A program made the position numbers and the translations under genes. The notes under the pieces are model-generated. The model was not told the DNA's origin and ran no database searches. It was given only the letters and a program-made list of their open reading frames with translations. Source: Candidatus Desulfofervidaceae bacterium (GTDB lineage Bacteria; Desulfobacterota; Desulfofervidia; Desulfofervidales; Desulfofervidaceae). Taken from it: a stretch of 64,000 nucleotides of DNA. Location: assembly GCA_027064585.1 (NCBI GenBank), contig JAMOPI010000010.1, forward strand, positions 62,001 to 126,000, in the 5' to 3' direction. Positions 1-64,000 of this stretch are shown piece after piece; positions within the stretch are counted from its first letter, which is position 1, and the number at the start of each line of letters is the position of its first letter.

Positions 1-435
1 TCTTATGGGCCAGAGTCTAGGGGTGGTACCTGTAACTGTCAGGTCATCTATGCCGACCGGCCGATTGGTTCACCGGCCATTGCTCAACCTGATATTTTGA
101 TTGTCTTTAACAAACCGTCTTTAGAAAAGTTTTTGCCCCGTTTAAAGAGAGGAGGGGTTTTGTTTTACGACAACTTTCTTGTAAAAGAAAGACCAGAGAG
201 AGAAGGAGTCAAAATTATCGGGGTGCCGGCCTTTCAGCTGAGCAAAATGGGTAACATGGCCATGTTAGGGGCCTTTTTGGCCGTAACAAAAGAAATAAGC
301 CCAGAAACGATCTATCAAATCTTAGAGGAAAAACTCAAAGGTCCCAAGGCCAAGTTTATCCCTATTAACAAAAAGGCGATAGAAGATGGTATGAAATACA
401 TCCAAAAGCAGGGGGATCAAGATGCAACAAATTGA
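1..435 (+). CDS. 2-oxoacid:ferredoxin oxidoreductase gamma subunit (3' part)
   Basis: The frame is open from the first base, so the gene begins upstream of the window. The visible protein starts SYGPESRGGTCNCQV, the family's characteristic SYGPE-RGG motif, and continues into the Rossmann-like gamma domain of 2-oxoglutarate/pyruvate:ferredoxin oxidoreductases (KorC/PorG type). These enzymes oxidatively decarboxylate 2-oxoacids with CoA and reduce ferredoxin in the cytoplasm. About 145 residues are visible of the usual 180 or so. The 3' end overlaps the next small gene by 14 nt, suggesting translational coupling. The substrate (2-oxoglutarate, pyruvate or branched-chain) cannot be decided without the alpha and beta subunits. 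Confidence 0.88.
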   Translation, partial: SYGPESRGGTCNCQVIYADRPIGSPAIAQPDILIVFNKPSLEKFLPRLKRGGVLFYDNFLVKERPEREGVKIIGVPAFQLSKMGNMAMLGAFLAVTKEISPETIYQILEEKLKGPKAKFIPINKKAIEDGMKYIQKQGDQDATN

Positions 436-634
436 TCCCGCTTTGCTAAAAAAAATCAAGGCGAAAGTAGAAGAGGAACTTAACAAAAGGGAGCTAGAAA
501 CCGTCCAATATTGGTTGGAAGAGTTAAACAAAGTTTATGCGCGGCATAAAGATATCACCACCCTCCAGAATGCCCTTAAAGAGCTGGCCCAGCGCATGCA
601 AAATAGGATAAGGGCCTTGAAGGAAAATTTGTAA
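422..634 (+). CDS. Small charged helical protein, unknown function
   Basis: Seventy-residue protein rich in Lys, Glu and Leu with a heptad-like pattern that predicts one or two amphipathic helices or a short coiled coil. It has no cysteines, signal peptide or membrane segment. Its start overlaps the oxidoreductase gamma gene by 14 nt and its stop lies 3 nt before the HDOD-kinase start, so it sits inside an apparent operon. I do not recognise the family. Tight packing supports it being real. It could be a small accessory protein of the oxidoreductase, but that is only positional inference. Confidence 0.6.
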   Translation: MQQIDPALLKKIKAKVEEELNKRELETVQYWLEELNKVYARHKDITTLQNALKELAQRMQNRIRALKENL

Positions 635-637
635 ATT

Positions 638-2260
638 ATGGCTGAAGGAAAAGAAAATTCCTTCATCTTAAATCAAATTCTTACCCATAGTAAGTTATCT
701 TCTTTGTCTCCTTTAACGATTGAACTCATTGATTTAGCCACGCGGGAAGATACCTCAGCAAAGGATTTGGTTCAGATTATTGAAAAAGATCCAGCCCTTA
801 CCACCCGTATTTTAAAACTTGCCAACAGTGCCTTTTTTGGTCTACGTCAACCAGTCTCTACTATCTCACGGGCGGTAGTACTTTTAGGGTTTAACCGGGT
901 GCGGTTGATGGCCCTTACCCTTTCCCTGCGCGATACCTTTCCTGTAGGAAAAGTATGGCAGATGGATTTTGAAAAATTTTGGCGAACTTCTCTTTATCGG
1001 GCCAGTCTTGCCAGCAAGCTAGCCGAACAAGTGGGAGAAGATGCCGAGGAAGCCTTTATTACAGGGTTGATCTTGGAAGTGGGCCTTCTTCTTCTCTTTG
1101 AAATCCTACCTGAAGAGATAAAAAAAGAATTTCCTGGAAACAAACTTCCCTTAAAAGAATTACTTGCATGGGAGCAAGAGCATTTTGGCATAGACCACCG
1201 TCAGATAGGAAAAGAGGTTTTAACACATTGGAAGTTTCCTCCTGAGATGGTTGCTTGTCAGTGTTATCCTCTTCCAGAAGACGCATCTCTTCTTTGTCAA
1301 ATCGTCTATTTAGCTGGCTGGGCAGCAGAGATGTTTTGGGGAGAGGGATGTTTTTCTTATACGTGGTATGAGCAGGCAGAAAAAAAGCTTGGCCTTTCTT
1401 CGTCAGAGTTAAATAAAGTTGTATGTGAGATATTTGAAGAAGTAGATGTGTTGGCTCAAGAATTAAAGTTAAATATGAACAAGAAAAGAGATATTTTGGC
1501 AATAATGGAAAAGGCCAATCAAGCGATTTTTAAAATTAATCTGCAGTTAGAGCAACGATTGCAAAAGGTAGTAGCGCAAGTAAATCAGATGGAGGTAGAA
1601 GAAGAGGGCTTCTGCGAAAGGCTTTTAGATGCCGTAGCGCATGAGATTAGAAATCCATTGGTGGCCTTAGGTGGGTTTGCTCGTCGCCTAAAAGAAGTGG
1701 AAAGATACGATCCTAAAATTAAATCCTATGCTCAAGTTATTGTTAACGAAGCCTCTCGCCTAGAGCGAGTTTTAAAAGATATTACGCAATATGTGCAGCC
1801 CTATGAGCCCAAGCAGGTCTTAGTAGAGCTAAAGGCCTTTTTAAATGAAATTATTGTCCATTGGAAGGAAAGGGCCACCCAGCAGGGAATAGAGATAAAA
1901 GAGACATTCCCCCCAGAGGAAATTACGCTTAAATTGGATAAAGAGGCAATAAAACAAGTTTTAAATAAGCTCATAGAGAATGCTTTTTGTTCTATATTGC
2001 CACAAAAAGGGAAGATTGTCCTTATCCTAGAGGTAGAGGCAGAGACAGTCCGGATTTGTGTCCTAGATAACGGGCAGGGATATGAGGAGAGGGTATTAAG
2101 ACTACTAACGCAGCGGCCCTTCACCGACAAAACCTTTGACCCTGGTCTGGGCGCTCCTTGGATAAAAAAGATTATCAAGGCCCATAAAGGCCATCTGCAG
2201 ATAGAAAGTAAAAAAGGAGAAGGAACAAAGGTTTGTATTATTTTGCCTCACTCAGCATAA
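638..2260 (+). CDS. HDOD domain / sensor histidine kinase fusion
   Basis: Protein of 540 residues. The N-terminal half (about 10-210) is an HDOD domain, seen in the DPALTTRILKLANSAFFG and ISRAVVLLGFNRVR segments. A coiled-coil linker (about 285-325) follows, then a HisKA domain with VAHEIRNPLVALGG (phospho-acceptor His335), then an HATPase domain with N-, G1- and G2-like segments (LIENAF, VLDNGQGYEE, DPGLGAPWIKKI). No membrane segment is present, so it is probably a cytoplasmic sensor. HDOD domains are usually signalling scaffolds lacking HD-GYP catalytic residues; HDOD-kinase fusions occur in Desulfobacterota. No response regulator is adjacent, so its partner is unknown. Its stop overlaps the convergent exonuclease gene by 9 nt. 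Confidence 0.85.
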   Translation: MAEGKENSFILNQILTHSKLSSLSPLTIELIDLATREDTSAKDLVQIIEKDPALTTRILKLANSAFFGLRQPVSTISRAVVLLGFNRVRLMALTLSLRDTFPVGKVWQMDFEKFWRTSLYRASLASKLAEQVGEDAEEAFITGLILEVGLLLLFEILPEEIKKEFPGNKLPLKELLAWEQEHFGIDHRQIGKEVLTHWKFPPEMVACQCYPLPEDASLLCQIVYLAGWAAEMFWGEGCFSYTWYEQAEKKLGLSSSELNKVVCEIFEEVDVLAQELKLNMNKKRDILAIMEKANQAIFKINLQLEQRLQKVVAQVNQMEVEEEGFCERLLDAVAHEIRNPLVALGGFARRLKEVERYDPKIKSYAQVIVNEASRLERVLKDITQYVQPYEPKQVLVELKAFLNEIIVHWKERATQQGIEIKETFPPEEITLKLDKEAIKQVLNKLIENAFCSILPQKGKIVLILEVEAETVRICVLDNGQGYEERVLRLLTQRPFTDKTFDPGLGAPWIKKIIKAHKGHLQIESKKGEGTKVCIILPHSA

Positions 2261-3160
2261 ATCGGTTATTACCTTAATCCTTAACACGCGGTCTAGACGA
2301 AAAGTTTTGACAATCTCATCGGTATAGCAAAAGGCTTCTATATAGTGATATTTCCCAGAACGAAAGCAAAGAATAGGGCGGATGAGACGAGGCTTAAAGG
2401 CCAAGTGGCCGTTAGCGTAAATGATTTCTAAATCTCTTTCCTGATTTATTGCCTCTACTATCAGCTTTACTTTGGGATTGGTTAGATCGCTTTCTTTGAT
2501 TTGAGGCAGACAGTCTTTGACAAAGAGGGGTTTTCCAACCCATTCCCAAAACTGACTTAAAGGACGGTTAAGACTTAAGCCTTGTTTTTCCAGCATGCGA
2601 AAAAAGATAAAACCAGTGTGTTTGGCGTCGGCAAGGGCGCGGTGATAACCATTATAGGGGCTTTGCCAGTATTCTACCAAGAAGGGCAGATTGTATTTCT
2701 TTAACTCTGGAAAATACTTACGTGCCAGGGTGTGTGTGTCCACGGCTGGATTCTGAAAAAGGGGCATCCGTATTCTCTCTAAATGAATGGCTAGCATACG
2801 CAGGTCAAACACAGCGTTATGGGCAACCAAGATAGCATCCTTTAGGAATTTTAAAAATCGTTCTAAGACAAACTCAATGGGTGGAGCGTCTTTGACCATT
2901 TCATCCGTGATGCCATGGATACTGGTCGCCTTAGGGGGGATGGAAACGCCCGGATTGACAAGGGAGGAAAATTCTTCTACGATGCGACCTTTAAAGATCT
3001 TGATCGCTCCAATTTCTATAATCCGAGAGGTAAGAGATAATCCTGTCGTTTCCGTATCAAAAACGACAAAAGGCACTTCTTTAAGTGGTGTCAACTTAGC
3101 CTGCCTTTTCTCCACAAATAAGCTTTGTTTTTCCTGAGGCTGTGACTTCCTTGAATACAT
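2252..3160 (-). CDS. DnaQ-type 3'-5' exonuclease with C-terminal WYL-like domain
   Basis: Protein of 302 residues. The exonuclease part has all DEDDh motifs: VFDTETTG (Asp35, Glu37), HNAVFDLRML and HRALADAKH. It resembles the epsilon proofreading subunit but is stand-alone. After about residue 220 comes a segment that looks like a WYL domain: AINQERDLEIIYANG, RLIRPILCFRSGKYHYIEAF, then FRLDRVLRIKV. WYL domains bind nucleic acids or nucleotides and usually occur in transcription regulators of phage-defence loci. The only ATG before the catalytic core gives a 65-nt overlap with the upstream methyltransferase; a later alternative start is possible. Likely role is DNA repair or processing, perhaps ligand-controlled through the WYL part. 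Confidence 0.82.
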   Translation of the reverse strand: MYSRKSQPQEKQSLFVEKRQAKLTPLKEVPFVVFDTETTGLSLTSRIIEIGAIKIFKGRIVEEFSSLVNPGVSIPPKATSIHGITDEMVKDAPPIEFVLERFLKFLKDAILVAHNAVFDLRMLAIHLERIRMPLFQNPAVDTHTLARKYFPELKKYNLPFLVEYWQSPYNGYHRALADAKHTGFIFFRMLEKQGLSLNRPLSQFWEWVGKPLFVKDCLPQIKESDLTNPKVKLIVEAINQERDLEIIYANGHLAFKPRLIRPILCFRSGKYHYIEAFCYTDEIVKTFRLDRVLRIKVITDLC

Positions 3161-3731
3161 GGCAAAAGATACCCTTTAACTCTTTTAATTCTTGCCGCAC
3201 GATTTGCCGTCCTTCTTTGCCCATAGAGAGGAGACGAATGTGGTAAAGTAGCCGAATAAAGAATTGTTTGGGCTCCTCATGTTCCATCATACAAAACCGT
3301 CCGCCAGGCTTTAAGCAGCGCTTTATTTCCTGAAGGGCCTGGCGGCGTGTTTCCCCATTAAGCTCATACATGGCGTGAGAACAGGTAACAACAGCAAAAA
3401 TATCGCTTTTAAAGGGTAAGGCTCCAGCATCAGCAGCAACAAAGACTAAATTTTTTAATCCCCTTTGCCTTGCCTTTTCCTTCGCTTTTTTAAGCATTCC
3501 TAAAGAGAAATCTAAACCTACCACTAATCCCTTAGGGGCATATTCGGTCAACACAATGGCTAAGGATCCCGTGCCGGTGCAAAGGTCTAAGACCTTATCC
3601 TCTGATTTTACCCCACTCCTTTTGGCCAAATAATGCCTTAAAAAAAGGCGATTGTCTTTAGAATGGAGTTTAATAACCCAATCATAAAAATGGGAAAAAA
3701 GATCATAGTATTTTTGTCTGTAACGCCGCAT
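3096..3731 (-). CDS. Class I SAM-dependent methyltransferase (UbiE-like)
   Basis: Protein of 211 residues with a classic Rossmann methyltransferase core: motif I VLDLCTGTGSLAIVL (about 45-60), an acidic residue in VVGLDFSLGML, motif II-like VAADAGALPF, and the post-motif segment LKPGGRFCMMEHEEP. This resembles the UbiE/COQ5 group that methylates quinone precursors, but short orphan members act on many small molecules, so the substrate is open. The 3' end overlaps the exonuclease gene by 65 nt, suggesting co-transcription. It starts with ATG after a purine-rich AGGGAGG sequence. Confidence 0.8.
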   Translation of the reverse strand: MRRYRQKYYDLFSHFYDWVIKLHSKDNRLFLRHYLAKRSGVKSEDKVLDLCTGTGSLAIVLTEYAPKGLVVGLDFSLGMLKKAKEKARQRGLKNLVFVAADAGALPFKSDIFAVVTCSHAMYELNGETRRQALQEIKRCLKPGGRFCMMEHEEPKQFFIRLLYHIRLLSMGKEGRQIVRQELKELKGIFCHVFKEVTASGKTKLICGEKAG

Positions 3732-4015
3732 TTTATATCCTCCCTTTAAACAGGATATAAGGTTAAGAAGGCGGCGTCAAGACATTAAAAAAGCCGATGG
3801 ACTTATCCACCGGCCAAGAGGAGGGAGAAAATGAACTTCGTTTAATATTCTTGTGCAAATATCTTGCCAACATTAAAGTTTCCTTTGTGTATCTAAATTT
3901 TTAGGTCTAGATAGGTTCAGCAAGGTTCAAAAATTTAGACGTCAAAGAAGATTTATTAAAAAATTTATGTAATATAGGAACTTATAAAATTCAAAATTTT
4001 GAACAGAAAGGAGAA
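3732..4015. other. Intergenic region with AT-rich palindrome
   Basis: This gap lies between the methyltransferase start and the end of the NtrC-type regulator, and I see no credible gene in it. It is AT-rich. It holds the perfect 14-bp palindrome TTCAAAATTTTGAA (3990-4003) and the related AT-rich words GTTCAAAAATTTAG and AAAATTTAGACG nearby. The upstream region of the methyltransferase operon must hold its promoter, but no clean -35/-10 pair stands out. Confidence 0.4.
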
Positions 4016-5383
4016 TCAGGACAATAAATTATACTTTTTGATTTTGTATTGCAGTAAACTTTTGGTAATGCCTAAAATACGGGCGGCTTGGCTTTGGACA
4101 TAATTAGCCTGGGCTAAGGCCTGACGGATAAGTCTTACTTCTATTTCTTCTAAAATTTGGGGAAGGGTAAGGTTAGGAGGAAGTTGTTTAAAGATGTCCG
4201 GATAACTCTGGGGTGCTTCCCGCAGGTGTTCAGGCAAATGTTCGGGCTTTATCTCTCTTCCCGAACAAAGGATAACGGCCCGTTCAATGGCGTTTTCTAA
4301 CTCCCTTACGTTACCCGGCCAGGTATAAGTGTAGATGAGATTGAGGGCTTCAGGAGAGATAGTAAGTTTCTCTTTACCCATTTCTTGAGTGTATTTTTTA
4401 AGAAAATGGGCGACAAGTAAGGGAATGTCATCAGGTCTCTCTCTTAGAGGGGGAAGATGAATGTGAACGACATTAAGGCGATAAAATAGGTCTTCTCTAA
4501 AATGTCCTGCGTCTACCTCCTCCTTTAGATCCCGATTAGAGGCAGCAATGATCCGTACGTCTACCTTGATCGTTTTTGTCCCGCCTACGCGTTCAAATTC
4601 CCGCTCTTGTAAAACACGCAGCAATTTAACTTGAAGGGCAGGAGACATTTCGCTGACTTCATCCAAAAAAAGTGTGCCTCCATGCGCTAGTTCAAATCTT
4701 CCTTTGCGCATGGTGATGGCACCGGTAAAAGCACCCTTTTCATGTCCAAAGAGCTCGCTTTCTAAAAGGGTCTCTGTTAGGGCAGCGCAGTTTACAGAGA
4801 TAAAAGGCTTATGGCGGCGGGGACTGTTGTAATGAATCGCCTTAGCTACCAGTTCCTTGCCGGTTCCACTTTCACCAGTAATTAAGACGGTAGCTCTTGT
4901 TCCGGCTACCTTTTGGATCAGAGTAAAGACTTCCTGCATGGGTTTGCTCTTACCAACGATGTTGTGAAATTGATATTGTTCGTGCAAGGCATGGTTAAGG
5001 TGCTTGTTTTCTTTTACCAAATGATACACATCTATTGCCTTGCGAATGATGACGGCTAATTCTTCGTTAGAAAAGGGTTTGGTAACATAATCAAAAGCTC
5101 CTTTTTTCATAGCCTCTACGGCCTTTTCTATGGTGCCATAGGCCGTCATCATAATTACCGGTAAATCAGGATTGAATTGTTTGATCCGTTCTAAAAGGGC
5201 AATTCCATCCATCCGTGGCATCTTCATATCTGTCACGACGACGTCTAAATCGGTATGTTCAACAATGTCTAGAGCTACTAAAGGATCGGCAGCGGTAAGG
5301 ACTTCATAGCCCTCTTCTTCTAAAAAGGCCTTTAAAACCACCAAAAAATTCTTTTCATCATCTACGATGAGGAGTGTTTCCAT
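4016..5383 (-). CDS. Sigma-54-dependent response regulator (NtrC family)
   Basis: Protein of 455 residues with three domains in order. The receiver domain (1-120) has phospho-acceptor Asp52 in TDMKMPRMDG and the conserved Lys in VTKPF. The AAA+ sigma-54 interaction domain (about 145-380) has Walker A GESGTGKE, the GAFTGA loop that contacts sigma-54, Walker B GTLFLDEVSEM and the arginine-bearing R-REDLFYRLNV segment. A Fis-type helix-turn-helix (QAARILGITKSLLQYKIKKY) ends the protein. It activates RpoN-dependent promoters after phosphorylation by the kinase encoded 8 bp upstream. The family resembles ZraR/AtoC. Target genes are not evident. Confidence 0.95.
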   Translation of the reverse strand: METLLIVDDEKNFLVVLKAFLEEEGYEVLTAADPLVALDIVEHTDLDVVVTDMKMPRMDGIALLERIKQFNPDLPVIMMTAYGTIEKAVEAMKKGAFDYVTKPFSNEELAVIIRKAIDVYHLVKENKHLNHALHEQYQFHNIVGKSKPMQEVFTLIQKVAGTRATVLITGESGTGKELVAKAIHYNSPRRHKPFISVNCAALTETLLESELFGHEKGAFTGAITMRKGRFELAHGGTLFLDEVSEMSPALQVKLLRVLQEREFERVGGTKTIKVDVRIIAASNRDLKEEVDAGHFREDLFYRLNVVHIHLPPLRERPDDIPLLVAHFLKKYTQEMGKEKLTISPEALNLIYTYTWPGNVRELENAIERAVILCSGREIKPEHLPEHLREAPQSYPDIFKQLPPNLTLPQILEEIEVRLIRQALAQANYVQSQAARILGITKSLLQYKIKKYNLLS

Positions 5384-5391
5384 AACTATAC

Positions 5392-6753
5392 CTATTTAGG
5401 CAAGAATATAATAACCTTTGTTCCTTTGCCTTCTTCGCTTTCAATTTTAACCTCTCCGCCGTGATTTTCAATAATATTTTTCACAATAGGCAGCCCTAAG
5501 CCACTGCCCTTTTCTTTGGTTGTAAAGAAGGGTTTAAAGACTTGGTTAAGAGTATCTTCTGGAATGCCTGGGCCATTGTCACTAAAAATAATCGTAACAC
5601 CCCTTTGGGGACGATTTTCGTCAACAGTTACTTTTATTTCACCTCCAGGCGGCAAGGCTTGAATGGCATTAATAACAATATTTAGGAAAGCCCGATAAAG
5701 AAGTTCGGGATCGGCTTCAATGAAAGGAAAGCTACGATAATCTTTTATGACCCCAATGTTTTTATCTTCTAAATTGGGTTTTAAGAAAGTCAATACCTTA
5801 TCAATTACCCCGGCGATGTTGCAAGAAGTAAGTTTGGGAACCCGAGGACGGGCAAATTCTAAGAATTCACTTAGGATTCTATTAAGTCGTCTGACTTCTT
5901 CTACAATAATCTGGGCCATGTGAGCATTGGTAGGATTGCCCTTTTCGCGTTTATACAAAAACTCGGCCGTGCTGCTAATGACGCCTAAAGGATTTCTGAT
6001 TTCGTGCGAGACGGCAGCAATCATTTGGCCTAACGTAGCTAAATGCTCGGCTTGACGAAGACGATTTTCTAACCGTCTTTGTTCCTCGGCGCGGGCAGCA
6101 ATAATCCTTTCGGCCCGTTTAACGATAAGGGTGAGGCCTAAAAATAATAGGCTCATAATCGTAATTGCACTTATCCCTACGGTGAGTTTGAAATGTCTAA
6201 TCGTCTGGTAATCCTTACTTAAATCTTGAGTAATTTCAAAGATTCCTAAGACCAAGTTAGTCGTCTGACCTGGGGACTTTTCGGCCCGAAAGGGAGCATA
6301 GGTTTTAAGCTTAGTTCCCTCTAGACGCGAGGCGATTGTGCCACTCTTAGCCAGTTGAAATTCAGGCGGGACAATAACTTTTTTCCCTACCAACTTAGGG
6401 TTGGTGCTGTAAGCAATGGTGCCCTGGAGGTCATAGATATTGACCTGTTCAATGTTAAAGCCGTGAATAGTATTGCGCACAATTAAGTCCAACCGGTCAA
6501 ATTGGGCCTTTTCCCTTAGGCGGATATGGCCAAATAGGATAACTGTAGGCAGGGTAAATTGCAAAAATACCTGGTGATTGAGATTTTCGGCCACAAGAAA
6601 GGCATACTCCTTGTTCTTCTCCAGAATAAGGGCCTTTGCCCCTTTAGAAACGATGAAGGCAAGGCTGAGAAAGGCAATGGAAAGGAGAAAAAAACTACTA
6701 TAAGAGAAATACTTAACTAGTTTAAAGGGCCTTACGTTTTCCGTTGGTTGCAT
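5392..6753 (-). CDS. Membrane sensor histidine kinase, partner of the NtrC-type regulator
   Basis: Protein of 453 residues with a membrane segment at about 14-35, a periplasmic sensor region (about 36-190), a second membrane segment at about 195-215 (ISAITIMSLLFLGLTLIV) and a cytoplasmic linker. HisKA follows with SHEIRNPLGVISS (His250), then HATPase with NIVINAIQALPPGG, FSDNGPGIPE and GSGLGLPIVKNI. The periplasmic part looks like a single Cache/PAS-like sensor. It is immediately upstream of and co-oriented with the NtrC-family regulator, so the two form a cognate pair sensing an envelope signal. Confidence 0.93.
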   Translation of the reverse strand: MQPTENVRPFKLVKYFSYSSFFLLSIAFLSLAFIVSKGAKALILEKNKEYAFLVAENLNHQVFLQFTLPTVILFGHIRLREKAQFDRLDLIVRNTIHGFNIEQVNIYDLQGTIAYSTNPKLVGKKVIVPPEFQLAKSGTIASRLEGTKLKTYAPFRAEKSPGQTTNLVLGIFEITQDLSKDYQTIRHFKLTVGISAITIMSLLFLGLTLIVKRAERIIAARAEEQRRLENRLRQAEHLATLGQMIAAVSHEIRNPLGVISSTAEFLYKREKGNPTNAHMAQIIVEEVRRLNRILSEFLEFARPRVPKLTSCNIAGVIDKVLTFLKPNLEDKNIGVIKDYRSFPFIEADPELLYRAFLNIVINAIQALPPGGEIKVTVDENRPQRGVTIIFSDNGPGIPEDTLNQVFKPFFTTKEKGSGLGLPIVKNIIENHGGEVKIESEEGKGTKVIIFLPK

Positions 6754-6765
6754 GTTCTGGCTAAC

Positions 6766-7011
6766 TTAAGCGGCGACCTTAAAGCAGCGTCCTAATGGCT
6801 GAAATTCGCTTACTTCTTCCTGTTCTAATTTTTTACGAATTTGCTCAAAATATCTTACTGTTTCAGGGGTATAAAGCCTTTCTCCACACCGCATACAGAC
6901 CTCAGCCTGGACCTTTACCACGGCTGTATGCATGCCACCTCTTAACAACTCTTCTACTTCCTTTTTTACCATTTCTCCACCGCATACAGGACATTTCTTA
7001 AAAGGTATCAT
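6766..7011 (-). CDS. YgiT-type zinc-finger protein, putative antitoxin
   Basis: An 81-residue protein with two CxxC motifs (CPVCGG near the start and CMRCGE near residue 40), the zinc-binding knuckles of YgiT/MqsA N-terminal domains. It lacks the C-terminal helix-turn-helix of full MqsA. The start chosen (MIPFKKCPVCGG) gives an ATGA overlap with the upstream DUF4258 gene and follows a GGAGGG ribosome site; a longer in-frame start would run through the neighbouring gene. YgiT-like zinc fingers downstream of DUF4258 or MqsR-like genes are a recurring toxin-antitoxin arrangement. Function is inferred from family and context. Confidence 0.8.
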   Translation of the reverse strand: MIPFKKCPVCGGEMVKKEVEELLRGGMHTAVVKVQAEVCMRCGERLYTPETVRYFEQIRKKLEQEEVSEFQPLGRCFKVAA

Positions 7012-7322
7012 CTTTCCCTCCTTTTCTTTCCTTCTATCCAGCGTTTGGGGTCCGGACGATAAACAGTTACAAGAACTGCCCATCCGTTTTCTTCATTATA
7101 TGCCCAGACCGTATGTATAGGCTCTCCAACAAAAGACTTTCCACAGATTAAACAACTCGGGAATGGCCTATCTTTTGGATATTCCTCAATAATTTCACCT
7201 TGAAGCACGCTAAAGAAAATTTCGTCAAAGGATAAATTGTCTGCCTTTGCTTCTTTATAGGCATGGGCGGTAATCCTTATCTGATTATGGCGAACGGCGT
7301 TAATAATTTTATCAATATGCAT
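7008..7322 (-). CDS. DUF4258 protein, putative toxin
   Basis: A 104-residue protein with the DUF4258 pattern: an N-terminal helix, ITAHAYKEAKADNLSFDEI, then a beta-rich half with HTVWAYNEENGWAVLVTVYRPD. DUF4258 proteins belong to the RelE/BECR-like RNase fold group and are often encoded next to YgiT-type zinc-finger antitoxins, as here (4-nt overlap). Toxin-first order is typical of the mqsRA-like arrangement. Catalytic activity is not proven. The pair sits between a two-component kinase gene and pgi with short spacers, so it may be cotranscribed with them. Confidence 0.78.
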   Translation of the reverse strand: MHIDKIINAVRHNQIRITAHAYKEAKADNLSFDEIFFSVLQGEIIEEYPKDRPFPSCLICGKSFVGEPIHTVWAYNEENGWAVLVTVYRPDPKRWIEGKKRRER

Positions 7323-7332
7323 GCATTTCTAC

Positions 7333-8682
7333 TCACACTTTTTTACGGGGCCGTTTAAGAAACTGGTCAATTTCTTTTCGCTCTTCCGCAAAACCTTCTC
7401 TGCCCATTAAGGCCTGGGTATAGCGTTTTCCTAGCTCAACTCCAGGCTGGTCAAGGGGGTTGATCTGCATCAGAATACCGCAACAGACTGTAGCCAATTC
7501 CAGGCAGTAAAAGAATTCCCCCATATTGAAGGCATCAACCTTGTCTAGTTCAATCTTGGCATTGGGTCGACCTGCCTTGGTCAAAGCCGCCTCAGTAGCC
7601 ACCTGTTCGGTTTGAATGAGTTCATTAAAAGTATGACCTCCAAGGTAGGCAATGTCTGGATATTCACTAAAGCCTCCAGGGATAGACACGGTATGCTGAT
7701 AACTTTTCACGGTTAAAAAGGTAATGACTTTATCTACAGGACCTTGCATGTAAAGCTGAAGCTGTGAATGTTGATCTGTTACCCCAATAGCCTTTATTGG
7801 TGTAGGCCCCTTACCTTCTTTGCCCAAACTTTCTGCCCAAAGCTGACGCCACCAATCGGCCAAGTCCTTTAAGGCATGAACATAAGGAAAAAGGACATGA
7901 ATGTTTAGCCCTTTATTTAAAAACAGATAGTGGGTAAGCGCATAAAGATAGGCAGGATTATCTAAGGCCTGGCAACGATTGGCCATGGCTTGGGCACCCT
8001 TTAAAAGGGCATCTAGATCAATACCCAAGAGGGCGGCAGGGACAAGCCCAACCGGAGAAAGGACAGAGTACCTACCTCCTACATTAGGAGGGACAGAAAA
8101 TGCTGTAAAGCCTTCTTTTTTTGCTAGTTCCCGTAAGGGTCCCTTTTCAGGATCAGTAATAATAATGATTTGTTCTTTTGGATTTCCCTGTTTTTCTATT
8201 TCCTGGAAAAAAAGGAGGAACTGAGAGAGGGTCTCGGCCGTTTTCCCAGATTTACTAATGACTAGGATAAGGGTTTTTTTGATATCAATAGTGTCTAAAA
8301 CAGCATTAATCAATTCTGGATCTACATTGTCCAGAAAGAAGACCCGGGGCAAATTTTGCCTCTTTTCTTTGGGAAGGAGATTATGAAAGGGATGATTGAT
8401 GGCCCGATGTAAGGCCAATGCTCCCAAACAAGAGCCGCCAATGCCTAAAACGAGTAAATATTCCCACTTGCCTCTTGCCTCAAGGGCTAAGGATTTGATC
8501 TGATTTAATGCCAGGGGAGTAAAGGGTAAGTGCATAAAACCAAAAATGCCTTCCTTGGCCTTTTGCTTAATTTGAAGGTCTGTCTCTTTTAATAATTCTT
8601 TATTTTTCTCCAAAAACGCACCAGGCAGTCCCTTTTCACCAATATTTTCTTCTAAAAGATTAGAAAAATCATAAATAAGCAT
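7333..8682 (-). CDS. pgi: Glucose-6-phosphate isomerase
   Basis: Protein of 449 residues, the length of short bacterial/Bacillus-type phosphoglucose isomerases. Recognisable motifs are GIGGSCLGALALHRA, the phosphate-binding SKSGKTAETLSQF, and GGRYSVLSPVGLVPAALLG. It interconverts glucose-6-phosphate and fructose-6-phosphate in the cytoplasm for gluconeogenesis/glycolysis and precursor supply, including the glucose-6-phosphate needed for myo-inositol phosphate synthesis. It lies 9 bp after the pyruvate-kinase-like gene and likely shares its promoter. Confidence 0.95.
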   Translation of the reverse strand: MLIYDFSNLLEENIGEKGLPGAFLEKNKELLKETDLQIKQKAKEGIFGFMHLPFTPLALNQIKSLALEARGKWEYLLVLGIGGSCLGALALHRAINHPFHNLLPKEKRQNLPRVFFLDNVDPELINAVLDTIDIKKTLILVISKSGKTAETLSQFLLFFQEIEKQGNPKEQIIIITDPEKGPLRELAKKEGFTAFSVPPNVGGRYSVLSPVGLVPAALLGIDLDALLKGAQAMANRCQALDNPAYLYALTHYLFLNKGLNIHVLFPYVHALKDLADWWRQLWAESLGKEGKGPTPIKAIGVTDQHSQLQLYMQGPVDKVITFLTVKSYQHTVSIPGGFSEYPDIAYLGGHTFNELIQTEQVATEAALTKAGRPNAKIELDKVDAFNMGEFFYCLELATVCCGILMQINPLDQPGVELGKRYTQALMGREGFAEERKEIDQFLKRPRKKV

Positions 8683-8691
8683 CTTTTTCCC

Positions 8692-9261
8692 CTATACCCT
8701 CGGTTTGGCCAAAATTTCTAGCACCCTTAAATCCAAAAATCGTTTTGAAGCCGCTGCCTTAAGAATGGCTACCGTATCTGCTCCTTTTACCGTGCCGGCC
8801 ATGGCGACAACTTCATTACCTTCTTTGATTAAACCACCATCACAGGCCTCCATGACAATCTCACAGCAGACCTTAATGCCTTCTCCCAACCGTCGCAGCG
8901 TTTGAGCGATCAAGAGGGTTGGATAAGCGCCTGCAAACTTCTTGGCAAGGGCGGTTTCTAAAGAGTGGGTAAGGATGGTACCTTTATAAATCTTTCCCCC
9001 TGCTTCTATAATAGCCTTATAATTTTCAGCCGAAAACTCATCCTCATTTGGTGTCCTGAAACCAACTGAATGAGCCACGATGACCAAATTGACGTCAAAA
9101 TTTTTTAACTTGTCTGCGGCTAAACGTCCAGTTCGGCCACTAGTAGAAGCAACGACAAAGTCTTTAAAACCTTCTTGAGCTAAGGATACGAGGATATCTA
9201 AACATACTTCCGTATTCTCAGGTCCTGTCTTTTTAAAATAAACGACCTCCTTTTTTTTCAT
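8692..9261 (-). CDS. Stand-alone pyruvate kinase alpha/beta-domain protein
   Basis: A 189-residue protein matching only the C-terminal alpha/beta domain of pyruvate kinase, with the phosphate-loop-like segment VVASTSGRTGRLAADKL and a Rossmann-like end with GTVKGADTVAILKAA. The catalytic TIM barrel is missing, so it cannot be a pyruvate kinase. Such orphan domains are found in archaea and Desulfobacterota and are thought to bind small phosphorylated effectors; the function is unknown. Its place as first gene before pgi suggests a role in central carbon metabolism. A promoter and palindrome precede it. Start ATG follows GGAGGGATAAC. Confidence 0.82.
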   Translation of the reverse strand: MKKKEVVYFKKTGPENTEVCLDILVSLAQEGFKDFVVASTSGRTGRLAADKLKNFDVNLVIVAHSVGFRTPNEDEFSAENYKAIIEAGGKIYKGTILTHSLETALAKKFAGAYPTLLIAQTLRRLGEGIKVCCEIVMEACDGGLIKEGNEVVAMAGTVKGADTVAILKAAASKRFLDLRVLEILAKPRV

Positions 9262-9263
9262 GT

Positions 9264-9312
9264 TATCCCTCCTTTAGGAGGGATAATACTGTGAATATTA
9301 AATTTCTGTCAA
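9264..9312 (-). promoter_or_regulatory. Promoter with overlapping palindrome before the pyruvate-kinase-like gene
   Basis: On the minus strand, TTGACA (9312-9307) and TATTAT (9288-9283) are separated by 18 bp. The imperfectly centred palindrome TATCCCTCC-TTTA-GGAGGGATA (9264-9285) overlaps the -10 box and the expected transcription start, and it also contains the ribosome-binding site GGAGGG. It could be an operator or an RNA hairpin masking the ribosome site; the start point would decide which. Confidence 0.6.
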
Positions 9313-9419
9313 GGGGAACTATTAAATTTGCCTAAAAAATTTTTATATAACAAAAACCCAACAGTTTTTCCTTTCCTTATAGAGAAGGAAAGGCAAGGTA
9401 GGAAAGAAACAAAAGTTAA

Positions 9420-9848
9420 CTAGGCCCTTTTCCGAGTTTTCTTTCCTTCACAAACTGTTTCAGCAATGGCTTCAAGCTGGTTTAAAAAGCTAGCCCGAAT
9501 TTTATTGTTCATAAACCGCAATTTTTTGAGAATGGCAATTTCCTCTTTGCTTAAGGGTAAAATTTCTTTCACTTCTTTTGGAAGAAGTTCGTAAGAGGAC
9601 TCTGCTCCATCAAGGGATGCCTTTTCGTTGAAATCCTTAAAAAAGTAAGAAATGGGGACTTCTAAGGCCTGCGCAATTTGTTGAAGGCGTTCCACAAAGA
9701 TCCTGTCTTTGCCTGTTTCATACTTTTGAATCTGCTGAAAAGACACTCCTACCTTTTCTGCCAGCTGCATCTGGGTTAGACCTTTTTCCTTACGGGCGGC
9801 CCGAATACGCGCCCCAATTTCCTTGTTAGGAACTACTTTTTTCCTCAT
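9420..9848 (-). CDS. XRE-family transcriptional regulator
   Basis: A 142-residue protein with an N-terminal Cro/C1-type helix-turn-helix (about 10-65): IGARIRAARKEKGLTQMQLA, then VGVSFQQIQKYETGK. The C-terminal half is helical and charged with a basic tail (KKTRKRA). Similar small XRE proteins in alphaproteobacteria and Desulfobacterota carry the FQQIQKYETG signature. The target is unknown. It is transcribed divergently from the orphan receiver protein, and the 150 bp between them may hold its operator. Confidence 0.88.
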   Translation of the reverse strand: MRKKVVPNKEIGARIRAARKEKGLTQMQLAEKVGVSFQQIQKYETGKDRIFVERLQQIAQALEVPISYFFKDFNEKASLDGAESSYELLPKEVKEILPLSKEEIAILKKLRFMNNKIRASFLNQLEAIAETVCEGKKTRKRA

Positions 9849-9939
9849 TTTTTTTCTTTTGCCTCCATTCTTTTATTTTTTACGTTTGCAACCAATACCT
9901 CTATCTCCCTAAAATGTCTACAAACTGTCTATAGAAATG

Positions 9940-9968
9940 TTGACAATCGCAATCAATGGTAGTATAAA
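9940..9968 (+). promoter_or_regulatory. Sigma-70-type promoter for the single-domain response regulator
   Basis: TTGACA (9940-9945) and TATAAA (9963-9968) are separated by exactly 17 bp, close to consensus, and lie 33 bp before the ATG at 10002. A ribosome site (AGGAGGT, about 9990) follows. Confidence 0.7.
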
Positions 9969-10001
9969 AGCCCAACGTTGTAAATGTGCAGGAGGTAAAA
10001 A

Positions 10002-10403
10002 ATGAAGGTGCTTGTCGTGGAGGATATACCAAAGGTTGCTGATGTTCTCTCCGAGTTTTTAAAAATCATGGGGTTTTGTCCCCAAACTGCCTTTGATGCC
10101 GAAAGTGCCTTAAAGAAATTACAAAAAAACAAATTTGCCTTTTTGGTCATTGATGGAAATTTACCTGATAAAGATGGCCCTTCGTTAGTTAAAGAAATCA
10201 AGCGAACTTACCTTCATATTCCTATTTTAGGTATAAGTAGCAATTTTTATAGCCAAGCCTTTTTAAAAGCGGGTGCCAATGCATTTTTACTTAAACCCTT
10301 CACCTTTGCTGAATTTAAACAACGCATTGAAAAAATTATTAATTCTCACTACGTGCTTTTCAATAATAAGCTTTTTCCTTTTTCTCCGCAAGTTATAAAA
10401 TAA
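10002..10403 (+). CDS. Single-domain response regulator (receiver only)
   Basis: A 133-residue protein consisting almost wholly of a CheY-like receiver domain: acidic pocket VVEDIPK, phospho-acceptor Asp51 in VIDGNLPDKDG, a Ser at the switch position (GISSN) and the conserved Lys in LLKPFTFAEF. There is no output domain, so it works by protein contact or phosphotransfer. The nearby orphan HDOD-kinase could be a partner, but there is no direct evidence. It is preceded by a near-consensus promoter. Confidence 0.9.
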   Translation: MKVLVVEDIPKVADVLSEFLKIMGFCPQTAFDAESALKKLQKNKFAFLVIDGNLPDKDGPSLVKEIKRTYLHIPILGISSNFYSQAFLKAGANAFLLKPFTFAEFKQRIEKIINSHYVLFNNKLFPFSPQVIK

Positions 10404-10501
10404 AATTATTTTTCTTTTCGCTGACTTGACACAAAAAGAACAAACTTTTACGCTTAAGATGTGCAAAAACCAAAAAGTGGTTCAGTCCTTATGGATGATC
10501 T

Positions 10502-11929
10502 ATGTTCTCAAACATCCCTTACCTAAGCAAACTTCAAGAAGTTGCCCTTAAAGAGGGAATAAAAGAGGTTTACCTCGTTGGTGGTTGTCTGCGGAATCTT
10601 CTTTTACAAAAGCCGGTTCAGGATTGGGACATAGCAGTTAAGGGGAAGGTAAAGGAGATTGCTTCTTTGTTTGCCCAGGTCACCGGCGGACATTTTGTCG
10701 TCCTAGATGAAGAGTGGCAGACCTACCGGGTTGTAAAGTCCCCTACTTATTTTGACTTTACCCCCTTAAGGGGGCAGGACATTTATGCGGATTTGTGGCA
10801 ACGGGACTTTACGATTAATGCCCTTGCTTTAGATATTTTTGCCCAAGATAAACTCATTGATCCCACTGGAGGGCAAGAAGATCTTAAAAAAAGAATCATA
10901 CGGGTCATTGCCCCCAAGGCCTTTTTAGACGATCCCCTTCGGGTTTTACGCGGCTTCCGTTTAGCGGCTGAACTTAATTTTGAGCTTGAACTTAATACAA
11001 AAGAAACAATAAAGCGCTATGCCTACCTTTTAGACCAGGTGGCCGCAGAAAGGATTTATCAGGAATTTAAACGCCTCTTTTTTACCCCTAGAACAAGCCG
11101 CTGGATAAAAGAGATGGGCAGATTAAACGTTTTTAAGGTCCTATTGCCAGAAATAGAGAGCCTTAAAGGAGTAACTCAAGACGGTTTTCATCATTTAGAT
11201 GTCTATGCGCATTCCCTTTTAGCCTTGGAAAAAATAGAGGAAATTATTTATACTCCTAGAGAAGTTTTTCGCCTCCAGGATTTTAAAGAAATCTCTGCCT
11301 ATTTGGCTGAACCTTCACATCGGTTTTGTCTTAAATGGGCTGCCATTTGCCATGATCTAGGTAAACCGGCCTGCCGGGCTGAAGGAGAAAGACGCATCAC
11401 CTTTTATGAACATGATAAAGTTGGGGCACGGTTGTTTAAAAAGATAGCTATGCGTTTACGTTTCCCCGGGAAAGAGGCAGAGCTTATTGCCTTTTTCATA
11501 GAAAAACACATGTGGCCCTTTCACCTGCTGTCCTTATTTTTGAAAAATGAATTGACCTTAAGGGCCATTCGCCGTTTCATCCACAAGACAGAACCCCACA
11601 CGATCGGGCTTCTTCTTCTGGCCATGGCCGATAATCTAGCCGCCCAAGGAGTGGGCAAGCCAGATGGCTATGATAAGGCCTTTTTGAAATTCATGCAGAC
11701 CGTGTTAGAAGAAAGAAGGAGTTATCTGCAACTAAAACAAAGACCCCGCTTGGTCACAGGTCATGATCTTATTTACTGGTTTCAACTGGAGCCAGGTCCT
11801 ATTATCGGTCAGCTCTTAAAAGAGATAGAAGAGGCCCAATTAAATAAAGAGGTTAAGACGAAAGAAGAGGCAAGGAAATGGTTGGAGAAGAGACTGATAA
11901 GAGTTGCCTTGAGCCAAAATGTAGGGTAA
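10502..11929 (+). CDS. CCA-adding tRNA nucleotidyltransferase / poly(A) polymerase family with HD domain
   Basis: Protein of 475 residues of class II nucleotidyltransferase type. The N-terminus has VYLVGGCLRNLLL and the catalytic DWDIAV; then come RDFTINALALDI and LDDPLRVLRGFRLAAEL, the signature of CCA-adding enzymes. The C-terminal half contains an HD metal-dependent phosphohydrolase domain (AAICHDLGKP), as in E. coli-type Cca. It adds or repairs the CCA end of tRNAs in the cytoplasm. Both tRNA-Ser genes here encode CCA, so repair may be its main task. Some lineages split CCA- and A-adding enzymes, which sequence alone does not settle. Confidence 0.9.
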   Translation: MFSNIPYLSKLQEVALKEGIKEVYLVGGCLRNLLLQKPVQDWDIAVKGKVKEIASLFAQVTGGHFVVLDEEWQTYRVVKSPTYFDFTPLRGQDIYADLWQRDFTINALALDIFAQDKLIDPTGGQEDLKKRIIRVIAPKAFLDDPLRVLRGFRLAAELNFELELNTKETIKRYAYLLDQVAAERIYQEFKRLFFTPRTSRWIKEMGRLNVFKVLLPEIESLKGVTQDGFHHLDVYAHSLLALEKIEEIIYTPREVFRLQDFKEISAYLAEPSHRFCLKWAAICHDLGKPACRAEGERRITFYEHDKVGARLFKKIAMRLRFPGKEAELIAFFIEKHMWPFHLLSLFLKNELTLRAIRRFIHKTEPHTIGLLLLAMADNLAAQGVGKPDGYDKAFLKFMQTVLEERRSYLQLKQRPRLVTGHDLIYWFQLEPGPIIGQLLKEIEEAQLNKEVKTKEEARKWLEKRLIRVALSQNVG

Positions 11930-11957
11930 AAAAGACGAAATTTAAAAGGAACTTTTG

Positions 11958-13049
11958 ATGGAGAAAAAGATACCACCTTTACGTTTAGTGGCCTGGGAAT
12001 TGACCAAAAGGTGCAATTTGGCCTGTAAACACTGTCGGGCCAGGGCCATAAACAAACCGATAGAAGGAGAACTCTCTTCAGAAGAGGCCAAGGCAATCCT
12101 AGAGGATATTGCCTCCTTTGCCCAGCCTATAATCATCCTTACGGGTGGTGAACCTTTAATGCGAGAAGATGTTTTGGACTTAGCCGCTTATGGAACCCAA
12201 AAAGGACTGCGGATGGTATTGGCGACCAATGGCACCTTGCTTACGCGGCAATGGGTAGACGAACTCAAGAAGGTAGGGATAAAACGGGTGAGTGTAAGTA
12301 TAGATGGAGCGACGGCCAAGAGCCATGATGACTTTAGGGGTGTGCCGGGGGCCTTTGACAAAACAATGGCTGGCATTGAATGTTTAAGGGCGGGAGGACT
12401 TGATTTTCAAATCAATACCACTGTAACTAAATCAAACTTAAATGAAATTGCGGCCATTGGTGAATTGGCCGTAAGGCTTGGCGCCGTGGCCTATCATATC
12501 TTTTTGCTCGTTCCTATGGGACGGGGCACAGCCTTGCGTGGAGAGGTAATTTCTCCGCAAGAATACGAAGAAGTGCTTACCTGGTTGGTGGAGAAAAGGA
12601 ATAGTTGGCCTATTCAGGTAAAGGCCACCTGTGCCCCTCAATACTACCGCATCTTAAGACAACAGGCAAAGAAAAAAGGGGAAAAGGTAACCTTTGAAAC
12701 CTATGGTCTTGATGCGGTTACACGTGGATGCTTGGCCGGGATGGGCTTTTGTTTTATTTCCAGCACAGGCAGTGTACAGACATGCGGTTATTTAGAAATA
12801 GAATGTGGGTATGTGCGTAAGGAGTCCCTTTCCCATATATGGGTGCATTCAGAGGTTTTCAATAAATTGAGGGATAAAAGGCAATATAAGGGTAAATGTG
12901 GTCAATGCGAATACTGGCAAGTTTGTGGGGGATGTCGGGCCAGGGCCTATGCCTTGACCGGCGATTACCTGGCCGAAGAGCCGATGTGTTTGTATCAACC
13001 CAGGAAAGGAGTGGAGCATGGATGCAATAGACAAAAAGATCATCAATGA
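11958..13049 (+). CDS. ahbD: Heme b synthase, radical SAM decarboxylase AhbD
   Basis: Protein of 363 residues. The radical SAM cluster motif CNLACKHC sits near residue 20, followed by ILTGGEPLMREDVLDLA and SVSIDGATAKSHDDFRGVPG. The C-terminal SPASM-like cysteine cluster (CGQCEYWQVCGGCRARA) binds extra iron-sulfur. The HIFLLVPMGRG segment is typical of AhbD, which oxidatively decarboxylates iron-coproporphyrin III to heme in the siroheme-dependent pathway of sulfate reducers and archaea. ATG at 11958 fits the AAAAGGA ribosome site better than the TTG just before it. It overlaps the next gene by 32 nt. NirJ and AhbC are alternatives, less likely because of the N-terminus. Confidence 0.88.
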   Translation: MEKKIPPLRLVAWELTKRCNLACKHCRARAINKPIEGELSSEEAKAILEDIASFAQPIIILTGGEPLMREDVLDLAAYGTQKGLRMVLATNGTLLTRQWVDELKKVGIKRVSVSIDGATAKSHDDFRGVPGAFDKTMAGIECLRAGGLDFQINTTVTKSNLNEIAAIGELAVRLGAVAYHIFLLVPMGRGTALRGEVISPQEYEEVLTWLVEKRNSWPIQVKATCAPQYYRILRQQAKKKGEKVTFETYGLDAVTRGCLAGMGFCFISSTGSVQTCGYLEIECGYVRKESLSHIWVHSEVFNKLRDKRQYKGKCGQCEYWQVCGGCRARAYALTGDYLAEEPMCLYQPRKGVEHGCNRQKDHQ

Positions 13050-13467
13050 AATTCAGTCCAATTTTCCCATTGTCTCGCGGCCCTATGCCGAGGTGGCAGA
13101 CAGGTTGGGCTTAACAGAAGAGGAAGTTATAGCCAGAGTAAAAAGACTAAAAGAAAAAGGTTATATCCGCCGTATTGGGGCCAACTTTAATTCTGATAAG
13201 CTTGGCTTTGCCAGCACCCTCTGTGGAGCAAGGGTCCCTGAGGAGAAAATTGAGGAGTTTGTTGCGGTAGTTAACCGTTACAAGGGGGTAACCCACAATT
13301 ATCAAAGGCGTGATCCCTTTAATATCTGGTTTACCTTTATTGCCCCTACGATGGAGGACATTGAAACGGCCTTAGAGGAGATAAAACAAAAAACAGGTGT
13401 AAAAGAGATTTATAGCTTGCCGGCAACAAAAACCTATAAAATAAAGGTAAAATTTGAGGTGAAATAA
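13018..13467 (+). CDS. Siroheme decarboxylase subunit (AhbA/AhbB family)
   Basis: A 149-residue Lrp/AsnC-like protein. The N-terminal winged helix has FPIVSRPYAEVADRLGLTEE and VKRLKEKGYIRRIGANFNSD, the hallmark of AhbA/AhbB/NirDLGH; the C-terminal RAM-like half has THNYQRRDPFNIWFTF. AhbA and AhbB together decarboxylate siroheme to 12,18-didecarboxysiroheme, the first step of alternative heme synthesis. Only one paralogue is present here, so the other subunit and AhbC must be elsewhere. The start lies within the end of ahbD, after AGGAAAGGAG, so the two are coupled. Confidence 0.87.
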   Translation: MDAIDKKIINEIQSNFPIVSRPYAEVADRLGLTEEEVIARVKRLKEKGYIRRIGANFNSDKLGFASTLCGARVPEEKIEEFVAVVNRYKGVTHNYQRRDPFNIWFTFIAPTMEDIETALEEIKQKTGVKEIYSLPATKTYKIKVKFEVK

Positions 13468-14282
13468 TGAGAATAAGTGTCCTTATCAACAATTGTGTCC
13501 ATCGGCCAGGCTTAAAGGCCGAACATGGGCTTTCCTTGTGGTTAGAAGAAGGAGGGCGGTATTATTTGTTTGATACCGGAGCTTCAGGGCTGGTGGTGGA
13601 TAATGCTGCTGTGTTGGGTATTTCTCTAGAAAAGGCCGAGGCCATTATTTTAAGCCACGGCCACTATGACCATACGGGCGGTTTGCACAGGGTGTTAGAC
13701 AGAATTAATCGTCCCATTACTGTCTTTGCCCACCCTGGCATTTGGCAAAAGAAGGGATATTTGGGAGAAAAAATAAGGGACATTGGTTTGCCTTTTAAAA
13801 AGGAAGAATTAAACTTGGCTAAATTTGATTATTCTACACAACCTAAACGCATTGCGCCTAATATGTGGCTTACGGGTGAAATCCCGAGAGAAACAGAATT
13901 TGAAGAGGTAGAACCGTCTTTAGTGCAACTGGTAGATGGAAATTGGGTGCCCGATCCCATTTTGGATGATCAGGCCCTAATTATAGATACGGCTCAGGGT
14001 ATTATCGTTATTACTGGTTGTGCGCATAGCGGCATTATTAACACCATCAATTATGCCTTGCACATAGCCAATACCAAGAAGTTATACGCCGTAATTGGTG
14101 GTTTTCATCTATGGCATGCTTCACAGAGGCAGTTAGAGCTTACTATAAGTGCCTTAAAGGAGCTAGATCCAGCCTATATCATCACCGGCCATTGTACAGG
14201 CCTTAATGCCGCCGCGGTTTTAAAGGCAAGCTTTAAAGAAAAATGCATCTTTTTGGATGTAGGGCTTACGCTAAGGCTCTAA
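13467..14282 (+). CDS. Metallo-beta-lactamase-fold hydrolase (MptE/DHP-synthase-like)
   Basis: A 271-residue protein with the metal-binding signature HGHYDHTGG (about residue 67), FDTGASG upstream and further His residues in GCAHSGI and GGFHLWHA. The layout resembles the archaeal 7,8-dihydropterin-6-methyl-4-(beta-D-ribofuranosyl)-aminobenzene-5'-phosphate synthase-like subgroup of the fold. The reaction is unknown. The start overlaps the stop of the siroheme decarboxylase gene (TAATG), so it is in the ahb operon. It may serve tetrapyrrole or cofactor metabolism, by context only. Confidence 0.82.
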   Translation: MRISVLINNCVHRPGLKAEHGLSLWLEEGGRYYLFDTGASGLVVDNAAVLGISLEKAEAIILSHGHYDHTGGLHRVLDRINRPITVFAHPGIWQKKGYLGEKIRDIGLPFKKEELNLAKFDYSTQPKRIAPNMWLTGEIPRETEFEEVEPSLVQLVDGNWVPDPILDDQALIIDTAQGIIVITGCAHSGIINTINYALHIANTKKLYAVIGGFHLWHASQRQLELTISALKELDPAYIITGHCTGLNAAAVLKASFKEKCIFLDVGLTLRL

Positions 14283-14717
14283 TGGAGGCACAACCGTGCA
14301 TAAGTAGGGAGAAAAGGCCGTTATTACCTCTTTAATCAACTGCTCTTTTTGCGGGTGATAAAAAAGGTGACTTTTACACTTACAATCACTAACGCCAAAC
14401 CCCGGTAAATAAGGGAGACGGGATATAAGTCTTTGGGCTACCTGACACTCTATCCGTTCAGCGGTAATGGAAAAGACAACCCTTTTTACATCTGCTTTTT
14501 TGAGAAGATAATCAATGTGCCAATGGATCTTTTTCTCCTTGTTTAGATGACGTTTTATCCGCATATACAAGCCACCTTGGGCTGAGCCGATATAGGCATA
14601 ATAGGCAGGTTTAAATAAAAAACCTCCAAGCTTGCCTATGTGGACAAAACACGACTGCGGAACCTCTACAATCAGGGCATAAATGCCCTTTTGCTTGGGT
14701 ATATGCGCAAGGATCAT
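14271..14717 (-). CDS. DUF123 / GIY-YIG-like nuclease-fold protein
   Basis: A 148-residue protein matching the DUF123 group related to GIY-YIG nucleases: KQKGIYALIVEV (the GIY-like strand), YYAYIGSAQGGLYMRIKRHL, HWHIDYLL and a Cys-rich SDCKCKSHLFY segment. Members are stand-alone or fused to endonuclease III in archaea and thermophiles. A DNA repair or processing role is assumed, not shown. It converges with and overlaps the first metallo-hydrolase by 12 nt and overlaps the second metallo-hydrolase start region by 4 nt. Confidence 0.82.
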   Translation of the reverse strand: MILAHIPKQKGIYALIVEVPQSCFVHIGKLGGFLFKPAYYAYIGSAQGGLYMRIKRHLNKEKKIHWHIDYLLKKADVKRVVFSITAERIECQVAQRLISRLPYLPGFGVSDCKCKSHLFYHPQKEQLIKEVITAFSPYLCTVVPPLEP

Positions 14718-15346
14718 ATTTCTATTATCCTTCCTGCTCCTCCTTCAATCCACTTTTCCGGAAAACGGGTCTTAATTTCCTTCTTAAACTGCGTGCAGTG
14801 AGTGGCACAAACCAGGGATAAATCATTTAAAAGATCAAATTTCCTAAATCCGTGTAACCCCCCAATGAGGGCATATGGTTTGCCAAATTGAGAGGCTGCT
14901 TTAAGGATATTGCCTACTCCAGGATGAGAGCAACCGACGAGAATAACCAACCCTTTGTCTAATTTTACAACCAAAGATTGTTCTATCCCGTTTAACTCAC
15001 CTGTGGAGAAAATATTTTCATGAATTTGCATAGGTTCCTTTACCCAGACCACCTCCTCTGCCCCGCTGGGTTCAGGGCAAGTAGGAGGAAGATAAACAAC
15101 AGCCGGATTATACTCCAAAAAGTCTGTTAGTCCCCCATAATGATCCCAATGGTGATGGGAAATAAAGACCTCATCAATTGTGCCAGGTTCTATACCCAAT
15201 TTTTTCATATTCTTAAATAAAACCTCGCTTAGCGCACCGGTATCAAACAAAATTCTTTTTCCATAAACTTCTACCAAGCACGAAAATCCCCAGTCGGCAT
15301 CAAAGCCAGGCAGGGCTGTGTTGTCATAGATAATGGTAATCTTCAT
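14714..15346 (-). CDS. Metallo-beta-lactamase-fold hydrolase, second paralogue
   Basis: A 210-residue protein of the same subgroup as the hydrolase at 13467: FDTGALSEVL, metal site HHHWDHYGG, LVGCSHPGVGNIL and GGLHGFRKFD, ending in a Gly-rich EGGAGRIIEI. It is shorter than the first paralogue, lacking part of the middle insertion. ATG at 15346 was chosen because GGGAGGA lies directly before it. It overlaps the DUF123 gene by 4 nt. Substrate unknown. Confidence 0.82.
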   Translation of the reverse strand: MKITIIYDNTALPGFDADWGFSCLVEVYGKRILFDTGALSEVLFKNMKKLGIEPGTIDEVFISHHHWDHYGGLTDFLEYNPAVVYLPPTCPEPSGAEEVVWVKEPMQIHENIFSTGELNGIEQSLVVKLDKGLVILVGCSHPGVGNILKAASQFGKPYALIGGLHGFRKFDLLNDLSLVCATHCTQFKKEIKTRFPEKWIEGGAGRIIEI

Positions 15347-15492
15347 TCCTCCCACCCCTCTTCCTATTTATTATGTATTTTATGCCTTTTGGAAAGAATA
15401 GACAAGAGATAATAAAATGCGAAATAAAAAAAGCCAGCAAATAGCTCTAGTTGATACTTCCTTTTATTTTTAATCTTTGCCCTTTGGGCTTT

Positions 15493-15869
15493 TTAAGGGA
15501 GGTAAGAAGCATTTTGGGTTTCCTTCTTATTATGATATCCATCCCGAAATAATGGATGCCACTTTAACGCCCAAGAGGACAAAAAGGGCAATGTAAAGGT
15601 TTCTATTCCTGCTTTAAGAATGATTTCACGCATAAGGAGGGCAGCACCAAGGTCAGTCAGGACAGAAAAAAACAATGCCCCTGCAAGACAAATTTTTTAA
15701 AAATTAAGACCATAGCAATGGTTAAAGGCAAAGAAAAGATGGTGCCAATAACGGCCACCTGAACAATACTTAAATGAGTAGCCTTACTTATTACATGCGT
15801 CATTCCTGCCATATGTGGACATACAATAAACAAACCAAAGGCAAGTCCAACTAAAGCCAAATTAGACAT
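15493..15869 (-). pseudogene. Small membrane protein interrupted by a frameshift
   Basis: Two adjacent frames form one plausible product. The first 60 or so residues carry two hydrophobic segments (LALVGLAFGLFIVCPHMAG and VAVIGTIFSLPLTIAMVLIF). Reading then breaks near 15695-15700 next to a run of T/A, and continues in another frame as CLAGALFFSVLTDLGAALLMREIIL. One base change in the homopolymer restores a protein of about 125 residues with three or four membrane segments. I do not recognise the family. Either a recent pseudogene or a sequencing artefact. Confidence 0.5.
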
Positions 15870-15962
15870 CCTTTCCTGCCAAAATTTAGTTCCAAACTAA
15901 TTATTATACAATTTTTGTCAAGTTTTTATTATTTAACATTTTATTTGTAGCTAGTTTCATAG

Positions 15963-16279
15963 CCCAAAATCCGCGATTGATTTATAGTATTCCGCAAACA
16001 TTGATAAATTTCCCTTCCTTCTCACTTACAGAAAGTATACGCCAAGGCTTCGTTAAGTGGTCAAGGGTCTACGCTCGCTTTGCTCGCTCCGACCTGCGCC
16101 TTGCGGGCTTGCCCTTGACCGTTAAGCGGGCGGAGGTGCTATAATTATGATTGGGCTTGAGGGAAAGATATATGTTTTCTCAATATCTTTTTTCACCTTT
16201 TGTGAAAGGCGTTTTTTAAAAAATCGCTTTATTACAGCCTACTTGTGGTCTCTATTAGAGGGCTATTACAGATTTTGGG
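15963..16279 (+). mobile_element. MITE-like element, copy A
   Basis: A 317-bp unit bounded by terminal inverted repeats CCCAAAATCCGCGAT at the left and ATTACAGATTTTGGG at the right. It is about 80% or more identical by eye, over its whole length, to the reverse complement of 53049-53353. The middle holds a GC-rich stretch with GCTCGCTTTGCTCGCTCC. No convincing gene is inside. The right end lies 12 bp before the TTGACA box of the dsr operon promoter. It has the features of a non-autonomous miniature transposable element. Confidence 0.75.
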
Positions 16280-16291
16280 CAAATTTTTCTC

Positions 16292-16319
16292 TTGACAAAA
16301 ATGGTGACTTAGTTTATAA
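16292..16319 (+). promoter_or_regulatory. Promoter of the dsr operon
   Basis: TTGACA (16292-16297), a 16-bp spacer and TTATAA (16314-16319) lie 35 bp before the first gene of the dsr cluster. It is the only good promoter-like sequence in the upstream gap and starts just beyond the end of MITE copy A. Confidence 0.65.
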
Positions 16320-16353
16320 GGAGTCCGATCACTTGGGGTAAAAGGGGCGGAGG

Positions 16354-16908
16354 TTGGGCAAAATTCTTAAAGATTTACTCATAGAAAATCGGTCGGCCAT
16401 TTTAGATAGATGGTTAAATTCCATTTTAGATACTTACTCTCCTGCCACGGCTAAATATTTCCGTAAACAAAAAGATCGTTTTTTAAATCCAGTTACTTAT
16501 GAATTCAGAGAGGCTATTGGTGCTCTTTATCAGTCTCTTATTGAGGATATGGAAGAAGACAAAATTCTTTCCTCTATAGATAGGATTGTCCGGGTTAGGG
16601 CGGTACAGGACTTTACTCCAGCAGAAGCAGTTGGTTTTATCTTCCTTTTAAAGTATGCCATTAAAGAGGTGTTGGAAAAAGAGTTGGAGAAAAGAGTGCT
16701 TTGGAAAGAACTGCTTGCTTTGGAGGTGAAGATAGACCGTTTGGCCTTACTTGCCTTTAATGTTTATTTGCGCTGTCGGGAACAACTCTATGAATTAAGG
16801 GTTTTTGATATCAAAAATAGAATCATGGGTCTTTTAAAGGCTACTGGTTTGGTGCATGAAATTAATCAAGAGGAATTAAAATTTAAGGGAGATAAAGCAT
16901 TTATTTGA
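16354..16908 (+). CDS. RsbRD N-terminal-domain protein leading the dsr operon
   Basis: A 184-residue all-helical protein: ILDRWLNSILDTYSPATAKY at the start, then FREAIGALYQSLIEDMEED and FTPAEAVGFIFLLKYAIKEV, matching the RsbRD N-terminal fold (globin-like sensor related to stressosome proteins). Proteins of this type precede dsrMKJOP in several sulfate reducers, implying a regulatory or assembly role, but none is established here. The TTG start has GGGG 7 bp upstream and GGAGG directly abutting; no ATG fits. It lies 16 bp before dsrM. Confidence 0.75.
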   Translation: MGKILKDLLIENRSAILDRWLNSILDTYSPATAKYFRKQKDRFLNPVTYEFREAIGALYQSLIEDMEEDKILSSIDRIVRVRAVQDFTPAEAVGFIFLLKYAIKEVLEKELEKRVLWKELLALEVKIDRLALLAFNVYLRCREQLYELRVFDIKNRIMGLLKATGLVHEINQEELKFKGDKAFI

Positions 16909-16924
16909 AGAGAGGTGGGGTTCA

Positions 16925-17938
16925 ATGAGTTTTAATCTAGCGTTTTACAGTGCATTTTTTGCTGTCCTTGGTCTGGTAGGGATTGTCCTTTTGGGTCTAG
17001 GGGCGCATTTGTATGTTATTTTTGGGGTAGTGGTTCCTTATGTGGCGGTGCTCCTTTTTTTTGTTGGAATGATCTATCGGGTGGTGCGTTGGGGGCGTTG
17101 CCCGGTGCCATTTCGGATTCCTACTGTCTGTGGTCAACAGCAGTCATTGCCGTGGATTAAACGTACTCTGGGAGATAAAATAGAAAGCCCCTTTACCACG
17201 CGGTGGGTAATTGTAAGGATGCTTTTGGAAGTGCTTTGTTTTAGGAGTTTGTTTAGGAATTTAAGCGTTTCTCTTGATAAGGAAGGTCCTAAACTTTCTT
17301 ACTTTTCAAACAAGTGGTTGTGGCTATGGGCGATAACCTTCCATTATTCTTTTTTGGTAGTTTTATTAAGGCACCTCCGTTTCTTTACCCAACCTGTCCC
17401 GGGCTTTGTCCATTTTTTGGATTCAATAGATAGCTTTTTTGAAATTGGGCTGCCGCAGATTCAGATTAGTGGTATTATCCTTTTAATAGCTGTAACCTTC
17501 CTCCTTATAAGAAGGATTACCAACCCGCAAGTAAGGTATATCTCACTTCCGTCTGATTATTTCCCCCTTTTCCTTATTATTGGTATTGCTTTTAGTGGGA
17601 TTTTAATGCGATACTGGTATAAGGTGGATGTAGTGGCAGTAAAGGAATTGGCTTTAAGTTTAGTGCATTTAAATCCGCAGGTGCCGAAAGGAATTGGTTG
17701 GATCTTTTATGTTCACCTCTTTTTGGTGTGTGTACTTTTTGCATACTTTCCGTTTAGTAAATTGGTGCATATGGCGGGTATTTTCTTGAGTCCTACCCGA
17801 AATCTACCTAACAACAGTAGATATGTTCGTCATATCAATCCTTGGAATCCTGTAGTTAAGGTCCACACTTATGAAGAATATGAAGAAGAATTTAGAGAAA
17901 AAATGAAAGAAGCTGGATTACCACTAGAGAAGGAGTAG
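16925..17938 (+). CDS. dsrM: DsrM, membrane cytochrome b subunit of the DsrMKJOP complex
   Basis: A 337-residue protein with about six membrane segments, two at the N-terminus (YSAFFAVLGLVGIVLLGLGA; VVPYVAVLLFFVGMIYRVV) and the rest in a NarI-like core with paired His residues such as HYSFLVVLLRHLRFF and FYVHLFLVCVLFAYF. DsrM binds hemes b and exchanges electrons with menaquinone in the cytoplasmic membrane. It is followed 4 bp later by dsrK. Length and order match the complex in Desulfovibrio and Archaeoglobus. Confidence 0.94.
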   Translation: MSFNLAFYSAFFAVLGLVGIVLLGLGAHLYVIFGVVVPYVAVLLFFVGMIYRVVRWGRCPVPFRIPTVCGQQQSLPWIKRTLGDKIESPFTTRWVIVRMLLEVLCFRSLFRNLSVSLDKEGPKLSYFSNKWLWLWAITFHYSFLVVLLRHLRFFTQPVPGFVHFLDSIDSFFEIGLPQIQISGIILLIAVTFLLIRRITNPQVRYISLPSDYFPLFLIIGIAFSGILMRYWYKVDVVAVKELALSLVHLNPQVPKGIGWIFYVHLFLVCVLFAYFPFSKLVHMAGIFLSPTRNLPNNSRYVRHINPWNPVVKVHTYEEYEEEFREKMKEAGLPLEKE

Positions 17939-17942
17939 AGAT

Positions 17943-19595
17943 ATGGCTGAATTACCAAAACCAAAGGAGTTGGTAGATAGTATAGATTATACGCCTCCGG
18001 CTAAACCTTGGATGGAGACACGGCCGGAGTTTAAGCCAGGTACTTACGGCTACGGCGTAAAGGCAAAGAATTTGAAGATTATGGGATTCCCTAACCAAAG
18101 GGATTTCTTCCCAAGTGAGGAGGATTGGAAACTTCCGGAGAATTGGAAAGAGATTTTTCTAGAGGGTATGGAAGACAGACTTAATCGCTTCCGGAGTTTT
18201 CGCCTCTTTATGGATATCTGTGTTCGCTGTGGTGCCTGCGCTGATAAATGCCATTACTTTATAGGCGGTGGTGATCCCAAAAACATGCCGGTTTTAAGAG
18301 CAGAGCTTCTGCGTTCTATTTACAAGAAATATTTCACCTGGCCTGGTAAGATTCTAGGGAAATTAGCCGGAGCCAGAGAACTGACTTATGATGTTTTTAA
18401 GGAAATTTGGTATTATATGTATCAATGCAGTGAATGTCGTCGCTGCTCAGTCTTCTGCCCATATGGTATAGATACCTGTGAAATTACCATGATGGGTAGA
18501 GAATTGATGAACTTGCTTGGCTGTAACCTGAACTGGATTGGAGAACCGGTAGCTAATTGTTATAGAACTGGCAATCATTTGGGAATTGAACCTCAGGGTA
18601 TTGTATCCATATTTGAATTTTTATGTGACGAACTAGCTGATATTACAGGGGTAAAGGTAGATATTAAGGCTCACCTGAACAGGAAAGGTGCTGATATCCT
18701 CTTTATTGTGCCTTCTGGAAGTTACTTTGCTGATCCGGGAACATATACCATGGAGGGAGAGTTTCTTTTTCTAGACTATTTAGAGAAGAAATATGGTTTA
18801 AAATGGACAATGAGTACCTATGCCTCTGAAGGTGGTAACTTTGGTCTGTTTACTTCAAATGAAGCAATGAAGCGTTTAAATGCTAAGATGTATGCCGAGG
18901 CCAAACGGCTGGGTGTAAAATGGATTCTGGGTGGTGAATGTGGGCATATGTGGCGTGTCATTCATCAGTATATGGCAACTATGAATGGCCCGGCCGATTT
19001 TCTTGAAGTGCCAAGAAATCCAATTACAGGTACCGTCTTTGAGCATGCCAAAGAGACTAAGATGGTTCACATATGTGAATTTACAGCCGATCTTATTAGA
19101 CATGGTAAATTGCCACTAGATCCAAGTCGGAATGACCACTGGGTAGTGACTTATCACGATTCTTGTAACCCATCTAGAGGTATGGGACTTCTTGAAGAGC
19201 CTAGATATATAATTAAGAATGTATGTAACAACTTTTATGAAATGCCTGAAAATACGATTAGAGAAAAGACCTTCTGTTGTGGAAGTGGTGCTGGTTTAGG
19301 TTCGGAAGAAAACATTATTACCCGTATGAGGGGAGGTTTACCAAGGGCTAATGCCGTTAAGTACGTCCATGAGAAATATGGCGTGAATGTTCTGTGTTGT
19401 ATTTGTGCTATTGATAGGGCCAGCTTTCCACCCTTGCTGAGCTACTGGGTACCTGGGGTTGACTGTTGTGGGATCCATGAGCTGGTAGGAAATGCATTGG
19501 TTTTACCTGAGGAAGAGAGAGGAATTAGACAGCGTAAAATGGATTTAAGGGGTAATCCCCTTAAAGGATTTGAAGACGAGATGGAGGAAGAGTAA
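17943..19595 (+). CDS. dsrK: DsrK, HdrD-like iron-sulfur subunit
   Basis: A 550-residue cytoplasmic protein with two [4Fe-4S] motifs (CVRCGACADKCHYF near 95 and CSECRRCSVFCPYGIDTCEI near 165) and CCG-type Cys segments toward the C-terminus (FCCGSGAG, CCICAIDRASFPPLL, DCCGIHEL). The CCG domains bind the special cluster that in HdrD cleaves disulfides; in DsrK they are believed to act on the DsrC trisulfide, delivering electrons for sulfite reduction. Its stop overlaps the dsrJ start (TAATG). Confidence 0.95.
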   Translation: MAELPKPKELVDSIDYTPPAKPWMETRPEFKPGTYGYGVKAKNLKIMGFPNQRDFFPSEEDWKLPENWKEIFLEGMEDRLNRFRSFRLFMDICVRCGACADKCHYFIGGGDPKNMPVLRAELLRSIYKKYFTWPGKILGKLAGARELTYDVFKEIWYYMYQCSECRRCSVFCPYGIDTCEITMMGRELMNLLGCNLNWIGEPVANCYRTGNHLGIEPQGIVSIFEFLCDELADITGVKVDIKAHLNRKGADILFIVPSGSYFADPGTYTMEGEFLFLDYLEKKYGLKWTMSTYASEGGNFGLFTSNEAMKRLNAKMYAEAKRLGVKWILGGECGHMWRVIHQYMATMNGPADFLEVPRNPITGTVFEHAKETKMVHICEFTADLIRHGKLPLDPSRNDHWVVTYHDSCNPSRGMGLLEEPRYIIKNVCNNFYEMPENTIREKTFCCGSGAGLGSEENIITRMRGGLPRANAVKYVHEKYGVNVLCCICAIDRASFPPLLSYWVPGVDCCGIHELVGNALVLPEEERGIRQRKMDLRGNPLKGFEDEMEEE

Positions 19596-19990
19596 TGTAT
19601 GATGGTGGTAAGATAATAACGGGTCTTATTATCGGGGTGATTTTATTGAGCTTTCCTTTCTGGTATAACCTTGGTAAGGCAGCGAAGTTTCCAGAGCCAA
19701 AACTTACCCCAAAAGCGAAGCAGGCAGGGCAGTGTGTGGAGACAAAGGTTTATATGAAGGCACATCACATGCAATTGTTGAATAAATGGCGGGATGATGT
19801 AGTCCGGAAAGGCTATCGGTTATATGTGGGCTTGAACGGTAAAATGTTTAAAATGAGCTTGCAGAATGAATGTTTGAAGTGTCATTCTAATAAACAGGAG
19901 TTTTGTGATAAATGTCACAACTTTGTAGATGTGAAGCCCTATTGTTGGGAATGTCATATTGAGCCCAAGGAAGCAAAGGGGGGTAAATAA
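19595..19990 (+). CDS. dsrJ: DsrJ, triheme cytochrome c
   Basis: A 131-residue protein with an uncleaved N-terminal membrane anchor (ITGLIIGVILLSFPFWYNLG) and three CXXCH heme sites near the C-terminus: CLKCH, CDKCH and CWECH. It faces the periplasm, where one heme has unusual His/Cys ligation in studied homologues. Heme attachment would use the Ccs1/CcsA System II machinery also encoded in this window. The ATG overlaps the dsrK stop. Confidence 0.95.
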   Translation: MYDGGKIITGLIIGVILLSFPFWYNLGKAAKFPEPKLTPKAKQAGQCVETKVYMKAHHMQLLNKWRDDVVRKGYRLYVGLNGKMFKMSLQNECLKCHSNKQEFCDKCHNFVDVKPYCWECHIEPKEAKGGK

Positions 19991-19992
19991 CA

Positions 19993-20775
19993 ATGGCCGT
20001 TGATAGAAGAGAATTTATAAAGATTGCTGGCGTATCTGTTATAGGACTTACTTTAGGGCCAGCACTAAAGTTAGAGGAAAAGGTAGAGGCGTCAGAAGGT
20101 AAGGTTAGGCGGGATCCTAAGGCCCTGAAGGGTAAAAGATGGGCGATGGTGGTAGATACACGTAAGTGCGAAAAGTGCAAAAAGTGCGTAGCAGCAGAGG
20201 CCTGTCATGCCTATCACAATGTGCCTAAGATCCCTGATCCTAAGAGAGAAATCAAATGGATATGGCAGGAGTCCTTTGAACATGCCTTTCCACATTTAGC
20301 GGCAGAAGGTGAACACATCGGTGAAGAGATAAAAAGACGTCCGTTCGTTATCCTTTGCAATCATTGTAAGCATCCTCCCTGTGTGCGTGTTTGTCCAACG
20401 AAAGCAACCTTTCAACGTGAGGATGGTATTGTTATGATGGATATGCACCGGTGTATTGGCTGTCGTTTTTGTATGGCTGCTTGTCCTTATGGTTCTAGAA
20501 GCTTTAACTGGATGGATCCAAGACCATATATTACAAAAGAAAATCCTGAATATCCCACCCGGACGAAGGGTGTAGTGGAAAAATGTGACTTCTGTGCTGA
20601 GAGGATAGACCAAGGGTTGCTGCCTGTTTGTGTGGAGGCCTGCCCAGAAAAGGCTTTAGTGTTTGGGGATATAAACGATCCTAATTCAGAAGTAAGCAAG
20701 TTAGTAGAAAAACATTTTACGCTAAGGCGCAAATTAGAATTAGGAACAGATCCACAAGTTTATTATATAATATAA
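19993..20775 (+). CDS. dsrO: DsrO, periplasmic iron-sulfur protein
   Basis: A 260-residue protein with a twin-arginine-type leader (DRREFIKIAGVSVIGLTLG), so exported folded to the periplasm. Four ferredoxin-like Cys clusters follow: CEKCKKCVAAEAC, CNHCKHPPCVRVC, CIGCRFCMAAC and CDFCAERIDQGLLPVCVEAC. It pairs with DsrP as a HybA/NrfC-like electron-transfer subunit. It lies 2 bp after dsrJ. Confidence 0.95.
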   Translation: MAVDRREFIKIAGVSVIGLTLGPALKLEEKVEASEGKVRRDPKALKGKRWAMVVDTRKCEKCKKCVAAEACHAYHNVPKIPDPKREIKWIWQESFEHAFPHLAAEGEHIGEEIKRRPFVILCNHCKHPPCVRVCPTKATFQREDGIVMMDMHRCIGCRFCMAACPYGSRSFNWMDPRPYITKENPEYPTRTKGVVEKCDFCAERIDQGLLPVCVEACPEKALVFGDINDPNSEVSKLVEKHFTLRRKLELGTDPQVYYII

Positions 20776-20800
20776 AATTTTAGCTAGGGATGAGGTGGCT

Positions 20801-21958
20801 ATGTTTGAAAAAGCTTTTGTAGGCGGGAAGAAATATTGGGGGTTGGTTTTATTTTGGTCGGTATTTATCGTTATAGGTTTTCTTTGCTACCTTTGGCAGC
20901 TTAAGGTTGGTCTAAAACTTACGGGCATGAGTCGGGATGTCTCCTGGGGGTTTTACATTGCCCAGTTTACCTTTCTCGTTGGTGTGGCGGCTGGTGGTGT
21001 TATGGTAGCCTTACCTTATTACTTCCACAATTACAAAAAGTTTGGTCGCATTGCTGTGTTAGGAGAGTTTCTTGCCATTGCTGCCTTAGTTATGTGCTTG
21101 CTTTTTATCTTTGTTGATCTTGGTCGTCCTATGCGTGTGCTTAATGTTGTGTTTCATCCTACACCACATTCGGTTATGTTTTGGGATATGATTGTATTGA
21201 ATGGTTATCTTCTTCTTAACATTATCATCGGTTGGACAGTTCTAGATGCAGAGAAGAATGGCGTTGCTCCACCTAAGTGGGTAAAACCTGTAGCTTATCT
21301 TTCCATACCGTGGGCCTTTGGTATTCACACAGTAACCGCTTTCTTATACTGTGGTTTGCCAGCAAGGGGCTTTTGGCTTACGGCTATTATGGCTCCTCGG
21401 TTTTTGGCTTCGGCTTTTGCTGCTGGCCCAGCTTTATTACTTATTCTCTGTATTTTGGTGAGGAAATATACCAAGTTTGACCCTGGTAAGGAGGCCATTC
21501 AGACCTTAGGTAAAATAGTGGCTTATGCCTTTATCGCTAATATCTTCTTTTTCCTGTGTGAAGTGTTCACCACATTTTACAGCCACATTCCAGAGCACAT
21601 TAACCATTTTAAATATCTATTTGTCGGCTTACATGGCCATGGAAAGTTGGTACCTTGGATGTGGCTCTCTGCTGCCTTAGCTGTGATTGCTATCATTCTG
21701 TTAGTTGTGCCGGCTACGCGGAAACAAGAAGATGTTTTGGTCGTAACCTGTATATTGGTGTTTATTTCTACCTGGATTGATAAAGGTCTTGGTTTGATTA
21801 CGGGTGGTTTTATTCCTAATCCTTTAGAGGAAATTACTGAATATTGGCCTACATTTCCAGAATTTATGATTAGCATAGGTGTTTGGTGTGCGGGTTTCTT
21901 AGTTCTTACGCTGTTATATAAGATTGCCATCTCTGTAAAGGAAGAAGTAGGGGGTTAA
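20801..21958 (+). CDS. dsrP: DsrP, NrfD/PsrC-type quinone-interacting membrane subunit
   Basis: A 385-residue integral membrane protein with roughly ten hydrophobic segments, among them YWGLVLFWSVFIVIGFLCYL and FTFLVGVAAGGVMVALPYYF, typical of the NrfD/PsrC family that exchanges electrons with menaquinone. With DsrO it forms the second membrane module of the complex. ATG at 20801 follows GATGAGGTGG; a GTG 6 nt earlier would lie in the ribosome site. It is the last gene of the operon, followed by a strong terminator. Confidence 0.94.
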   Translation: MFEKAFVGGKKYWGLVLFWSVFIVIGFLCYLWQLKVGLKLTGMSRDVSWGFYIAQFTFLVGVAAGGVMVALPYYFHNYKKFGRIAVLGEFLAIAALVMCLLFIFVDLGRPMRVLNVVFHPTPHSVMFWDMIVLNGYLLLNIIIGWTVLDAEKNGVAPPKWVKPVAYLSIPWAFGIHTVTAFLYCGLPARGFWLTAIMAPRFLASAFAAGPALLLILCILVRKYTKFDPGKEAIQTLGKIVAYAFIANIFFFLCEVFTTFYSHIPEHINHFKYLFVGLHGHGKLVPWMWLSAALAVIAIILLVVPATRKQEDVLVVTCILVFISTWIDKGLGLITGGFIPNPLEEITEYWPTFPEFMISIGVWCAGFLVLTLLYKIAISVKEEVGG

Positions 21959-21988
21959 AACAAAGAAATATTTGTTTCTCAGAAAACA

Positions 21989-22018
21989 AAGGGCCTGCTA
22001 AGAGCAGGCCCTTTTTAT
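21989..22018 (+). terminator. Rho-independent terminator of the dsr operon
   Basis: Hairpin GGGCCTGCT-AAG-AGCAGGCCC followed by TTTTT, beginning about 30 bp after the dsrP stop. The 9-bp stem is perfect. Confidence 0.92.
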
Positions 22019-22159
22019 TTTCCTATTTCTTTCGGAAGATTGCCTGAACCCTTTACCCACGGTGCAGACTTAAAGGCTAGCTCAAGGCTACCTCAGACAT
22101 GATAGGCTACCACTAAACTAAAATCACTGCCGACAGCTATTAACCAGGTTAAACATTAG

Positions 22160-22200
22160 ACAAAACAAAAACAGCCAGCTAGGAGCTTCTCCTAACTGGC
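22160..22200 (-). terminator. Minus-strand terminator next to the tRNA-Arg fragment
   Basis: On the minus strand a 12-bp stem with one mismatch (GCCAGTTAGGAG / CTCCTAGCTGGC, loop of 3) is followed by TGTTTTTGTTTTG. It lies 19 bp beyond the 3' end of the partial tRNA-Arg copy, so it looks like the original terminator of that tRNA gene. Confidence 0.75.
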
Positions 22201-22218
22201 CGTGACTTCTTCTTTTTC

Positions 22219-22267
22219 TGGTGCCCCGAGACGATTCGAACGTCCGACCTAGGGATTAGGAATCCCT
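22219..22267 (-). repeat. Partial tRNA-Arg 3' end, putative attachment-site copy
   Basis: Forty-nine bases match the 3' part of the intact tRNA-Arg(CCT) at 24535-24584, from the anticodon stem to CCA, with one missing G in the acceptor region. The sequence upstream of the anticodon stem does not fold as a tRNA. It lies in the opposite orientation to the intact gene, while attachment sites flanking an island are normally direct repeats. Confidence 0.8.
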
Positions 22268-22340
22268 TTCAGGAAGATTTCCTAACCATCCTTGCATCTG
22301 GTGTTTTTAAAATAACTTCCCTATGTTTTGCAATTTTCTT

Positions 22341-22390
22341 TTGGTCTGTTCAGGTCTCTCTTGGTCTATTTTGGGATGGTTTGGGGTGTC
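22341..22390 (+). repeat. Ten-bp phased GGTCT repeats beside the attachment copy
   Basis: Five consecutive 10-bp units: TTGGTCTGTT, CAGGTCTCTC, TTGGTCTATT, TTGGGATGGT, TTGGGGTGTC. The GGTCT/GGGRT cores start at 22343, 22353, 22363, 22373 and 22383. The regular helical phasing and position 75 bp from the attachment copy suggest arm-type sites for a tyrosine integrase. Confidence 0.6.
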
Positions 22391-22523
22391 TGACCTTACA
22401 CTATCCTTACACCAAACATAGCACAATTTTCCTTGACAGATGGGCAAGAAATAAGATTGAATTGTTTTTAATCTTACACTTCATCAGATTTTCCAGAATT
22501 GGAAAAAATGATGGGGGGAGAGC

Positions 22524-23675
22524 ATGCCAATTTACATCCGTTGTCCAAATTGCAAATCAGACCAGAATATAAAAAAACAAACGCTGCAAAAAATGTGGAA
22601 AGCTTTTACCAAAGCAGGGGAAGACTTACAGAGTCAGAGTAGAGCACAACGGCAAAGTTGTAACAAAGACCTGTCCTACCTTAGAGCTAGCCAGGGAAAT
22701 TGAAGTAAAAATAAAGACCGAGCTGATTGAAGGCACTTATTACGACCGTCGCAAGGAAGAAAAGGCCAAAACTCCTTTTGCTGAGTTTTTTGAAAAGAAA
22801 TACTTGCCTGATGCAAGAACTAACAAAAAAGCTGGGAGAGAGAACTGCGGCTCTATCGATATGACATTGCTCCTGTAATAGGGAATAAACCACTTAAAGA
22901 CATTTCGCCTTTTGATCTGGAAAGGATCAAGAAACGAATGAAAGAAGCAGGTAAAGCACCCAGAACCATTGAATATGCCCTTGCTGTCGTGCGGCAAGCC
23001 TTTAACAAGGCCAAAGCCTGGGGTTATTTTGAAGGAGAAAACCCGGTTTCAAAGGTTAAGAAGCCCAGGACAGACAACCGACGGCAGCGCTTCCTAAGCC
23101 CTTCTGAAGCACAGGCCTTGCTTGAGGAGTGCAAAAGAAGAAGCCAGCGACTCTATGAGATATGCCTTTTAGCCCTGCATTGCGGGCTAAGGGCAGGTGA
23201 AATTTTCAATCTCACCTGGGCAGACATAGACCTCAAAAATGATCTAATCCACATCAAGGACCCAAAGAACCGCACTAACCGGGTTGCTTACATGACACCA
23301 GAAGTTAAAGAAATGCTGGAAGCCAAGCCAAAGGGTGAACCCTCGGAGTTGGTATTTAAAGACCGTAAAGGTAACAGGATAAAGGCCATCAGCCGGTCCT
23401 TTAGCCGTGCTGTCAGAGCCCTTGGTTTAAATGACGGCATAACTGGTCCAAGAGACAAGGTTGTCTTTCATACCCTAAGACATACCTTTGCCTCTTGGCT
23501 TGCTATTCAAGGCACGCCCATTTACACCATTAAAGAGCTTATGGGGCATAAGACCCTAGCCATGACCGAAAGGTACAGCCATCTAATTCCGGATGCCAAA
23601 AGGCAGGCAGTTAAGGGATTGACAGAGATGCTTAAAGCAGGAGATAATGTAATAGAGTTTAAAAAGGAGAATTAG
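22524..23675 (+). pseudogene. Tyrosine-recombinase integrase with two compensating frameshifts
   Basis: The start (MPIYIRCPNCKSDQNI) belongs to a zinc-ribbon N-terminus. At an A7 run (22571-22577) the frame shifts by one, continuing as KRCKKCGKLLPKQGKTYRV through the arm-binding region. At an A6 run (about 22825-22830) it shifts back and reads SWERELRLYRYDIAPVIGN into the catalytic domain. That domain (about 23100-23640) has Arg in HCGLRAGEIFNL, HTLRHTFASW, LMGHKTLAMT and the nucleophile Tyr in TERYSHL. From 22938 the reading frame is intact. Restored length would be about 383 residues. It is the likely integrase for the tRNA-Arg site. Confidence 0.85.
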
Positions 23676-23677
23676 TT

Positions 23678-24061
23678 ATGCCTTCTACGGTAAGCACGAT
23701 TAGCCTGGAAAACAAGATTTTTAACGCCCTTGCTAAGGTGATTAAAGACGAAAAAAACGGCTAGGGAAGTTTCAAACACCGTGCTGGAAATAGTGGCCAA
23801 AGGCTTAGAGGAGATAGAAGAAAAGGCCAAAGAGGAAAAGCCGTTGTTAAGGCTGAAGTAAAAGATGAGTTAAGAAAAGAACTGGTTACCAAGGAAGAAT
23901 TTTACGGAGAAATCAAGAGGCTGGAAGAAAAAATAAAAGCCCTTGAAGACAGACTAACTCAAAAGCTAACTACAGGTTTTATTGTTTTGGCCTTTCTTAT
24001 TATCCTGCTTAATCAATCCAGCCTGGAGTTAATTTTAAAACTTCTGGGATTGCTGAAGTAG
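23678..24061 (+). pseudogene. Coiled-coil plus membrane-anchor protein with two frameshifts
   Basis: The gene begins 2 bp after the integrase with MPSTVSTISLENKIFNALAK. A stop follows an A7 run near 23750; one base fewer continues as AREVSNTVLEIVAKGLEEI. A second shift at GGAAAAGCC (about 23840) leads to KDELRKELVTKEEFYGEIKR, a coiled coil, and a C-terminal membrane segment (TTGFIVLAFLIILLNQSS). Such short coiled-coil/TM proteins (DUF1640-like) are often encoded beside toxin modules in thermophiles. Function unknown. Confidence 0.6.
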
Positions 24062-24105
24062 GGAATAGATGAAAATATACCCCTGTCATTTTGCTATGCC
24101 GAGCC

Positions 24106-24424
24106 TTTACAAACAAAGATGGAATCGCAGGGACTCTTTATCTTGTATGCTCTGATACATCACTTTCAAATGATCATATAGCCACAAACTATCAAAAAAA
24201 GATGGAAAGTAGAAGAGTACCACAAATCTCTTAAATCCAACGCTGCATTGGCGAAGTCGCCAACTAAAAGGGTAACAACCCAGATAAGTCATTTAGTTAT
24301 GTCAATGATTGCTGTATTTAAACTTGAATGCCTAAAGATTAAGCATCATTTGAACCATTTTGCACTCAGAGCCAAGGTGTTTATCAAGGCTAATTTTGTT
24401 GCTATGACGGAGTTGGAGAGCTAA
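24106..24424 (+). pseudogene. C-terminal remnant of an IS4/IS701-like transposase
   Basis: About 105 residues of the C-terminus of a DDE transposase survive: GTLYLVCSDTSLSNDHIATN, then RWKVEEYHKSLKSNAALAKS with the catalytic Glu region, and FKLECLKIKHHLNHFALRAK. An A7 run at 24194-24200 causes a +1 shift before RWKVEEYH. The N-terminal two thirds are missing. Eighteen bases after its stop lies a sequence matching the end of the MITE-like elements, so this was probably the parent type of those elements. Confidence 0.7.
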
Positions 24425-24441
24425 CATCAGATCCTTATTCA

Positions 24442-24462
24442 AAATCAATCGCAGATTTTGGG
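24442..24462 (+). mobile_element. Solo element end matching the MITE terminal repeat
   Basis: This 21-bp stretch matches the reverse complement of the left end of MITE copy A at 20 of 21 positions (core AATCAATCGC-GATTTTGGG). It follows the transposase remnant directly and ends 8 bp before the TTGACT box of the tRNA-Arg promoter. Confidence 0.65.
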
Positions 24463-24470
24463 GAGAAAGG

Positions 24471-24499
24471 TTGACTTTCCTCTATTCACATGCTAACTT
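24471..24499 (+). promoter_or_regulatory. Promoter of tRNA-Arg(CCT)
   Basis: TTGACT (24471-24476), a 17-bp spacer and TAACTT (24494-24499), ending 8 bp before the first tRNA base. The same TTGACT-17-TAACTT arrangement recurs at 31054-31082. Confidence 0.6.
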
Positions 24500-24507
24500 T
24501 TAAGTGT

Positions 24508-24584
24508 GCCCCCGTAGCTCAGGAGGATAGAGCGAGGGATTCCTAATCCCTAGGTCGGACGTTCGAATCGTCTCGGGGGCACCA
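24508..24584 (+). tRNA. tRNA-Arg (anticodon CCT)
   Basis: A full cloverleaf can be folded: acceptor GCCCCCG/CGGGGGC, anticodon loop TTCCTAA giving CCT between AGGGA and TCCCT, T loop GTTCGAATC and an encoded CCA end. It reads AGG codons. tRNA genes of this kind are frequent integration targets; its last 50 bases recur in inverted orientation at 22219-22267. Confidence 0.95.
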
Positions 24585-24620
24585 TCTTTTTTAGAAATAA
24601 TCAGCCTTTTCTCATATTCC

Positions 24621-24675
24621 CTTTCATGGCCTTTCGTGGCATTTGGTGACCAAATTGCCTGCATTTTGCAGGCAA
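24621..24675 (+). repeat. Ten-bp phased repeats and hairpin downstream of tRNA-Arg
   Basis: Three consecutive 10-bp units CTTTCATGGC, CTTTCGTGGC, ATTTGGTGAC (24621-24650) lie 37 bp after the tRNA. They are followed by a hairpin TTGCCTGC-ATTTT-GCAGGCAA (24655-24675) and another GGCAGGCAA. The phasing resembles integrase arm sites on the island side of the tRNA. Confidence 0.5.
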
Positions 24676-24739
24676 TCGGCAGGCAATTTTTAGACAAATT
24701 TTTCTACTTTGCCATTTTGCTTATCAGCTCCACTGGTAG

Positions 24740-24916
24740 GTTAGACAATTGTTAGAAAATTGTTAGAAAAAACTGTTGGATGGCCACCGAATTAAAGCCT
24801 TTTAAATCTGGCAAGATTAAGCTCCAGTTAGATAATTGTTAGAAAACTGTTAGAGAAAAATAGGCTAATAGTTTAGGCAACCGTTAGTTAGATAACCGTT
24901 AGACAAAACTGTTAGA
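24740..24916 (+). repeat. GTTAGA repeat array with 11-bp phasing
   Basis: GTTAGA (one GTTGGA) begins at 24740, 24751, 24762, 24775, then 24827, 24838, 24849, then 24887, 24898, 24911. The three clusters share 11-bp steps, one helical turn, with final steps of 13 bp. Typical unit: GTTAGAAAATT. There is no gene inside. The layout resembles iterons or multiple operators, in the gap between tRNA-Arg and the first minus-strand genes. Confidence 0.75.
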
Positions 24917-24945
24917 TGGTCAGCTAACAAAGGCTAGAAAAATAC

Positions 24946-25104
24946 CTATTTCCTCCCTTTCCATAGCAATACGATAAGAAATAAAAGAGTGAGAAAAACA
25001 ATGACAACACTTATGGCCAGGCTTTTAGGGTCGTTTGAGGGTTTAGCATGGGTTATTGTATAAAGAATATAATTGTAGGGCAGATAAGGAATTAATTTAG
25101 GCAT
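24946..25104 (-). CDS. Small single-pass membrane protein
   Basis: An unannotated 52-residue frame beginning MPKLIPYLPYNYILYTITHA, with one C-terminal membrane segment (LAISVVIVFLTLLFLIVLLW) and a basic KGRK tail. ATG follows AAAGGGATAAAAGTAA. Directly upstream (25126 to about 25240, minus strand) another hydrophobic frame without ATG reads SLVWIIVMVFVILGKLGLF. It could be the membrane-anchored tail of the preceding coiled-coil gene after a frameshift. Function unknown. Confidence 0.45.
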   Translation of the reverse strand: MPKLIPYLPYNYILYTITHAKPSNDPKSLAISVVIVFLTLLFLIVLLWKGRK

Positions 25105-25232
25105 TTACTTTTATCCCTTTCCCTATCAGTGGATCATCACATGGATAAATAATCCCAATTTACCCAATATCACAAAGACCATCACTATGATCCACACAAG
25201 GCTTTCAGGGCGCCAGAAGGGATAAGCATCTT

Positions 25233-25445
25233 TCAGTAGAAATTTAGATTTTTAGAGCTTGAACCTTTTAACTCACTGCCTTCCTGTTTATCATCAAAGG
25301 CATTTAAGTATAAAATAAAAGCATAATTAAACGCATTCCTCATTACCTCTACAATGACTCTTGCCTGTTCTTCAGTAAAGACCTCTTTAAGCTTATCATA
25401 AGCGGCCAGGGTATCAAAAGGAGCAAGCATATCCTCTTTTTTCAT
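25233..25445 (-). CDS. Small helical protein (DUF1640-like), possibly frameshifted
   Basis: A 70-residue protein starting MKKEDMLAPFDTLAAYDKLK, with FTEEQARVIVEVMRNAFNYA, resembling the N-terminal part of DUF1640-like coiled-coil proteins. AAGGAG lies 6 bp before this ATG, so the longer form starting 7 residues earlier is less likely. Family members end in a membrane segment, and one is encoded in another frame just after the stop, so a frameshift near A-run CTAAAAATC is possible. It lies downstream of tumA and may belong to that operon. Confidence 0.5.
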   Translation of the reverse strand: MKKEDMLAPFDTLAAYDKLKEVFTEEQARVIVEVMRNAFNYAFILYLNAFDDKQEGSELKGSSSKNLNFY

Positions 25446-25466
25446 GGCTGGCTCCTTATAAGTCAA

Positions 25467-25841
25467 TTAAATGCCAATTTCCAGTGTTATCTTGCCATAA
25501 TCCACGGTGGGAACCGTTCTTTTTCTATCGGTTTTTATCTTCTCTAATTTCACAAAACCCAAATCTGCCAGCAGTTTAACATCATCATTGACATTTTTTA
25601 AGTCTCTGCCAAGGATTTTAGCCAATTCATAGATAGAAGCGGGTTTGTGTTTTCTGATAGCCCTTAACACTTCAAGCCTTTTATCAGTCAGCACAGCCCT
25701 CAAAGCATCAATATTTTCAAAATAGACAGCTTCATGTCTTTTAACCCTTTCTCCTTTTTCCAATTTTTTCCAGGTAAGCACAAACTCATTAAGACTATCT
25801 TCCAGAGATTTTATGCCTATTTTAATATTTTTTACTTTCAT
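25467..25841 (-). CDS. tumA: TumA-type antitoxin (HVO_A0114-like winged-helix protein)
   Basis: A 124-residue protein with a MarR-like winged helix: VLTDKRLEVLRAIRKHKPAS, IYELAKILGRDLKNVNDDVK, LLADLGFVKLEK. It matches the HVO_A0114 family that serves as antitoxin and autorepressor for TumE (DUF6516) toxins. The start overlaps the stop of the tumE 3' fragment (ATGA), showing the two were one operon. The antitoxin is intact although the toxin gene is split by an insertion 53 bp upstream. Confidence 0.82.
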   Translation of the reverse strand: MKVKNIKIGIKSLEDSLNEFVLTWKKLEKGERVKRHEAVYFENIDALRAVLTDKRLEVLRAIRKHKPASIYELAKILGRDLKNVNDDVKLLADLGFVKLEKIKTDRKRTVPTVDYGKITLEIGI

Positions 25842-26806
25842 AATTCACCTCTCTTTGCCCTTTTTACATCTTCCAAAAAATCCTTCACTAATTTATCTAG
25901 GTCTGCCTGAGTTTTATCCCTGCTTCTTTGGCTATCTTTACACATCTCTCCGCTATCTTTTTGTATAGCTTTGTATCTGTAGGAAAGGTAATGTTCTTTT
26001 CCTGAACCGTCGTATCAACCAAAACCTCCTTCTCCTTGGCCTTCTTTCCATGAAGCTTTATTGAAACCTCTAAAATCTTTTTAACCCCTTCTTTACCTAT
26101 CCTTTTGCGAAAATACACCAAATCAGACGGATCACAGAGAATTTCCCACCTAAAAAATACCTCCCCACAGAAAAATTGAAAGTAGGGATTTTCTACCTAT
26201 TCCTCTACTACTCTCTCATCTGATAGATTTCTCAATTGCTTTAAAATCAACAGTCCCACCATAAGCCTGATGGGTTTGGCTGGCCTGCCTTTTGTCTGAG
26301 TAAAACTTTTCAAATTCCTTCTCAAAGTATTCCCAAGGAATTGCCTCGGCCAATCTGTATAAGGATGTTTTGGATTGAGTTGTTCTTCTAGCCTTTGCTG
26401 AAATAGGCTTAGTTGATTTTTAGGAGGAGATTCGCCTTTCATCTCTTACCTCATTTTGTGTCCCAAATTGTAAGGTTTTAAACTGATTTTAAACATATCT
26501 TTGCATTTTTGTCAGCCTTATATCAAGAAAAATGTGTGATAAAATGGTAGGTTAGAGCGTTTTTCAGGGATGACTATCTATGCTTTCAAATGAATAAGGC
26601 AACTCTTTATCAAAATAATGCTTATGATCCCCTTTCCCTTCAGCGTTATCATAACCCACCATTCTCTGTCCATTTTCAATATAAACCAGAGAATATTTCA
26701 GCCCATGCGGTTTATCTTCAGTCCTTTTAACCTGCCAGATTTTCATTTCCACAATATTGCCCTGATTATCCACATTTTTAACATGAAAAACTAATCTGGC
26801 TTTCAT
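25838..26806 (-). pseudogene. tumE: tumE (DUF6516) toxin gene split by an insertion
   Basis: The 5' part (26806-26575) encodes MKARLVFHVKNVDNQGNIVE, then KPHGLKYSLVYIENGQRMVG and GKGDHKHYFDKELPYSFES, the DUF6516/TumE sequence. Reading then enters the insertion and stops after three residues (SHP). The 3' part (25893-25838) resumes as DKLVKDFLEDVKRAKRGEL and ends in the tumA start. Joining the halves at the duplicated TATCTA gives an uninterrupted protein of about 95 residues. The toxin should be inactive. Confidence 0.8.
25900..26574 (-). mobile_element. IS5/IS1182-like insertion with 6-bp target duplication, internally deleted
   Basis: The insertion is flanked by TATCTA at 25894-25899 and 26575-26580. 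Its ends read inward as GGTCTGCCTGAG and GTCATCCCTGAA, a weak terminal repeat. It carries the N-terminal 180 codons of a transposase (26442 downward): SLFQQRLEEQLNPKHPYTDW, RLMVGLLILKQLRNLSDERV, DPSDLVYFRKRIGKEGVKKI and VDTTVQEKNITFPTD, the usual IS5-type order with the first catalytic Asp. One in-frame TAG (26197-26199) replaces a Trp that I expect in the family. The C-terminal half of the transposase is missing, so it is a dead element. Confidence 0.72.
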
Positions 26807-26999
26807 ATAAGGTATGATATACCAAAAGAGAATAAAAGGCAATAAAAAGTATTTGCCCCTGAGGAGAAACAGAGCGGATATATCCGAACTCCACAAAACA
26901 AATCTGTTTTGTTGAGTTTTGACCTTTTTAAGAGGCTTATTCCTGCTATGGTCCATAAACTTACTTTTGCTTATAACTCAAAAGCAATTTGCCATAGCA

Positions 27000-27539
27000 A
27001 TGGCAAAAGAGCTGCCCAAATATTTTTCATGGCCGGAGGTCCAGGCCATACTCGGGGCAGCAAAGGTGGATCCCCAAAAACACCTTTTTTTGAACTTCCT
27101 CTGGCAGACCGGCACCCGGGTAAGTGAGGCGATAGCCATAAGACTTAAGAATGTGGACCTATACGGCAGAGCCATAAGGGTGCCAAACCTAAAGCGCAAA
27201 AAAGGCAGCGCAGAGCGCATAATTCCGATAAAAGACAGCCTGGTAGCCGAAATAAGCACCTATGCCCTTCAAAAACGCTTACAGCCAGAGGACAGACTAT
27301 TTAAATTCAGCCGGTTCAGGGCCTACCAGATAGTCAAAGAAGTCTGCCGCAAGGCTGGGATAACTGATGAACGAGCACATCCACACACTTTCAGGCACAG
27401 CTATGCCATAAACCTGCTTTCCCAGGGCGTGCCGATTATCGTGATGCAGAAGCTGCTTGGCCACAGTAACATCAAAAGCACCCTGATTTACTTGCAAATA
27501 GTCCAGAAAGATGCCAGGAAGTTTGCCGCCTGGGGCTGA
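27000..27539 (+). CDS. Short XerC/D-like tyrosine recombinase
   Basis: A 179-residue protein beginning MAKELPKYFSWPEVQAILGA and consisting of the catalytic domain only: Arg in TGTRVSEAIAIRL, HPHTFRHSYAINL, QKLLGHSNIKST and Tyr in LIYLQIV. The N-terminal SAM-like DNA-binding domain is absent, as in archaeal-type XerA and some integron/plasmid-resolution enzymes. A longer upstream start is possible but runs through a hydrophobic, non-conserved stretch. It may resolve dimers or mobilise the region; it is distinct from the integrase at 22524. Confidence 0.85.
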   Translation: MAKELPKYFSWPEVQAILGAAKVDPQKHLFLNFLWQTGTRVSEAIAIRLKNVDLYGRAIRVPNLKRKKGSAERIIPIKDSLVAEISTYALQKRLQPEDRLFKFSRFRAYQIVKEVCRKAGITDERAHPHTFRHSYAINLLSQGVPIIVMQKLLGHSNIKSTLIYLQIVQKDARKFAAWG

Positions 27540-27584
27540 TAGCCCCGGATCCTCTCATCCATGCCTGAAGTACTCCCGCCGTTT

Positions 27585-28166
27585 TTAAAAAACATCACAT
27601 TTCTTTCTCTGCTTACACTCCAGGCAATATTTCTCCGCCACTGCCTTATCAATCCATTGCCTCTTTTCCTTGCACCACACATAACCCTGTGTTCTCACCC
27701 GGGGCAGCTCACCGGCCAGACGCCTTTCAAGTCTTTCCAGAATAGGCATTGCTTTTTCTTCTATCATCCTTTCCACTTTTTCTTTTTGGGCCTGGTATTC
27801 TCTTTCAGCCCTTTCTCTGAGGATCCGCTCAAGATCAGGCCGGGCGTGTTTGGCCTGCGGGTTTAGCTTAAAATAAGGACAGCGGGTCACATAAATGGTC
27901 GTAAAAGGATTTTTCTCCTGGAGTGCTTCACGCCTTTGCTCAAGTGCCTGGAAGCAACTACAACAACTAACATTTTTGCAAATGGCACACAGATCCATCA
28001 GGTAATACTTTGAAGTAGCCGATAAAACCACCTGTATTATCTCAAGCTTACCTTCTTTTGTTACTTCAGCCCCGATTTCTTTTGCCCGTCTGGCAAGGTA
28101 AGCTATCAGCTCCTTTTCTTTCCTGTGAAAAGCCGGATCCGGCATATAGTCCGGACAGGAAAGCAC
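27585..28166 (-). CDS. Cysteine-cluster protein of unknown function
   Basis: A 193-residue protein with two cysteine-rich segments, CAICKNVSCCSCFQAL (about 60-75) and CLECKQRKKCDVF at the end, separated by a long charged coiled-coil (about 95-150). There is also a CPYF motif. The pattern suggests zinc or iron-sulfur binding. It lies downstream of an XRE-type protein with a similar C-terminal CDRCTRQSQC cluster (20-bp gap), so the two are likely co-transcribed. I do not recognise the family. Confidence 0.65.
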   Translation of the reverse strand: MLSCPDYMPDPAFHRKEKELIAYLARRAKEIGAEVTKEGKLEIIQVVLSATSKYYLMDLCAICKNVSCCSCFQALEQRREALQEKNPFTTIYVTRCPYFKLNPQAKHARPDLERILRERAEREYQAQKEKVERMIEEKAMPILERLERRLAGELPRVRTQGYVWCKEKRQWIDKAVAEKYCLECKQRKKCDVF

Positions 28167-28185
28167 AAAGTAGTCAGTATTGGGA

Positions 28186-28695
28186 TCATTCTAGGGCATT
28201 TCTCTTTTTAACCACATCCTTTCTGTATCTCTCGCATTGAGATTGCCTGGTGCACCTATCGCATAGAGAGATAAAACCCATGTGGCTGACCACCCCAACA
28301 GCGGCCTGAAAAGTAGCCCTGAGACCTTGACACCAAACAGGTCTCAGACCTTCATTTTTTGGTTCACCCTGCCTGATTTTAATATTGGTTTTAAGGGAAT
28401 TTACAGAGGCGTCTGGTTCACCATGACCCTCAAACACGACTGATGTATCGTCTTTTCGGAAGACGCCCTGAAAAGGTGAACCAGGCTGACTCTGGAACTG
28501 CCCGAAATTACGCCTTAAAATGGCTTTAAGCTTATTTTTTGAAATTTGCTTTTTACCTGCTTCAGCGTATTTATAAAACCTCGGACTCACTCCCAGCATT
28601 TCCGCCATGTCTTTTTGAGTTACATGGCTACCCGTGGCCCAGCCCAGAAACTGCCTGAAGGCCTTAAGCTCCTGACCTGACAATTGATTGCTCAT
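28186..28695 (-). CDS. XRE-like regulator with C-terminal cysteine cluster
   Basis: A 169-residue protein with an N-terminal helix-turn-helix (about 5-55: FRQFLGWATGSHVTQKDMAE, MLGVSPRFYKYAEAGKK), a low-complexity middle and a C-terminal CDRCTRQSQCERYRK cluster. It probably represses or activates genes of the accessory region. The clusters of GTGACGG repeats lie about 200 bp upstream of its start and could be its operators. Confidence 0.7.
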   Translation of the reverse strand: MSNQLSGQELKAFRQFLGWATGSHVTQKDMAEMLGVSPRFYKYAEAGKKQISKNKLKAILRRNFGQFQSQPGSPFQGVFRKDDTSVVFEGHGEPDASVNSLKTNIKIRQGEPKNEGLRPVWCQGLRATFQAAVGVVSHMGFISLCDRCTRQSQCERYRKDVVKKRNALE

Positions 28696-28859
28696 GGTCC
28701 GCCTCCTTAGAAATTTTCTCCCTCTATTGGTTAATAGTGCAAAAGGAAGGAAGGTAGGCGGGCTGAATTGGTTGTTGACTTTTTACGCCAGACAGCTGTC
28801 AAACAAAATCACTTGCACAAAATCACTTGCACAAGACGCCTCTGGAGTAAGGAAATTAT

Positions 28860-28933
28860 CGTCATTATCATCACCATCGTCACCTTGCTGATTTAATATT
28901 TCTAGAAGGTGACGGTGATGACGGTAGTGACGG
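28860..28933. repeat. Inverted cluster of GTGACGG/GTCAYC units
   Basis: The left arm CGTCATTATCATCACC-ATCGTCACCTT (28860-28885) faces the right arm AAGGTGACGGTGATGACGG plus TAGTGACGG (28906-28933). The last 9-10 bp pair perfectly (GTCACCTT/AAGGTGAC) and the rest loosely. The right arm is itself three direct copies of GTGACGG or GATGACGG. It could be a protein-binding cluster or a replication-type site. Confidence 0.6.
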
Positions 28934-28979
28934 TTTTTCCCCTACCTCTGAGGTCTGTTTAGATAATGAATGTTACTAA

Positions 28980-29040
28980 TTGACAAATTCACTTTTTATG
29001 GATTATATTATTTTTAGCTAAAAAAGCTAAATTAGCTAAA
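28980..29040 (+). promoter_or_regulatory. Promoter and triple operator of the Phd/RelE module
   Basis: TTGACA (28980-28985), 17 bp, TTATAT (29003-29008). Directly after it AGCTAAA occurs at 29016, 29025 and 29034, with 9-bp steps over the expected transcription start. This is the position expected for autorepression by a Phd-type antitoxin. Confidence 0.7.
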
Positions 29041-29059
29041 TGTGTTTTAGGGAAGGGAT

Positions 29060-29326
29060 ATGATTGAAACAACTGCTACAAAAATTAAAAACCGACTTGG
29101 CAGGTATTTAGAACAGGCGCAAAGGGAGCCTGTTTTTATAAAAAAGTCAGGACGCTGGGTGGCAGTAGTGGTTTCTTATGAAGATTATAAACGCCTTACA
29201 CGTCTGGAGGACAAGTACTGGGCTGAAAAAGCTTTAGAGGCGGAAAAAGAGGGATTTGTAGGAGAAAAGGAATCTCTGGAGTTTCTTAAAAACAAGTTAG
29301 AAGAAGCTGTGGATGCTGAAGCTTGA
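29060..29326 (+). CDS. Phd/YefM-family antitoxin
   Basis: An 88-residue protein. The N-terminal Phd/YefM fold (ATKIKNRLGRYLEQAQREPV, FIKKSGRWVAVVVSYEDYKR) binds DNA; the acidic C-terminal tail would neutralise the toxin. ATG follows GGGAAGGGAT. It overlaps the toxin gene by 14 nt. A promoter with three AGCTAAA repeats suggests autoregulation. Confidence 0.9.
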   Translation: MIETTATKIKNRLGRYLEQAQREPVFIKKSGRWVAVVVSYEDYKRLTRLEDKYWAEKALEAEKEGFVGEKESLEFLKNKLEEAVDAEA

Positions 29327-29582
29327 TCTGACCAGGCAGGCCTTACGATTCCTGGATCAACTTCCACCAAAGCAGTTCCGGCAGGTGGCACGCAAAATAT
29401 TCTCGCTCATGAAAGATCCGTTACCTCCTGATTCAATAGAAATGAAAGGATATCCTTTTAGAAGAACGGATATAGGTGAGTATCGGATTGTTTATAGAAT
29501 TGAAGGTGATTGCCTGAAAGTTTCTTTTATCGGGAAAAGAAACGATGACGAGATATATCGGCAGGTTAAGCAGAAAGTTTAA
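29313..29582 (+). CDS. RelE/ParE-family toxin
   Basis: An 89-residue protein of the RelE/StbE type: LTRQALRFLDQLPPKQFRQV, the beta-strand IGEYRIVYRIEGDCLKVSFI and a C-terminal GKRNDDEIY. RelE-type toxins cleave mRNA at the ribosome. It overlaps the antitoxin gene, the typical arrangement. Catalytic basic residues (Arg in EYRIVYR, Lys-Arg in GKRND) are present. Confidence 0.9.
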   Translation: MLKLDLTRQALRFLDQLPPKQFRQVARKIFSLMKDPLPPDSIEMKGYPFRRTDIGEYRIVYRIEGDCLKVSFIGKRNDDEIYRQVKQKV

Positions 29583-29637
29583 AGGCTATGGAGAAGCTTC
29601 CCTGAAACGTAGGGGAGATAACAGGTATAGCCTCCCA

Positions 29638-30273
29638 TTAGTCCAAATCCAACTCATACTCAAAAAAATTTTCCCTATTCCCCGTGTCGCAATGTCGCAA
29701 TCGTTCATTTTCCGCATTATTGCTAAAAAAGTTTGCGACAGGACCATTTGTCGCAGTTTGTCGCATTGTCGCATTTGCATTGTTAGGCAAATCGCTGTGT
29801 TCAATTTGCGACTTTGCGACATTTTGCGACATTGGGGGTTGTCGCAACTTTTTGCCTCCTATATCTGCGTTTTTGTTGTTTGCGACATTGCGACAGCTAG
29901 AATTAAAAAATTTTTTATCTCCGTTGACATGATGACACAAATTGCTTTTTTGCCCATTATTACTGCATTTTTTTGTGTCAGACCCCCTTTGACACAAATG
30001 ACACGATGACACAAATTCCCCTTCCAGGTTGCTTTTGGTTGTGTCATTTGTGTCAGACTGTGTCAGAGACTTTTGACACAAATTTCTTTCGGATTTCTCG
30101 ACGGCTTTATTGTTTTGTGTCATTGTGTCAGGGAAGGTAGAAAAAATTTTTATCTCTTCAGGGTCAGGCAGAATTTGAATGTGTGTTAAATCACTAATTG
30201 CTAGGGCTACTGCCAGGGATAACTGCCAGATAACCATCAAGCTTAAGCAGGGTGCTAAAAAAACAGTCAGCAA
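29638..30273 (-). CDS. Doubtful frame with membrane-like start over the repeat clusters
   Basis: A 211-codon frame stays open across both repeat clusters. Its first 30 residues are hydrophobic (LSLMVIWQLSLAVALAIS) and the frame extends further upstream without ATG through more hydrophobic residues. The rest is Asn/Ser/Cys-rich and dictated by the repeats (CRNVA, MSQNVA). It may be a small membrane protein with a read-through tail, or an accident of the repeats. There is no clear ribosome site. Confidence 0.25.
   Translation of the reverse strand: MLTVFLAPCLSLMVIWQLSLAVALAISDLTHIQILPDPEEIKIFSTFPDTMTQNNKAVEKSERNLCQKSLTQSDTNDTTKSNLEGEFVSSCHLCQRGSDTKKCSNNGQKSNLCHHVNGDKKFFNSSCRNVANNKNADIGGKKLRQPPMSQNVAKSQIEHSDLPNNANATMRQTATNGPVANFFSNNAENERLRHCDTGNRENFFEYELDLD
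29685..29895. repeat. TGTCGCA / TGCGACA repeat cluster
   Basis: About twelve copies of the 7-mer TGTCGCA or its reverse complement in 211 bp: 29685, 29693, 29734, 29749, 29759, 29767, 29815, 29825, 29840, 29881 and 29889, plus a degenerate one near 29807. Steps of 8 and 10 bp recur, with copies in both orientations. It directly adjoins the TGTGTCA cluster. Confidence 0.8.
29933..30130. repeat. TGTGTCA / TGACACA repeat cluster
   Basis: About ten copies of TGTGTCA or its reverse complement in 198 bp: 29933, 29974, 29990, 30007, 30040, 30049, 30059, 30074, 30116 and 30124, plus TGACACG near 29999. Steps of 8-10 bp recur. The architecture is like the neighbouring TGTCGCA cluster but the word differs by two bases (TGTCGCA versus TGTGTCA). 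Confidence 0.8.
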
Positions 30274-30423
30274 ATTAAAGGCCAGGTATATATGCGCATA
30301 AAAATAGACGCTAGAAATAAGCCAGATTAAAATAGTCGGATTTAAAGCTAAGCCTTTTTATCCTTGCCCTTTGAATGGAAATCTGCTAATATATTATATG
30401 ATAATATAAACTAGGAGTATCCT
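30131..30423. other. Gap between the repeat clusters and VapBC
   Basis: I see no supported plus-strand gene. The minus strand holds the hydrophobic upstream extension of the doubtful 29638-30273 frame. The last 40 bp hold the VapB operator-like palindrome. Confidence 0.5.
30390..30408 (+). promoter_or_regulatory. Palindrome upstream of VapBC, likely operator
   Basis: TATATTAT-ATG-ATAATATA, perfect 8-bp arms, 15 bp before the antitoxin ATG and overlapping any -10 box. Ribbon-helix-helix antitoxins usually bind such sites to repress their own operon. Confidence 0.55.
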
Positions 30424-30660
30424 ATGCCTGCCATAAGTCTTTATCTGGAAAAAGAGCTGATATTCAGGTTAAAACGGGAAGCCCAAAAGAGGGGGGTATC
30501 TATTTCTTGCCTGGTCCGTGAAGCATTAGATAAGTATTTTGCAGCCGACAAAAGGGTTATGGCCAGAGAAAGAATTTTTGATTTGCTTAAACAAACACCC
30601 CTGGGAGAATGGGAAGAAGTAGAAAAAGAAAGGGAATTAGCCGATGCCTGTAGGGATTGA
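30424..30660 (+). CDS. Ribbon-helix-helix antitoxin (VapB-like)
   Basis: A 78-residue protein with an N-terminal ribbon-helix-helix: AISLYLEKELIFRLKREAQK, RGVSISCLVREALDKYF. The acidic C-terminus (GEWEEVEKERELADAC) would contact the toxin. AGGAG lies 6 bp upstream. It overlaps the PIN toxin gene by 17 nt. Confidence 0.88.
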   Translation: MPAISLYLEKELIFRLKREAQKRGVSISCLVREALDKYFAADKRVMARERIFDLLKQTPLGEWEEVEKERELADACRD

Positions 30661-31039
30661 CACCGGTTTTTTCTATGCCTTAAAGCAGGCCCACCCCGTA
30701 GCCATACAGGTATGGCAGGAGAAAGAGATCGTTACCTGTGCGCTGGTGCTTTATGAGCTGCAAAAGAAATTGCTTAAAGGAGAGTTTAAGCATTGGCCTG
30801 CTTTTATAGAAAGCCTGAAAGAAGCGGTTACGATTGTAGAAATTAATACAGATATAGCCCTTAAAGCCGCTCATCTTGCACACGGTCTTGGAATGCCAGG
30901 AATAGATGCGCTAATTCTTGCAGCACTGCTTGAAGCCGGTTGCAAGGAGATATATACCACAGACGGCCATTTTGAGCTTTATAAGAAGAAAGGAGTTGAA
31001 ATAATCAATCTGAATAAGTGCTTTCGGGGAACTGCTTGA
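30644..31039 (+). CDS. PIN-domain ribonuclease toxin (VapC-like)
   Basis: A 131-residue PIN domain: first acidic residue in VGIDTGFFYALKQ, a middle Glu in ALVLYELQKKLL, Asp in GMPGIDALILAALLEAG and the last acidic residue in IYTTDGHFELY. These four form the Mg-dependent RNase site of VapC toxins, which cleave tRNA or rRNA. It overlaps the antitoxin gene. Complete and apparently functional. Confidence 0.9.
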   Translation: MPVGIDTGFFYALKQAHPVAIQVWQEKEIVTCALVLYELQKKLLKGEFKHWPAFIESLKEAVTIVEINTDIALKAAHLAHGLGMPGIDALILAALLEAGCKEIYTTDGHFELYKKKGVEIINLNKCFRGTA

Positions 31040-31053
31040 GGTCATTAAAATCC

Positions 31054-31082
31054 TTGACTTTTTGTTCCTTTGCTGTTAACTT
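31054..31082 (+). promoter_or_regulatory. Promoter-like sequence before the small membrane gene
   Basis: TTGACT, 17 bp, TAACTT, the same two boxes and spacing as at the tRNA-Arg promoter, 55 bp before the ATG at 31137. Confidence 0.5.
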
Positions 31083-31136
31083 AACATTAGGGAGTTAAGA
31101 AGTTTCTCCTGCTCAGGTAGGGAAAGGAGTACAGCC

Positions 31137-31399
31137 ATGAAAAAAGCAGCCATTCTTTACTGCATGTTTTTAGGCTTCTACATGCTTGTACCTGGATTGT
31201 CTCTGGGTGTCAGATTGCTCGACCTATACCTCTGGTAGCATTCGGTCTGCCTGTGTGGATGGGGCTGGAGAAGGTGAGCGATAAGGTGGCTGAGCATGTC
31301 AGGCCGTTGACGGAGGAAGAGAAGGAAAATTTGGATGAAGATGATTATTGGTGGGATGTTGCTGATCCCGCTAGCCCTCTTTACGAATCCGAAAATTAA
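31137..31399 (+). pseudogene. Small membrane protein with one frameshift
   Basis: Starts MKKAAILYCMFLGFYMLVPG after GGAAAGGAG and carries a signal-like membrane segment. The frame ends early, but a shift near 31205 continues as RPIPLVAFGLPVWMGLEKVS and EEEKENLDEDDYWWDVADPA to 31399, directly before a terminator. I do not recognise it. The good ribosome site, promoter and terminator suggest a recently intact gene. Confidence 0.5.
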
Positions 31400-31435
31400 A
31401 AAAAATTAAAATTAAATGCTATTAAAGAGCATTAT

Positions 31436-31463
31436 CGGGCCCGAAATCCGGGCCCGTTTTTTT
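31436..31463 (+). terminator. Rho-independent terminator
   Basis: Stem CGGGCCCG / CGGGCCCG with loop AAATC, then seven T. It serves the small membrane gene that ends 37 bp upstream. Confidence 0.88.
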
Positions 31464-31668
31464 ATTTCTTCCCCGCCTCTTCTAACTGCTTCACGGCCTC
31501 GCTGTGAGGAGCATCTTCATTGGGAAATCTGCTGGCACCTTCCTTGTAAAGCCTGCCTGCCTCTATCCCTGTTTCAATTCCCTTACCTACTCCTTTAGCT
31601 ACCATTTCTCCTGTTTTGCCTACAACTCCTGCAACAGGACCAACACTTTCAAGATTTTTGTCAATGCT
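31462..31668 (-). pseudogene. 3' fragment of an unknown gene
   Basis: A minus-strand open stretch of about 68 codons without a start: VGPVAGVVGKTGEMVAKGVG, KGIETGIEAGRLYKEGASRF, ending SEAVKQLEEAGKK. It is cut at the 45-bp palindrome at 31669. The Gly/Val repeat pattern resembles glycine-rich amphipathic or colicin-like segments, but the family is not recognised. Confidence 0.4.
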
Positions 31669-31713
31669 GGGAGTATATTTAATTCATTCAGACACAGAAT
31701 TAAATATACTCCC
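31669..31713. repeat. Perfect 17-bp inverted repeat with 11-nt loop
   Basis: GGGAGTATATTTAATTC (31669-31685) is followed by 11 bases and its exact complement GAATTAAATATACTCCC (31697-31713). It interrupts the gene fragment at 31462-31668, so it is probably the remnant or shortest form of a transposable element. No T-run follows, so it is not a terminator. Confidence 0.8.
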
Positions 31714-31854
31714 CTCGCCACGGCTATGCAGGGAAAACGGTTTATATTCCGACGGCTAACAAAAGAAGGGAAGATATAAAGAAGAAAATTTTAAAATTGG
31801 CCAGAGAAGAATGTGTCCTGCCCCTCATGGGGGCAGGACACTACCTCCTCCATT
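31714..31854 (+). pseudogene. Short 3' gene fragment after the palindrome
   Basis: Plus-strand codons read HGYAGKTVYIPTANKRREDI and KKKILKLAREECVLP to a stop near 31854. The IP--NKRR pattern resembles the C-terminus of Mor/HTH-type phage activators, but the match is too short to name. It overlaps the GTGTCCTGCCCC hairpin. Confidence 0.3.
31813..31841. repeat. Perfect 12-bp hairpin without T-run
   Basis: GTGTCCTGCCCC-TCATG-GGGGCAGGACAC. It lies at the join between the short plus-strand fragment and the minus-strand transposase remnant, so it may be a mobile-element end. Confidence 0.65.
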
Positions 31855-32028
31855 AAGCATGAGCACAAGGGGTAAAACAAAGTCTTTTGGTTTGTAACCT
31901 CTACCCACTTTTGGGCATAGGCAAATATTTATCTGTTCTTTGATTAAGCCTTAATCCATGAAGAAACTCACCAAATAAAACTAAACCTGCTCTGGGAGTG
32001 ATAACTTCGTAAGTCTTCTCTAAAATAC
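31825..32028 (-). pseudogene. N-terminal remnant of an IS1380-like transposase
   Basis: Minus-strand reading gives EVITPRAGLVLFGEFLHGLR, LNQRTDKYLPMPKSG, then after one frameshift RGYKPKDFVLPLVLMLNGGG, the typical N-terminus of IS1380-family transposases. It stops inside the GTGTCCTGCCCC hairpin. No other part of the element is present. Confidence 0.5.
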
Positions 32029-32080
32029 TTTAACTCTTTTTTTGTTTTATTGTTGTTCTTACCCCGGGAGTGTGTTTTTA

Positions 32081-32165
32081 CCTTTTAGGTGAAAGGTATT
32101 TTAAAAAAGTTGTTTTATTATGGCATACTTCCGGGGGTTCTTGGAGGGCAATCACGGATTTTGGG
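32081..32165 (+). mobile_element. Truncated MITE-like element, copy C
   Basis: Matches the right-hand 85 bp of copies A and B, from TTTTAGGTGAAAGG through GGAGGGCAATCACGG to the terminal ATTTTGGG. The left part and left end are missing. Sequence divergence is greater than between A and B. Confidence 0.6.
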
Positions 32166-32276
32166 AAAAGAGTGTATTAGCGCTCTCTCGTTTCTATTTT
32201 GGAGGTTTTCTTTTTGGAGAGACGTTCCTTTCCCTCTTTTTTCAACTTCTGCTTTTGAACACCCTTCCTGACAGAC

Positions 32277-32305
32277 TAGACAAAACCTCAAATTCTGCGC
32301 ATAAT
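32277..32305 (+). promoter_or_regulatory. Promoter of the dinG-like gene
   Basis: TAGACA (32277-32282), 17-bp spacer, CATAAT (32300-32305), 24 bp before the ATG at 32330. Confidence 0.55.
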
Positions 32306-32329
32306 GGGGTTAATTTTAGGTGAGAGAAA

Positions 32330-34222
32330 ATGCTTGCCCGTATTTTTGGACCTAAGGGATTACTGGCGCAAAAACTACCCCAGTTTGAATGGCGGGCCAC
32401 GCAACTGGAAATGGCCGAAAAGGTAGCCTCTGCCCTTAAAGAAGACCGTCTGCTTATCGTTGAAGCTGGGACCGGCACGGGTAAGACCTTTGCCTACCTT
32501 ATTCCGGCCATTTTAAGCGGCAAAAAAATAGTTATTTCTACAGGGACAAAAAGCCTTCAGGATCAACTATTTCGTAAGGATGTTCCTTTGCTTGAAAGGA
32601 TTTTAGGACAAAAATTGGACGTAGTTTATCTTAAAGGTCGTCGTAATTACCTTTGTCTTTGGCGATGGCAGGAGATACAAAGAGGAAGGCTGAATTTACC
32701 TCCTTCAACCGAGATAAAGCTTATTTCATCCTGGCTTAAAGAAACAGAAACCGGCGACATTGCTGAGGCACCTGTTTCACCAGAGTGGCCTGGCTGGGCC
32801 AATTTTACAGCCAGCACTGAGCAATGTTTAGGCCAGAAGTGTCCCTTTTGGCGGGAGTGCTTTATTAGTAAAATACGCCTTAAGGCGCAAAAGGCATTAT
32901 TAATTGTTGTTAATCATCACCTCTTTATGGCTGACTTGGCTATAAAAGAAAGGGGACACGGCTGGGTTATTCCTCCCTATGAAGCCGTTATTTTTGATGA
33001 GGCCCATCAGTTAGAAGAAGTCGTCAGCGAATATTTTGGCGTAGAGGTAAGTAATCTGCGTATCAAAGAGTTGCTACGAGACATAAAGTCTTTTTTAGAA
33101 CAACCCTTTCCTCCAGAATTAAACAAGGCCATGCAGCAGACATATTTGCAAAATGAGGCATTTTTTAAAACATTTGTAACTATTAAAGGCAGGGTAAGTT
33201 TAAGGCAGATCTTTACCCCCGTCGTTTTAGAAACAAGGGTGCAGGCCTTACAGGATAAGCTTTCTCACCTGTTAGAACTTATCCATAAGTGTAAGATGTC
33301 AGAGGAGGTAAAAGACAATCTAGAACAACGCATAAAGGTGATAAAGACGGATCTCAAATTTACCTGTGCCATGGATAAACCTGATTATGCCTATTGGGCC
33401 GAGAAGCGCAAGCGCAGTGTTGCCATTGGCTGTTCCCCTATACGCGCAGACTTAATCCTTAGGAAAGTTCTTTATCCTAAGGTTAGAAGCATCATCTTTA
33501 CCTCTGCTACCCTCAATGCCGGCGATGATTTTGGTTTTTTAAAGGCCAGCCTTGGTTTGCCTTCAGATACCGAAGGTGTTACCCTTGCCTCTCCGTTTGA
33601 TTATCAACAGCAGGCCCTTTTATATCTACCCCCATCTATGCCTGATCCTAATGGACCTGATTTTATCAAGGCATCGGCTAAAGAGATTATCAAAATCCTT
33701 TCTTCTTCCCAAGGAAGGGCGTTGGTGTTATTCACTAACATTCAAAATATGAAAGAGGTATATACGCTGGTGCGGCCACAGCTACCTTATAAGATCTTTT
33801 TACAGGGAGAACAATCGCCGCCGCGCCTGTTGGAGATGTTTAAAAAAGATATCCATTCTGTGCTTTTTGCCACGGCCAGTTTTTGGGAAGGAATAGATGT
33901 GCCAGGTGAGACCCTAAGTTGTGTAATTATTGACCGTTTACCCTTTTCTGTTCCAGATGATCCCTTGGTGCAGGCCAAAACCGAAGTATTAAAGGCTCAA
34001 GGCAAAAGTCCCTTTTGGTGCTACCAGGTGCCGCAGGCCATCATCAGCCTTAAACAAGGGCTGGGACGACTCATTCGGCACCGTCAGGATAGAGGCGTGC
34101 TGGCCATCCTGGATCCCCGCTTGTACACAAAGAGCTATGGTCACCGTTTTTTACAGAACTTACCCTCTTGCAAAATTACTAAGGATATAAAGGATGTGGA
34201 GAAATTTTTTAAGCAAGTTTAA
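32330..34222 (+). CDS. DinG/XPD-family iron-sulfur DNA helicase
   Basis: A 630-residue superfamily 2 helicase: Walker A in EAGTGTGKTFAYLIPA (about 47-62), cysteines for a [4Fe-4S] cluster (CLWRW near 104 and CLGQKCPFWREC), DEAH box VIFDEAHQLEE, then ATASFWEGIDVPGETLSCVI and QGLGRLIRHRQDRGVL of the second RecA domain. DinG-type enzymes unwind DNA 5'-3' and resolve R-loops or replication blocks. The N-terminal exonuclease of Gram-positive DinG is absent. ATG follows AGGTGAGAG. It overlaps the PAP2 gene by 29 nt. Confidence 0.92.
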   Translation: MLARIFGPKGLLAQKLPQFEWRATQLEMAEKVASALKEDRLLIVEAGTGTGKTFAYLIPAILSGKKIVISTGTKSLQDQLFRKDVPLLERILGQKLDVVYLKGRRNYLCLWRWQEIQRGRLNLPPSTEIKLISSWLKETETGDIAEAPVSPEWPGWANFTASTEQCLGQKCPFWRECFISKIRLKAQKALLIVVNHHLFMADLAIKERGHGWVIPPYEAVIFDEAHQLEEVVSEYFGVEVSNLRIKELLRDIKSFLEQPFPPELNKAMQQTYLQNEAFFKTFVTIKGRVSLRQIFTPVVLETRVQALQDKLSHLLELIHKCKMSEEVKDNLEQRIKVIKTDLKFTCAMDKPDYAYWAEKRKRSVAIGCSPIRADLILRKVLYPKVRSIIFTSATLNAGDDFGFLKASLGLPSDTEGVTLASPFDYQQQALLYLPPSMPDPNGPDFIKASAKEIIKILSSSQGRALVLFTNIQNMKEVYTLVRPQLPYKIFLQGEQSPPRLLEMFKKDIHSVLFATASFWEGIDVPGETLSCVIIDRLPFSVPDDPLVQAKTEVLKAQGKSPFWCYQVPQAIISLKQGLGRLIRHRQDRGVLAILDPRLYTKSYGHRFLQNLPSCKITKDIKDVEKFFKQV

Positions 34223-35069
34223 GCCTTTACCCTATGACATTTTAAACAGTATTTTTGTGGCCTTTTTATTAGGCCTGAGTGCTGTTTTTCGCCACCGTTT
34301 GCCAAATGTAGGACATTTGGTTTGTGTTTACCTTGGCCTTTTACTCATGATTACCTTATGTAGCGTCCTTCCTGCTGATTTTGATAAAAGGATATCTCTT
34401 ATTCACTTTTTTTATCCCTTAATCCTTGTGCCTATTGTCTTTGAGAGTCTGGGTAACTTAATTATTTATATTAACCTCCACTTTTGGGATCCAACCCTGG
34501 CTCGCCTGGACACTCTTATTTGCGGTGTTGCACCCTGTGTTTATCTACAAAGGTTTATACGTCCTTGGCTTACCGAAATCCTCCAACTGGCTTATATAAG
34601 TTATTATTTCATGCCCGCTATTTTAGGTATAGCCTTTTGGTGCCGTAAGGATAAGAGGCTCCCCAGCGCAATCTTTACCACTCTTTTGGGTTTTTATATT
34701 TCTTATATTGGTTATCTTCTCTTCCCAGCCCTGGGACCAAGGTTTTACCTGGCCGATCCCCATTGCGTTTATGAACATACTTTCCTTGCTAAACAGATTG
34801 CTCACTGTCTCAACGTGCTAGAACATAACAAGACCGATGCTTTTCCCAGTGGACATACCCAAATCAGCCTGATGTGTACCTATTTTGCAGGATACTTAGG
34901 GAAAAAATGGGCGGCCATCTACGCTATTCTGACCACCCTTTTAATCATCTCTACCATTTATTGCCGCTACCATTATCTGGTAGATGTCATTGCTGGCATT
35001 CTTTTGGCTGGCATCTGTTTGAAAATTGCCCCCAAATTAGAGGCATGTCTCAAGCGCTTTGGCAATTAA
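34194..35069 (+). CDS. PAP2-superfamily membrane phosphatase
   Basis: A 291-residue membrane protein with about seven hydrophobic segments and the PAP2 motifs [15 protein letters not shown] (residues about 213-227) and [13 protein letters not shown] (about 260). The first motif Lys and the two His residues are the catalytic set. It acts on lipid phosphates at the membrane, possibly undecaprenyl diphosphate or inositol phospholipids. The start overlaps the dinG end, and the 3' end overlaps convergent leuB by 33 nt. Confidence 0.85.
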
Positions 35070-36119
35070 ATCTCCCATTTTTTCTGTTCCAACCAAGGTC
35101 TTGCCCTCTTCCCAGATGTCCTTGGTGCGGTAGCCTTGGTTTAAGACGGTCTGGACTGCCTTATCAATGGCTACTTCCAGATCAGGCCGATCAAAGCTAT
35201 AGGTGAACATCATACCCACAGAGTTGATTGTGGCGATGGGGTTGGCAATGTCCTGACCAGCAATATCCGGGGCCGAGCCATGAATAGGTTCATAAAGGCC
35301 AGTTTTGCCACCAATGCTGGCCGAGGGTAGCATACCCAAAGAACCGGTCAGCATGGCGCAGGCATCACTTAGAATGTCACCAAAGATGTTGGTCGTAAGG
35401 ATGACATCAAATTGTTTGGGCCAGCGGATAATCTGCATGGCCGCATTGTCTACATACATGTGAGATAGCTCTATATCAGGATAATCCTTATGTACCTCTG
35501 TAACTACCTCTCGCCAAAGCACGGTTGCCTCTAAGACGTTGGCCTTATCCACGCTGATCACTCTTTTTCTGCGCCTTCTGGCCGTTTCAAAGGCTACCTT
35601 GGCGATACGTCTGATTTCATGTTCCCTGTATTTTAAGGTATTTATGCCCACCCTTTCTCCATTCTCTACAATTATTCCCCTTGGTTCACCAAAATAGATA
35701 CCACTTGTTAACTCTCTAACGACCATTACATCCACGCCCTGTACCACCTCTGGCTTAAGGGAAGAAGCACCGAGTAAGGCATCATAAAGCTTGGCTGGAC
35801 GCAGGTTAGCAAAGGCCTCAAGAAGCTTGCGCAGACCCAATAACGCCTTCTCTGGCCTGATGTCAAAGTCCAAATTATCCCACTTAGGGCCACCTACGGC
35901 CCCAAGTAATACGGCATTGGCCTTTAAGACCAAATCCTGGGTTTCCTGCGGAAAGGGTACGCCAAATTTGTCAATGGCACATCCTCCGATTAATCCTTCT
36001 TTCAGCTCAAAGGAAAGGTCTGTCTTCTTTTCAATCACGCGTAGGACCTTTAAGGCCTGCCGCATAATTTCTGGTCCAATTCCGTCTCCAGGTAAAACGG
36101 CAATGTTAAAAACCGGCAT
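35037..36119 (-). CDS. leuB: 3-isopropylmalate dehydrogenase
   Basis: A 360-residue protein: [18 protein letters not shown] at the start, [23 protein letters not shown] and the [19 protein letters not shown] segment, then [19 protein letters not shown] and [20 protein letters not shown]. It converts 3-isopropylmalate to 2-oxoisocaproate with NAD in leucine synthesis. ATG at 36119 has GGAGGAGC directly upstream; a GTG 12 nt earlier lies in that ribosome site. It is not next to leuA, which sits at 47612. Confidence 0.95.
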
Positions 36120-36141
36120 AAGCTCCTCCACTTATAAGGGT

Positions 36142-37479
36142 TTATCCATTCAGATTTTCTTGGATCTTTCTTGTCCATTTCGCGAAGATAGGTTTAAAGG
36201 CATGCTTACGTTTACCGGCCATTCCTCCTATCCATACCTGACATCCTTTTTCGCAAGGCTCAAGCCTTATCCACAATCTTTGGGGAATGATAAAAAAGCT
36301 AACCATCAATCCCCCAATTAACACTAAACAACCCAACCAAACAACCCACCTTCCAGGATCCTTTCTTACTTCTATGCCTGTATACCGGGTAAAGTCTTTC
36401 ACCACAAATACATATTTATCCTTGCGGTGCATGGCGTCAAATTCAGGAAAGTTGCTTAAGAGGATAATTTCTTCTTTCTTTTTTTGGTTGGGGCGGGTTA
36501 AAATCAGCAAAAAGGCAGGTCCAAGATTGCGAAAATCACTCGTGGCATTAACCAGTTTTATTGTACCTAAATTATGGGGAAGAGACACTTCTCTGTTAAA
36601 CGGTACCGTCACATAGAATTTTTTACCTATATTCCGTTCTATAATTTCTAAATGAATGGTGGGATTAGAGGCGACACCAAAATTAGCCTGATAAAAGCGA
36701 TAGCCCTTATAATCCAAAGGCGAATTGACTTTAATGGTGGTTTTAAATCTTTTGTTTCGATCAATGAGGGTAATATAAGAACAATATTCTTTGGGTATTC
36801 CATTTTGATAGTATTTCACTACAAACTTATCACACTTAAGACTAAAAGGCAGATTGTATAACTGATGGTGCCTTCTTCCTTCTAAAAAGACAGTATTACT
36901 TCTTTCTCCCTCTGCAATGAACATCATGCCTGAAAAACCAAAAATAGAACTGATTAAGGCACCGATAAGGACAATTAAAATGCCGGCATGGATAATGTAA
37001 GGGCCTAAATAGCTGATATGACCTTTCTTAAGGTGAAAGGTAAGTCCTAGATTGTCTTCTACCGTTGATAATTCTCCATGTTCCTTTTTTAGCACGCCCA
37101 AGAGTTTTTCTTTGGCTTCCTTTAGCGATAATCTGGTCGTGCAATGTGTGGTCAAAGGCAAATGCTCAAAGAATGTTTTATCAATAACCTTTTTTTCTAA
37201 GCGGTATAACCTCCAGGTTTTGGGCCATCTCTCTAGGGAACAGACGATGAGGTTGATAGAGAAAAGGACTAGAAGGAATTGAAACCAAGAACAATGGTAG
37301 ATGTCGTAAAGACTTAATGCATTTATCAATTTAGCGCCTACACTGCCAAATGCATGCGTATATACTTGGGGCGGTTCATTTTGAGGCAAAAGTGTACCAA
37401 TGGTACAAGCAATAGCTAAAAAAATTAGTAAAAAAATAGTAAGTTTTACTGATTTAAAAAAGGTCAAAACTTTTTTCAT
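36142..37479 (-). CDS. Cytochrome c biogenesis protein Ccs1/ResB
   Basis: A 445-residue membrane protein with N-terminal segments (LTIFLLIFLAIACTIGTLLP; FQFLLVLFSINLIVC), a third at YIIHAGILIVLIGALISSIF, a large periplasmic domain and a fourth segment VWLGCLVLIGGLMVSFFIIP. This is the ResB/Ccs1 layout. With CcsA (52166) it forms the System II heme export and ligation machine needed for DsrJ. ATG at 37479 follows AGAGAAG; a GTG 6 nt upstream is possible. It lies 22 bp upstream of leuB. Confidence 0.9.
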   Translation of the reverse strand: MKKVLTFFKSVKLTIFLLIFLAIACTIGTLLPQNEPPQVYTHAFGSVGAKLINALSLYDIYHCSWFQFLLVLFSINLIVCSLERWPKTWRLYRLEKKVIDKTFFEHLPLTTHCTTRLSLKEAKEKLLGVLKKEHGELSTVEDNLGLTFHLKKGHISYLGPYIIHAGILIVLIGALISSIFGFSGMMFIAEGERSNTVFLEGRRHHQLYNLPFSLKCDKFVVKYYQNGIPKEYCSYITLIDRNKRFKTTIKVNSPLDYKGYRFYQANFGVASNPTIHLEIIERNIGKKFYVTVPFNREVSLPHNLGTIKLVNATSDFRNLGPAFLLILTRPNQKKKEEIILLSNFPEFDAMHRKDKYVFVVKDFTRYTGIEVRKDPGRWVVWLGCLVLIGGLMVSFFIIPQRLWIRLEPCEKGCQVWIGGMAGKRKHAFKPIFAKWTRKIQENLNG

Positions 37480-37615
37480 AAACACTTCTCTTTAAGCTTA
37501 ATTTCGGATCAAAGTAGCATTCATATCCTAGTGTGTCAATAGGATGACCAGTTAAGACATAAGAACGCAAATAGACCTCAAAAAGGGAAGGCCGCAGATA
37601 AAGAATTACAAAAAA

Positions 37616-37708
37616 TGGCGGAGAGAGCGGGATTCGAACCCGCGGTAGGGCTTCTAACCCTACACTCGCTTAGCAGGCGAGCGCCTTCGACCACTCGGCC
37701 ATCTCTCC
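37616..37708 (-). tRNA. tRNA-Ser (anticodon GCT)
   Basis: Long variable arm typical of serine tRNAs. Acceptor GGAGAGA/TCTCTCC, anticodon loop CTGCTAA giving GCT, T loop GTTCGAATC and encoded CCA (37618-37616). Nineteen bases separate it from the other tRNA-Ser. Confidence 0.95.
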
Positions 37709-37727
37709 GCGTTTAACCATTTCACGC

Positions 37728-37821
37728 TGGCGGAGGGAGAGGGATTTGAACCCCCGGAGGGCCCTTTAAGACCCTCAGCGGTTTTCAAGACCGCCGCCTT
37801 CAACCACTCGGCCATCCCTCC
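37728..37821 (-). tRNA. tRNA-Ser (anticodon TGA)
   Basis: Acceptor GGAGGGA/TCCCTCC, anticodon loop CTTGAAA giving TGA, a long variable arm and encoded CCA. It is transcribed ahead of tRNA-Ser(GCT), probably as one unit. Confidence 0.95.
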
Positions 37822-37950
37822 AAATTCATTAAAATAAGTAGCATGGTTTCCAAGTATAGTCAAGGCTTAAGGAGTCTTTTTCAGGTTATCTCCTTTCTTT
37901 CCATTTTTTAGAAAATGTGGTAAAAGCCCTAAAGGGAGGTGCTTGGTAGG

Positions 37951-39678
37951 ATGAATCTTTCATTGGCTGGGATTATAGCTGTGGCCAAAGGGGAGAAGCC
38001 TGGTGATTTGTTATTAAAAAATGCCAAGGTGGTGAATGTCTTTACGGGTGAAATAGAGGAGGCGGATGTTGTTATTGTAGATAAATATATTGCTGGAATT
38101 GGCAATTACAGTGAGGCTAAGCAAGTTATTAATCTCAAGCATAGGTATCTCATCCCTGGTCTTATGGATGCCCATCTTCATCTGGAAAGCACATTACTTA
38201 CGCCTGCTGCCTTTGCGGCGAGTGTCCTTCCTCATGGCACGACCTCTGTCTTTATTGATCCCCATGAAATTGCCAATGTATTGGGTATAAATGGAATTAA
38301 TTATTTGCTAAAAGCGACGGAGGACGTCTGGCTTAACTTCTTTATTCTCATTCCTTCTTGTGTGCCGGCTACGCATCTGGAGACGGCTGGAGCTGAGATT
38401 ACAGCTACAGATATTGCCAAACTGCTTCATCATCCGCGTGTTGTGGGACTGGCAGAAATGATGAACTATCCAGGGGTGTTAAATGGAGATGATTCTGTCT
38501 TACAAAAAATCAAGACTGCCCAGCGTGCCCAAAAGGTGATAGATGGCCATGCTCCCTTTGTGCGGGGAAAAGACCTGCAGGCTTATGTGAGTGCAGGTAT
38601 TGACTCTGACCATGAAACAACTAGGCTTGATGAGGCCAAAGAAAAGCTTGCCGCAGGGATGTGGTTGATGATAAGGGAGGGCACGGCGGCCAAGAATTTG
38701 CATTCCCTTTTGCCGGCCGTAAATGCATTTAGCCTTCACCGTTGCCTCTTTTGCACCGATGATAAAGAGGCAGCCGATTTGCTTAAAGAAGGTCATATTG
38801 ATTATATTATCCGTCTGGCGATAAAGGCAGGTTTAAATCCTGTTTGGGCAATAAAGATGGCCACTTTTAACTGTGCGCAGCGCTTTGGATTAAAGGGAAT
38901 TGGTGCGGTTGCGCCTGGTTATATAGCGGATATGGCCGTGGTAGAGGATTTAGAGAATTTTGAGGTTGTTATGACCATAAAAGACGGAGAGGTAGTCTTT
39001 GAAGAAGGAGTATTAAAGGTACAGCCCTCTGTTTATGTTGAGCCACAGGTAACCAATACCATTAACATAGCTGAGATAACCCCAGAAAGTTTCAAACTAA
39101 AAATAACTTCCAATCGTGCCCATGTTATTGGTTTGGTTGAAGGACAGATTGTTACCGAACACCTGATAAAAGAAGTCAAAAGGAATAAGCAGGGAGAGGT
39201 TATTTCCGATCCCGATAGGGATATATTAAAAATGGCCGTGATAGAAAGACATCAGGCTAGTGGGAATATTGGTTTGGGATTGCTTTCTGGGCTTGGGCTT
39301 AAAAGAGGAGCCATAGCCCAAACCGTGGCCCATGACAGTCATAACCTTATCGTTGTTGGCACTAACGATCAGGACATGTATGTGGCGGTAAAGGCCATTA
39401 AGGCCATGCAAGGTGGCTTTGTGGTGGTAGAAAATGGCATGGTCAAGGCAGGTCTTTCTCTGCCAATTGCGGGGCTTATTTCACCCCTTAAGGCCGAAGA
39501 AGTGGCCTTACATATGGAACAATTATGCGCTACAGCCAAACAATTGGGAGTTATACTTCAAAATCCCTTTTTGTCCCTCGCCTTTGTCGCCCTGCCTGTG
39601 ATTCCCAAATTGCGCCTTACGGATAAAGGGCTGGTGGATGTAGAAAAATTTGCGTTCATTCCCCTGGAGGCAACATGA
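37951..39678 (+). CDS. ade: Adenine deaminase
   Basis: A 575-residue amidohydrolase: metal-binding [12 protein letters not shown] in [21 protein letters not shown], the [20 protein letters not shown] segment and CTDDKEA. This is the adenine deaminase (Ade) order, with a C-terminal domain carrying [16 protein letters not shown]. It converts adenine to hypoxanthine plus ammonia for purine salvage. The start could be ATG 37951 or GTG 37939; GGGAGG at 37934 overlaps the latter. It overlaps dtd by 4 nt. Confidence 0.92.
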
Positions 39679-40112
39679 GGGCGCTGGTGCAGCGCGTAAA
39701 AGAAGCTCAAGTAGTGGTAGAGGGAAAGGTTATAGGCAAGATTGGTAAGGGTGTTTTGGTCTTTTTAGGAGTGGCCAAGGGTGATACAGAAGCTGCCGCT
39801 GCCTGGCTAGCTAAAAAGATTTGTCATTTGCGCATATTTGAAGACGAAACGGGCAAGCTAAACCTTTCTTTAAACGATATTGGCGGCAGTGCCCTGATCG
39901 TTTCTCAATTTACCCTTTATGGTGATTGCAAAAAGGGCAGGCGTCCCTCTTTTGATAAAGCGGCCTCTCCGGCTGAGGCCAAGGTCTTGTATGAAAAGTT
40001 TATTGAACTGGTTAAGGCCCAAGGGATTTCCGTAGCTACTGGTCAGTTTGGCGCCTTTATGCAGGTGTATCTTATTAATGATGGTCCTGTTACCCTTCTT
40101 TTGGAGAAATAA
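39675..40112 (+). CDS. dtd: D-aminoacyl-tRNA deacylase
   Basis: A 145-residue protein with the Dtd signatures [18 protein letters not shown] and [20 protein letters not shown], which contain the cross-subunit Gly-cisPro-type pocket equivalent and the catalytic Thr region. It removes D-amino acids mischarged on tRNA. ATGA overlap with ade indicates an operon. Confidence 0.95.
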
Positions 40113-40114
40113 CT

Positions 40115-40354
40115 ATGCGCAGCCGGTTTTGGTATGTAGAATTACCACGGGATAAGATTGCCCTTTTTCAATGGATCTTAGGGGCATATGATGGTCTGGC
40201 TCAATTTCGCACAATAGATAGGTTTAAGGCCGTCGTGGAACTGATGGTTCCACCTGGTAATGAAGCAGATGTTGAGGCCGTTATCAAGGCCCTTTCTCAA
40301 GAATGGAATTGTCCTTTGAAATTGCATTTTAGTCGTCCTGGTTGTTTGGAATGA
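40115..40354 (+). CDS. DUF4911-family protein
   Basis: A 79-residue protein: WYVELPRDKIALFQWILGAY, DGLAQFRTIDRFKAVVELMV. It matches small DUF4911 proteins found after dtd or similar genes in Desulfobacterota. It lies 2 bp after dtd and is probably co-translated. Function unknown. Confidence 0.75.
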   Translation: MRSRFWYVELPRDKIALFQWILGAYDGLAQFRTIDRFKAVVELMVPPGNEADVEAVIKALSQEWNCPLKLHFSRPGCLE

Positions 40355-40391
40355 CTTGCGATATAAATTTTCTTTGTAAATTTCACTTATC

Positions 40392-40420
40392 AATGCAAAT
40401 TTTCCTTGCAAATTTGCATT
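40392..40420. repeat. Perfect 11-bp inverted repeat before the ATPase gene
   Basis: AATGCAAATTT-TCCTTGC-AAATTTGCATT, ending 4 bp before the first ATG of the AAA ATPase. There is no ribosome site in between. Likely an operator or an RNA hairpin covering the start. Confidence 0.6.
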
Positions 40421-40424
40421 AAAC

Positions 40425-41696
40425 ATGCTAAAAGCCGATATGAAATACCTTAACAGGACAATTACAGAGATTATTGTAAAAAGGATTAAATACCGTCAGG
40501 GTATTGTCGTTACCGGGGCAAGACAAACAGGCAAGACGACTCTTTGTAAAGAGATATTGCCCTTGGTTTTAAAACAGGAATTTGCTTATTTTTCTTTTGA
40601 TGATCCTGATGAGAGAATGCGGTTTAAAAAGAGGGGCATTTCTATTTTAGAAAATGTAAGTGCTCCTATCGTCATTCTTGATGAAATTCAAAAAGTGCCT
40701 GAAGTATTTGATGCAGTTAAATATGTTATTGATAAAAAAGATATTCGCACCAAGTTTTTCTTAACAGGTTCTTCCCATATTTTACTGATGAAAAATATTA
40801 AGGAAACATTGGCTGGGAGAATTTCTGTCTTTATCTTACATCCCTTTTCGTTATATGAATTGGGAGGCAAGAGAAATACTCCTTTTTTATCGCGGCTTTT
40901 AAGAGAGAGAAACATAGAAACCCTAATTAAGCAAACCAACTTTATTGATCTTCAGCAGGCAAGAAAATTGGTCTTTTTAAAAGAGCAACTCTTAAAATGG
41001 GGTGGATTCCCTCCTGTATGGCAAATTCAGGAAGATGAAGAAAAAATGGCTTGGTTAAAGGATTATAGAAAGACTTATATAGAAAGGGATTTAATGGACT
41101 TAGGGGGATTTTCAGACATAGAAAATATTATTCTTGTCCAAAGATTGATCACCCTAAGGACGGCTCAACTTTTAAATATCTCTGAAATTGCTAAAGAAGC
41201 TTCATTATCAGTAAATACTGTCAAAAAATATCTCCATCTTTTAAAGATAATCTTTCAGTGTTATCTTTTACCGCCATTTTCTCCTAATGTATCAAAAAGG
41301 CTTGTTAAATCTCCCAAAATCTACATTTTTGACAACGGATTGATCAGGGCCATTTTAGGTGAAGATGCTGTTTCGGCGGGTTCATTATATGAATCTTGGA
41401 TATTTTCAGAGCTTATAAAATGGAAAGATTCTCTTAGAGAAGAACCAGAAATATATTTTTACCGCACAGCTTCAGGGGCAGAAATAGACTTTGTTTTAAA
41501 ATTTGGTAACATTCTGCTTCCTATTGAGGCAAAGTTCTCTACGGTTGTCAGCCCTAAAGACGCCCGCCATATAGAACGCTTTTTAGCTGATTTTGGCCCA
41601 GATGCATCTTTTGGTATTATTGTTTATCAGGGCGAGGAGACCTATGAAATTAAAAAACACATCTGGGCCATCCCTGACTGGATGCTGTTTGGATAA
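40425..41696 (+). CDS. AAA ATPase with DUF4143 domain
   Basis: A 423-residue protein: Walker A VVTGARQTGKTTLCKEIL, Walker B in IVILDEIQKVPEVFD, sensor LTGSSHILLMKNI, and a C-terminal DUF4143 domain ending with the nuclease-like GAEIDFVLKFGNILLPIEAK. This family is scattered among prokaryotes with no settled role. A second ATG (40440) gives MKYLNRTITE, a common N-terminus of the family, so the true start may be there. Confidence 0.85.
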   Translation: MLKADMKYLNRTITEIIVKRIKYRQGIVVTGARQTGKTTLCKEILPLVLKQEFAYFSFDDPDERMRFKKRGISILENVSAPIVILDEIQKVPEVFDAVKYVIDKKDIRTKFFLTGSSHILLMKNIKETLAGRISVFILHPFSLYELGGKRNTPFLSRLLRERNIETLIKQTNFIDLQQARKLVFLKEQLLKWGGFPPVWQIQEDEEKMAWLKDYRKTYIERDLMDLGGFSDIENIILVQRLITLRTAQLLNISEIAKEASLSVNTVKKYLHLLKIIFQCYLLPPFSPNVSKRLVKSPKIYIFDNGLIRAILGEDAVSAGSLYESWIFSELIKWKDSLREEPEIYFYRTASGAEIDFVLKFGNILLPIEAKFSTVVSPKDARHIERFLADFGPDASFGIIVYQGEETYEIKKHIWAIPDWMLFG

Positions 41697-41704
41697 CTTA
41701 CTCT

Positions 41705-43495
41705 TTACGCCTTCACCTTGAGACTAAGCTCCTCAAGCTGCTTTTTTTTGACCTCTGAGGGTGCATTTGTTAAAAGGCAAGTGCCTTTTTGCGTTTTAGG
41801 AAAGGCAATGACTTCTCTTATGCTCTCACAGCCGCAAAGGAGCATAAGGAGGCGGTCAAAGCCAAAGGCAATGCCACCGTGCGGAGGGGCACCGTAGGTT
41901 AGGGCCTCTAAGAGAAAGCCAAACTTTTCTTTGGCCTCTTCTTCTGAAAGCCGAATGACCTTAAAGATAAGTTCCTGAATGTCCCGTCTATGAATACGAA
42001 TGCTACCTCCACCAATTTCTACACCATTTAAGACAATGTCATAAGAGCGAGAACGCACCTTTTCTGGCGCATCGGGTAGATGAATTAGATCTTCTTCTTT
42101 AGGCATGGTAAAGGGATGATGCACTGTTTCCCAACGGCCTTCAGCCGTGTCGTATTCAAACATGGGGAAATCAGTAATCCAGCAGAAGCAAAGCTTGTCT
42201 TCTGGGATGAGGTTTAGTCTTTTACCCAAGGCCACCCGCAGGTTGGCCAAGGATTCATGCACGACTTCAGGCTCATCGGCGACAAAAAAGACAATGTCAC
42301 CGTCTTCCATTTCCAGGCGCTCAGCCAGAGCAGCCTTTTCACCTTCAGAGAAAAACTTAACAATGGGTGACTGCCAGTCTGTACCCCGCACCTTGATCCA
42401 GGCCAAGCCCTTTGCCCCAAATTCAGCCACGAATTTGGTTAGGTCATCAATCTCTTTGCGGGAAAGCCCTGCTCCTTTCTTGGCGTTAATGGCCTTAATG
42501 ATTCCCCCCTTTTTGGCGACAGTAGAAAATACCTTAAATTCGGAGTCCTTAACGATGTCGGTTATCTCCTTTAACTCCAAACCAAACCGCAAGTCAGGTC
42601 TATCCGTGCCATAACGGGTCATTGCCTCAGCATAGGTTAAACGGGGAAAGGGAGAGGGTAATTCATAACCAAACACCTCTTGGCAAAGGTATAACACCAG
42701 CCCCTCAGAGATCTGCATGACATCTTCTTCGCTGACAAAGGACATCTCCATGTCTATCTGGGTAAACTCTGGTTGTCTGTCGGCCCGTAGGTCTTCATCC
42801 CGAAAGCACTTAACAATCTGGAAATAACGGTCAAAGCCGCTAATCATAAGCAACTGCTTAAAGAGCTGAGGCGACTGCGGCAGGGCATAGAATTTGCCGG
42901 CATGAAGCCTGCTTGGCACCAAGAAGTCTCTTGCCCCTTCTGGAGTGCTTTTGGTCAAAAAGGGCGTTTCTATTTCTAAAAAGCCCTCTTTACTCAGATA
43001 TTGCCTTACGGCCTGGGCAGCTTCATGCCTTTTGATAAAGTGTCTCGCCATCGCAGGTCGTCTTAGGTCTAAGTAACGATAGGTTAATCTTGTAGCCTCA
43101 CCTACGTCTACATAATCTTCAATCTGAAAAGGAAGAGGAGGAGAAGTATTTAAAACCTTTAGTTCCGTTACCGCCACTTCTAGGTAGCCAGTCTTAAGCT
43201 TGGGGTTTTCCATGCCTTCTGGTCTTGGCCTTACCTTACCCTTTACAGCAATAACCCATTCTGAACGCAGATGATCGGCCTTGGCATGGGATTCTTGACT
43301 AATAGAAGGATCAAATACTACCTGCACAAGCCCACTGCGATCTCTCAAGTCTACGAAGATAACACCACCATGATCCCGCCTTCGCTGCACCCAACCCATT
43401 AACACCACTTCTTTACCCATATCTTTTTCACTCACCGCGGCACAATAATGCGTGCGTTTCCATTCGCCTAAGGTATCCAATTTAACCTGTTCCAA
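41705..43495 (-). CDS. aspS: Aspartyl-tRNA synthetase
   Basis: A 596-residue class II synthetase of bacterial type: anticodon-binding OB fold ([20 protein letters not shown]), motif 2 [23 protein letters not shown]-type insertion domain and motif 3 [15 protein letters not shown]. It charges tRNA-Asp, and also tRNA-Asn if the cell uses transamidation. It lies 2 bp after hisS, so the two form an operon. Confidence 0.96.
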
Positions 43496-43497
43496 TG

Positions 43498-44763
43498 CTA
43501 TTTCCTCCCCAGTTGTTGTTTGACGATGGCAAGGCCTTCTTCTGGATTTAAAGGTACTTCTATCTGCTCTTTAGTATCCATATTACGCAAAATAGCCCTA
43601 TCCTTTTTAATCTCATCTTCACCAATAATCAAGGCTAATAAGGCCTTGAGGTGATTGGCCCGATTTAATTGTGACTTTAAACTGCCAAGGCGGTAATCTA
43701 TCTCTGTCCAAATCCCGTTTGCCCTTAAAACCTTGGCCCATCTTAGCCCTACTTTAACCGCCTCTTCACCCAAAAGGGCTAAAAATAGAGGCCGCTGCTT
43801 TTCCTCTGGTTCTGGTACACAGGGCAAAAGCCGATCCATGCCGATGGCAAAACCCGTAGCTGGTGTAGGTCTGCCCCCAAGCATTTCTACTAAATTGTCA
43901 TAGCGTCCACCCCCAGCTACCGCACTCTGGGCCCCAATGCCAGGAATGATGACTTCAAATATGGTTCTGGTGTAGTAGTCCAGCCCCCTCACCAAATAGG
44001 GATTAAGGACATAAGAGATTTTTAGTTCTTCTAAATAGCCTTTTAACTGCAAGAAGTGAGCCTTACATTCTTCACAAAGATAATCCGTAATTAAAGGTGC
44101 ATCCTTTAGTACGGCCTTGCACTGCTCTTTTTTGCAATCAAAGACCCTTAACGGATTTAAGGTGCGTCTGCGCCTACAATCAGGACAGAGCTGTTCGTGC
44201 TTATCTTTTAAAAAGGTTTTTAAAGCCTCTTTGAAAGGTTCTCTGCATTTCCTACAACCCAAGGAGTTTAGGTGCAGCTCATAAACAGGTATTTTGAGCC
44301 TCTTTAAAAGAGTATCAAGCATGTGAATTAACTCGGCATCAGCTAAGGCATGGGCAAAACCAAACATTTCTACATCTATTTGATAAAATTGGCGATAGCG
44401 CCCTTTTTGTGGCCGTTCCCGCCGAAACATGGGACCAATAGTAAAAAGCTTGGCGGTAAGAGGTTGATGATAAAGACTGTGCTGAATGAACATTCTCACC
44501 ATGCCTGCCGTGGCCTCTGGCCGAAGGCTTAGGCTATCCCCGCCCTTGTCCACAAAGCTATACATTTCTTTTTCTACGATGTCCGTGGTCTCACCAATAC
44601 TGCGGGCAAAAAGGGCCGTTTGTTCTAAAATGGGCAGTCGCACTTCTTTAAAGCCAAAGAGCCCTAAAATTTCTCTGGCCGTGCTTTCTACATACCACCA
44701 TTTGTGTGCCTCTTCTGGTAAAATATCCCGAAATCCCCGTATGGTCTGAATGCGTGCAGCCAT
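43498..44763 (-). CDS. hisS: Histidyl-tRNA synthetase
   Basis: A 421-residue class II synthetase with motif 1 region [16 protein letters not shown], motif 2 [20 protein letters not shown], the histidine A motif [14 protein letters not shown], motif 3 [13 protein letters not shown] and [12 protein letters not shown] four-Cys zinc-ribbon-like insertion (CRKC ... CPDCRRR ... CEEC, about residues 165-235) is visible, found in part of the family. It is 3 bp from ugd and 2 bp from aspS. Confidence 0.96.
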
Positions 44764-44766
44764 TTT

Positions 44767-46086
44767 CTATCGTCCTATCCCAAAATAAACAAATCCCTTT
44801 TTCTTTAATAGCTCTTTATCATATAAATTACGGCCGTCAAAGATAACCTTCTCGGCCATAAGTGCTGCCATTTTGTCAAAGTCAGGGTGGCGAAATTGGT
44901 TCCACTCGGTTACCAAGGCCAGGGCGTGGGCATCTTCTAAGGCGGCATAGGCATTTTCGGCATATTCAATCTGCGAGCCAAATATCTTTTTCGCCTCTGG
45001 CATGGCCACTGGATCAAAGACCTTAATTTGGGCCCCTTCTAAGAGCAAGCGGGAGATGATATCAATAGAAGGTGCTTCCCGCAAGTCATTTGTATTGGGT
45101 TTAAAGGAAAGTCCCCAGATAGCAATCTTTTTCCCTTTCACCCCGCCTTTATCGGCAAAATAGGCAATAATCTTTTCGGCCAGAATTTTTTTCTGTCTAT
45201 CATTAACGGTCTTTACCGCCTTTAAAAGGATAGGTTCCCAACCATTTTCTCCGGCTAGATGAATGAGGGCACTTATGTCTTTAGGGAAACAGGAACCGCC
45301 AAAGCCCACACCCGGATAGATAAAGTGATAACCGATGCGGTGGTCTGACCCAATACCTTTACGTACAAGCATGACATCAGCGCCTACTTTTTCACAAATA
45401 TTGGCAATTTCATTGATAAAAGAAATCTTAGTGGCCAGCATGCAATTGGCTGCATACTTGGTCATTTCGGCACTACGTTGGTCCATAATGATAAGCTTGT
45501 CCCTAGTGCGGGCAAAAGGGGCATAGAGTTCACGCATAATCGCGGCGGTACGCACATTATCAGTACCAATAATGATACGATCTGGCTTCATAAAATCATT
45601 GACTGCATCGCCCTCTTTTAAGAATTCTGGGTTAGAAACCACATCAAATTCAATATCAAGCCCTCTTTTTTCAAGTTCAGACGCAATGATTTCCCTTACC
45701 TTTTCGCTTGTTCCTACAGGCACGGTAGATTTAATAACCACGATTTTATAATCATCCATGTATTTGCCAATCTGTTCGGCCACTTGATAAATAGCGCTTA
45801 AATCACAACTGCCGTCCTCTTTAGAAGGTGTGCCTACGGCCACAAAAATGGCCAGGCCATTTTTGATCCCTTCTTTTAAGTCATCACTAAACCGAAGGCG
45901 CTTATCTTTTAGGTTTCTTTTTACCAACTCTTCTAAACCTGGTTCATAGATATGCACGATACCTTGATTTAGCTGCTCAATGGGATCTTCTTTTCTGCCG
46001 ACGCAAATGACCTCATTGCCCATCTCAGCAAAACAGGCGGCCGTTACCAAACCGACATATCCCGGACCAACAACACAGAGTTTCAT
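44767..46086 (-). CDS. UDP-glucose 6-dehydrogenase
   Basis: A 439-residue protein: NAD-binding MKLCVVGPGYVGLVTAACFA, KSTVPVGTSEKVREI, SNPEFLKEGDAVNDFMKPD and catalytic Cys in GVGFGGSCFPKDI, then WGLSFKPNTNDLREAPSI. It oxidises UDP-glucose to UDP-glucuronate for surface polysaccharides. The ATG chosen follows AAGGAGG and overlaps the mazF stop (ATGA). Upstream ATG starts are unlikely. Confidence 0.94.
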   Translation of the reverse strand: MKLCVVGPGYVGLVTAACFAEMGNEVICVGRKEDPIEQLNQGIVHIYEPGLEELVKRNLKDKRLRFSDDLKEGIKNGLAIFVAVGTPSKEDGSCDLSAIYQVAEQIGKYMDDYKIVVIKSTVPVGTSEKVREIIASELEKRGLDIEFDVVSNPEFLKEGDAVNDFMKPDRIIIGTDNVRTAAIMRELYAPFARTRDKLIIMDQRSAEMTKYAANCMLATKISFINEIANICEKVGADVMLVRKGIGSDHRIGYHFIYPGVGFGGSCFPKDISALIHLAGENGWEPILLKAVKTVNDRQKKILAEKIIAYFADKGGVKGKKIAIWGLSFKPNTNDLREAPSIDIISRLLLEGAQIKVFDPVAMPEAKKIFGSQIEYAENAYAALEDAHALALVTEWNQFRHPDFDKMAALMAEKVIFDGRNLYDKELLKKKGFVYFGIGR

Positions 46087-46439
46087 AGAGGCCTCCTTAT
46101 ACCTAGTTGAAAACAAAGAGCTTCAATAATTTGTTCTTGAAGATTTGAATCTTCAATTTCCCCAATTCTCTTCACTAATCTTCTTTTATCCAAAGTTCTT
46201 ATTTGATAGCAGAGAACAATAGAATCTTTCTCCAAACCTGCCGTTTGAGCAGGAATAAAAACTTCATTAGGATAAATTTTTCGTCCTTGCTTTCTAGAAG
46301 TCAAAGGTAAAATATTGACTACTGGCAATATTTGATTAATTTCTTCTTCACTTATTACTACCACTGGTCTTGTTTTCCCCTGTTCAGAACCAATTACAGG
46401 ATCAAGATTAGCAATAAAAATGCCCCATCTGTATTCCAT
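46083..46439 (-). CDS. MazF/PemK-family mRNA interferase toxin
   Basis: A 118-residue MazF-like fold: WGIFIANLDPVIGSEQGKTR, PVVVISEEEINQILPVVNIL, PLTSRKQGRKIYPNEVFIPA and SIVLCYQIRTLDKRRL. The conserved Arg and Thr of the RNase site are present. The start overlaps the antitoxin stop (TAATG); an ATG 9 nt upstream is possible. Its own stop overlaps ugd, so toxin and ugd are translationally linked. Confidence 0.9.
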   Translation of the reverse strand: MEYRWGIFIANLDPVIGSEQGKTRPVVVISEEEINQILPVVNILPLTSRKQGRKIYPNEVFIPAQTAGLEKDSIVLCYQIRTLDKRRLVKRIGEIEDSNLQEQIIEALCFQLGIRRPL

Positions 46440-46678
46440 TATCTCCATTCTTCCAAATCTACCCTTCTAAAATCTTCTTCTATTTCCCTCAAGTCCTCAT
46501 GAAAAATTTTATCTTTTACTGTCTCTTTCAACATAGCAACCTTTTTTTCAAAAGATTGTTTGTTTTCTGGAATAATCAAAATTACTTCTATCGTTTTATC
46601 AACAGATATATCTTCAGGTAACTTTATTTTTATTTCTCTATTACTAGGCACTTTTAAAAACTGCCTGATTGCTTTCAT
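46439..46678 (-). CDS. Putative MazE-type antitoxin
   Basis: A 79-residue acidic protein encoded immediately before mazF: MKAIRQFLKVPSNREIKIKL, PEDISVDKTIEVILIIPENK, then a charged helical tail ending DFRRVDLEEWR. The beta-rich N-terminus could be a DNA-binding fold. It is identified mainly by its position. Confidence 0.75.
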   Translation of the reverse strand: MKAIRQFLKVPSNREIKIKLPEDISVDKTIEVILIIPENKQSFEKKVAMLKETVKDKIFHEDLREIEEDFRRVDLEEWR

Positions 46679-46690
46679 AAAATATCTCCT

Positions 46691-47227
46691 CTATTTTATC
46701 AACCTAGCAATCTCTTTAAACTCAGGTGCTTTGGCCGTTTTTAAAAGGTCAAATAAAATTGCCTCTATATTTGTTACCCAAGCGCCCATCTTCCTCATAA
46801 GTTCCAAGGCATTGTGGGCGTTAATGGAAGAGCGTGAGGACACGCATTCCATGGGTACAAACACCTGATAGCCGTTTTTTAACAAGTCCCGACAGGTCTG
46901 GAGCACACAGATATGGGCTTCTATGCCCAAAAGAATTATGCTTTTTCTCCCCAATGTCTGCAAACAAGTTTCTACCACAGGATAACCAGAAAAGGACATT
47001 TTAGAAAAGATTTGCTTTTCATCTAAAAACTCCTTTATTTCTGCCAAGGTAGGGCCTAAGCCTTTAGGATACTGCTCTGTGGCAATGATAGGCAGGTTTA
47101 AAATCTGACAGCCTTTTAAGAGTTTTACGGTATCTTTTAATAAATCCTCTTTGCGATTCATGACCTGAAAAAGCCTATCCTGAATGTCTATGACCAAAAC
47201 GGCCGTATCTTCTTTATTTAAAAACAT
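46691..47227 (-). CDS. Isochorismatase-family hydrolase
   Basis: A 178-residue cysteine hydrolase: catalytic Asp in AVLVIDIQDRLFQVMN, Lys in FSKMSFSG, and nucleophile Cys in GIEAHICVLQTCRDLL. Such YcaC-like enzymes hydrolyse amides or related small molecules; the substrate is not evident. It starts after AAGGAGGGATGG and lies 12 bp upstream of the mazEF genes. Confidence 0.88.
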   Translation of the reverse strand: MFLNKEDTAVLVIDIQDRLFQVMNRKEDLLKDTVKLLKGCQILNLPIIATEQYPKGLGPTLAEIKEFLDEKQIFSKMSFSGYPVVETCLQTLGRKSIILLGIEAHICVLQTCRDLLKNGYQVFVPMECVSSRSSINAHNALELMRKMGAWVTNIEAILFDLLKTAKAPEFKEIARLIK

Positions 47228-47404
47228 CCGCCATCCCTCCTTATAAAAATTTGCCTGATTTTAATCGGCCAAAAGGGAATGTCAAGGGGAGAAATGGCTC
47301 AATGAAAAAGTGTTTTTTCCTTTTTTGTGTATAATTTTTTCTTGGAAATAAGGAAAGTGAGTAATGGCGTAAAATTTGTTGAGATAAAATCCTCGCTATC
47401 GTGC

Positions 47405-47432
47405 TTGACAAAAAGGTGTTCTTTAGTTAATT
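47405..47432 (+). promoter_or_regulatory. leuA leader promoter
   Basis: TTGACA (47405-47410), 16 bp, TTAATT (47427-47432). Expected transcription start at about 47439-47441, which coincides with the ATG of the leader peptide. Confidence 0.65.
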
Positions 47433-47440
47433 TCAGTTAT

Positions 47441-47494
47441 ATGAGGCTTTTTCAACTACTTACTCTATGCCTAAAGTTGTTAGTTCCAGGATGA
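47441..47494 (+). CDS. leuL: Leucine-rich leader peptide of the leuA attenuator
   Basis: A 17-codon frame MRLFQLLTLCLKLLVPG contains seven leucines (CTT, CTA, CTT, CTA, CTA, TTG, TTA), far above chance, using mostly CTA/CTT. It lies between a promoter and two terminators just before leuA, as in classical leucine attenuation. No ribosome site precedes it; the ATG may be at the 5' end of the RNA. Its stop codon is inside the first hairpin (GGATGA/TCATCC). Confidence 0.72.
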   Translation: MRLFQLLTLCLKLLVPG

Positions 47495-47592
47495 TTCCTT
47501 CATCCATAGCCTAAAGGTGATAATAAGGCCATGGGTGAAGGGCCCATGGCCTTTTTTATGGCCATGGGTAGTGCCTATGGCTTTTATTTTTT
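47489..47592 (+). promoter_or_regulatory. leuA attenuator: switch hairpins and tandem terminators
   Basis: Hairpin 1:2 is GGATGA (47489-47494) with TCATCC (47500-47505). Segment CCATAGCCT (47504-47512) can alternatively pair with AGGCCATGG (47526-47534), one mismatch. Terminator 1 is AAGGCCATGGG (47525-47535) with CCCATGGCCTT (47543-47553) and six T. Terminator 2 is GCCATGGG (47561-47568) with CCTATGGC (47574-47581), one G-U pair, and a T-rich tail. Stalling at leucine codons would cover the first hairpin arm and favour the antiterminator. Confidence 0.7.
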
Positions 47593-47611
47593 AAGCACAA
47601 GGGGGAAGGTT

Positions 47612-49132
47612 ATGCCAAAGAGGATACTTATCTTTGATACTACCTTAAGAGACGGTGAACAAGTACCAGGGGCAAAGTTAAATATTGAGCAAAAGCTTAT
47701 TGTGGCCAAGCAGCTAGAACGTTTAGGGGTAGATGTAATTGAAGCCGGTTTCCCTGCCTCTTCGCCAGGAGATGCCAAGGCCGTTAATCTGGTGGCCCAA
47801 AAGGTAAGAGGCCCTATTATCGCTGGTTTGGCCCGTTCGCTTCAAAAGGATATTGATATTTTATGGGATAGTATTAAAGACGCTGAGCGTCCCCGCATCC
47901 ATGTCTTTTTGGCCGCCTCTGATATTCACATTGAAAAGAAGCTACGCCTAGATAGAGAACGGGCTTTAGAGATGGCGGTAGAGGCAGTTAAGTATGCCAA
48001 AAAATATTGTTCGGATGTAGAATTTTCACCAGAAGATGCGACAAGGGCTGATTTTGATTATCTCTGTCGGGTAGTGGAAGCTACGATTAAGGCCGGGGCC
48101 ACGGTGATCAATATTCCTGATACGGTAGGCTATGCTATTCCAGAGGAATTTGGGGAATTGATTCGGCGTCTGCGGGAACGGGTGCCAGCGACAGATAACA
48201 TCATTTTAAGTGTTCACTGCCACAATGATTTAGGCCTGGCGACGGCCAATACCATTGCTGCCATCAAAAATGGGGCCACTCAGGTAGAGTGCACCATAAA
48301 CGGCATTGGGGAAAGGGCAGGTAACGCTGCTTTGGAAGAGGTGGTAATGATCCTAAAGACCCGGCCCCAGTTTTTTGATGCCGAGGTAGGAATTAATACG
48401 CCAGAGATTGTGCCTACCAGTCGCTTGGTAAGCCGTATGATGAACCTTCCGGTGCAGCCCAATAAGGCCATTGTCGGTGCCAATGCCTTTGCTCATTCCT
48501 CTGGTATCCACCAGGATGGCATTTTAAAAGACAGACGGACTTATGAAATTATCCGTCCTGAAGATGTGGGGGCCCAGAAACACCTGCTTGTCCTTACGGC
48601 TCGGTCTGGTCGTAAGGCCGTGCGCCAGAAGTTGATAGAATTAGGTTATGAATTGGCAGAAGAGGTTTTTGAAAAAGTTTACGGAAGGTTCTTGGCCTTG
48701 GCAGATAAGAAAAAAGAGATTACGGCCGATGATTTAAAGACTATTGTAGAGGTAGAATTGACCAAGGTGCCAGAGGTTTACAGCCTGGTTAAGATGGTTG
48801 TTACTACTCAGGCGATGAGTGGTAATGACTTACCTTTGGCCATCTTAACGCTTAAGAATAAGTCTAGTGAAATTACCCAAGCCTCTGTCGGAAATGGACC
48901 TGTGGATGCCGTTTTTAAATGTATAAACCAAATTACAGGTCTTACGATCAATCTCCTTGATTATCGGGTAGAGGCCGTAAGCAGTAGCACTGAGGCCTTG
49001 GGAGAGGCGACGGTAAAGATTGAGATTAACGGCGAAGTAGTAAGTGGACGTGGTACCAGCCAGGATGTGATTGAGGCCAGCGCAAGGGCGTATTTAAATG
49101 CCATTAATCGCTATTTTGCTTTGAATAAATAG
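47612..49132 (+). CDS. leuA: 2-isopropylmalate synthase
   Basis: A 506-residue protein: ILIFDTTLRDGEQVPGAKLN with catalytic residues, EAGFPASSPGDAKAV, VHCHNDLGLATANTIAAI, NGIGERAGNAALEEVVM and HSSGIHQDGILKD, then the C-terminal LeuA regulatory domain for leucine feedback. It condenses acetyl-CoA and 2-oxoisovalerate. ATG 47612 follows GGGGGAAGG; an upstream in-frame ATG at 47531 lies inside the terminator and would add a nonsense extension. Expression is probably attenuated by leucine. Confidence 0.96.
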   Translation: MPKRILIFDTTLRDGEQVPGAKLNIEQKLIVAKQLERLGVDVIEAGFPASSPGDAKAVNLVAQKVRGPIIAGLARSLQKDIDILWDSIKDAERPRIHVFLAASDIHIEKKLRLDRERALEMAVEAVKYAKKYCSDVEFSPEDATRADFDYLCRVVEATIKAGATVINIPDTVGYAIPEEFGELIRRLRERVPATDNIILSVHCHNDLGLATANTIAAIKNGATQVECTINGIGERAGNAALEEVVMILKTRPQFFDAEVGINTPEIVPTSRLVSRMMNLPVQPNKAIVGANAFAHSSGIHQDGILKDRRTYEIIRPEDVGAQKHLLVLTARSGRKAVRQKLIELGYELAEEVFEKVYGRFLALADKKKEITADDLKTIVEVELTKVPEVYSLVKMVVTTQAMSGNDLPLAILTLKNKSSEITQASVGNGPVDAVFKCINQITGLTINLLDYRVEAVSSSTEALGEATVKIEINGEVVSGRGTSQDVIEASARAYLNAINRYFALNK

Positions 49133-49134
49133 AA

Positions 49135-49171
49135 AAAATACCCCTCTCAAGCACATTAGGGGAGGGGTATT
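49135..49171 (-). terminator. Terminator between leuA and the lipoprotein gene
   Basis: Stem ATACCCCTCCC with GAGAGGGGTAT and a 12-nt loop. On the minus strand it is followed by TTTTTT, so it ends the lipoprotein gene (stop at 49174). It lies directly after leuA and may act on both strands, but the plus-strand T-run is poor. Confidence 0.75.
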
Positions 49172-49173
49172 CC

Positions 49174-50274
49174 CTAAAATATCCTCAATTCTGTCCGTAG
49201 TCGCTTTAAACCAATCAAAGCATCTGCCCCACTAACAGGACTGAGGGGACCAAACTCTTTATTTAAACGGTCTTTAGGTAGCACAAAACCTTTAATAAGG
49301 GCAAGAATACAAGCATTATAGTAAGGAGCACGAGGATCTAAGTCCTTATAGGGAGAGCGAATGTTTTTAAACCGGTTCCTTAGACCTTCGTCTCCACTTA
49401 TACGGACATAGATATCTTGTAAGATTTCACAAAAGGAGGCCTTAGTAATCTTTAGCTGTGGATCAAAGTAACCATCTACCGTGACCGAAAGTTCAGCAAT
49501 GTGATAAGGAGCGATGGTTATAATTTCCTTGGCAAATCGCTCTCCACCAATGTCTCTGATCATCGGGGGGGAAGTGTGCGGTATTTCTAAAATCTGAGGG
49601 AGTTTTAATTCATGGACTAATAAGGCCGCCATATCCGCCCTTGTGATTGCATCCTTTAAACCAATTTCCTTCCCGACATTTGTCAAAGGTTGAGCCTTTT
49701 TGATTTTAGTAATTTTATCAATCTCATTATATGCCTTTAATACAAGGGCATTCTCTGATTTTAAAACCTTGTCTAAAAGGGAAAGGGCCTTGTCAAACTG
49801 AAATGCCTTTTCATAGACCAAGGCCATATAGAAATAAGCCGGTGGATATCCAGGTTTTATCTCCATTATTTGAGCAAAAGCCTTTTCTGCCATGGGTAAA
49901 AGCTTTGCTGTATAAGATATATAGGTAATCCTTATCTTGCCTAGATTTACATTTACTATTTCCTCTTTATCTTTAGCTATCTCTTCTGCCCTTTTAATGA
50001 ACTTTAATGCCTCTTGTTGTTTGTTTTTTGTAGCCTCTACTAAGGCCCTACCTACGTAGGCCTTTACCAGATGAGGATCCATTTGAAGAGCGAGCTGAAA
50101 TTCATTTTCTGCCTCTTTTGTCTTACCAAGCTCAAACAGCACCATCCCTGTTTCTACATGATACTGAGGGCTTGAAATCTGTTGTTTTAAAAAGATTTTG
50201 TGCGGGCCACAGCTACACAAGAAACATAAAAGACACAAAAAAAGGATATGCTTTTTTGCTCTCATTTTTCTCAT
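49174..50274 (-). CDS. TPR lipoprotein with S-layer-homology-like domain
   Basis: A 366-residue protein. The signal peptide ends in lipobox FLCSCG, so a lipoprotein. Tetratricopeptide-like repeats follow (ETGMVLFELGKTKEAENEF; AYVGRALVEATKNKQQEAL; AYFYMALVYEKAFQFDKAL). The C-terminal half (about 215-366) resembles SLH domains (ITRADMAALLVHELKLP and ITKASFCEILQDIYVRI). A role in envelope organisation is likely. Start taken at MRKMRAKKH; a long in-frame extension upstream is improbable. Confidence 0.75.
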   Translation of the reverse strand: MRKMRAKKHILFLCLLCFLCSCGPHKIFLKQQISSPQYHVETGMVLFELGKTKEAENEFQLALQMDPHLVKAYVGRALVEATKNKQQEALKFIKRAEEIAKDKEEIVNVNLGKIRITYISYTAKLLPMAEKAFAQIMEIKPGYPPAYFYMALVYEKAFQFDKALSLLDKVLKSENALVLKAYNEIDKITKIKKAQPLTNVGKEIGLKDAITRADMAALLVHELKLPQILEIPHTSPPMIRDIGGERFAKEIITIAPYHIAELSVTVDGYFDPQLKITKASFCEILQDIYVRISGDEGLRNRFKNIRSPYKDLDPRAPYYNACILALIKGFVLPKDRLNKEFGPLSPVSGADALIGLKRLRTELRIF

Positions 50275-50314
50275 CCCACTTTGACTTTTATTCTCAAAAG
50301 AGTTAAATATTGCC

Positions 50315-50872
50315 ATGCACCTTTGGCTACGCAAGTCTTGGCATTTGTTAGGCAACCTCATCCCCCTTATTTACCTTCATTCTTCTCTATCGTCCCTTCA
50401 AGCTGCCCTTATCGTATTTATTTTCTTCCTATGTTCCTTTTCTATAGACCTCTTACGGCTTAAGGTGCCTGCCTTTAATCAATGGTTTTTAACCTATTTT
50501 GGCATTCTCGTCAAAGAAAAAGAAAAACATAGTTTTACGGGTTCAACTTATTATTTTTTGGCCATAAGTCTTACGCTGCTTATTTTCCCCAAAATTATCT
50601 CTGTCTGTGCCGTCTTTTATCTTACCTTAGGTGATCCTATTGCCGCCATTGCTGGCCATTATCTTCCTCTAAAACGCATCTGGCAAAGAAAGAGCCTAGG
50701 CGGTTCCTTAGCCAATTTTTTTATTTGTCTGATCATTGGTATTCACTTCTTTCCTATTTTTATCGCCTTTTTAGGTGCCTTTACTGCCACTTTGGCCGAG
50801 CTCTTTTCTCCAATAGATGATGCCCTCTCTATTCCTCTTCTGAGTGCCTTTGTTCTTTACCTTTTAACATGA
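50315..50872 (+). CDS. Dolichol/phytol kinase-like membrane protein
   Basis: A 185-residue protein with about six hydrophobic segments and the motifs LGDPIAAIAG and RKSLGGSLANFF, which define the CTP-dependent lipid kinases (Dgk1/dolichol kinase/phytol kinase) and related cytidylyltransferases. Likely substrate is a polyprenol or diacylglycerol. It is divergent from the lipoprotein gene and converges with hemA, overlapping by 16 nt. Confidence 0.78.
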   Translation: MHLWLRKSWHLLGNLIPLIYLHSSLSSLQAALIVFIFFLCSFSIDLLRLKVPAFNQWFLTYFGILVKEKEKHSFTGSTYYFLAISLTLLIFPKIISVCAVFYLTLGDPIAAIAGHYLPLKRIWQRKSLGGSLANFFICLIIGIHFFPIFIAFLGAFTATLAELFSPIDDALSIPLLSAFVLYLLT

Positions 50873-52164
50873 TACCACTTATCTTGGTTTTCTTCTGGAG
50901 CATCCAGATTGAAAAGACGTCTGGTAACATCCAAATAAAAATCAATTTTTTCTCGGTTTTCTCTTTGCTTAAGGAATTCTATCGGGTCGTGTAAAACCTT
51001 TTTAATCATGGCCTCAGTCATGACGGCAATGGCCTTTTTGTCCTCTTCAGAGAGGTGTTTGAGGTGACTAAAGGTCTTGTTTAATTCTTTGTACCGGATT
51101 TCTTCTAGTTTGTGTTTAAGAGCGATGATGGTCGGTACTACAGCCAAGGTCTCAAGCCAGTGTTCAAACTTAATGACCTCTTCTTCAATAATCCGTTCGG
51201 CCTTGCGGGCCTCCTTTTCGCGTTTAAGCCGATTTTCTTCTACTACGGCCTGTAAATCATCAATGTCATAAACATAGGCATTATCTAACGCGTTGACCTT
51301 AGGGTCAATGTCCCTGGGTACGGCAATGTCAATGAAAAAGATAGGTTTATGCCGCCGCTTCCGCATGATGTTTTTTACATCTTCATACCGCACCACATAG
51401 TGGGGAGCACCAGTGGAGCTAATGACTATATCTACTTCCTTTAAATATTCCTCCTTTTCGGCAATAGAGATGGCCTGTCCCTGAAAGCGCCTTGCCAGCT
51501 CCATCGCCCTTTCTAAGGTGCGGTTGGCCACAATGATGTTCTTAACCCCATTGTTTATCAAATGTTGGACGGCCAACTCGGCCATCTCCCCTGCTCCTAT
51601 CAACATTACCTGTTTGCGTTCTAGGTGCCCAAAGATCTTTTTGGCCATCTCCACGGCAGCGTAACTGACCGAAACAGCATGGTGGGCAAGCCTTGTTTCG
51701 GTCCGAATACGTTTCGCAACAGAAAAGGATTTATGTAAAAGCCGATTAAGAATGGGACCAACCGTATGGTGTTTTAAGGCCAAACGATAGGCATCCTTAA
51801 TTTGTCCTAAAATCTGGGGTTCGCCAAGTACCATAGAATCCAAGGAAGAGGCTACGCGGAAGAGGTGTCTTACGGCCTCTGTCTGGCGATAGATATAAAG
51901 GGAATGTTCAAATTTACTTAGAGGTACTTGATTGAACGCAGAAAAAAACTGCTTTACCGCGGCAATGGCTGCTTCGGGTTGTTTAGAGGTAAAAAGGGTT
52001 TCTACCCGATTACAGGTAGAAAGAAACAATACCTCTTTGATAGGAGATAACTGACTTAAGTGTACTAATATTTCAGATACACTCTTACTTGCTCCTAATC
52101 GCTCTCTTATCTCTAACGGAGCTGTTTTGTGGTTTAAACCAATTAAAACAATCTCAGTATCCAT
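50857..52164 (-). CDS. hemA: Glutamyl-tRNA reductase
   Basis: A 435-residue protein: GLNHKTAPLEIRERLG, catalytic Cys in EVLFLSTCNRVETLF, VASSLDSMVLGEPQILGQIK, NADPH-binding QVMLIGAGEMAELAVQHLI and PIFFIDIAVPRDIDPKV. It makes glutamate-1-semialdehyde from Glu-tRNA, the start of tetrapyrrole synthesis. ATG at 52164 is 1 nt after the ccsA stop; a TTG 9 nt upstream lies within ccsA. Confidence 0.95.
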   Translation of the reverse strand: MDTEIVLIGLNHKTAPLEIRERLGASKSVSEILVHLSQLSPIKEVLFLSTCNRVETLFTSKQPEAAIAAVKQFFSAFNQVPLSKFEHSLYIYRQTEAVRHLFRVASSLDSMVLGEPQILGQIKDAYRLALKHHTVGPILNRLLHKSFSVAKRIRTETRLAHHAVSVSYAAVEMAKKIFGHLERKQVMLIGAGEMAELAVQHLINNGVKNIIVANRTLERAMELARRFQGQAISIAEKEEYLKEVDIVISSTGAPHYVVRYEDVKNIMRKRRHKPIFFIDIAVPRDIDPKVNALDNAYVYDIDDLQAVVEENRLKREKEARKAERIIEEEVIKFEHWLETLAVVPTIIALKHKLEEIRYKELNKTFSHLKHLSEEDKKAIAVMTEAMIKKVLHDPIEFLKQRENREKIDFYLDVTRRLFNLDAPEENQDKWYHVKR

Positions 52165-52165
52165 C

Positions 52166-52987
52166 TTAACCAAACCGATGATATCCTTGAAAAAAATAAT
52201 TTACACCCAAAAAAGTAAAGAGTAAGAAACAAAAGCCAATGATAGAAAACCAGGCCGCCTGACGTCCTCGCCAACCAAGCATTAACCTCTGATGAATTAA
52301 GATAGCATAAACTAGCCAAGTAATCAAAGACCAAATCTCTTTTGGATCCCAATTCCAAAACCTGCCTTTGACCCACTGCGCATAGAAAGCTCCGCTTAAA
52401 AGCCCAATCGTAAGGAGAACAAAGCCTACCACTAAGGCATGGTAATTTAGAGTGTCAAGAAAAAAGAGGGAAGGAAAGCGGACATATATGCCTCTAAGTT
52501 TTTTCTGTTTAATTTGCCTTTCTTGTAAAAGGTACATAATGCCAGCACAAAAGGCTACAGCCAAGAGTGTATCTCCTAATAATGAGGTACTGATGTGGAA
52601 ATAGAGCCAGAAGGCTTTAAAGAGAGGTTTGGGAGGATTAGTCAGTTTGGGAACTACACGTCCTATAAGCATTAAAGCTACTACCAGAGGGACAAAAAAG
52701 GTGCCTAAAATAGGCATCCGGAACCGATAATACAAGCAGAAATAAATAAGAACAAGAAACCAAGCCACAAATGAAAGAGATCCTTTAATGCCTAAGAAAG
52801 GGAAGTGAGAAGTAACTATCCATTGCGTAATGAGGGCTGTGGTATGGATGGAGAAACTAGCCAATAGGGAGTTAGTAGCCAGACGAGGGAAAATAGATTT
52901 GGGTGAAAAGAGAAGAAGGAAAAAAAAGACAAGGCTTATACTATACCCTAATAAAGCTAACTGATAAAAAAAGGTGTACATAACCAT
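52166..52987 (-). CDS. ccsA: Cytochrome c biogenesis protein CcsA/ResC
   Basis: A 273-residue membrane protein with eight or so hydrophobic segments and the WWD-type heme-handling motif in KGRFWNWDPKEIWSLITWLV, plus conserved His residues in HISTSLLGDTLLAVAF and HALVVG. It works with Ccs1 (36142) in System II heme delivery. It is cotranscribed with hemA, a frequent pairing in anaerobes. Confidence 0.92.
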   Translation of the reverse strand: MVMYTFFYQLALLGYSISLVFFFLLLFSPKSIFPRLATNSLLASFSIHTTALITQWIVTSHFPFLGIKGSLSFVAWFLVLIYFCLYYRFRMPILGTFFVPLVVALMLIGRVVPKLTNPPKPLFKAFWLYFHISTSLLGDTLLAVAFCAGIMYLLQERQIKQKKLRGIYVRFPSLFFLDTLNYHALVVGFVLLTIGLLSGAFYAQWVKGRFWNWDPKEIWSLITWLVYAILIHQRLMLGWRGRQAAWFSIIGFCFLLFTFLGVNYFFQGYHRFG

Positions 52988-53048
52988 TAAAGATGCCGTT
53001 TTTAATCATTTTATATCCATGCAGGGTTTCTGTCAAATCACTGTATTA

Positions 53049-53353
53049 CCCAAAATCCGTGATAGCCCTCCAATAGAGCCCACAAGTGGGCTGGAATAAA
53101 GCGATCTTTTAAAAAACGCCTTTTACCTAAAAGCTGAAAAACATTTATCTTTTTCTCAAGCCCAATCATAATTATAGCGCCTTCGCTCGCTCATGCGCTC
53201 AAGGCCAAGCCCGCAGGGCGCAGCCTGCACCTTTGGCGCAGGTCTATAGCGAGCAAAGTTGACCACCTAACGAGGCCTTGGCGTATACTTTTTGCAAGTA
53301 AGGAAAACTTATCAATTTTTGTGGAATACTATAAATCAATCGCGGGTTTTGGG
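53049..53353 (-). mobile_element. MITE-like element, copy B
   Basis: A 305-bp copy of the same element as at 15963-16279, in opposite orientation. It begins CCCAAAATCCGTGAT and ends ATCGCGGGTTTTGGG. The GC-rich middle (GCGCTCAAGG, CCCGCAGGGCG, GGCGCAGG) differs in detail but conserves the flanking AT-rich arms. No gene is inside. It lies 20 bp before a TTGACT box upstream of the inositol phosphate enzyme. Confidence 0.75.
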
Positions 53354-53373
53354 ATCAGTTTTTAATTTTTATC

Positions 53374-53402
53374 TTGACTCAACCAAGCCCCAAACTTACC
53401 TT
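53374..53402 (+). promoter_or_regulatory. Candidate promoter of the DIP synthase gene
   Basis: TTGACT (53374-53379), 17 bp, TACCTT (53397-53402), 50 bp before the ATG at 53453. The -10 box is weak. Confidence 0.4.
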
Positions 53403-53452
53403 AATTTAAGGTAGGTTTTCTCTGTCACTTAATAGATAGCGAGGAGGTGAGA

Positions 53453-54739
53453 ATGCAGGCCGTTATTCTGGCAGCCGGTGTAGGGAAAAGAATGCAACCG
53501 AAATTTAAAAAGACACCTAAAGGGCTTATCAGGGTAGCCGGGAGGGAAATCATTTACCGGACCCTCTCTTTTCTTAAACAGGCAGGTATAGACGAATTTA
53601 TTATTGTCACCAATGCTTTTTGTTATCCTCTTTACCAAGAGTTTTTCCAAAAACATCATTTTTCTTGTCAACTAGTTTTAAATCCGCACCCAGAAAGGGG
53701 AAATGGCTACTCCCTTTATTTGGCCAAAGATTTTGTTAAAGGAAGGTTTGTCCTTACGATGAGTGATCATATATATGAGAAGATCTTTATTAAAAAGGCG
53801 GTTAAGGGTGAAGGTCTGATTATGGATAGAGTAGGTCGTTTTATTGACCCTAATGAGGCAACAAAGGTTAAGGTAGAGAATGGAAGAATAGCGGCTATTG
53901 GGAAACAGATAAAGAAATGGGATGGATTTGATACTGGTTTTTTTATCCTTACCCCAGAAGTGTTTGAAGCGGCGGAAAAGGTAGTCGCACAGAAAGAGCT
54001 GGTGGAATTAAGTGAAATCATGCAGGTGGCGAGAGTGAAGGTAACGGAGGTTTCAGGCCATTTCTGGATGGATGTAGATACACCTCAGGACTTAGAAAAA
54101 GCCAAACGGGCCCTTTTACACAACGCCGTTAAGGGTACAGGTGATGGACTTGTATCTCGTTTTTTAAACCGCAAAATATCTACTTACATTTCCACCTATG
54201 TGGCCGACCTTGCCACACCTAACCAGATTACCATTTATACCTTTGTTTTTGGCCTTTTTTCGGCCTTTATTGCCCTTTTTTGGCCAGCTGGAGGGGGTGT
54301 GTTTTATCAAATTAGCTCTATTTTAGACGGTGTAGACGGAGAAATTGCCAGGGCTTCCCTTCAAGAGAGTTGTTTTGGTGGCTGGTTTGATTCTCTTTTA
54401 GACCGGTTTGTAGACTTTGCCTTTTTTCTAGCCTTAGGGCGATTTTTACCCCTTTCTTCCTGGCCCCTTATTGCCTTGACGATTTTTGGGATGGTTATGG
54501 TGAGTTACTCTACAGAACGTTTTAAGGCTGCCTACCAAAAAGATGCCTATCAAGAAATTCCTACCCTGCGGTATTTAATTGGCAAACGGGACGAGCGCAT
54601 CTTTTTGACCATGCTCTTTTGCCTGTGGGGGAAGATCAAGTTCCTTTTTATCTTTATGGCCCTTTTGACCAATTTGCGCGTGCTTTTAACAATGTATCTG
54701 GTATGGAAATACGAAAAAAAGTGTTCTAATTCCTTTTAA
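53453..54739 (+). CDS. Bifunctional inositol-1-phosphate cytidylyltransferase / DIPP synthase
   Basis: A 428-residue fusion. The N-terminal half (about 1-225) is a sugar-phosphate nucleotidyltransferase: LAAGVGKRMQPKFKKTPKGL. The C-terminal half (about 245-428) is a CDP-alcohol phosphatidyltransferase with D-x2-DG-x2-AR-x-G-x3-D-x3-D, seen as LDGVDGEIARA and GGWFDSLLDR, and several membrane segments. It makes di-myo-inositol-1,3'-phosphate-1'-phosphate, precursor of the thermoprotectant DIP, from inositol-1-phosphate, CTP and a second inositol phosphate. Family known from Archaeoglobus and Aquifex/Thermotoga-type thermophiles. Start follows GAGGAGGTGA. Confidence 0.88.
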   Translation: MQAVILAAGVGKRMQPKFKKTPKGLIRVAGREIIYRTLSFLKQAGIDEFIIVTNAFCYPLYQEFFQKHHFSCQLVLNPHPERGNGYSLYLAKDFVKGRFVLTMSDHIYEKIFIKKAVKGEGLIMDRVGRFIDPNEATKVKVENGRIAAIGKQIKKWDGFDTGFFILTPEVFEAAEKVVAQKELVELSEIMQVARVKVTEVSGHFWMDVDTPQDLEKAKRALLHNAVKGTGDGLVSRFLNRKISTYISTYVADLATPNQITIYTFVFGLFSAFIALFWPAGGGVFYQISSILDGVDGEIARASLQESCFGGWFDSLLDRFVDFAFFLALGRFLPLSSWPLIALTIFGMVMVSYSTERFKAAYQKDAYQEIPTLRYLIGKRDERIFLTMLFCLWGKIKFLFIFMALLTNLRVLLTMYLVWKYEKKCSNSF

Positions 54740-55418
54740 TCCAGGTAATAATTTTATCTATCTCAGCTAGGGTATCTAAAACAAGGTCTGCACCACTGTT
54801 AAGAAGGGTTTGCTTGTCTACATTGCCTGTGGCCACAGCAATCGTCTTTGCCCCTGCCTTTTTACCCGCCATAACATCCCTCACGGTATCACCTACCAGA
54901 TAAACTCTATCTAAAGGTACTTCTGAAAAGTGCCTTTTGGCCCGTTCAATGGCTAGGGAAACCAAAACACTTCTTTCTGGATGGTCGCTGCCAAAGGCAC
55001 CTAACGAGAAAAAGGGCCTTATATCTACCTTTTCTAATTTAAACCAAGCAATAGGTTCTAGGTTGCCAGTAACAAGCCCCAAGATACTGTTTTCTTCTCT
55101 TAAGGCCGGCAAAAGCTCCTTTACCCCTGGAAGGACAACAAGCCCTTCTTTTTCTACCAAAGAGGGAAAGATCTGCACGACCTTTTCAAAACATAAAGGT
55201 AGCTTTTTCTTAACTTCTTCCTCAGGTACTTTTTTGCGCCTTAGCGCAGAGATAAGAATTTCAGGATCAGTTGTGCCGGGTTTGTTACCGGTTTTGATGT
55301 CTTCTAAAGTAAAAGGAATTCCAAAAACCTCTTCTAAGGCCTTTACAAACGAAAATTGATGTGCAAGTGTAGCTTTTAAAAGGGTATTATCAACGTCAAA
55401 TAATACCAACTGCTTCAT
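54726..55418 (-). CDS. HAD-family phosphatase
   Basis: A 230-residue phosphoglycolate-phosphatase-like HAD: nucleophile Asp in LVLFDVDNTLLK, GVKELLPALREENSILGLVT, and VYLVGDTVRDVMAGKKAGAK. The substrate is unknown. It converges with the DIPP synthase gene, overlapping by 14 nt; a phosphatase is needed to convert DIPP to DIP, but the convergent orientation makes the link only a guess. Confidence 0.88.
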   Translation of the reverse strand: MKQLVLFDVDNTLLKATLAHQFSFVKALEEVFGIPFTLEDIKTGNKPGTTDPEILISALRRKKVPEEEVKKKLPLCFEKVVQIFPSLVEKEGLVVLPGVKELLPALREENSILGLVTGNLEPIAWFKLEKVDIRPFFSLGAFGSDHPERSVLVSLAIERAKRHFSEVPLDRVYLVGDTVRDVMAGKKAGAKTIAVATGNVDKQTLLNSGADLVLDTLAEIDKIITWIKRN

Positions 55419-55420
55419 CC

Positions 55421-56341
55421 TTATAATCCCAACTTGGCCAGTTCTTCTATTAATTTACGTTGTTCATTGGTAAGATACCGAGGGATTTGGACAATTACCC
55501 GCACATAGAGATCTCCTTTTCCCCCGCCCTTAAGACGGGGCATGCCATAACCCCTTAAACGCAATTTGGTGTGGGACTGGGTGCCAGGAGGTATTTTAAC
55601 CTCAAAGGTCTTTCCATCAAGGGTAGGCACCCTTACGGTTGTCCCCAGAGCGGCCTGGGAAAAGGTGATGACCCGGTCTACATACAGATCATCCCCTTCG
55701 CGTTTAAAGATAGGATGATCCATTACCCGGATTTTTATGTATAAATCTCCGGCTAGCCCTGTAGGGCCAAACTCACCCTTGCCGGCCAGACGAAGTTTTT
55801 GGCCTGTTTTTACCCCTGGTGGGATCTTAACGACGATCTTTTCGGTCCGTCCACCCCGCTCATAGGCAATGGTCTTTTCTCCTCCTTTGGCTGCTTCTTC
55901 TAAGGAAATGGCCAATTCGTAGATAAGATCTGGCCCTTTTACTGGGGAACTGCGGGGGTGTTCATAACCAAAGGGACCAGTATGATAACGAAATCCACCT
56001 TGCCGTGCTCCCCGACGACCGCCAAAGAGAAAGGAAAATAAATCATCGGTGCTAAAACCAATATCCTTAAAAAGATCGCCGATGTCAAAGTTACGAAAGA
56101 TATCTTCTGTTGTGTATTGCTGATGAAACCCAGCCGCCCCCATGGCGTCGTATTGACGCCTCTTTTCAGGATCACTTAGGACGGCATAGGCCTCATTGAT
56201 TTCTTTAAACTTTTCCTCTGCCTCTTTGCTTTTATTCCGATCAGGATGGTATTTAAGGACAAGGCGCCTATAGGCGCGTTTTATCTCTTCTTGGGTTGCA
56301 TTTCTAGGAACACCGAGAATTTCGTAGTAATCCTTATACAT
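55421..56341 (-). CDS. DnaJ-type co-chaperone without zinc finger (CbpA-like)
   Basis: A 306-residue protein: J domain (1-70) with HPD in [19 protein letters not shown], a Gly/Phe region with [12 protein letters not shown] and [10 protein letters not shown], then the C-terminal substrate-binding domains ([39 protein letters not shown]). The Cys zinc-finger of DnaJ is absent, as in CbpA. It partners Hsp70. It lies 2 bp upstream of the HAD gene. Confidence 0.92.
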
Positions 56342-56415
56342 TTTTGCCCCTGGCTTAAAAAATAACCACTGGTGCCTGTGGTGTCAAGAAATTTGGTGGG
56401 CAAAAGAAAAATTTA

Positions 56416-56443
56416 GTTAGGAACAGCCCCCCAAGGGCTGTCC
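56416..56443 (-). terminator. Terminator after the proline-rich protein gene
   Basis: Minus-strand hairpin GGACAGCCC-TTGGG-GGGCTGTTCC followed by TAACTAAATTTTTC. It ends the gene at 56455. Confidence 0.65.
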
Positions 56444-56454
56444 TTTATGGTGTT

Positions 56455-57105
56455 TTACCGTCCAAACGCTTGCATTTCCTGTGAGGTAGGATAGTCAGGG
56501 ATAATATGAGTCCCATCGTAGGAAATCTTTATATGGGCTACAATTTTGCTATTATAGGCGATAGGAATAACCCAGCAGGCCTCTGGTTCACGATATTCGG
56601 CCCCGTTTAAGACTGTTAGTCCAGAAACAACAGTGGGCAATTTTTGCCTGATTGTTTCTAGTGAGACGTGGGAATTAAACACACGTGGATGATACCCTCG
56701 TGGTAAAACTGTCCCATCTAAAGGGTTAAATTCTAATGCCCCGACAGCTACTCCCTGATAAATAATAGCGGCCTTAATTATCACTTCTCCCCTTGGTGCC
56801 TGCTGTGTCCATATCTTACCTGGAGAGAAATATTTCTTGGCTTCCTTAGCCGTTTCTACAGCCTGAGCTGCATTTCCAAGAAAATTAGAAGGAACAACTG
56901 TCGTTTGTTCTGGGGGAGGTGGTGTTTGGGCTGGTGGAGGGGCTGGCATCCGCGCTGGTGGTGCCTGGGCTGGTGGTGTTTGAGCTGGTGGAGGAACAGC
57001 TTGTTGTTCTGGTTGTAAAATAGGTGGGGGTTGTTGAGCTTTACTCATAGTTACACCTCCTAAAATTATTGCTATAGCCATAATAACTAAAGTAATTTTT
57101 CTCAT
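56455..57105 (-). CDS. Proline-rich exported protein
   Basis: A 216-residue protein. The signal peptide is cleaved after about residue 23 (VMAIAIILGGVTMSKAQ). Residues 24-68 are a Pro/Gln/Ala linker (PPAQTPPAQAPPARMPAPP). The C-terminal part (about 85-216) has IIKAAIIYQGVAVGALEFN and ACWVIPIAYNSKIVAHIKIS, probably a small beta-rich domain facing the periplasm. The family is not recognised. A lipoprotein gene lies 27 bp upstream and a two-component system follows; they may form one unit. Confidence 0.65.
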   Translation of the reverse strand: MRKITLVIMAIAIILGGVTMSKAQQPPPILQPEQQAVPPPAQTPPAQAPPARMPAPPPAQTPPPPEQTTVVPSNFLGNAAQAVETAKEAKKYFSPGKIWTQQAPRGEVIIKAAIIYQGVAVGALEFNPLDGTVLPRGYHPRVFNSHVSLETIRQKLPTVVSGLTVLNGAEYREPEACWVIPIAYNSKIVAHIKISYDGTHIIPDYPTSQEMQAFGR

Positions 57106-57132
57106 ACCAAACCTCCTTATTTGTTAAATTAT

Positions 57133-57414
57133 CTAACCATCTCTTCCCAAATTCTTTTCTAAATCCTTCATTTTTTCTTCTAATCTCTTTAACCGCTCAT
57201 TTATGTCATTCAGGGCATCAGTAATATAGTCCGTTTTTACAGAAGGAGTTTCATTGGTTTTTTTCCATATAATAGTCATTCCAAATGCAATGAGACCAAG
57301 GATAATCCAACCTATACCAAGAGCGCCTGGACCTCCAAATAGAGGAGGTGGGGGTGGACCTGGTGCACATCCAGTTAAAATAAGCCAATATACGCCTATG
57401 AGCATCTTTTTCAT
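57133..57414 (-). CDS. Small lipoprotein with membrane and coiled-coil segments
   Basis: A 93-residue protein. Signal and lipobox are LIGVYWLILTGCAPG. A Pro/Gly-rich stretch, one more hydrophobic segment (LGIGWIILGLIAFGMTIIW) and a charged coiled coil (LNDINERLKRLEEKMKDLEK) follow. The lipobox and second membrane segment together are unusual. ATG follows AGGAGGTGATC. Function unknown. Confidence 0.65.
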   Translation of the reverse strand: MKKMLIGVYWLILTGCAPGPPPPPLFGGPGALGIGWIILGLIAFGMTIIWKKTNETPSVKTDYITDALNDINERLKRLEEKMKDLEKNLGRDG

Positions 57415-57503
57415 CTTAAGATCACCTCCTTAGCTTTTTTTAATAAAGATATCAAAAGAGGCTTAAGAACTTCTAAAAGAAAGATTAAGAAAAGATTAAG
57501 ATT

Positions 57504-58934
57504 TTAGTGTAAAGGCAATCTAAAGGTAAAGACTGTCCCTTGGCCTAATTGACTTTTTACTTCTATATGTCCATTATGCGCTTCAATCATGGATTTTACA
57601 AGTGCAAGGCCAAGACCTGTTCCCTTTTTACGTTTAGATGTTGCATTTTTGCCCCGATAAAATGGTTCAAATATGTGAGGAAGGTCCTGGGGCGAGATGC
57701 CTTCTCCATTATCTGCTATCCATATTTCCACCTGGTTAGGTATGAGCTTCCATCCCAAGGTGATAGTACCAGTTTCATCTGTATGTTGAATAGCATTGTA
57801 AAGCAGGTTAAACAAAATTTGTTTTAGCATATCGGGATCAACCACCAGAGTAACAAAAGGGCCTTCTCTGAGGACAATCCTTCGGCCTTGGGTTAAAAGT
57901 TGAGCCTGAGTAATAAAGTTTTTAAAAAAATCATTGAGATTTAATGGCCTTTTTTGAATTTTTGTAGATGTTTCTAATTTGGCCAAATCAAGAAGTTGGT
58001 CACACAAGCGGGCAAGTCTTGTTACTTCTTGGTACATCCCTTGCGAAAGACGGGTAACCGCTGCTGGATCGTCCTGAGAACCTCTTAAGAGCACATCTAA
58101 CGACCCGCGTAAGACAGTAAGCGGAGTACGCAGCTCATGCGCAGCGTTTGCGACGAAACGACGTTGAGCTTCAAAGGTAGATTCAATACATTCAACCATT
58201 TTATCAAAGGCATGTGCAAGTTGACCTATTTCATCTTGGCGCTTAGGAAGATTTACCCTAAGATTTAAGTTACCTTTTGAAATTTCTTGACATATGTTAA
58301 TCACACGTTTTAACCCTCTGAGAGCAGATGAAGTTAATAAAAAACCTAAGCCAAAGCCCATAAAAAGTGTGATTAAGGCCCCTGTTGCTAAGTATAGCCC
58401 ATGATAGAAGAGTGTTTGTTCTACCGAGGTTAAAGGAGAACTTAATTGCACTACGCCTATAATTTTTTGACTTGTAGGGGTTTGACGTAAAGGGATTAAA
58501 ATTACCAAAGTGTGATGATTTGACTGAGAGATAATATAGTTAACCTCATTCTTTCCAGCTAATGCTTGGGAATAATAGACAGGATTAGGCGAAGGAGGGG
58601 AAGGTTCTTCGGGAAGCATTTTCCCATTGGCGATGGTTCTCCCGTGCTTATCTAAGATTAAGGCCACTGTATTACGCGAGGTAAGATCACGGGCTAGAGA
58701 TTTGGCAATTTGTTTCAGATCATCACTAGTTGGCAGATGATTTTTCTGGCCATATAGCCAGTGTTCAATAATAGGTTTTGCCCGCGCCCGTAAATGGGAG
58801 GCTGTATTTTCAATAAGTAAGTTGCGGGTATCAATAAAAAAGGTAACACCTAATATACAGACAATCAATGCTAATAGGCCAGAATGCAACAGGGTTAGGC
58901 GTGTGCGTAAGGATAGTTTGTCCCATAATTTCAT
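57504..58934 (-). CDS. Sensor histidine kinase (OmpR-type partner)
   Basis: A 476-residue protein: membrane segment near 15-35, periplasmic domain to about 165, second segment near 170-195, HAMP, HisKA with NAAHELRTPLTVLRG (His266), and HATPase with NLLYNAIQHTDETG, IADNGEGISPQDLP and GTGLGLALVKSMIE. Typical EnvZ/CzcS architecture. It overlaps the response-regulator gene by 4 nt and forms a pair with it. Confidence 0.93.
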   Translation of the reverse strand: MKLWDKLSLRTRLTLLHSGLLALIVCILGVTFFIDTRNLLIENTASHLRARAKPIIEHWLYGQKNHLPTSDDLKQIAKSLARDLTSRNTVALILDKHGRTIANGKMLPEEPSPPSPNPVYYSQALAGKNEVNYIISQSNHHTLVILIPLRQTPTSQKIIGVVQLSSPLTSVEQTLFYHGLYLATGALITLFMGFGLGFLLTSSALRGLKRVINICQEISKGNLNLRVNLPKRQDEIGQLAHAFDKMVECIESTFEAQRRFVANAAHELRTPLTVLRGSLDVLLRGSQDDPAAVTRLSQGMYQEVTRLARLCDQLLDLAKLETSTKIQKRPLNLNDFFKNFITQAQLLTQGRRIVLREGPFVTLVVDPDMLKQILFNLLYNAIQHTDETGTITLGWKLIPNQVEIWIADNGEGISPQDLPHIFEPFYRGKNATSKRKKGTGLGLALVKSMIEAHNGHIEVKSQLGQGTVFTFRLPLH

Positions 58935-59620
58935 TCATCCTCCGGATAAAAGGCATAGCCTATGCCATAATGAGTGCGAATCAAACGGGGAGGTTTGTCC
59001 CCTATTTTTTCTCTTAGATGACTTACATGTACATCTACTATATTTGTGTTGCCGACATAATCGTACCCCCAAATTCGGTTAAGGAGAGTTTCTCTAGTAA
59101 AGACCCGGCGTGGATGGCGAATAAAGAGTTCAAGCAAGGCGAATTCGGTAGGAGTAAGGTAGATGGACTTTCCATCTACAAAGACTTCACGCGTGTCTGT
59201 ATTAAGGATAATATTGGCCGCACGCAGTTCCGAGGATTCAAATCTACATCCAGCCCGACGAAGAAGGGCCCGAATACGGGCCAATAATTCATCAAAACTA
59301 AAAGGCTTGGTTAAATAGTCATCTGCCCCCAAGTCAAGTCCTTTCACCCGGTCGGAAATTTCTTTTTTAGCGGTAAGCATCAGAATAGGAATATTAATTC
59401 CCTTTGCCCGAATGCGGCGACATACTTCAAATCCATCTATATCCGGAAGCATAATGTCTAATATAATCAAGTCAATGTCATGATTTTTAAGAGAGTCTAA
59501 ACCATCCCTACCATTCTCAGCTACGAGTACCTGATAACCCTCATAGGTAAGCCCAGTTTTTAAAAACTCAGTAATTGTAGGTTCATCTTCAATGATAAGA
59601 ATGAATGGGGCAGAAGACAT
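58931..59620 (-). CDS. OmpR/PhoB-family response regulator
   Basis: A 229-residue protein: receiver domain with phospho-acceptor Asp55 in LIILDIMLPDIDG and KPFSFDELLARIRALLRR, then a winged-helix DNA-binding domain (LTPTEFALLELFIRHPRRVF, GNTNIVDVHVSHLREKI). The ATGA overlap with the kinase gene shows they are co-translated. Likely targets are the two exported proteins downstream. Confidence 0.94.
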   Translation of the reverse strand: MSSAPFILIIEDEPTITEFLKTGLTYEGYQVLVAENGRDGLDSLKNHDIDLIILDIMLPDIDGFEVCRRIRAKGINIPILMLTAKKEISDRVKGLDLGADDYLTKPFSFDELLARIRALLRRAGCRFESSELRAANIILNTDTREVFVDGKSIYLTPTEFALLELFIRHPRRVFTRETLLNRIWGYDYVGNTNIVDVHVSHLREKIGDKPPRLIRTHYGIGYAFYPEDE

Positions 59621-59635
59621 CTCATGGGCTCCAAT

Positions 59636-60166
59636 TTATTCCAGACCAGGAATAAAATTTATCCACAAGATGCGGTTTTCCCAGTCAAATTTAATAATCA
59701 CATCGGCAATAGAAGGAATAAGGTATTCCTTCTTTACCTCTTTATTATAGACGACAAAAATATCATTACTACCAGTATTAAATACCTGAGTTATTTTACC
59801 TAAGACCATTCCGTCTTGACTGCGCACTTCAAGCCCAATTACCTCATACCAATAATATTCATCTGCTTTCCGATCTGGTGGGGGAAGAGTAGACTTTTTG
59901 CGATAGACATAGGCCCCTACCCAGGGTTCAGCCTCATTAATATTCTCAATGCCTTCTAAAGCAACGATGTAAATATTTTTATGGGGCCTGACAGCCTCAA
60001 TATGAAAAAGCTGCAAAGGGCCGCTTTTAGGCTTGAGATACACCTCACCCGCGGCCCTAAATGAAGCTACCGATTCGGTATAGGGCAAAACTCCAATCTC
60101 GCCCTTTATACCATGAGTTCTGACTACCTTCCCGATGAGGAGAAGATCATCCTCCTGCATCGGCAT
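59636..60166 (-). CDS. rimM: Ribosome maturation factor RimM
   Basis: A 176-residue protein: LLIGKVVRTHGIKGEIGVLP at the start, PWVGAYVYRKKSTLPPP and EYYWYEVIGLEVRSQDGMVL (PRC-barrel region), then VFNTGSNDIFVV and KEYLIPSIADVI. It helps assemble the 30S head near S19. It lies 1 bp after khpA in the usual ribosomal cluster; trmD and rplS, which often follow, are not present here. Confidence 0.93.
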   Translation of the reverse strand: MPMQEDDLLLIGKVVRTHGIKGEIGVLPYTESVASFRAAGEVYLKPKSGPLQLFHIEAVRPHKNIYIVALEGIENINEAEPWVGAYVYRKKSTLPPPDRKADEYYWYEVIGLEVRSQDGMVLGKITQVFNTGSNDIFVVYNKEVKKEYLIPSIADVIIKFDWENRILWINFIPGLE

Positions 60167-60167
60167 T

Positions 60168-60401
60168 TTATTCGATAATTTCTAAAACCGCTCTCTTCTT
60201 TACCTTAGTAGAAGCAGCACTTAAAATGGTGCGAATTGCTCTTGCCGTCCGTCCCTGCTTACCAATTACCTTACCTAAATCCTCCTTAGCTACCCTCAAT
60301 TCAATCACTGAAGTTTGTTCGCCCTCAATTTCTTTTACTTGCACGGCATCAGGATTGTCAACCAGAGACTTAGCGATATATTCTACTAAATCCTTCAGCA
60401 T
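60168..60401 (-). CDS. KH-domain RNA-binding protein KhpA
   Basis: A 77-residue single KH domain with [20 protein letters not shown], the GxxG loop (GKQG). KhpA/YlqC proteins bind RNA and are usually found between rpsP and rimM, as here. 18 bp after rpsP. Confidence 0.93.
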
Positions 60402-60419
60402 GTTGCACCTCCACTTTAA

Positions 60420-60659
60420 TTATAGAAGTCCTTGTGTTTTTAACAGACCTTTTACCGTTCCTGTAAGCTGCGCTCCTCGTCCCACCCACTTTTGGAGCTT
60501 TTCTTTATCTAACTTCACTTCTGGTGGGTCCGTCAAAGGATTATATATTCCCAAAATGTCCAGAAAACGTCCGTCACGCGGCGCACGTGCATCCGCAGCC
60601 ACAATGCGATAGAACGGCCTTTTCTTTGCTCCCATCCGCATCAATCTGATTTTGACCAT
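60420..60659 (-). CDS. rpsP: 30S ribosomal protein S16
   Basis: A 79-residue protein: [40 protein letters not shown]. The length is typical. It is in the standard ffh-rpsP-khpA-rimM order. Confidence 0.97.
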
Positions 60660-60684
60660 TTGATCCCTCCATCACCTCCTTTCT

Positions 60685-62025
60685 TTAACTAAACAAACTA
60701 CTTAGATTTATTCTTTTACCCTTTTTTCCCATTTTTGTAAAGCGTTTAATCATCTTTTTCATCTGGGCATATTCTTTTAATAAGCGATTAACCTCTTGCA
60801 CCGTAGTACCGCTACCTTTGGCGATCCGTCTGCGCCGACTGCCATTAATAATTTCTGGCCGCAGCCGTTCTTCCTTGGTCATAGAATTGATAATGGCCTC
60901 TATGCGTACCAGTTGTCTTTCATCTATCTGAATATTCTTTAACTGCTTAAGTTGACCAAAGCCTGGAAGCATGCTCAAAATTTGTTCCAAAGAACCCATC
61001 TTGCGGATACGCCTTAATTGATCCCGAAAGTCCTCTAGAGTAAATTCATTTCTCCGTAGCTTTTTCTCTAATTCCTTGGCCTTTTCTACATCAATGGCTT
61101 CTTGGGCCTTCTCTATCAGGGAAAGGACATCGCCCATACCCAAGATGCGGGAGGCTACCCGATCAGGGTGAAAAACCTCCAAGGCATCCAACTTTTCACC
61201 TACACCGATAAACTTAATCGGCTTTTGGGTGACGGCCTTGATAGAAAGGGCCGCGCCTCCACGGGCATCGCCTTCCATCTTGGTGAGGATAACACCGGTA
61301 AGGTCAAGGGCCTCATTAAAGCTTTTGGCTACATTGACCGCATCCTGGCCGGTCATGGCATCGGCTACAAGAAGGATCTCTTGAGGGACAATATGGGACT
61401 TTATCTGCTTAAGCTCCTCCATCATCTTTTCGTCTATATGCAACCGGCCAGCTGTATCAATAATCACTGTATCATAGCCCTTTTGACGGGCTTCATTTAC
61501 GGCCTGCAAACAAATCTCTACCGGGTTTTGATTTGGCTTAGAAGGATAAACCGGAACCTTAATCTGCTCACCCAACTTTTGTAACTGCTCTATCGCTGCT
61601 GGACGATAGACATCGGCTGGCACCAAAAAGGGATGGCGTCCCCGCTTTTCTTTTAAAAACTTGGCTAACTTAGCACAAGTAGTTGTTTTACCCGAACCCT
61701 GTAGGCCTACGAGCATCAGCACTGCCGGTACCTTACCCTTTAGATTTAACTCTGGGGTTGTACCGCCCATTAAGAGGGTTAACTCATCTCGGACAATCTT
61801 TATTACCTGCTGGGCCGGGGTGAGGCTACGCATTACCTCTTGCCCCAGGGCCTTTTCCTTAACCCGATTAAGAAATTCCTTAACGACCTTATAATTAACA
61901 TCGGCCTCAAGCAAGGCAAGTTTTACCTCTTTTAAGGCCTGATTAATATGTTCCTCAGTTAGGTGTCCCCTGCCTTTAAGCTTCTTAAAAACTGCACTTA
62001 TCTTTTCACTAAGATTTTCAAACAT
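60685..62025 (-). CDS. ffh: Signal recognition particle protein Ffh
   Basis: A 446-residue protein: N domain [21 protein letters not shown] domain with [42 protein letters not shown] and [14 protein letters not shown], and a C-terminal Met-rich M domain with [11 protein letters not shown] and [20 protein letters not shown]. It targets nascent membrane proteins. The start was chosen after GAGGGGACAG; a longer in-frame start has no ribosome site. Confidence 0.96.
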
Positions 62026-62147
62026 TTTTACTGTCCCCTCGTAATTTTCAGGTATTTTACACAATTTGCTTAAAATGGCAATGGGAAACTTGCAATTTTG
62101 CAATAGACATTGTATTTTAAGCCCGCAAAGGCGAAAAGGAGGGGAAA

Positions 62148-63158
62148 ATGAGAAAAATTTTTTGTTTGTTCGCTTTTTTAACGTTTATTTTGGCAGTGGT
62201 TGCTAAAGGGCAGGCAGGAAGAAAGGTAATTGTATTGACCTACGCCAATTTCTTTCCTCCTACCCATGTCCAATCAAGGTTGGCGGAGGCCTGGATCAAA
62301 GAGATAGAAAAACGTACGCACGGACGCGTAAAAATCAATTATTTTCCTGGTGGGGCCTTACTTAAAGGAGGGCAGATTTATGACGGTGTTTTAAAAGGCA
62401 TTGTGGATATAGGCATGTCCTGCTTTGCTTACACACGGGGCAGGTTTCCTAGCATGGAGGCCCTTGATCTGCCTTTAGGCTATCCTAGCGGTAAGACGGC
62501 TACCTTAGTAGCCAATGCCTTTTATCGGCGTTTTCATCCTAAAGAATTAAATGAAGTTAAACCACTTTATTTCCATGCCCACGGACCAGGACTTTTACAT
62601 ACCAAAAAACCCGTTTATCGGTTAGAAGATCTAAAGAGGATGAAAATCCGCTGCACGGGCTTTAGTGCCAAATTGGTCAAGGCCTTAGGGGCCGTACCTG
62701 TAGCCATGAGTCAAGGACAGGCCTATGAGGCCTTACAGCGGGGGGTAGTAGACGGTACCTTTGCCCCGATGGAAACCTTAAAGGGTTGGCGGCAGGCAGA
62801 GGTAATAAATTATACCATAGACTGTAAGGCCGTTGGTTATACTACCGTCATGTATGTCATTATGAATAAACAAAAGTGGAATAGCTTACCTGTAGATATA
62901 AAAAAGGTCTTTACCGAAGTAAGCCAAGAATGGATTGTAAAACATGGCCAAGCTTGGGATAAGAGCGATGCCGAAGGAAGGGCCTTTACTCTAAATCTTG
63001 GCAATAAAATCATTGAGCTTTCCCCATCTGAGACCAAACGCTGGGTAGGTCGGGCCCAACTAGTCATTGCTGAATATATTAAAAAAATGAAGGCCAAGGG
63101 ATTACCTGCTGAGGAGTACGTTAAGGCGATTAAAGAGATGATTAAAGAGTACCAATAG
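62148..63158 (+). CDS. TRAP transporter solute-binding protein (DctP family)
   Basis: A 336-residue protein with a cleavable signal peptide ([20 protein letters not shown]) and the DctP fold: [60 protein letters not shown] and [19 protein letters not shown]. It captures an organic acid in the periplasm for the permease genes that follow. The ligand is unknown. Confidence 0.93.
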
Positions 63159-63167
63159 GCAACATCA

Positions 63168-63653
63168 GTGCAAGGGTTTTCTGTTTTTATTGAACATGTA
63201 AGCAAATTTTTTAACATTATGGCCGGCATGGCCCTTGTTGCCATGACGGTCCTTACTTGTACTGATGTGGTCTTGCGTCTTTTTGGGCATCCAATCCTTG
63301 GCACTTATGAAATTGTTGGTTTTTTAGGAGCTATCCTTAATGCCTTTGCCCTTCCAGAAACGACCAGACAAAAAGGACATGTAAGGGTAGAAGTATTGGT
63401 AAGCCGTTTTCCTCAAAGGATAAGGAAAGTTATTTCTGTCTTTAGCTATCTTTTAGGCATCTTGCTTTTTCTCTTTATTGGCTATGCCGGGTTTCAACAT
63501 GGCCTTGAGCTTAAAAGAGGACATGAGGTTTCTATGACCCTACAAATTCCTCTTTATCCCATCCTTTTTGCTATTTCTTTGGCCGCGTTCATGGTTTCAT
63601 TTGTATTAGTAACGGAGTTAAGAAACCTCTTTCAAGGCAGGAAAAAAGGATGA
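63168..63653 (+). CDS. TRAP transporter small permease subunit (DctQ family)
   Basis: A 161-residue protein with four membrane segments, including MAGMALVAMTVLTCTDVVLR and ILFAISLAAFMVSFVLV, and the family motif GTYEIVGFLGAILNAFALPE. The start is GTG 9 bp after the binding-protein stop; no ATG fits. It ends in an ATGA overlap with the large permease. Confidence 0.9.
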   Translation: MQGFSVFIEHVSKFFNIMAGMALVAMTVLTCTDVVLRLFGHPILGTYEIVGFLGAILNAFALPETTRQKGHVRVEVLVSRFPQRIRKVISVFSYLLGILLFLFIGYAGFQHGLELKRGHEVSMTLQIPLYPILFAISLAAFMVSFVLVTELRNLFQGRKKG

Positions 63654-64000
63654 ATCCTACTTTGGTTGGTTTGGTTGGGGTTGGGCTTTTAATTGTCCTT
63701 CTTTTTAGCCGGATGCCGGTAGGGTTTGTCATGGCCCTTTTAGGGTTTGCCGGGTTTTGGTATTTGATTTCCTTTAAGGCTGGTCTTGGCATTGTCATCA
63801 AAGATATTTATGAGACTTTTAGCTCTTACAACCTAACCGTTATTCCTCTTTTTATCCTCATGGGACAAGTGGCCTTTCACGCCGGCATTAGTCGGCGCCT
63901 ATATGACACGGCCTATGCCTTTTTAGGTCACTTACCTGGAGGGTTGGCCATGGCCACGATTGGGGCCTGTGCTGGATTTGCTGCCATCTGTGGTTCAACC
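63650..64000 (+). CDS. TRAP transporter large permease subunit (DctM family), 5' part
   Basis: Only the first 117 codons are in the window. They begin MNPTLVGLVGVGLLIVLLFS after AAAAAAGG, with RMPVGFVMALLGFAGFW and TVIPLFILMGQVAFHAGISR, and the frame runs open to the last base with GHLPGGLAMATIGACAGFAA. This is the ion-coupled membrane channel of the TRAP system; cut by the window edge, not truncated in nature. Confidence 0.92.
   Translation, partial: MNPTLVGLVGVGLLIVLLFSRMPVGFVMALLGFAGFWYLISFKAGLGIVIKDIYETFSSYNLTVIPLFILMGQVAFHAGISRRLYDTAYAFLGHLPGGLAMATIGACAGFAAICGST

Follow-up and report, generated by a model that had tools for sequence, protein, structure and literature searches.

Arm-type sites of tyrosine integrases, as known from lambda-type systems, from phages that integrate at tRNA genes and from genomic islands, are short direct repeats located beside the tRNA core, and the repeated word is specific to the integrase. 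The presence of a word on both arms of an element is more typical of integrase arm sites. Clusters of phased direct repeats are also the general form of iterons and of partition centromeres. In Oenococcus prophages, the attP arms at tRNA genes are described as containing 4–6 short direct repeats (PMC8074189). According to a study of phage 186, the Apl protein binds 6-bp operators placed at 10–11 bp, of which three adjacent ones are required for efficient binding in vitro, and P2 Cox and lambda Xis are cited there alongside Apl as RDF/Xis operator systems (PMC7498355).

The locus studied here is the GTTAGA array on the + strand at 24740–24921 of the window, which is the whole analysed stretch of 64,000 nt. 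The ten GTTAGA-type words listed in a preliminary description of this DNA were all recovered, on the + strand only, in three clusters (24740/24751/24762/24775, 24827/24838/24849 and 24887/24898/24911). Nine of them are exact, and the word at 24775, which is GTTGGA, is the sole inexact one. The steps between the words are 11, 11 and 13 bp in the first cluster, 11 and 11 bp in the second, and 11 and 13 bp in the third, so the 11-bp internal steps described earlier were confirmed, while the final 13-bp step is present in clusters 1 and 3 but not in cluster 2. The placement of the array outside genes also held, as no ORF of at least 80 aa spans it.

The earlier description had allowed that such clustering might be expected by chance, and this was examined using 60 simulated sequences of 64 kb each, generated with an order-3 Markov model. 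The maximal number of copies of any 6-mer per 180 bp was three in 1 run, four in 48 runs and five in 11 runs, which is far below the nine copies of GTTAGA in the array; elsewhere in the 64-kb window the commonest 6-mer reached at most six copies per 180-bp stretch. A 6-mer repeated three times in steps of 11 bp was found twice in the window, both times within the array, and 58 of the 60 simulations contained no such triple. In the whole genome (1,923,821 bases in 38 contigs) the exact GTTAGA-N5-GTTAGA pattern occurs five times, always inside the array, and the reversed-word control gave no match; hence, the array is the only one of its sort in this 1.92-Mb genome. When the columns of the repeats were compared with their consensus, 59 of 60 positions matched in the hexamer and 28 of 50 in the spacer (Fisher p about 2e-8, an optimistic value, because the hexamer was selected for being conserved). 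Cluster 3 partly duplicates cluster 1 (77% identity over 48 nt). We conclude that the array is real and non-random, and it was probably functional at some past time. A literature search for GTTAGA repeats and their binding yielded no publication.

An intact tRNA-Arg(CCT) gene (24508–24584, + strand), which is the presumed integration target, ends 156 bp before the first word of the array, and a strong, terminator-like hairpin (24652–24689, +; folding z −4.3) is located between them. The preliminary description was silent on this tRNA, as well as on the inverted tRNA fragment and the integrase gene described below. Ahead of the hairpin there are three repeats phased at 10 bp, TTTCATGGCC, TTTCGTGGCA and TTTGGTGACC (24622–24651, +), which are possible arm sites and are partly retained in the same-genus genome G002. 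Directly past the hairpin there is a degenerate array-like word, TTTAGACAAAT (24689–24699, +), in the place of which G002 contains TTTAGACAAAAATAGATG. The 3′ flank of the tRNA from 24585 to 24699 may be native chromosome, because it is common to G002, or alternatively it is possibly a P′ arm, because it contains the 10-bp repeats.

An exact 44-bp copy of the 3′ half of tRNA-Arg, from the anticodon loop to the 3′ end, is located at 22224–22267 on the − strand, and this apparent attachment-site remnant is inverted relative to the tRNA gene. The inversion could have arisen via att recombination by an integrase or via IS recombination. The resulting inverted repeat (22224–22267 and 24535–24578) encloses a broken integrase gene and, in the interval between the integrase and the tRNA, a transposase-like remnant recognized by eye (24060–24425, +). 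Next to the tRNA fragment, on its 3′ side, there is a single ATTAGACAAAAC by a hairpin (22155–22166, +), and the sequence from 22150 to 22166 matches positions 24893–24909 of the array at 88%. To the right, the array is adjoined by a 52-aa ORF with a hydrophobic stretch seen by eye (24946–25104, −), followed by an HTH protein of family PF25212, inferred to be antitoxin-like (25467–25841, −), a TumE-type toxin (PF20126; 26564–26956, −), a transposase remnant, the short tyrosine recombinase int2, which consists of 179 aa with the catalytic domain alone (27000–27539, +), and more toxin–antitoxin genes. By its appearance the 52-aa ORF encodes a small membrane protein, and a second small ORF, of 70 aa, is located near the array at 25233–25445 on the minus strand. 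The region is bounded by dsr-like genes (16–22 kb) and a helicase-like gene (32.3 kb), both named by eye, and the G002 matches to the dsr-like genes, the helicase-like gene and the tRNA are found on three separate contigs. The array is located in a plastic region.

Of the PF00589 matches, the two on this contig alone are no further than a few kb from the array. One of them, the tyrosine integrase int1 (22525–23675, +), has its N-terminal part broken by frame changes and its PF00589 catalytic domain intact. The interval between the tRNA fragment and the integrase contains GGTCT-type repeats phased at 10 bp, which resemble a P arm (22340–22388, +), and a pair of CCTTACAC words 11 bp apart upstream of int1 (22394–22412, +), which is int1's own word and is unlike GTTAGA. 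We considered the array as the attL site of int1, and rejected this explanation because the word of int1 differs and GTTAGA arrays are present in none of the 26 int1-related loci. Hence, int1, which is located 2 kb from the array, is probably not the cognate integrase, since it carries another 11-bp word. An exact GTTAGA pair was found beside none of the seven genes with PF00589 matches in the genome. Inspection by eye of 14 relatives of int1 (L077–L090) showed that in 13 of them a tRNA 3′-half fragment is located directly upstream of the integrase, as in the window. An 11-bp word pair, with words picked by eye, precedes the integrase gene at 13 of these 14 loci and in the window; in L080 such a pair is located across the core, on the opposite side. 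The window's own genome also contains L234 (G000 C37, about 69.5–71.3 kb), an intact close paralogue of int1 with a tRNA fragment beside it; the contig stops there, before the other end of this element.

To obtain a broader picture of the 11-bp spacing, 7-mer pairs were counted, with no words chosen in advance, upstream of 77 tyrosine-integrase ORFs from the Desulfobacterota phylum and beyond. Pairs at exactly 11 bp were present at 23 of the 77 loci, some of which are closely related, so that not all 23 are independent. At other periods between 8 and 20 bp the counts were 0–6 of 77, and control stretches contained 11-bp pairs in 9 of 221 cases. By this measure the signature is one-sided, since in the 76 regions downstream of integrases the pairs did not peak at 11 bp (6, compared with 9 for a period of 12 bp and 8 for 20 bp). 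When the G002 elements L416 and L417 were inspected for words in both arms, only the pairs on the integrase side were found. A scan with TTTCTAACNNNTTTCTAAC matched 112 stretches.

Two other elements are similar in organization to the locus in the window. The apparently intact 8-kb integrative element L237 (about 6179–14400 of G000 C3:1-20000), from the window's own genome, is located at tRNA-Leu(TAA), where the order is tRNA-Leu, hairpin and AGTGGCCAAATAGTGGCCAA; its other arm, upstream of the integrase, contains this word pair again, also at 11 bp. The succession of tRNA, hairpin and 11-bp-phased words is like that at tRNA-Arg, while L237 differs in its word (TTGGCCAC) and in the number of sites, which is two in each arm. 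In contig C93 of genome G003, inspected by eye, the 3′ end of an integrase gene is followed by two copies of TATTAGACAAAAG at 13 bp, a hairpin and tRNA-Thr. The repetition of the TTAGACAAAA word in the interval between the hairpin and the integrase end, and the 13-bp step, which is also found in the array as GTTAGACAAAACT-GTTAGA, are shared with the window; on the other hand, C93 contains two such sites, and its integrase belongs to a different group. No relatives of the C93 integrase were found in IMG/VR, and a search of the window's genome gave none at E ≤ 1e-20. These data suggest that helically phased word arrays by tRNA genes could be read as footprints of attachment arms. The sharp 11-bp peak upstream of integrases offers a simple route to find arm sites and to assign arms to their integrases, also where the enzyme's gene has been lost; outside mobile elements the finding is of modest importance.

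The proposal to look for GTTAGA repeats at 11 bp in other genomes was followed in 395 genomes of the phylum, including five of the family, the window's own among them. One further cluster was found, in G003, and no exact triple at 11 bp was found in the other 393 genomes. This cluster (L007, contig C92) consists of three words spaced by 11 bp and a degenerate fourth, and it is followed by the 52-aa ORF, HTH and TumE region at 91–98% identity to the window (91% in the region of the 52-aa ORF). There is no tRNA beside the L007 array; a stretch located 52 bp from it resembles the P arm of the intact integrase L234 (score 38, with none of 200 shuffles as good). G002 lacks the array but retains the tRNA-Arg gene, together with some 90 bp on the 3′ side of it (85%). 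The G002 flank continues as TTTAGACAAAAATAGATGTATTT, which aligns to the last part of the array in L007 (score 30, 0 of 200 shuffles as good); its alignment to the window's array was not significant (8 of 200 shuffles as good).

Exact GTTAGA triples were also sought in IMG/VR, where they were found in 65 stretches at 11 bp and in 56 at 10 bp, and the reversed word gave 27. These controls do not support GTTAGA at 11 bp as a general viral signal, and since the 11-bp and 10-bp counts hardly differ, such arrays in other sequences are mostly due to something else. A tyrosine integrase is located at most 1.5 kb from the triple in 5 of 65 cases at 11 bp, 1 of 27 with the reversed word and 0 of 55 at 10 bp, all of which are small counts. 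In L017 (34 bp), L021 (23 bp) and L065 (overlapping) the triple is found right where the integrase gene ends, and it is further from the gene in L019 (281 bp) and L039 (562 bp). In L038 the order seen by eye is tRNA 3′ end, array and an integrase-like ORF with a Pfam score below the cut-off.

Site-specific recombination is indicated at the locus in the window by the tRNA gene, its 3′ fragment and the tyrosine integrase, together with the 11-bp signature at integrase genes. We favour, with moderate confidence, the explanation that the array is a protein-binding block of an attachment arm, putatively the distal or P′ arm, which was left at tRNA-Arg(CCT) by an integrative element and consists of integrase arm-type sites; it is most likely a known kind of feature and not a new system. 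The layouts of L237 and C93, the tRNA fragments ahead of int1 relatives, the alignments of L007 with the G002 flank and with the P arm of L234, and the IMG/VR arrays close to integrase genes also speak for it. GTTAGA would then be the recognition word of the predicted binder, and protomers on words one helical turn (11 bp) apart would be neighbours along the same face of the helix, in a bent nucleoprotein complex in which the arm and the tRNA core would meet for strand exchange. The binder would most likely be the tyrosine integrase of the element, through its N-terminal arm-binding domain, with a directionality factor (Xis/RDF) as a close alternative, and we infer that the cognate integrase was lost or left behind. 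As in known arm-type sites, short direct repeats, phased at one helical turn, are located beside a tRNA, and a copy of the core is present, though inverted. The array differs from them in comprising ten sites, which is many for this type, in having all three of its clusters on the same side, and in its distance of about 156 bp to the tRNA end. The weak points of the favoured explanation are the array without a tRNA in L007 and the cognate integrase, which was not found: int1 carries CCTTACAC, and there is no other exact GTTAGA pair in the 38 contigs. Further points against it are the non-significant alignment of the G002 flank to the window's array, the flat 11-bp count downstream of integrases, the similar IMG/VR counts at 11 and 10 bp and the small number of triples near an integrase. 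Because no cognate integrase with GTTAGA nearby was found, the array is likened to arm-site arrays, and not filed as a proven member.

The main rival keeps the same attachment site and takes the words as operators of a directionality factor of the Xis/Apl/Cox type, instead of integrase arm sites. With 6-bp direct repeats in adjacent runs of at least three, the array fits operators placed at 10–11 bp such as those described for Apl, with which it agrees in the length, orientation and spacing of the word and in the grouping by threes (PMC7498355). On the other hand, no Xis/AlpA-type gene was found near it when families were scanned in the larger ORFs and in two small ones. Moreover, the intact element L237 on contig C3 carries its 11-bp word on both arms, which is taken as more arm-site-like, and because of this pattern we prefer integrase arm sites and regard the operator explanation as unlikely. 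A more novel possibility, to which we give little credence, is that the array is a filament-nucleating platform for an undescribed directionality factor or integrase group of this lineage; the word copy number, with one cluster in G003, three in the window and a remnant in G002, would then be tuned by duplication and set the efficiency of excision. Copy number changes, seen in cluster 3 copying part of cluster 1 and in the single cluster of L007, are also consistent with a neutral, functionless tandem expansion of an 11-bp unit, and many of the IMG/VR hits are, by eye, plain 11-mer tandem duplications. The decay of a neutral 11-mer would differ from the observed conservation of the hexamer over the spacer, with the hexamer kept in L007, and this makes neutral expansion quite improbable.

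The earlier idea that the words are sites of a cooperative DNA-binding protein fits the conserved hexamer, the helical phasing and the one-cluster homologue in same-family G003, which may all reflect such binding. The replication initiator proposed alongside it did not find support, as neither the scanned proteins nor the listed ORFs showed a rep or partition gene. If the array belonged to a mobile replicon, its iterons or its partition centromere (ParR/TubR-like) would share with the array the general form of clustered phased direct repeats, and one viral GTTAGA array (L011) is located immediately upstream of an ORF named by eye as DnaB-like. However, no rep, par or tub gene was recognized between 24.9 and 32.3 kb, in agreement with the preliminary remark that no Rep gene is recognizable nearby, and 24690–25260 had no match in plasmid or phage collections by distant blastn; this origin is possible but unsupported, and we consider it very improbable. 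Least credible is an operator array of a transcription regulator, for example of the HTH protein at 25467–25841. The array and the HTH/TumE genes are linked in L007 too, but both genes are on the minus strand and have their 3′ ends towards the array, which begins some 0.55 kb past the HTH stop and therefore is not in their promoter.

Several minor observations concern sequences elsewhere. A two-copy GTTAGA between genes named by eye as glyS and ruvB in G002 (L117) contains the ruvB stop, and the end of ruvB is as in its relatives, so this occurrence is probably due to chance. To the left of the L007 array two attC-like sequences (132–192 and 500–572), with a small ORF between them, resemble a possible end of an integron cassette array. 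The integron explanation of L007 is at most tentative, as these sequences fold weakly (z −1.8 and −0.5); no integron integrase above the cut-off was found among the seven window proteins tested. In IMG/VR, the 11-bp GTTAGA arrays of L012 and L050/L055/L070 are located a few hundred bases upstream of ORFs that by eye are small-terminase-like, with weak or no Pfam support, and it is possible that these arrays are packaging sites.

Follow-up and report, generated by a model that had tools for sequence, protein, structure and literature searches.

Two adjacent blocks of short repeats in a 64,000-nucleotide stretch of a Candidatus Desulfofervidaceae genome (hereafter the window) are probably initiator-binding iteron arrays of the replication-origin type, each carrying twelve heptamer sites in a mirror-symmetric layout. 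To our knowledge, replication origins are unknown for most uncultured phages and integrative elements. Short heptamer arrays of mixed orientation and recurring geometry are found at the edges of diverse primase/helicase genes, and such arrays can therefore be regarded as candidate origins whose initiator specificities may be readable from sequence. The window provides an unusual case, in which two arrays with different words and the same layout are found in a toxin-antitoxin (TA)/defence-type island that contains no initiator.

The repeats had been reported in a preliminary description of the window as about twelve copies of TGTCGCA and ten of TGTGTCA, and the clusters are both real and stronger than this implied, with 12 sites in each block (11 and 10 exact, respectively; Table 1). 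Block 1 contains 11 of the 12 TGTCGCA copies of the entire window plus a site with one mismatch at 29807, whereas 2.6 copies are expected in the window and the maximum over 100 shuffles was eight. Ten of the 12 TGTGTCA copies of the window lie within 29933–30130, and the two imperfect sites of block 2 are TGACACG at 29999, with one mismatch, and the degenerate TGACATG at 29925. When the region was dinucleotide-shuffled (n = 2000), no 7-mer exceeded six copies. The two clusters do not mix, as had been stated, either in a word search or in a reading of positions 28000–32500. The 8–10 bp steps described previously apply inside the clusters of sites, between which the distances are 15, 33–40, and 41–42 bp.

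A feature absent from the preliminary description is the mirror symmetry of each block. Written with TGACACA as the block 2 word, both blocks have the orientation order ++ − +++ −−− + −−. The spacing in block 1 is 8, 41, 15, 10, and 8 bp, 40 bp across the axis, and then 8, 10, 15, 41, and 8 bp; in block 2 it is 8, 41, 16, 9, and 8 bp, 33 bp across the axis, and then 9, 10, 15, 42, and 8 bp. All six mirror pairs of block 1 are base-exact (axis offsets 0, 0, 0, 0, 0, and 0 bp) and the six of block 2 agree within 2 bp (offsets 0, 0, −1, 0, −1, and −2 bp); shuffling of gaps and orientations gave six mirrored pairs at a tolerance of 1 bp in 0 of 2000 trials for either block. Between block 1 and block 2 all sites switch together (T3 to A, G5 to A) with the spacing kept, and the spacers themselves are largely unlike. 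Such a concerted change of word with retained spacing is the trace expected of two related DNA-binding proteins that each own one block, and this part of the earlier proposal therefore fits the data. The AT content of the block centres is no more than moderate (64 and 54%), and the tract between the blocks that contains A6T6 is about 76% AT by count.

Table 1. Coordinates of the arrays and neighbouring features in the window, and the genes found beside viral arrays.
Feature	Position	Strand	Details
Block 1	29685–29895	.	12 TGTCGCA sites, 11 exact; mirror axis at 29790
Block 1 sites, left half	29685+, 29693+, 29734−, 29749+, 29759+, 29767+		
Block 1 sites, right half	29807−, 29815−, 29825−, 29840+, 29881−, 29889−		29807 is AGTCGCA
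Block 2	29925–30130	.	12 TGACACA/TGTGTCA sites, 10 exact
Block 2 sites, left half	29925+, 29933+, 29974−, 29990+, 29999+, 30007+		29925 is TGACATG; 29999 is TGACACG
Block 2 sites, right half	30040−, 30049−, 30059−, 30074+, 30116−, 30124−		
AT-rich repeat R, between blocks	29905–29921	.	AAAAAATTTTTTATCTC; reverse complement GAGATAAAAAATTTTTT; once at the same junction in G004
R, second copy, outer edge of block 2	30141–30156	.	AAAAAATTTTTATCTC
Degenerate R-like tract, outer edge of block 1	29659–29673	.	CTCAAAAAAATTTT
211-aa open frame spanning both blocks	29638–30273	−	Judged not to be a conserved gene
Third array, (−) sites	28858, 28867, 28876	−	TGACGAT/TGATGAT/TGACGAT; 9-bp steps
Third array, (+) sites	28910, 28919, 28928	+	TGACGGT; 9-bp steps
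Phd/YefM antitoxin, flanking module	29060–29326	+	
RelE/ParE toxin, flanking module	29313–29582	+	
CopG/RHH antitoxin (VapB-like), flanking module	30424–30660	+	
PIN toxin (VapC-like), flanking module	30644–31039	+	
Tyrosine integrase of the element	26919–27539	+	G004 protein 94% identical
tRNA-Arg, presumed integration target	24508–24584	+	Its 3' part ends the G004 element/contig
Genes beside viral arrays L082, L096, L104			DUF3987
Genes beside viral arrays L118, L081, L078, L092, L098			AAA_25, most with Prim-Pol and/or PriCT_1
Gene beside viral array L117			PriCT_2 + AAA_25
Gene beside viral array L095			BT4734 + sub-threshold DUF5906
Genes beside viral arrays L094, L307			VapE-like
Gene beside viral array L121			D5_N/DUF5906
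Genes beside viral arrays L280, L316			DUF5906
Genes beside arrays of L059 and Streptomyces phage Keanu			Prim-Pol + PriCT_1
Gene beside viral array L077			AAA_25

The same words recur in viral genomes. Scans of IMG/VR for a tandem pair, a gap, and an inverted site were made by word, and arrays with other words (such as those of the Desulfofervidaceae genome G001, described below, and phage Keanu) fall outside the counts. With a narrow gap, TGACACA returned 11 contigs, all in clusters, and its reversed word none; the sole find of the first scan of this kind was rejected as a chance match in a tape-measure-like gene. With a wide gap, 55 contigs were recovered for TGTCGCA, 69 for TGACACA, and at least 120 for TGGCACA, compared with four contigs of 3–4 sites each for the composition control, the reversed word ACGCTGT. 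Seven to 13 sites within 320 bp are present in 41 of the 54 new TGTCGCA contigs (control maximum, four), and clustering by sequence yields 44 independent arrays versus four for the control. Locus L107, a three-site match within a coding gene, was discarded as chance. One viral TGACACA array (L299) is exactly mirrored, with spacings of 11, 22, 44, and 9 bp, 120 bp across the axis, and 9, 44, 22, and 11 bp, and a half-unit of another (L311), +(9)+(9)+ 43 − 24 +(10)+(9)+, closely resembles an arm of the window blocks. The exact 12-site layout is absent from all viral arrays found, the overlap of the rigid layout of block 1 with individual phage arrays is marginal and no match is claimed, and no phage or plasmid record matched the blocks directly at the DNA level.

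The blocks had been described as far from any replication gene, which is true locally, but both words recur beside primase/helicase genes in the viral arrays. The large genes first tested beside arrays were replicative primase/helicases in 11 of 11 cases, representing the Prim-Pol, PriCT, DUF3987, AAA_25, VapE-like, and BT4734/DUF5906 families, and replication genes also predominate among the large neighbours as a whole (Table 1). Array and gene are separated by 1–50 bp in most cases and by about 470 bp in the L078/L092 cluster; among the genes tested later, the gaps are 14 and 44 bp (DUF5906), 134 bp (D5_N), and 15 bp (AAA_25), and a VapE gene overlaps its array. Several arrays begin at the stop codon of the gene; in L082 the first site shares bases with the stop codon of the primase, and the sites form two sets with an AT-rich stretch in between. 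The identical heptamer TGTCGCA is found beside primases with unrelated C-terminal domains (DUF3987, AAA_25, and BT4734 types), such that its reader may not be the C-terminus of the adjoining primase. Keanu carries two GGTAACA-type arrays 42 kb apart, at 36571–36789 (L072) and 78723–79022 (L073 37723–38022), which are alike in site order and one of which directly follows the primase/polymerase/helicase gene.

SaPI Rep helicases recognise, via their C-terminal domain, iterons located directly downstream of their own gene, and the C-terminal domain of Cch2 binds short repeats downstream of its gene at the putative SCCmec origin (PMC7581432). For DUF3987 and VirE domains, a role as replication helicases of mobile elements has been predicted, with C-terminal winged helices that possibly read the origin (PMC5862659). 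In common with SaPI origins (SaPIbov1, DUF927-type; SaPI5, D5/Primase_Cterm-type), the window blocks consist of multiple short iterons, in both orientations (12 + 12), arranged in symmetric sets. The iteron layout of the SaPIbov1 origin is likewise said to be symmetric. The blocks differ from SaPI origins in having no adjoining initiator, in forming two arrays with different words, in their base-exact symmetry, and in centres that are not clearly AT-rich. SCCmec Cch and Cch2 are self-loading helicases of the same two families; however, Cch2 binds three 5-bp direct repeats, whereas the window has 12 heptamers per block in both orientations. The viral primase-linked arrays (L082, L118, L095, L117, L104, L059, L280, and Keanu) mostly use the same words, TGTCGCA and TGACACA, and resemble the blocks in their mixed orientation, tandem pairs 8–11 bp apart, and an inverted site about 41–55 bp away; they differ from the blocks in the order of their sites and in lying directly against a primase/helicase gene. 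The blocks share anatomy and words with SaPI/Cch origins and with the viral arrays, but are not classed with either because no initiator gene adjoins them.

An element whose initiator gene is intact occurs in G001, a genome of the same genus as that of the window, which contains a single DUF927 helicase gene (L320 7222–9640, G001:C19, a span that includes the array). The encoded protein matches the HTH_56 model ("Cch helix turn helix domain") below its curated cut-off and is related in sequence to PDB entries 8tch ("Pathogenicity island protein") and 5dgk ("Active helicase"). About 120 bp downstream of the gene are 11 GGTTATCC-type sites in both orientations, set symmetrically around a 60-bp core of 15% GC (85% AT), and the array starts right after GAGAAAAATTTTTA, which resembles R. 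From its sequence, this locus looks like a textbook SaPI-type origin, with iterons downstream of a helicase and an AT-rich core, in a Desulfofervidaceae element. G001 therefore indicates that Desulfofervidaceae hosts elements that combine a helicase with iterons, and the window element has arrays but no helicase. A search for clear DNA homology linking the window element to the G001 integrative and conjugative element (ICE) gave nothing but short TraG-like matches, with E about 0.003 or weaker, and such homology was rejected.

Of the six genomes of the order that were compared, one, G004, has the locus; it belongs to a different genus and has the same VapBC and RelE/Phd modules on either side at 91–96% identity. 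G004 possesses block 1 (contig L017 2443–2653) and lacks block 2, and the edges of this presence/absence difference are copies of the A6T6 repeat R. The two copies of block 1 differ at 13 positions, of which one is among the 84 site positions (the outermost base) and 12 are among the 127 spacer positions (one-sided Fisher p = 0.011, on 13 substitutions in total); this conservation of the sites argues mildly for a current function. In a sample of the phylum (395 genomes) the TGTCGCA pattern was found three times, in the window genome, G004, and one simple-repeat case, so that, for this word at least, such arrays seldom occur in chromosomes; two further genome matches, L028 and L031, look like chance matches in coding sequence. 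The G004 element also carries, beside its integrase, an AbiL-like pair (L017 6082–7421) consisting of an AAA ATPase that matches AbiLi and RloB/AbiLii. In the window, positions 22219–22259 are an inverted copy of the 3' part of tRNA-Arg (24535–24578), a possible second attachment scar of opposite orientation.

It is the recurrence of the words, the primase/helicase neighbours, the G001 example, the SaPI precedent, the conservation of sites, and the mirrored L299 array that make an origin the probable identity of the blocks; counting against it are the lack of an initiator in the locus or host, the modest AT content of the centres, the unmatched 12-site layout, the use of one word beside primases with unrelated C-terminal domains, and the terminase-linked arrays considered below. 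We infer that the blocks would act as double-stranded binding sites for a self-loading helicase/primase initiator, as in phages, SaPIs, and SCC elements. Bound to the mirror-placed sites, a hexameric initiator could hold the DNA under constraint and melt AT-rich DNA next to it, for which the R tracts beside and between the blocks are candidates, and the separate word of each block would confer its own initiator specificity. The blocks adjoin RelE/Phd and VapBC genes and no initiator gene, and the host genome contains no Prim-Pol, DUF3987, VapE-like, DUF5906, or DUF927 gene, these being the five initiator families searched. The integrative element in which they lie is linked to tRNA-Arg and has TA modules (with the AbiL-like pair in its relative), but no initiator gene. 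If active, its arrays would need an outside initiator, as a parasitic origin or a decoy, and the missing initiator points to either a relic or action in trans.

A serious possibility, if short of probable, is that the blocks are a dead relic: an ancestral ICE or prophage would have used them as its origin and later lost its initiator gene, with TA genes taking its place, so that the stranded blocks have no function today. This reading assigns the blocks the same origin identity and differs in present activity alone. It is consistent with the missing initiator, with the truncation of the window element, which has no direct attR, and with the G001 element, which retains both helicase and array and is tied to the G004 element by weak, short collinear matches at the TraG-like ends (E about 0.003 or weaker). 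Decay should, however, erase sites and their conservation, whereas 23 of the 24 sites are exact or one mismatch off and sites are better conserved than spacers between two genera, albeit on few substitutions. If the arrays are active now, they would act in trans on an initiator supplied by an incoming phage or conjugative element, which they would either use or titrate. More speculatively, an element without an initiator may keep two arrays that are each matched to a different class of phage or plasmid initiator, so that on infection the helicase/primase of an invader is captured and either the replication of the invader is blocked (chromosomal decoy defence) or the borrowed machinery replicates the element (initiator-less satellite). 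Precedent for a decoy role exists in the lambda ori iterons and in phage-encoded resistance (Per-type decoy origins): cloned lambda iterons inhibit initiation of lambda replication in trans (PMC3349717), an inhibition that additionally needs oop transcription. The integrated anti-phage element PLE likewise has iterons of its own (PMC7145576); its satellite origin (RepA_N iterons) is served by a PLE-encoded initiator, RepA, for which no counterpart was seen in the window element. Arrays that did act in trans would constitute a decoy or parasitic origin bank.

The exceptions among the viral arrays suggest an unlikely alternative, in which a phage or satellite would use the array for packaging (pac/cos) or terminase binding, with recruitment of the small terminase subunit. 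In a large marine phage family (L128–L207, L051–L060), a conserved TGGCACA or TGACACA array adjoins the small terminase gene, and a few arrays are near large terminase genes. In complete relatives of this family (HTVC027P, 023Pt_psg01), however, the small terminase gene belongs to the early region and is distant from the gene for the large subunit; most TGTCGCA arrays directly adjoin primase genes, and the window and G004 elements have no phage structural genes. A reading of the blocks as operators for an island regulator, such as the XRE protein (28186–28695) put forward in the preliminary description or an antitoxin, is about as unlikely. The TGCGACA-N8-TGTCGCA arrangement in each arm does resemble a palindromic operator, and XRE and RHH proteins are encoded nearby; but G004 retains block 1 and has no homologue of the XRE gene (several of the genomes are draft MAGs and G004 is 81% complete, so absence of a gene there is weak evidence), 12 sites in 211 bp far from a promoter are excessive, and the phage counterparts lie at the 3' ends of primase genes. 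The XRE protein is accordingly not supported as the binder.

It is improbable that each block is a non-autonomous transposon of 206–211 bp with multiple transposase sites at both ends, as in Tn7/TniA-like elements. Block 1 does start with TGT, end with ACA, and have a perfect 16-bp terminal inverted repeat (TIR), and block 2 is present in the window genome and missing from G004; against this, neither block has a target-site duplication at its edges, the 17-bp R repeats flank the blocks without abutting them, the single locus has no further copy in its own genome, and phage arrays built from these words do not resemble TIRs. A long hairpin of single-stranded DNA or RNA, such as a structure that is processed or takes part in recombination, is equally doubtful: single strands fold much better than shuffles (z = −8.2 and −4.9), but this is guaranteed by the mirrored words, base pairing would not demand 12 like words, and the spacers would form large and mostly unpaired internal loops. 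Rfam matched tRNA alone, with no family at the blocks. The blocks are non-coding, and a minus-strand protein is scarcely credible, for although the 211-aa frame that the preliminary description weighed as a possible conserved gene stays open in the window, it has no Pfam or PHROG family and no tblastn match in phages and plasmids, is interrupted in G004 with substitutions spread 7/6/10 over codon positions, and has sites in every phase.

Other repeats were encountered in the course of the analysis. A third, smaller mirror array is located between the XRE and Phd genes (28858–28934), and in G004 it is shorter and partly diverged (L017 about 3400–3475); two sub-threshold microRNA-type Rfam matches at this array were taken as chance. 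A tandem direct repeat, AAATCACTTGCACA, is found upstream of the XRE gene at about 28800–28830. Three Clostridia loci (L027 7679–7877, L032 4765–4945, and L030 6822–6885) have paired TGCGACA words in a different structure; in L027 and L032 the words come after a GTTAAAAAACA motif, and those of L027 are just downstream of a serine-recombinase-like gene.
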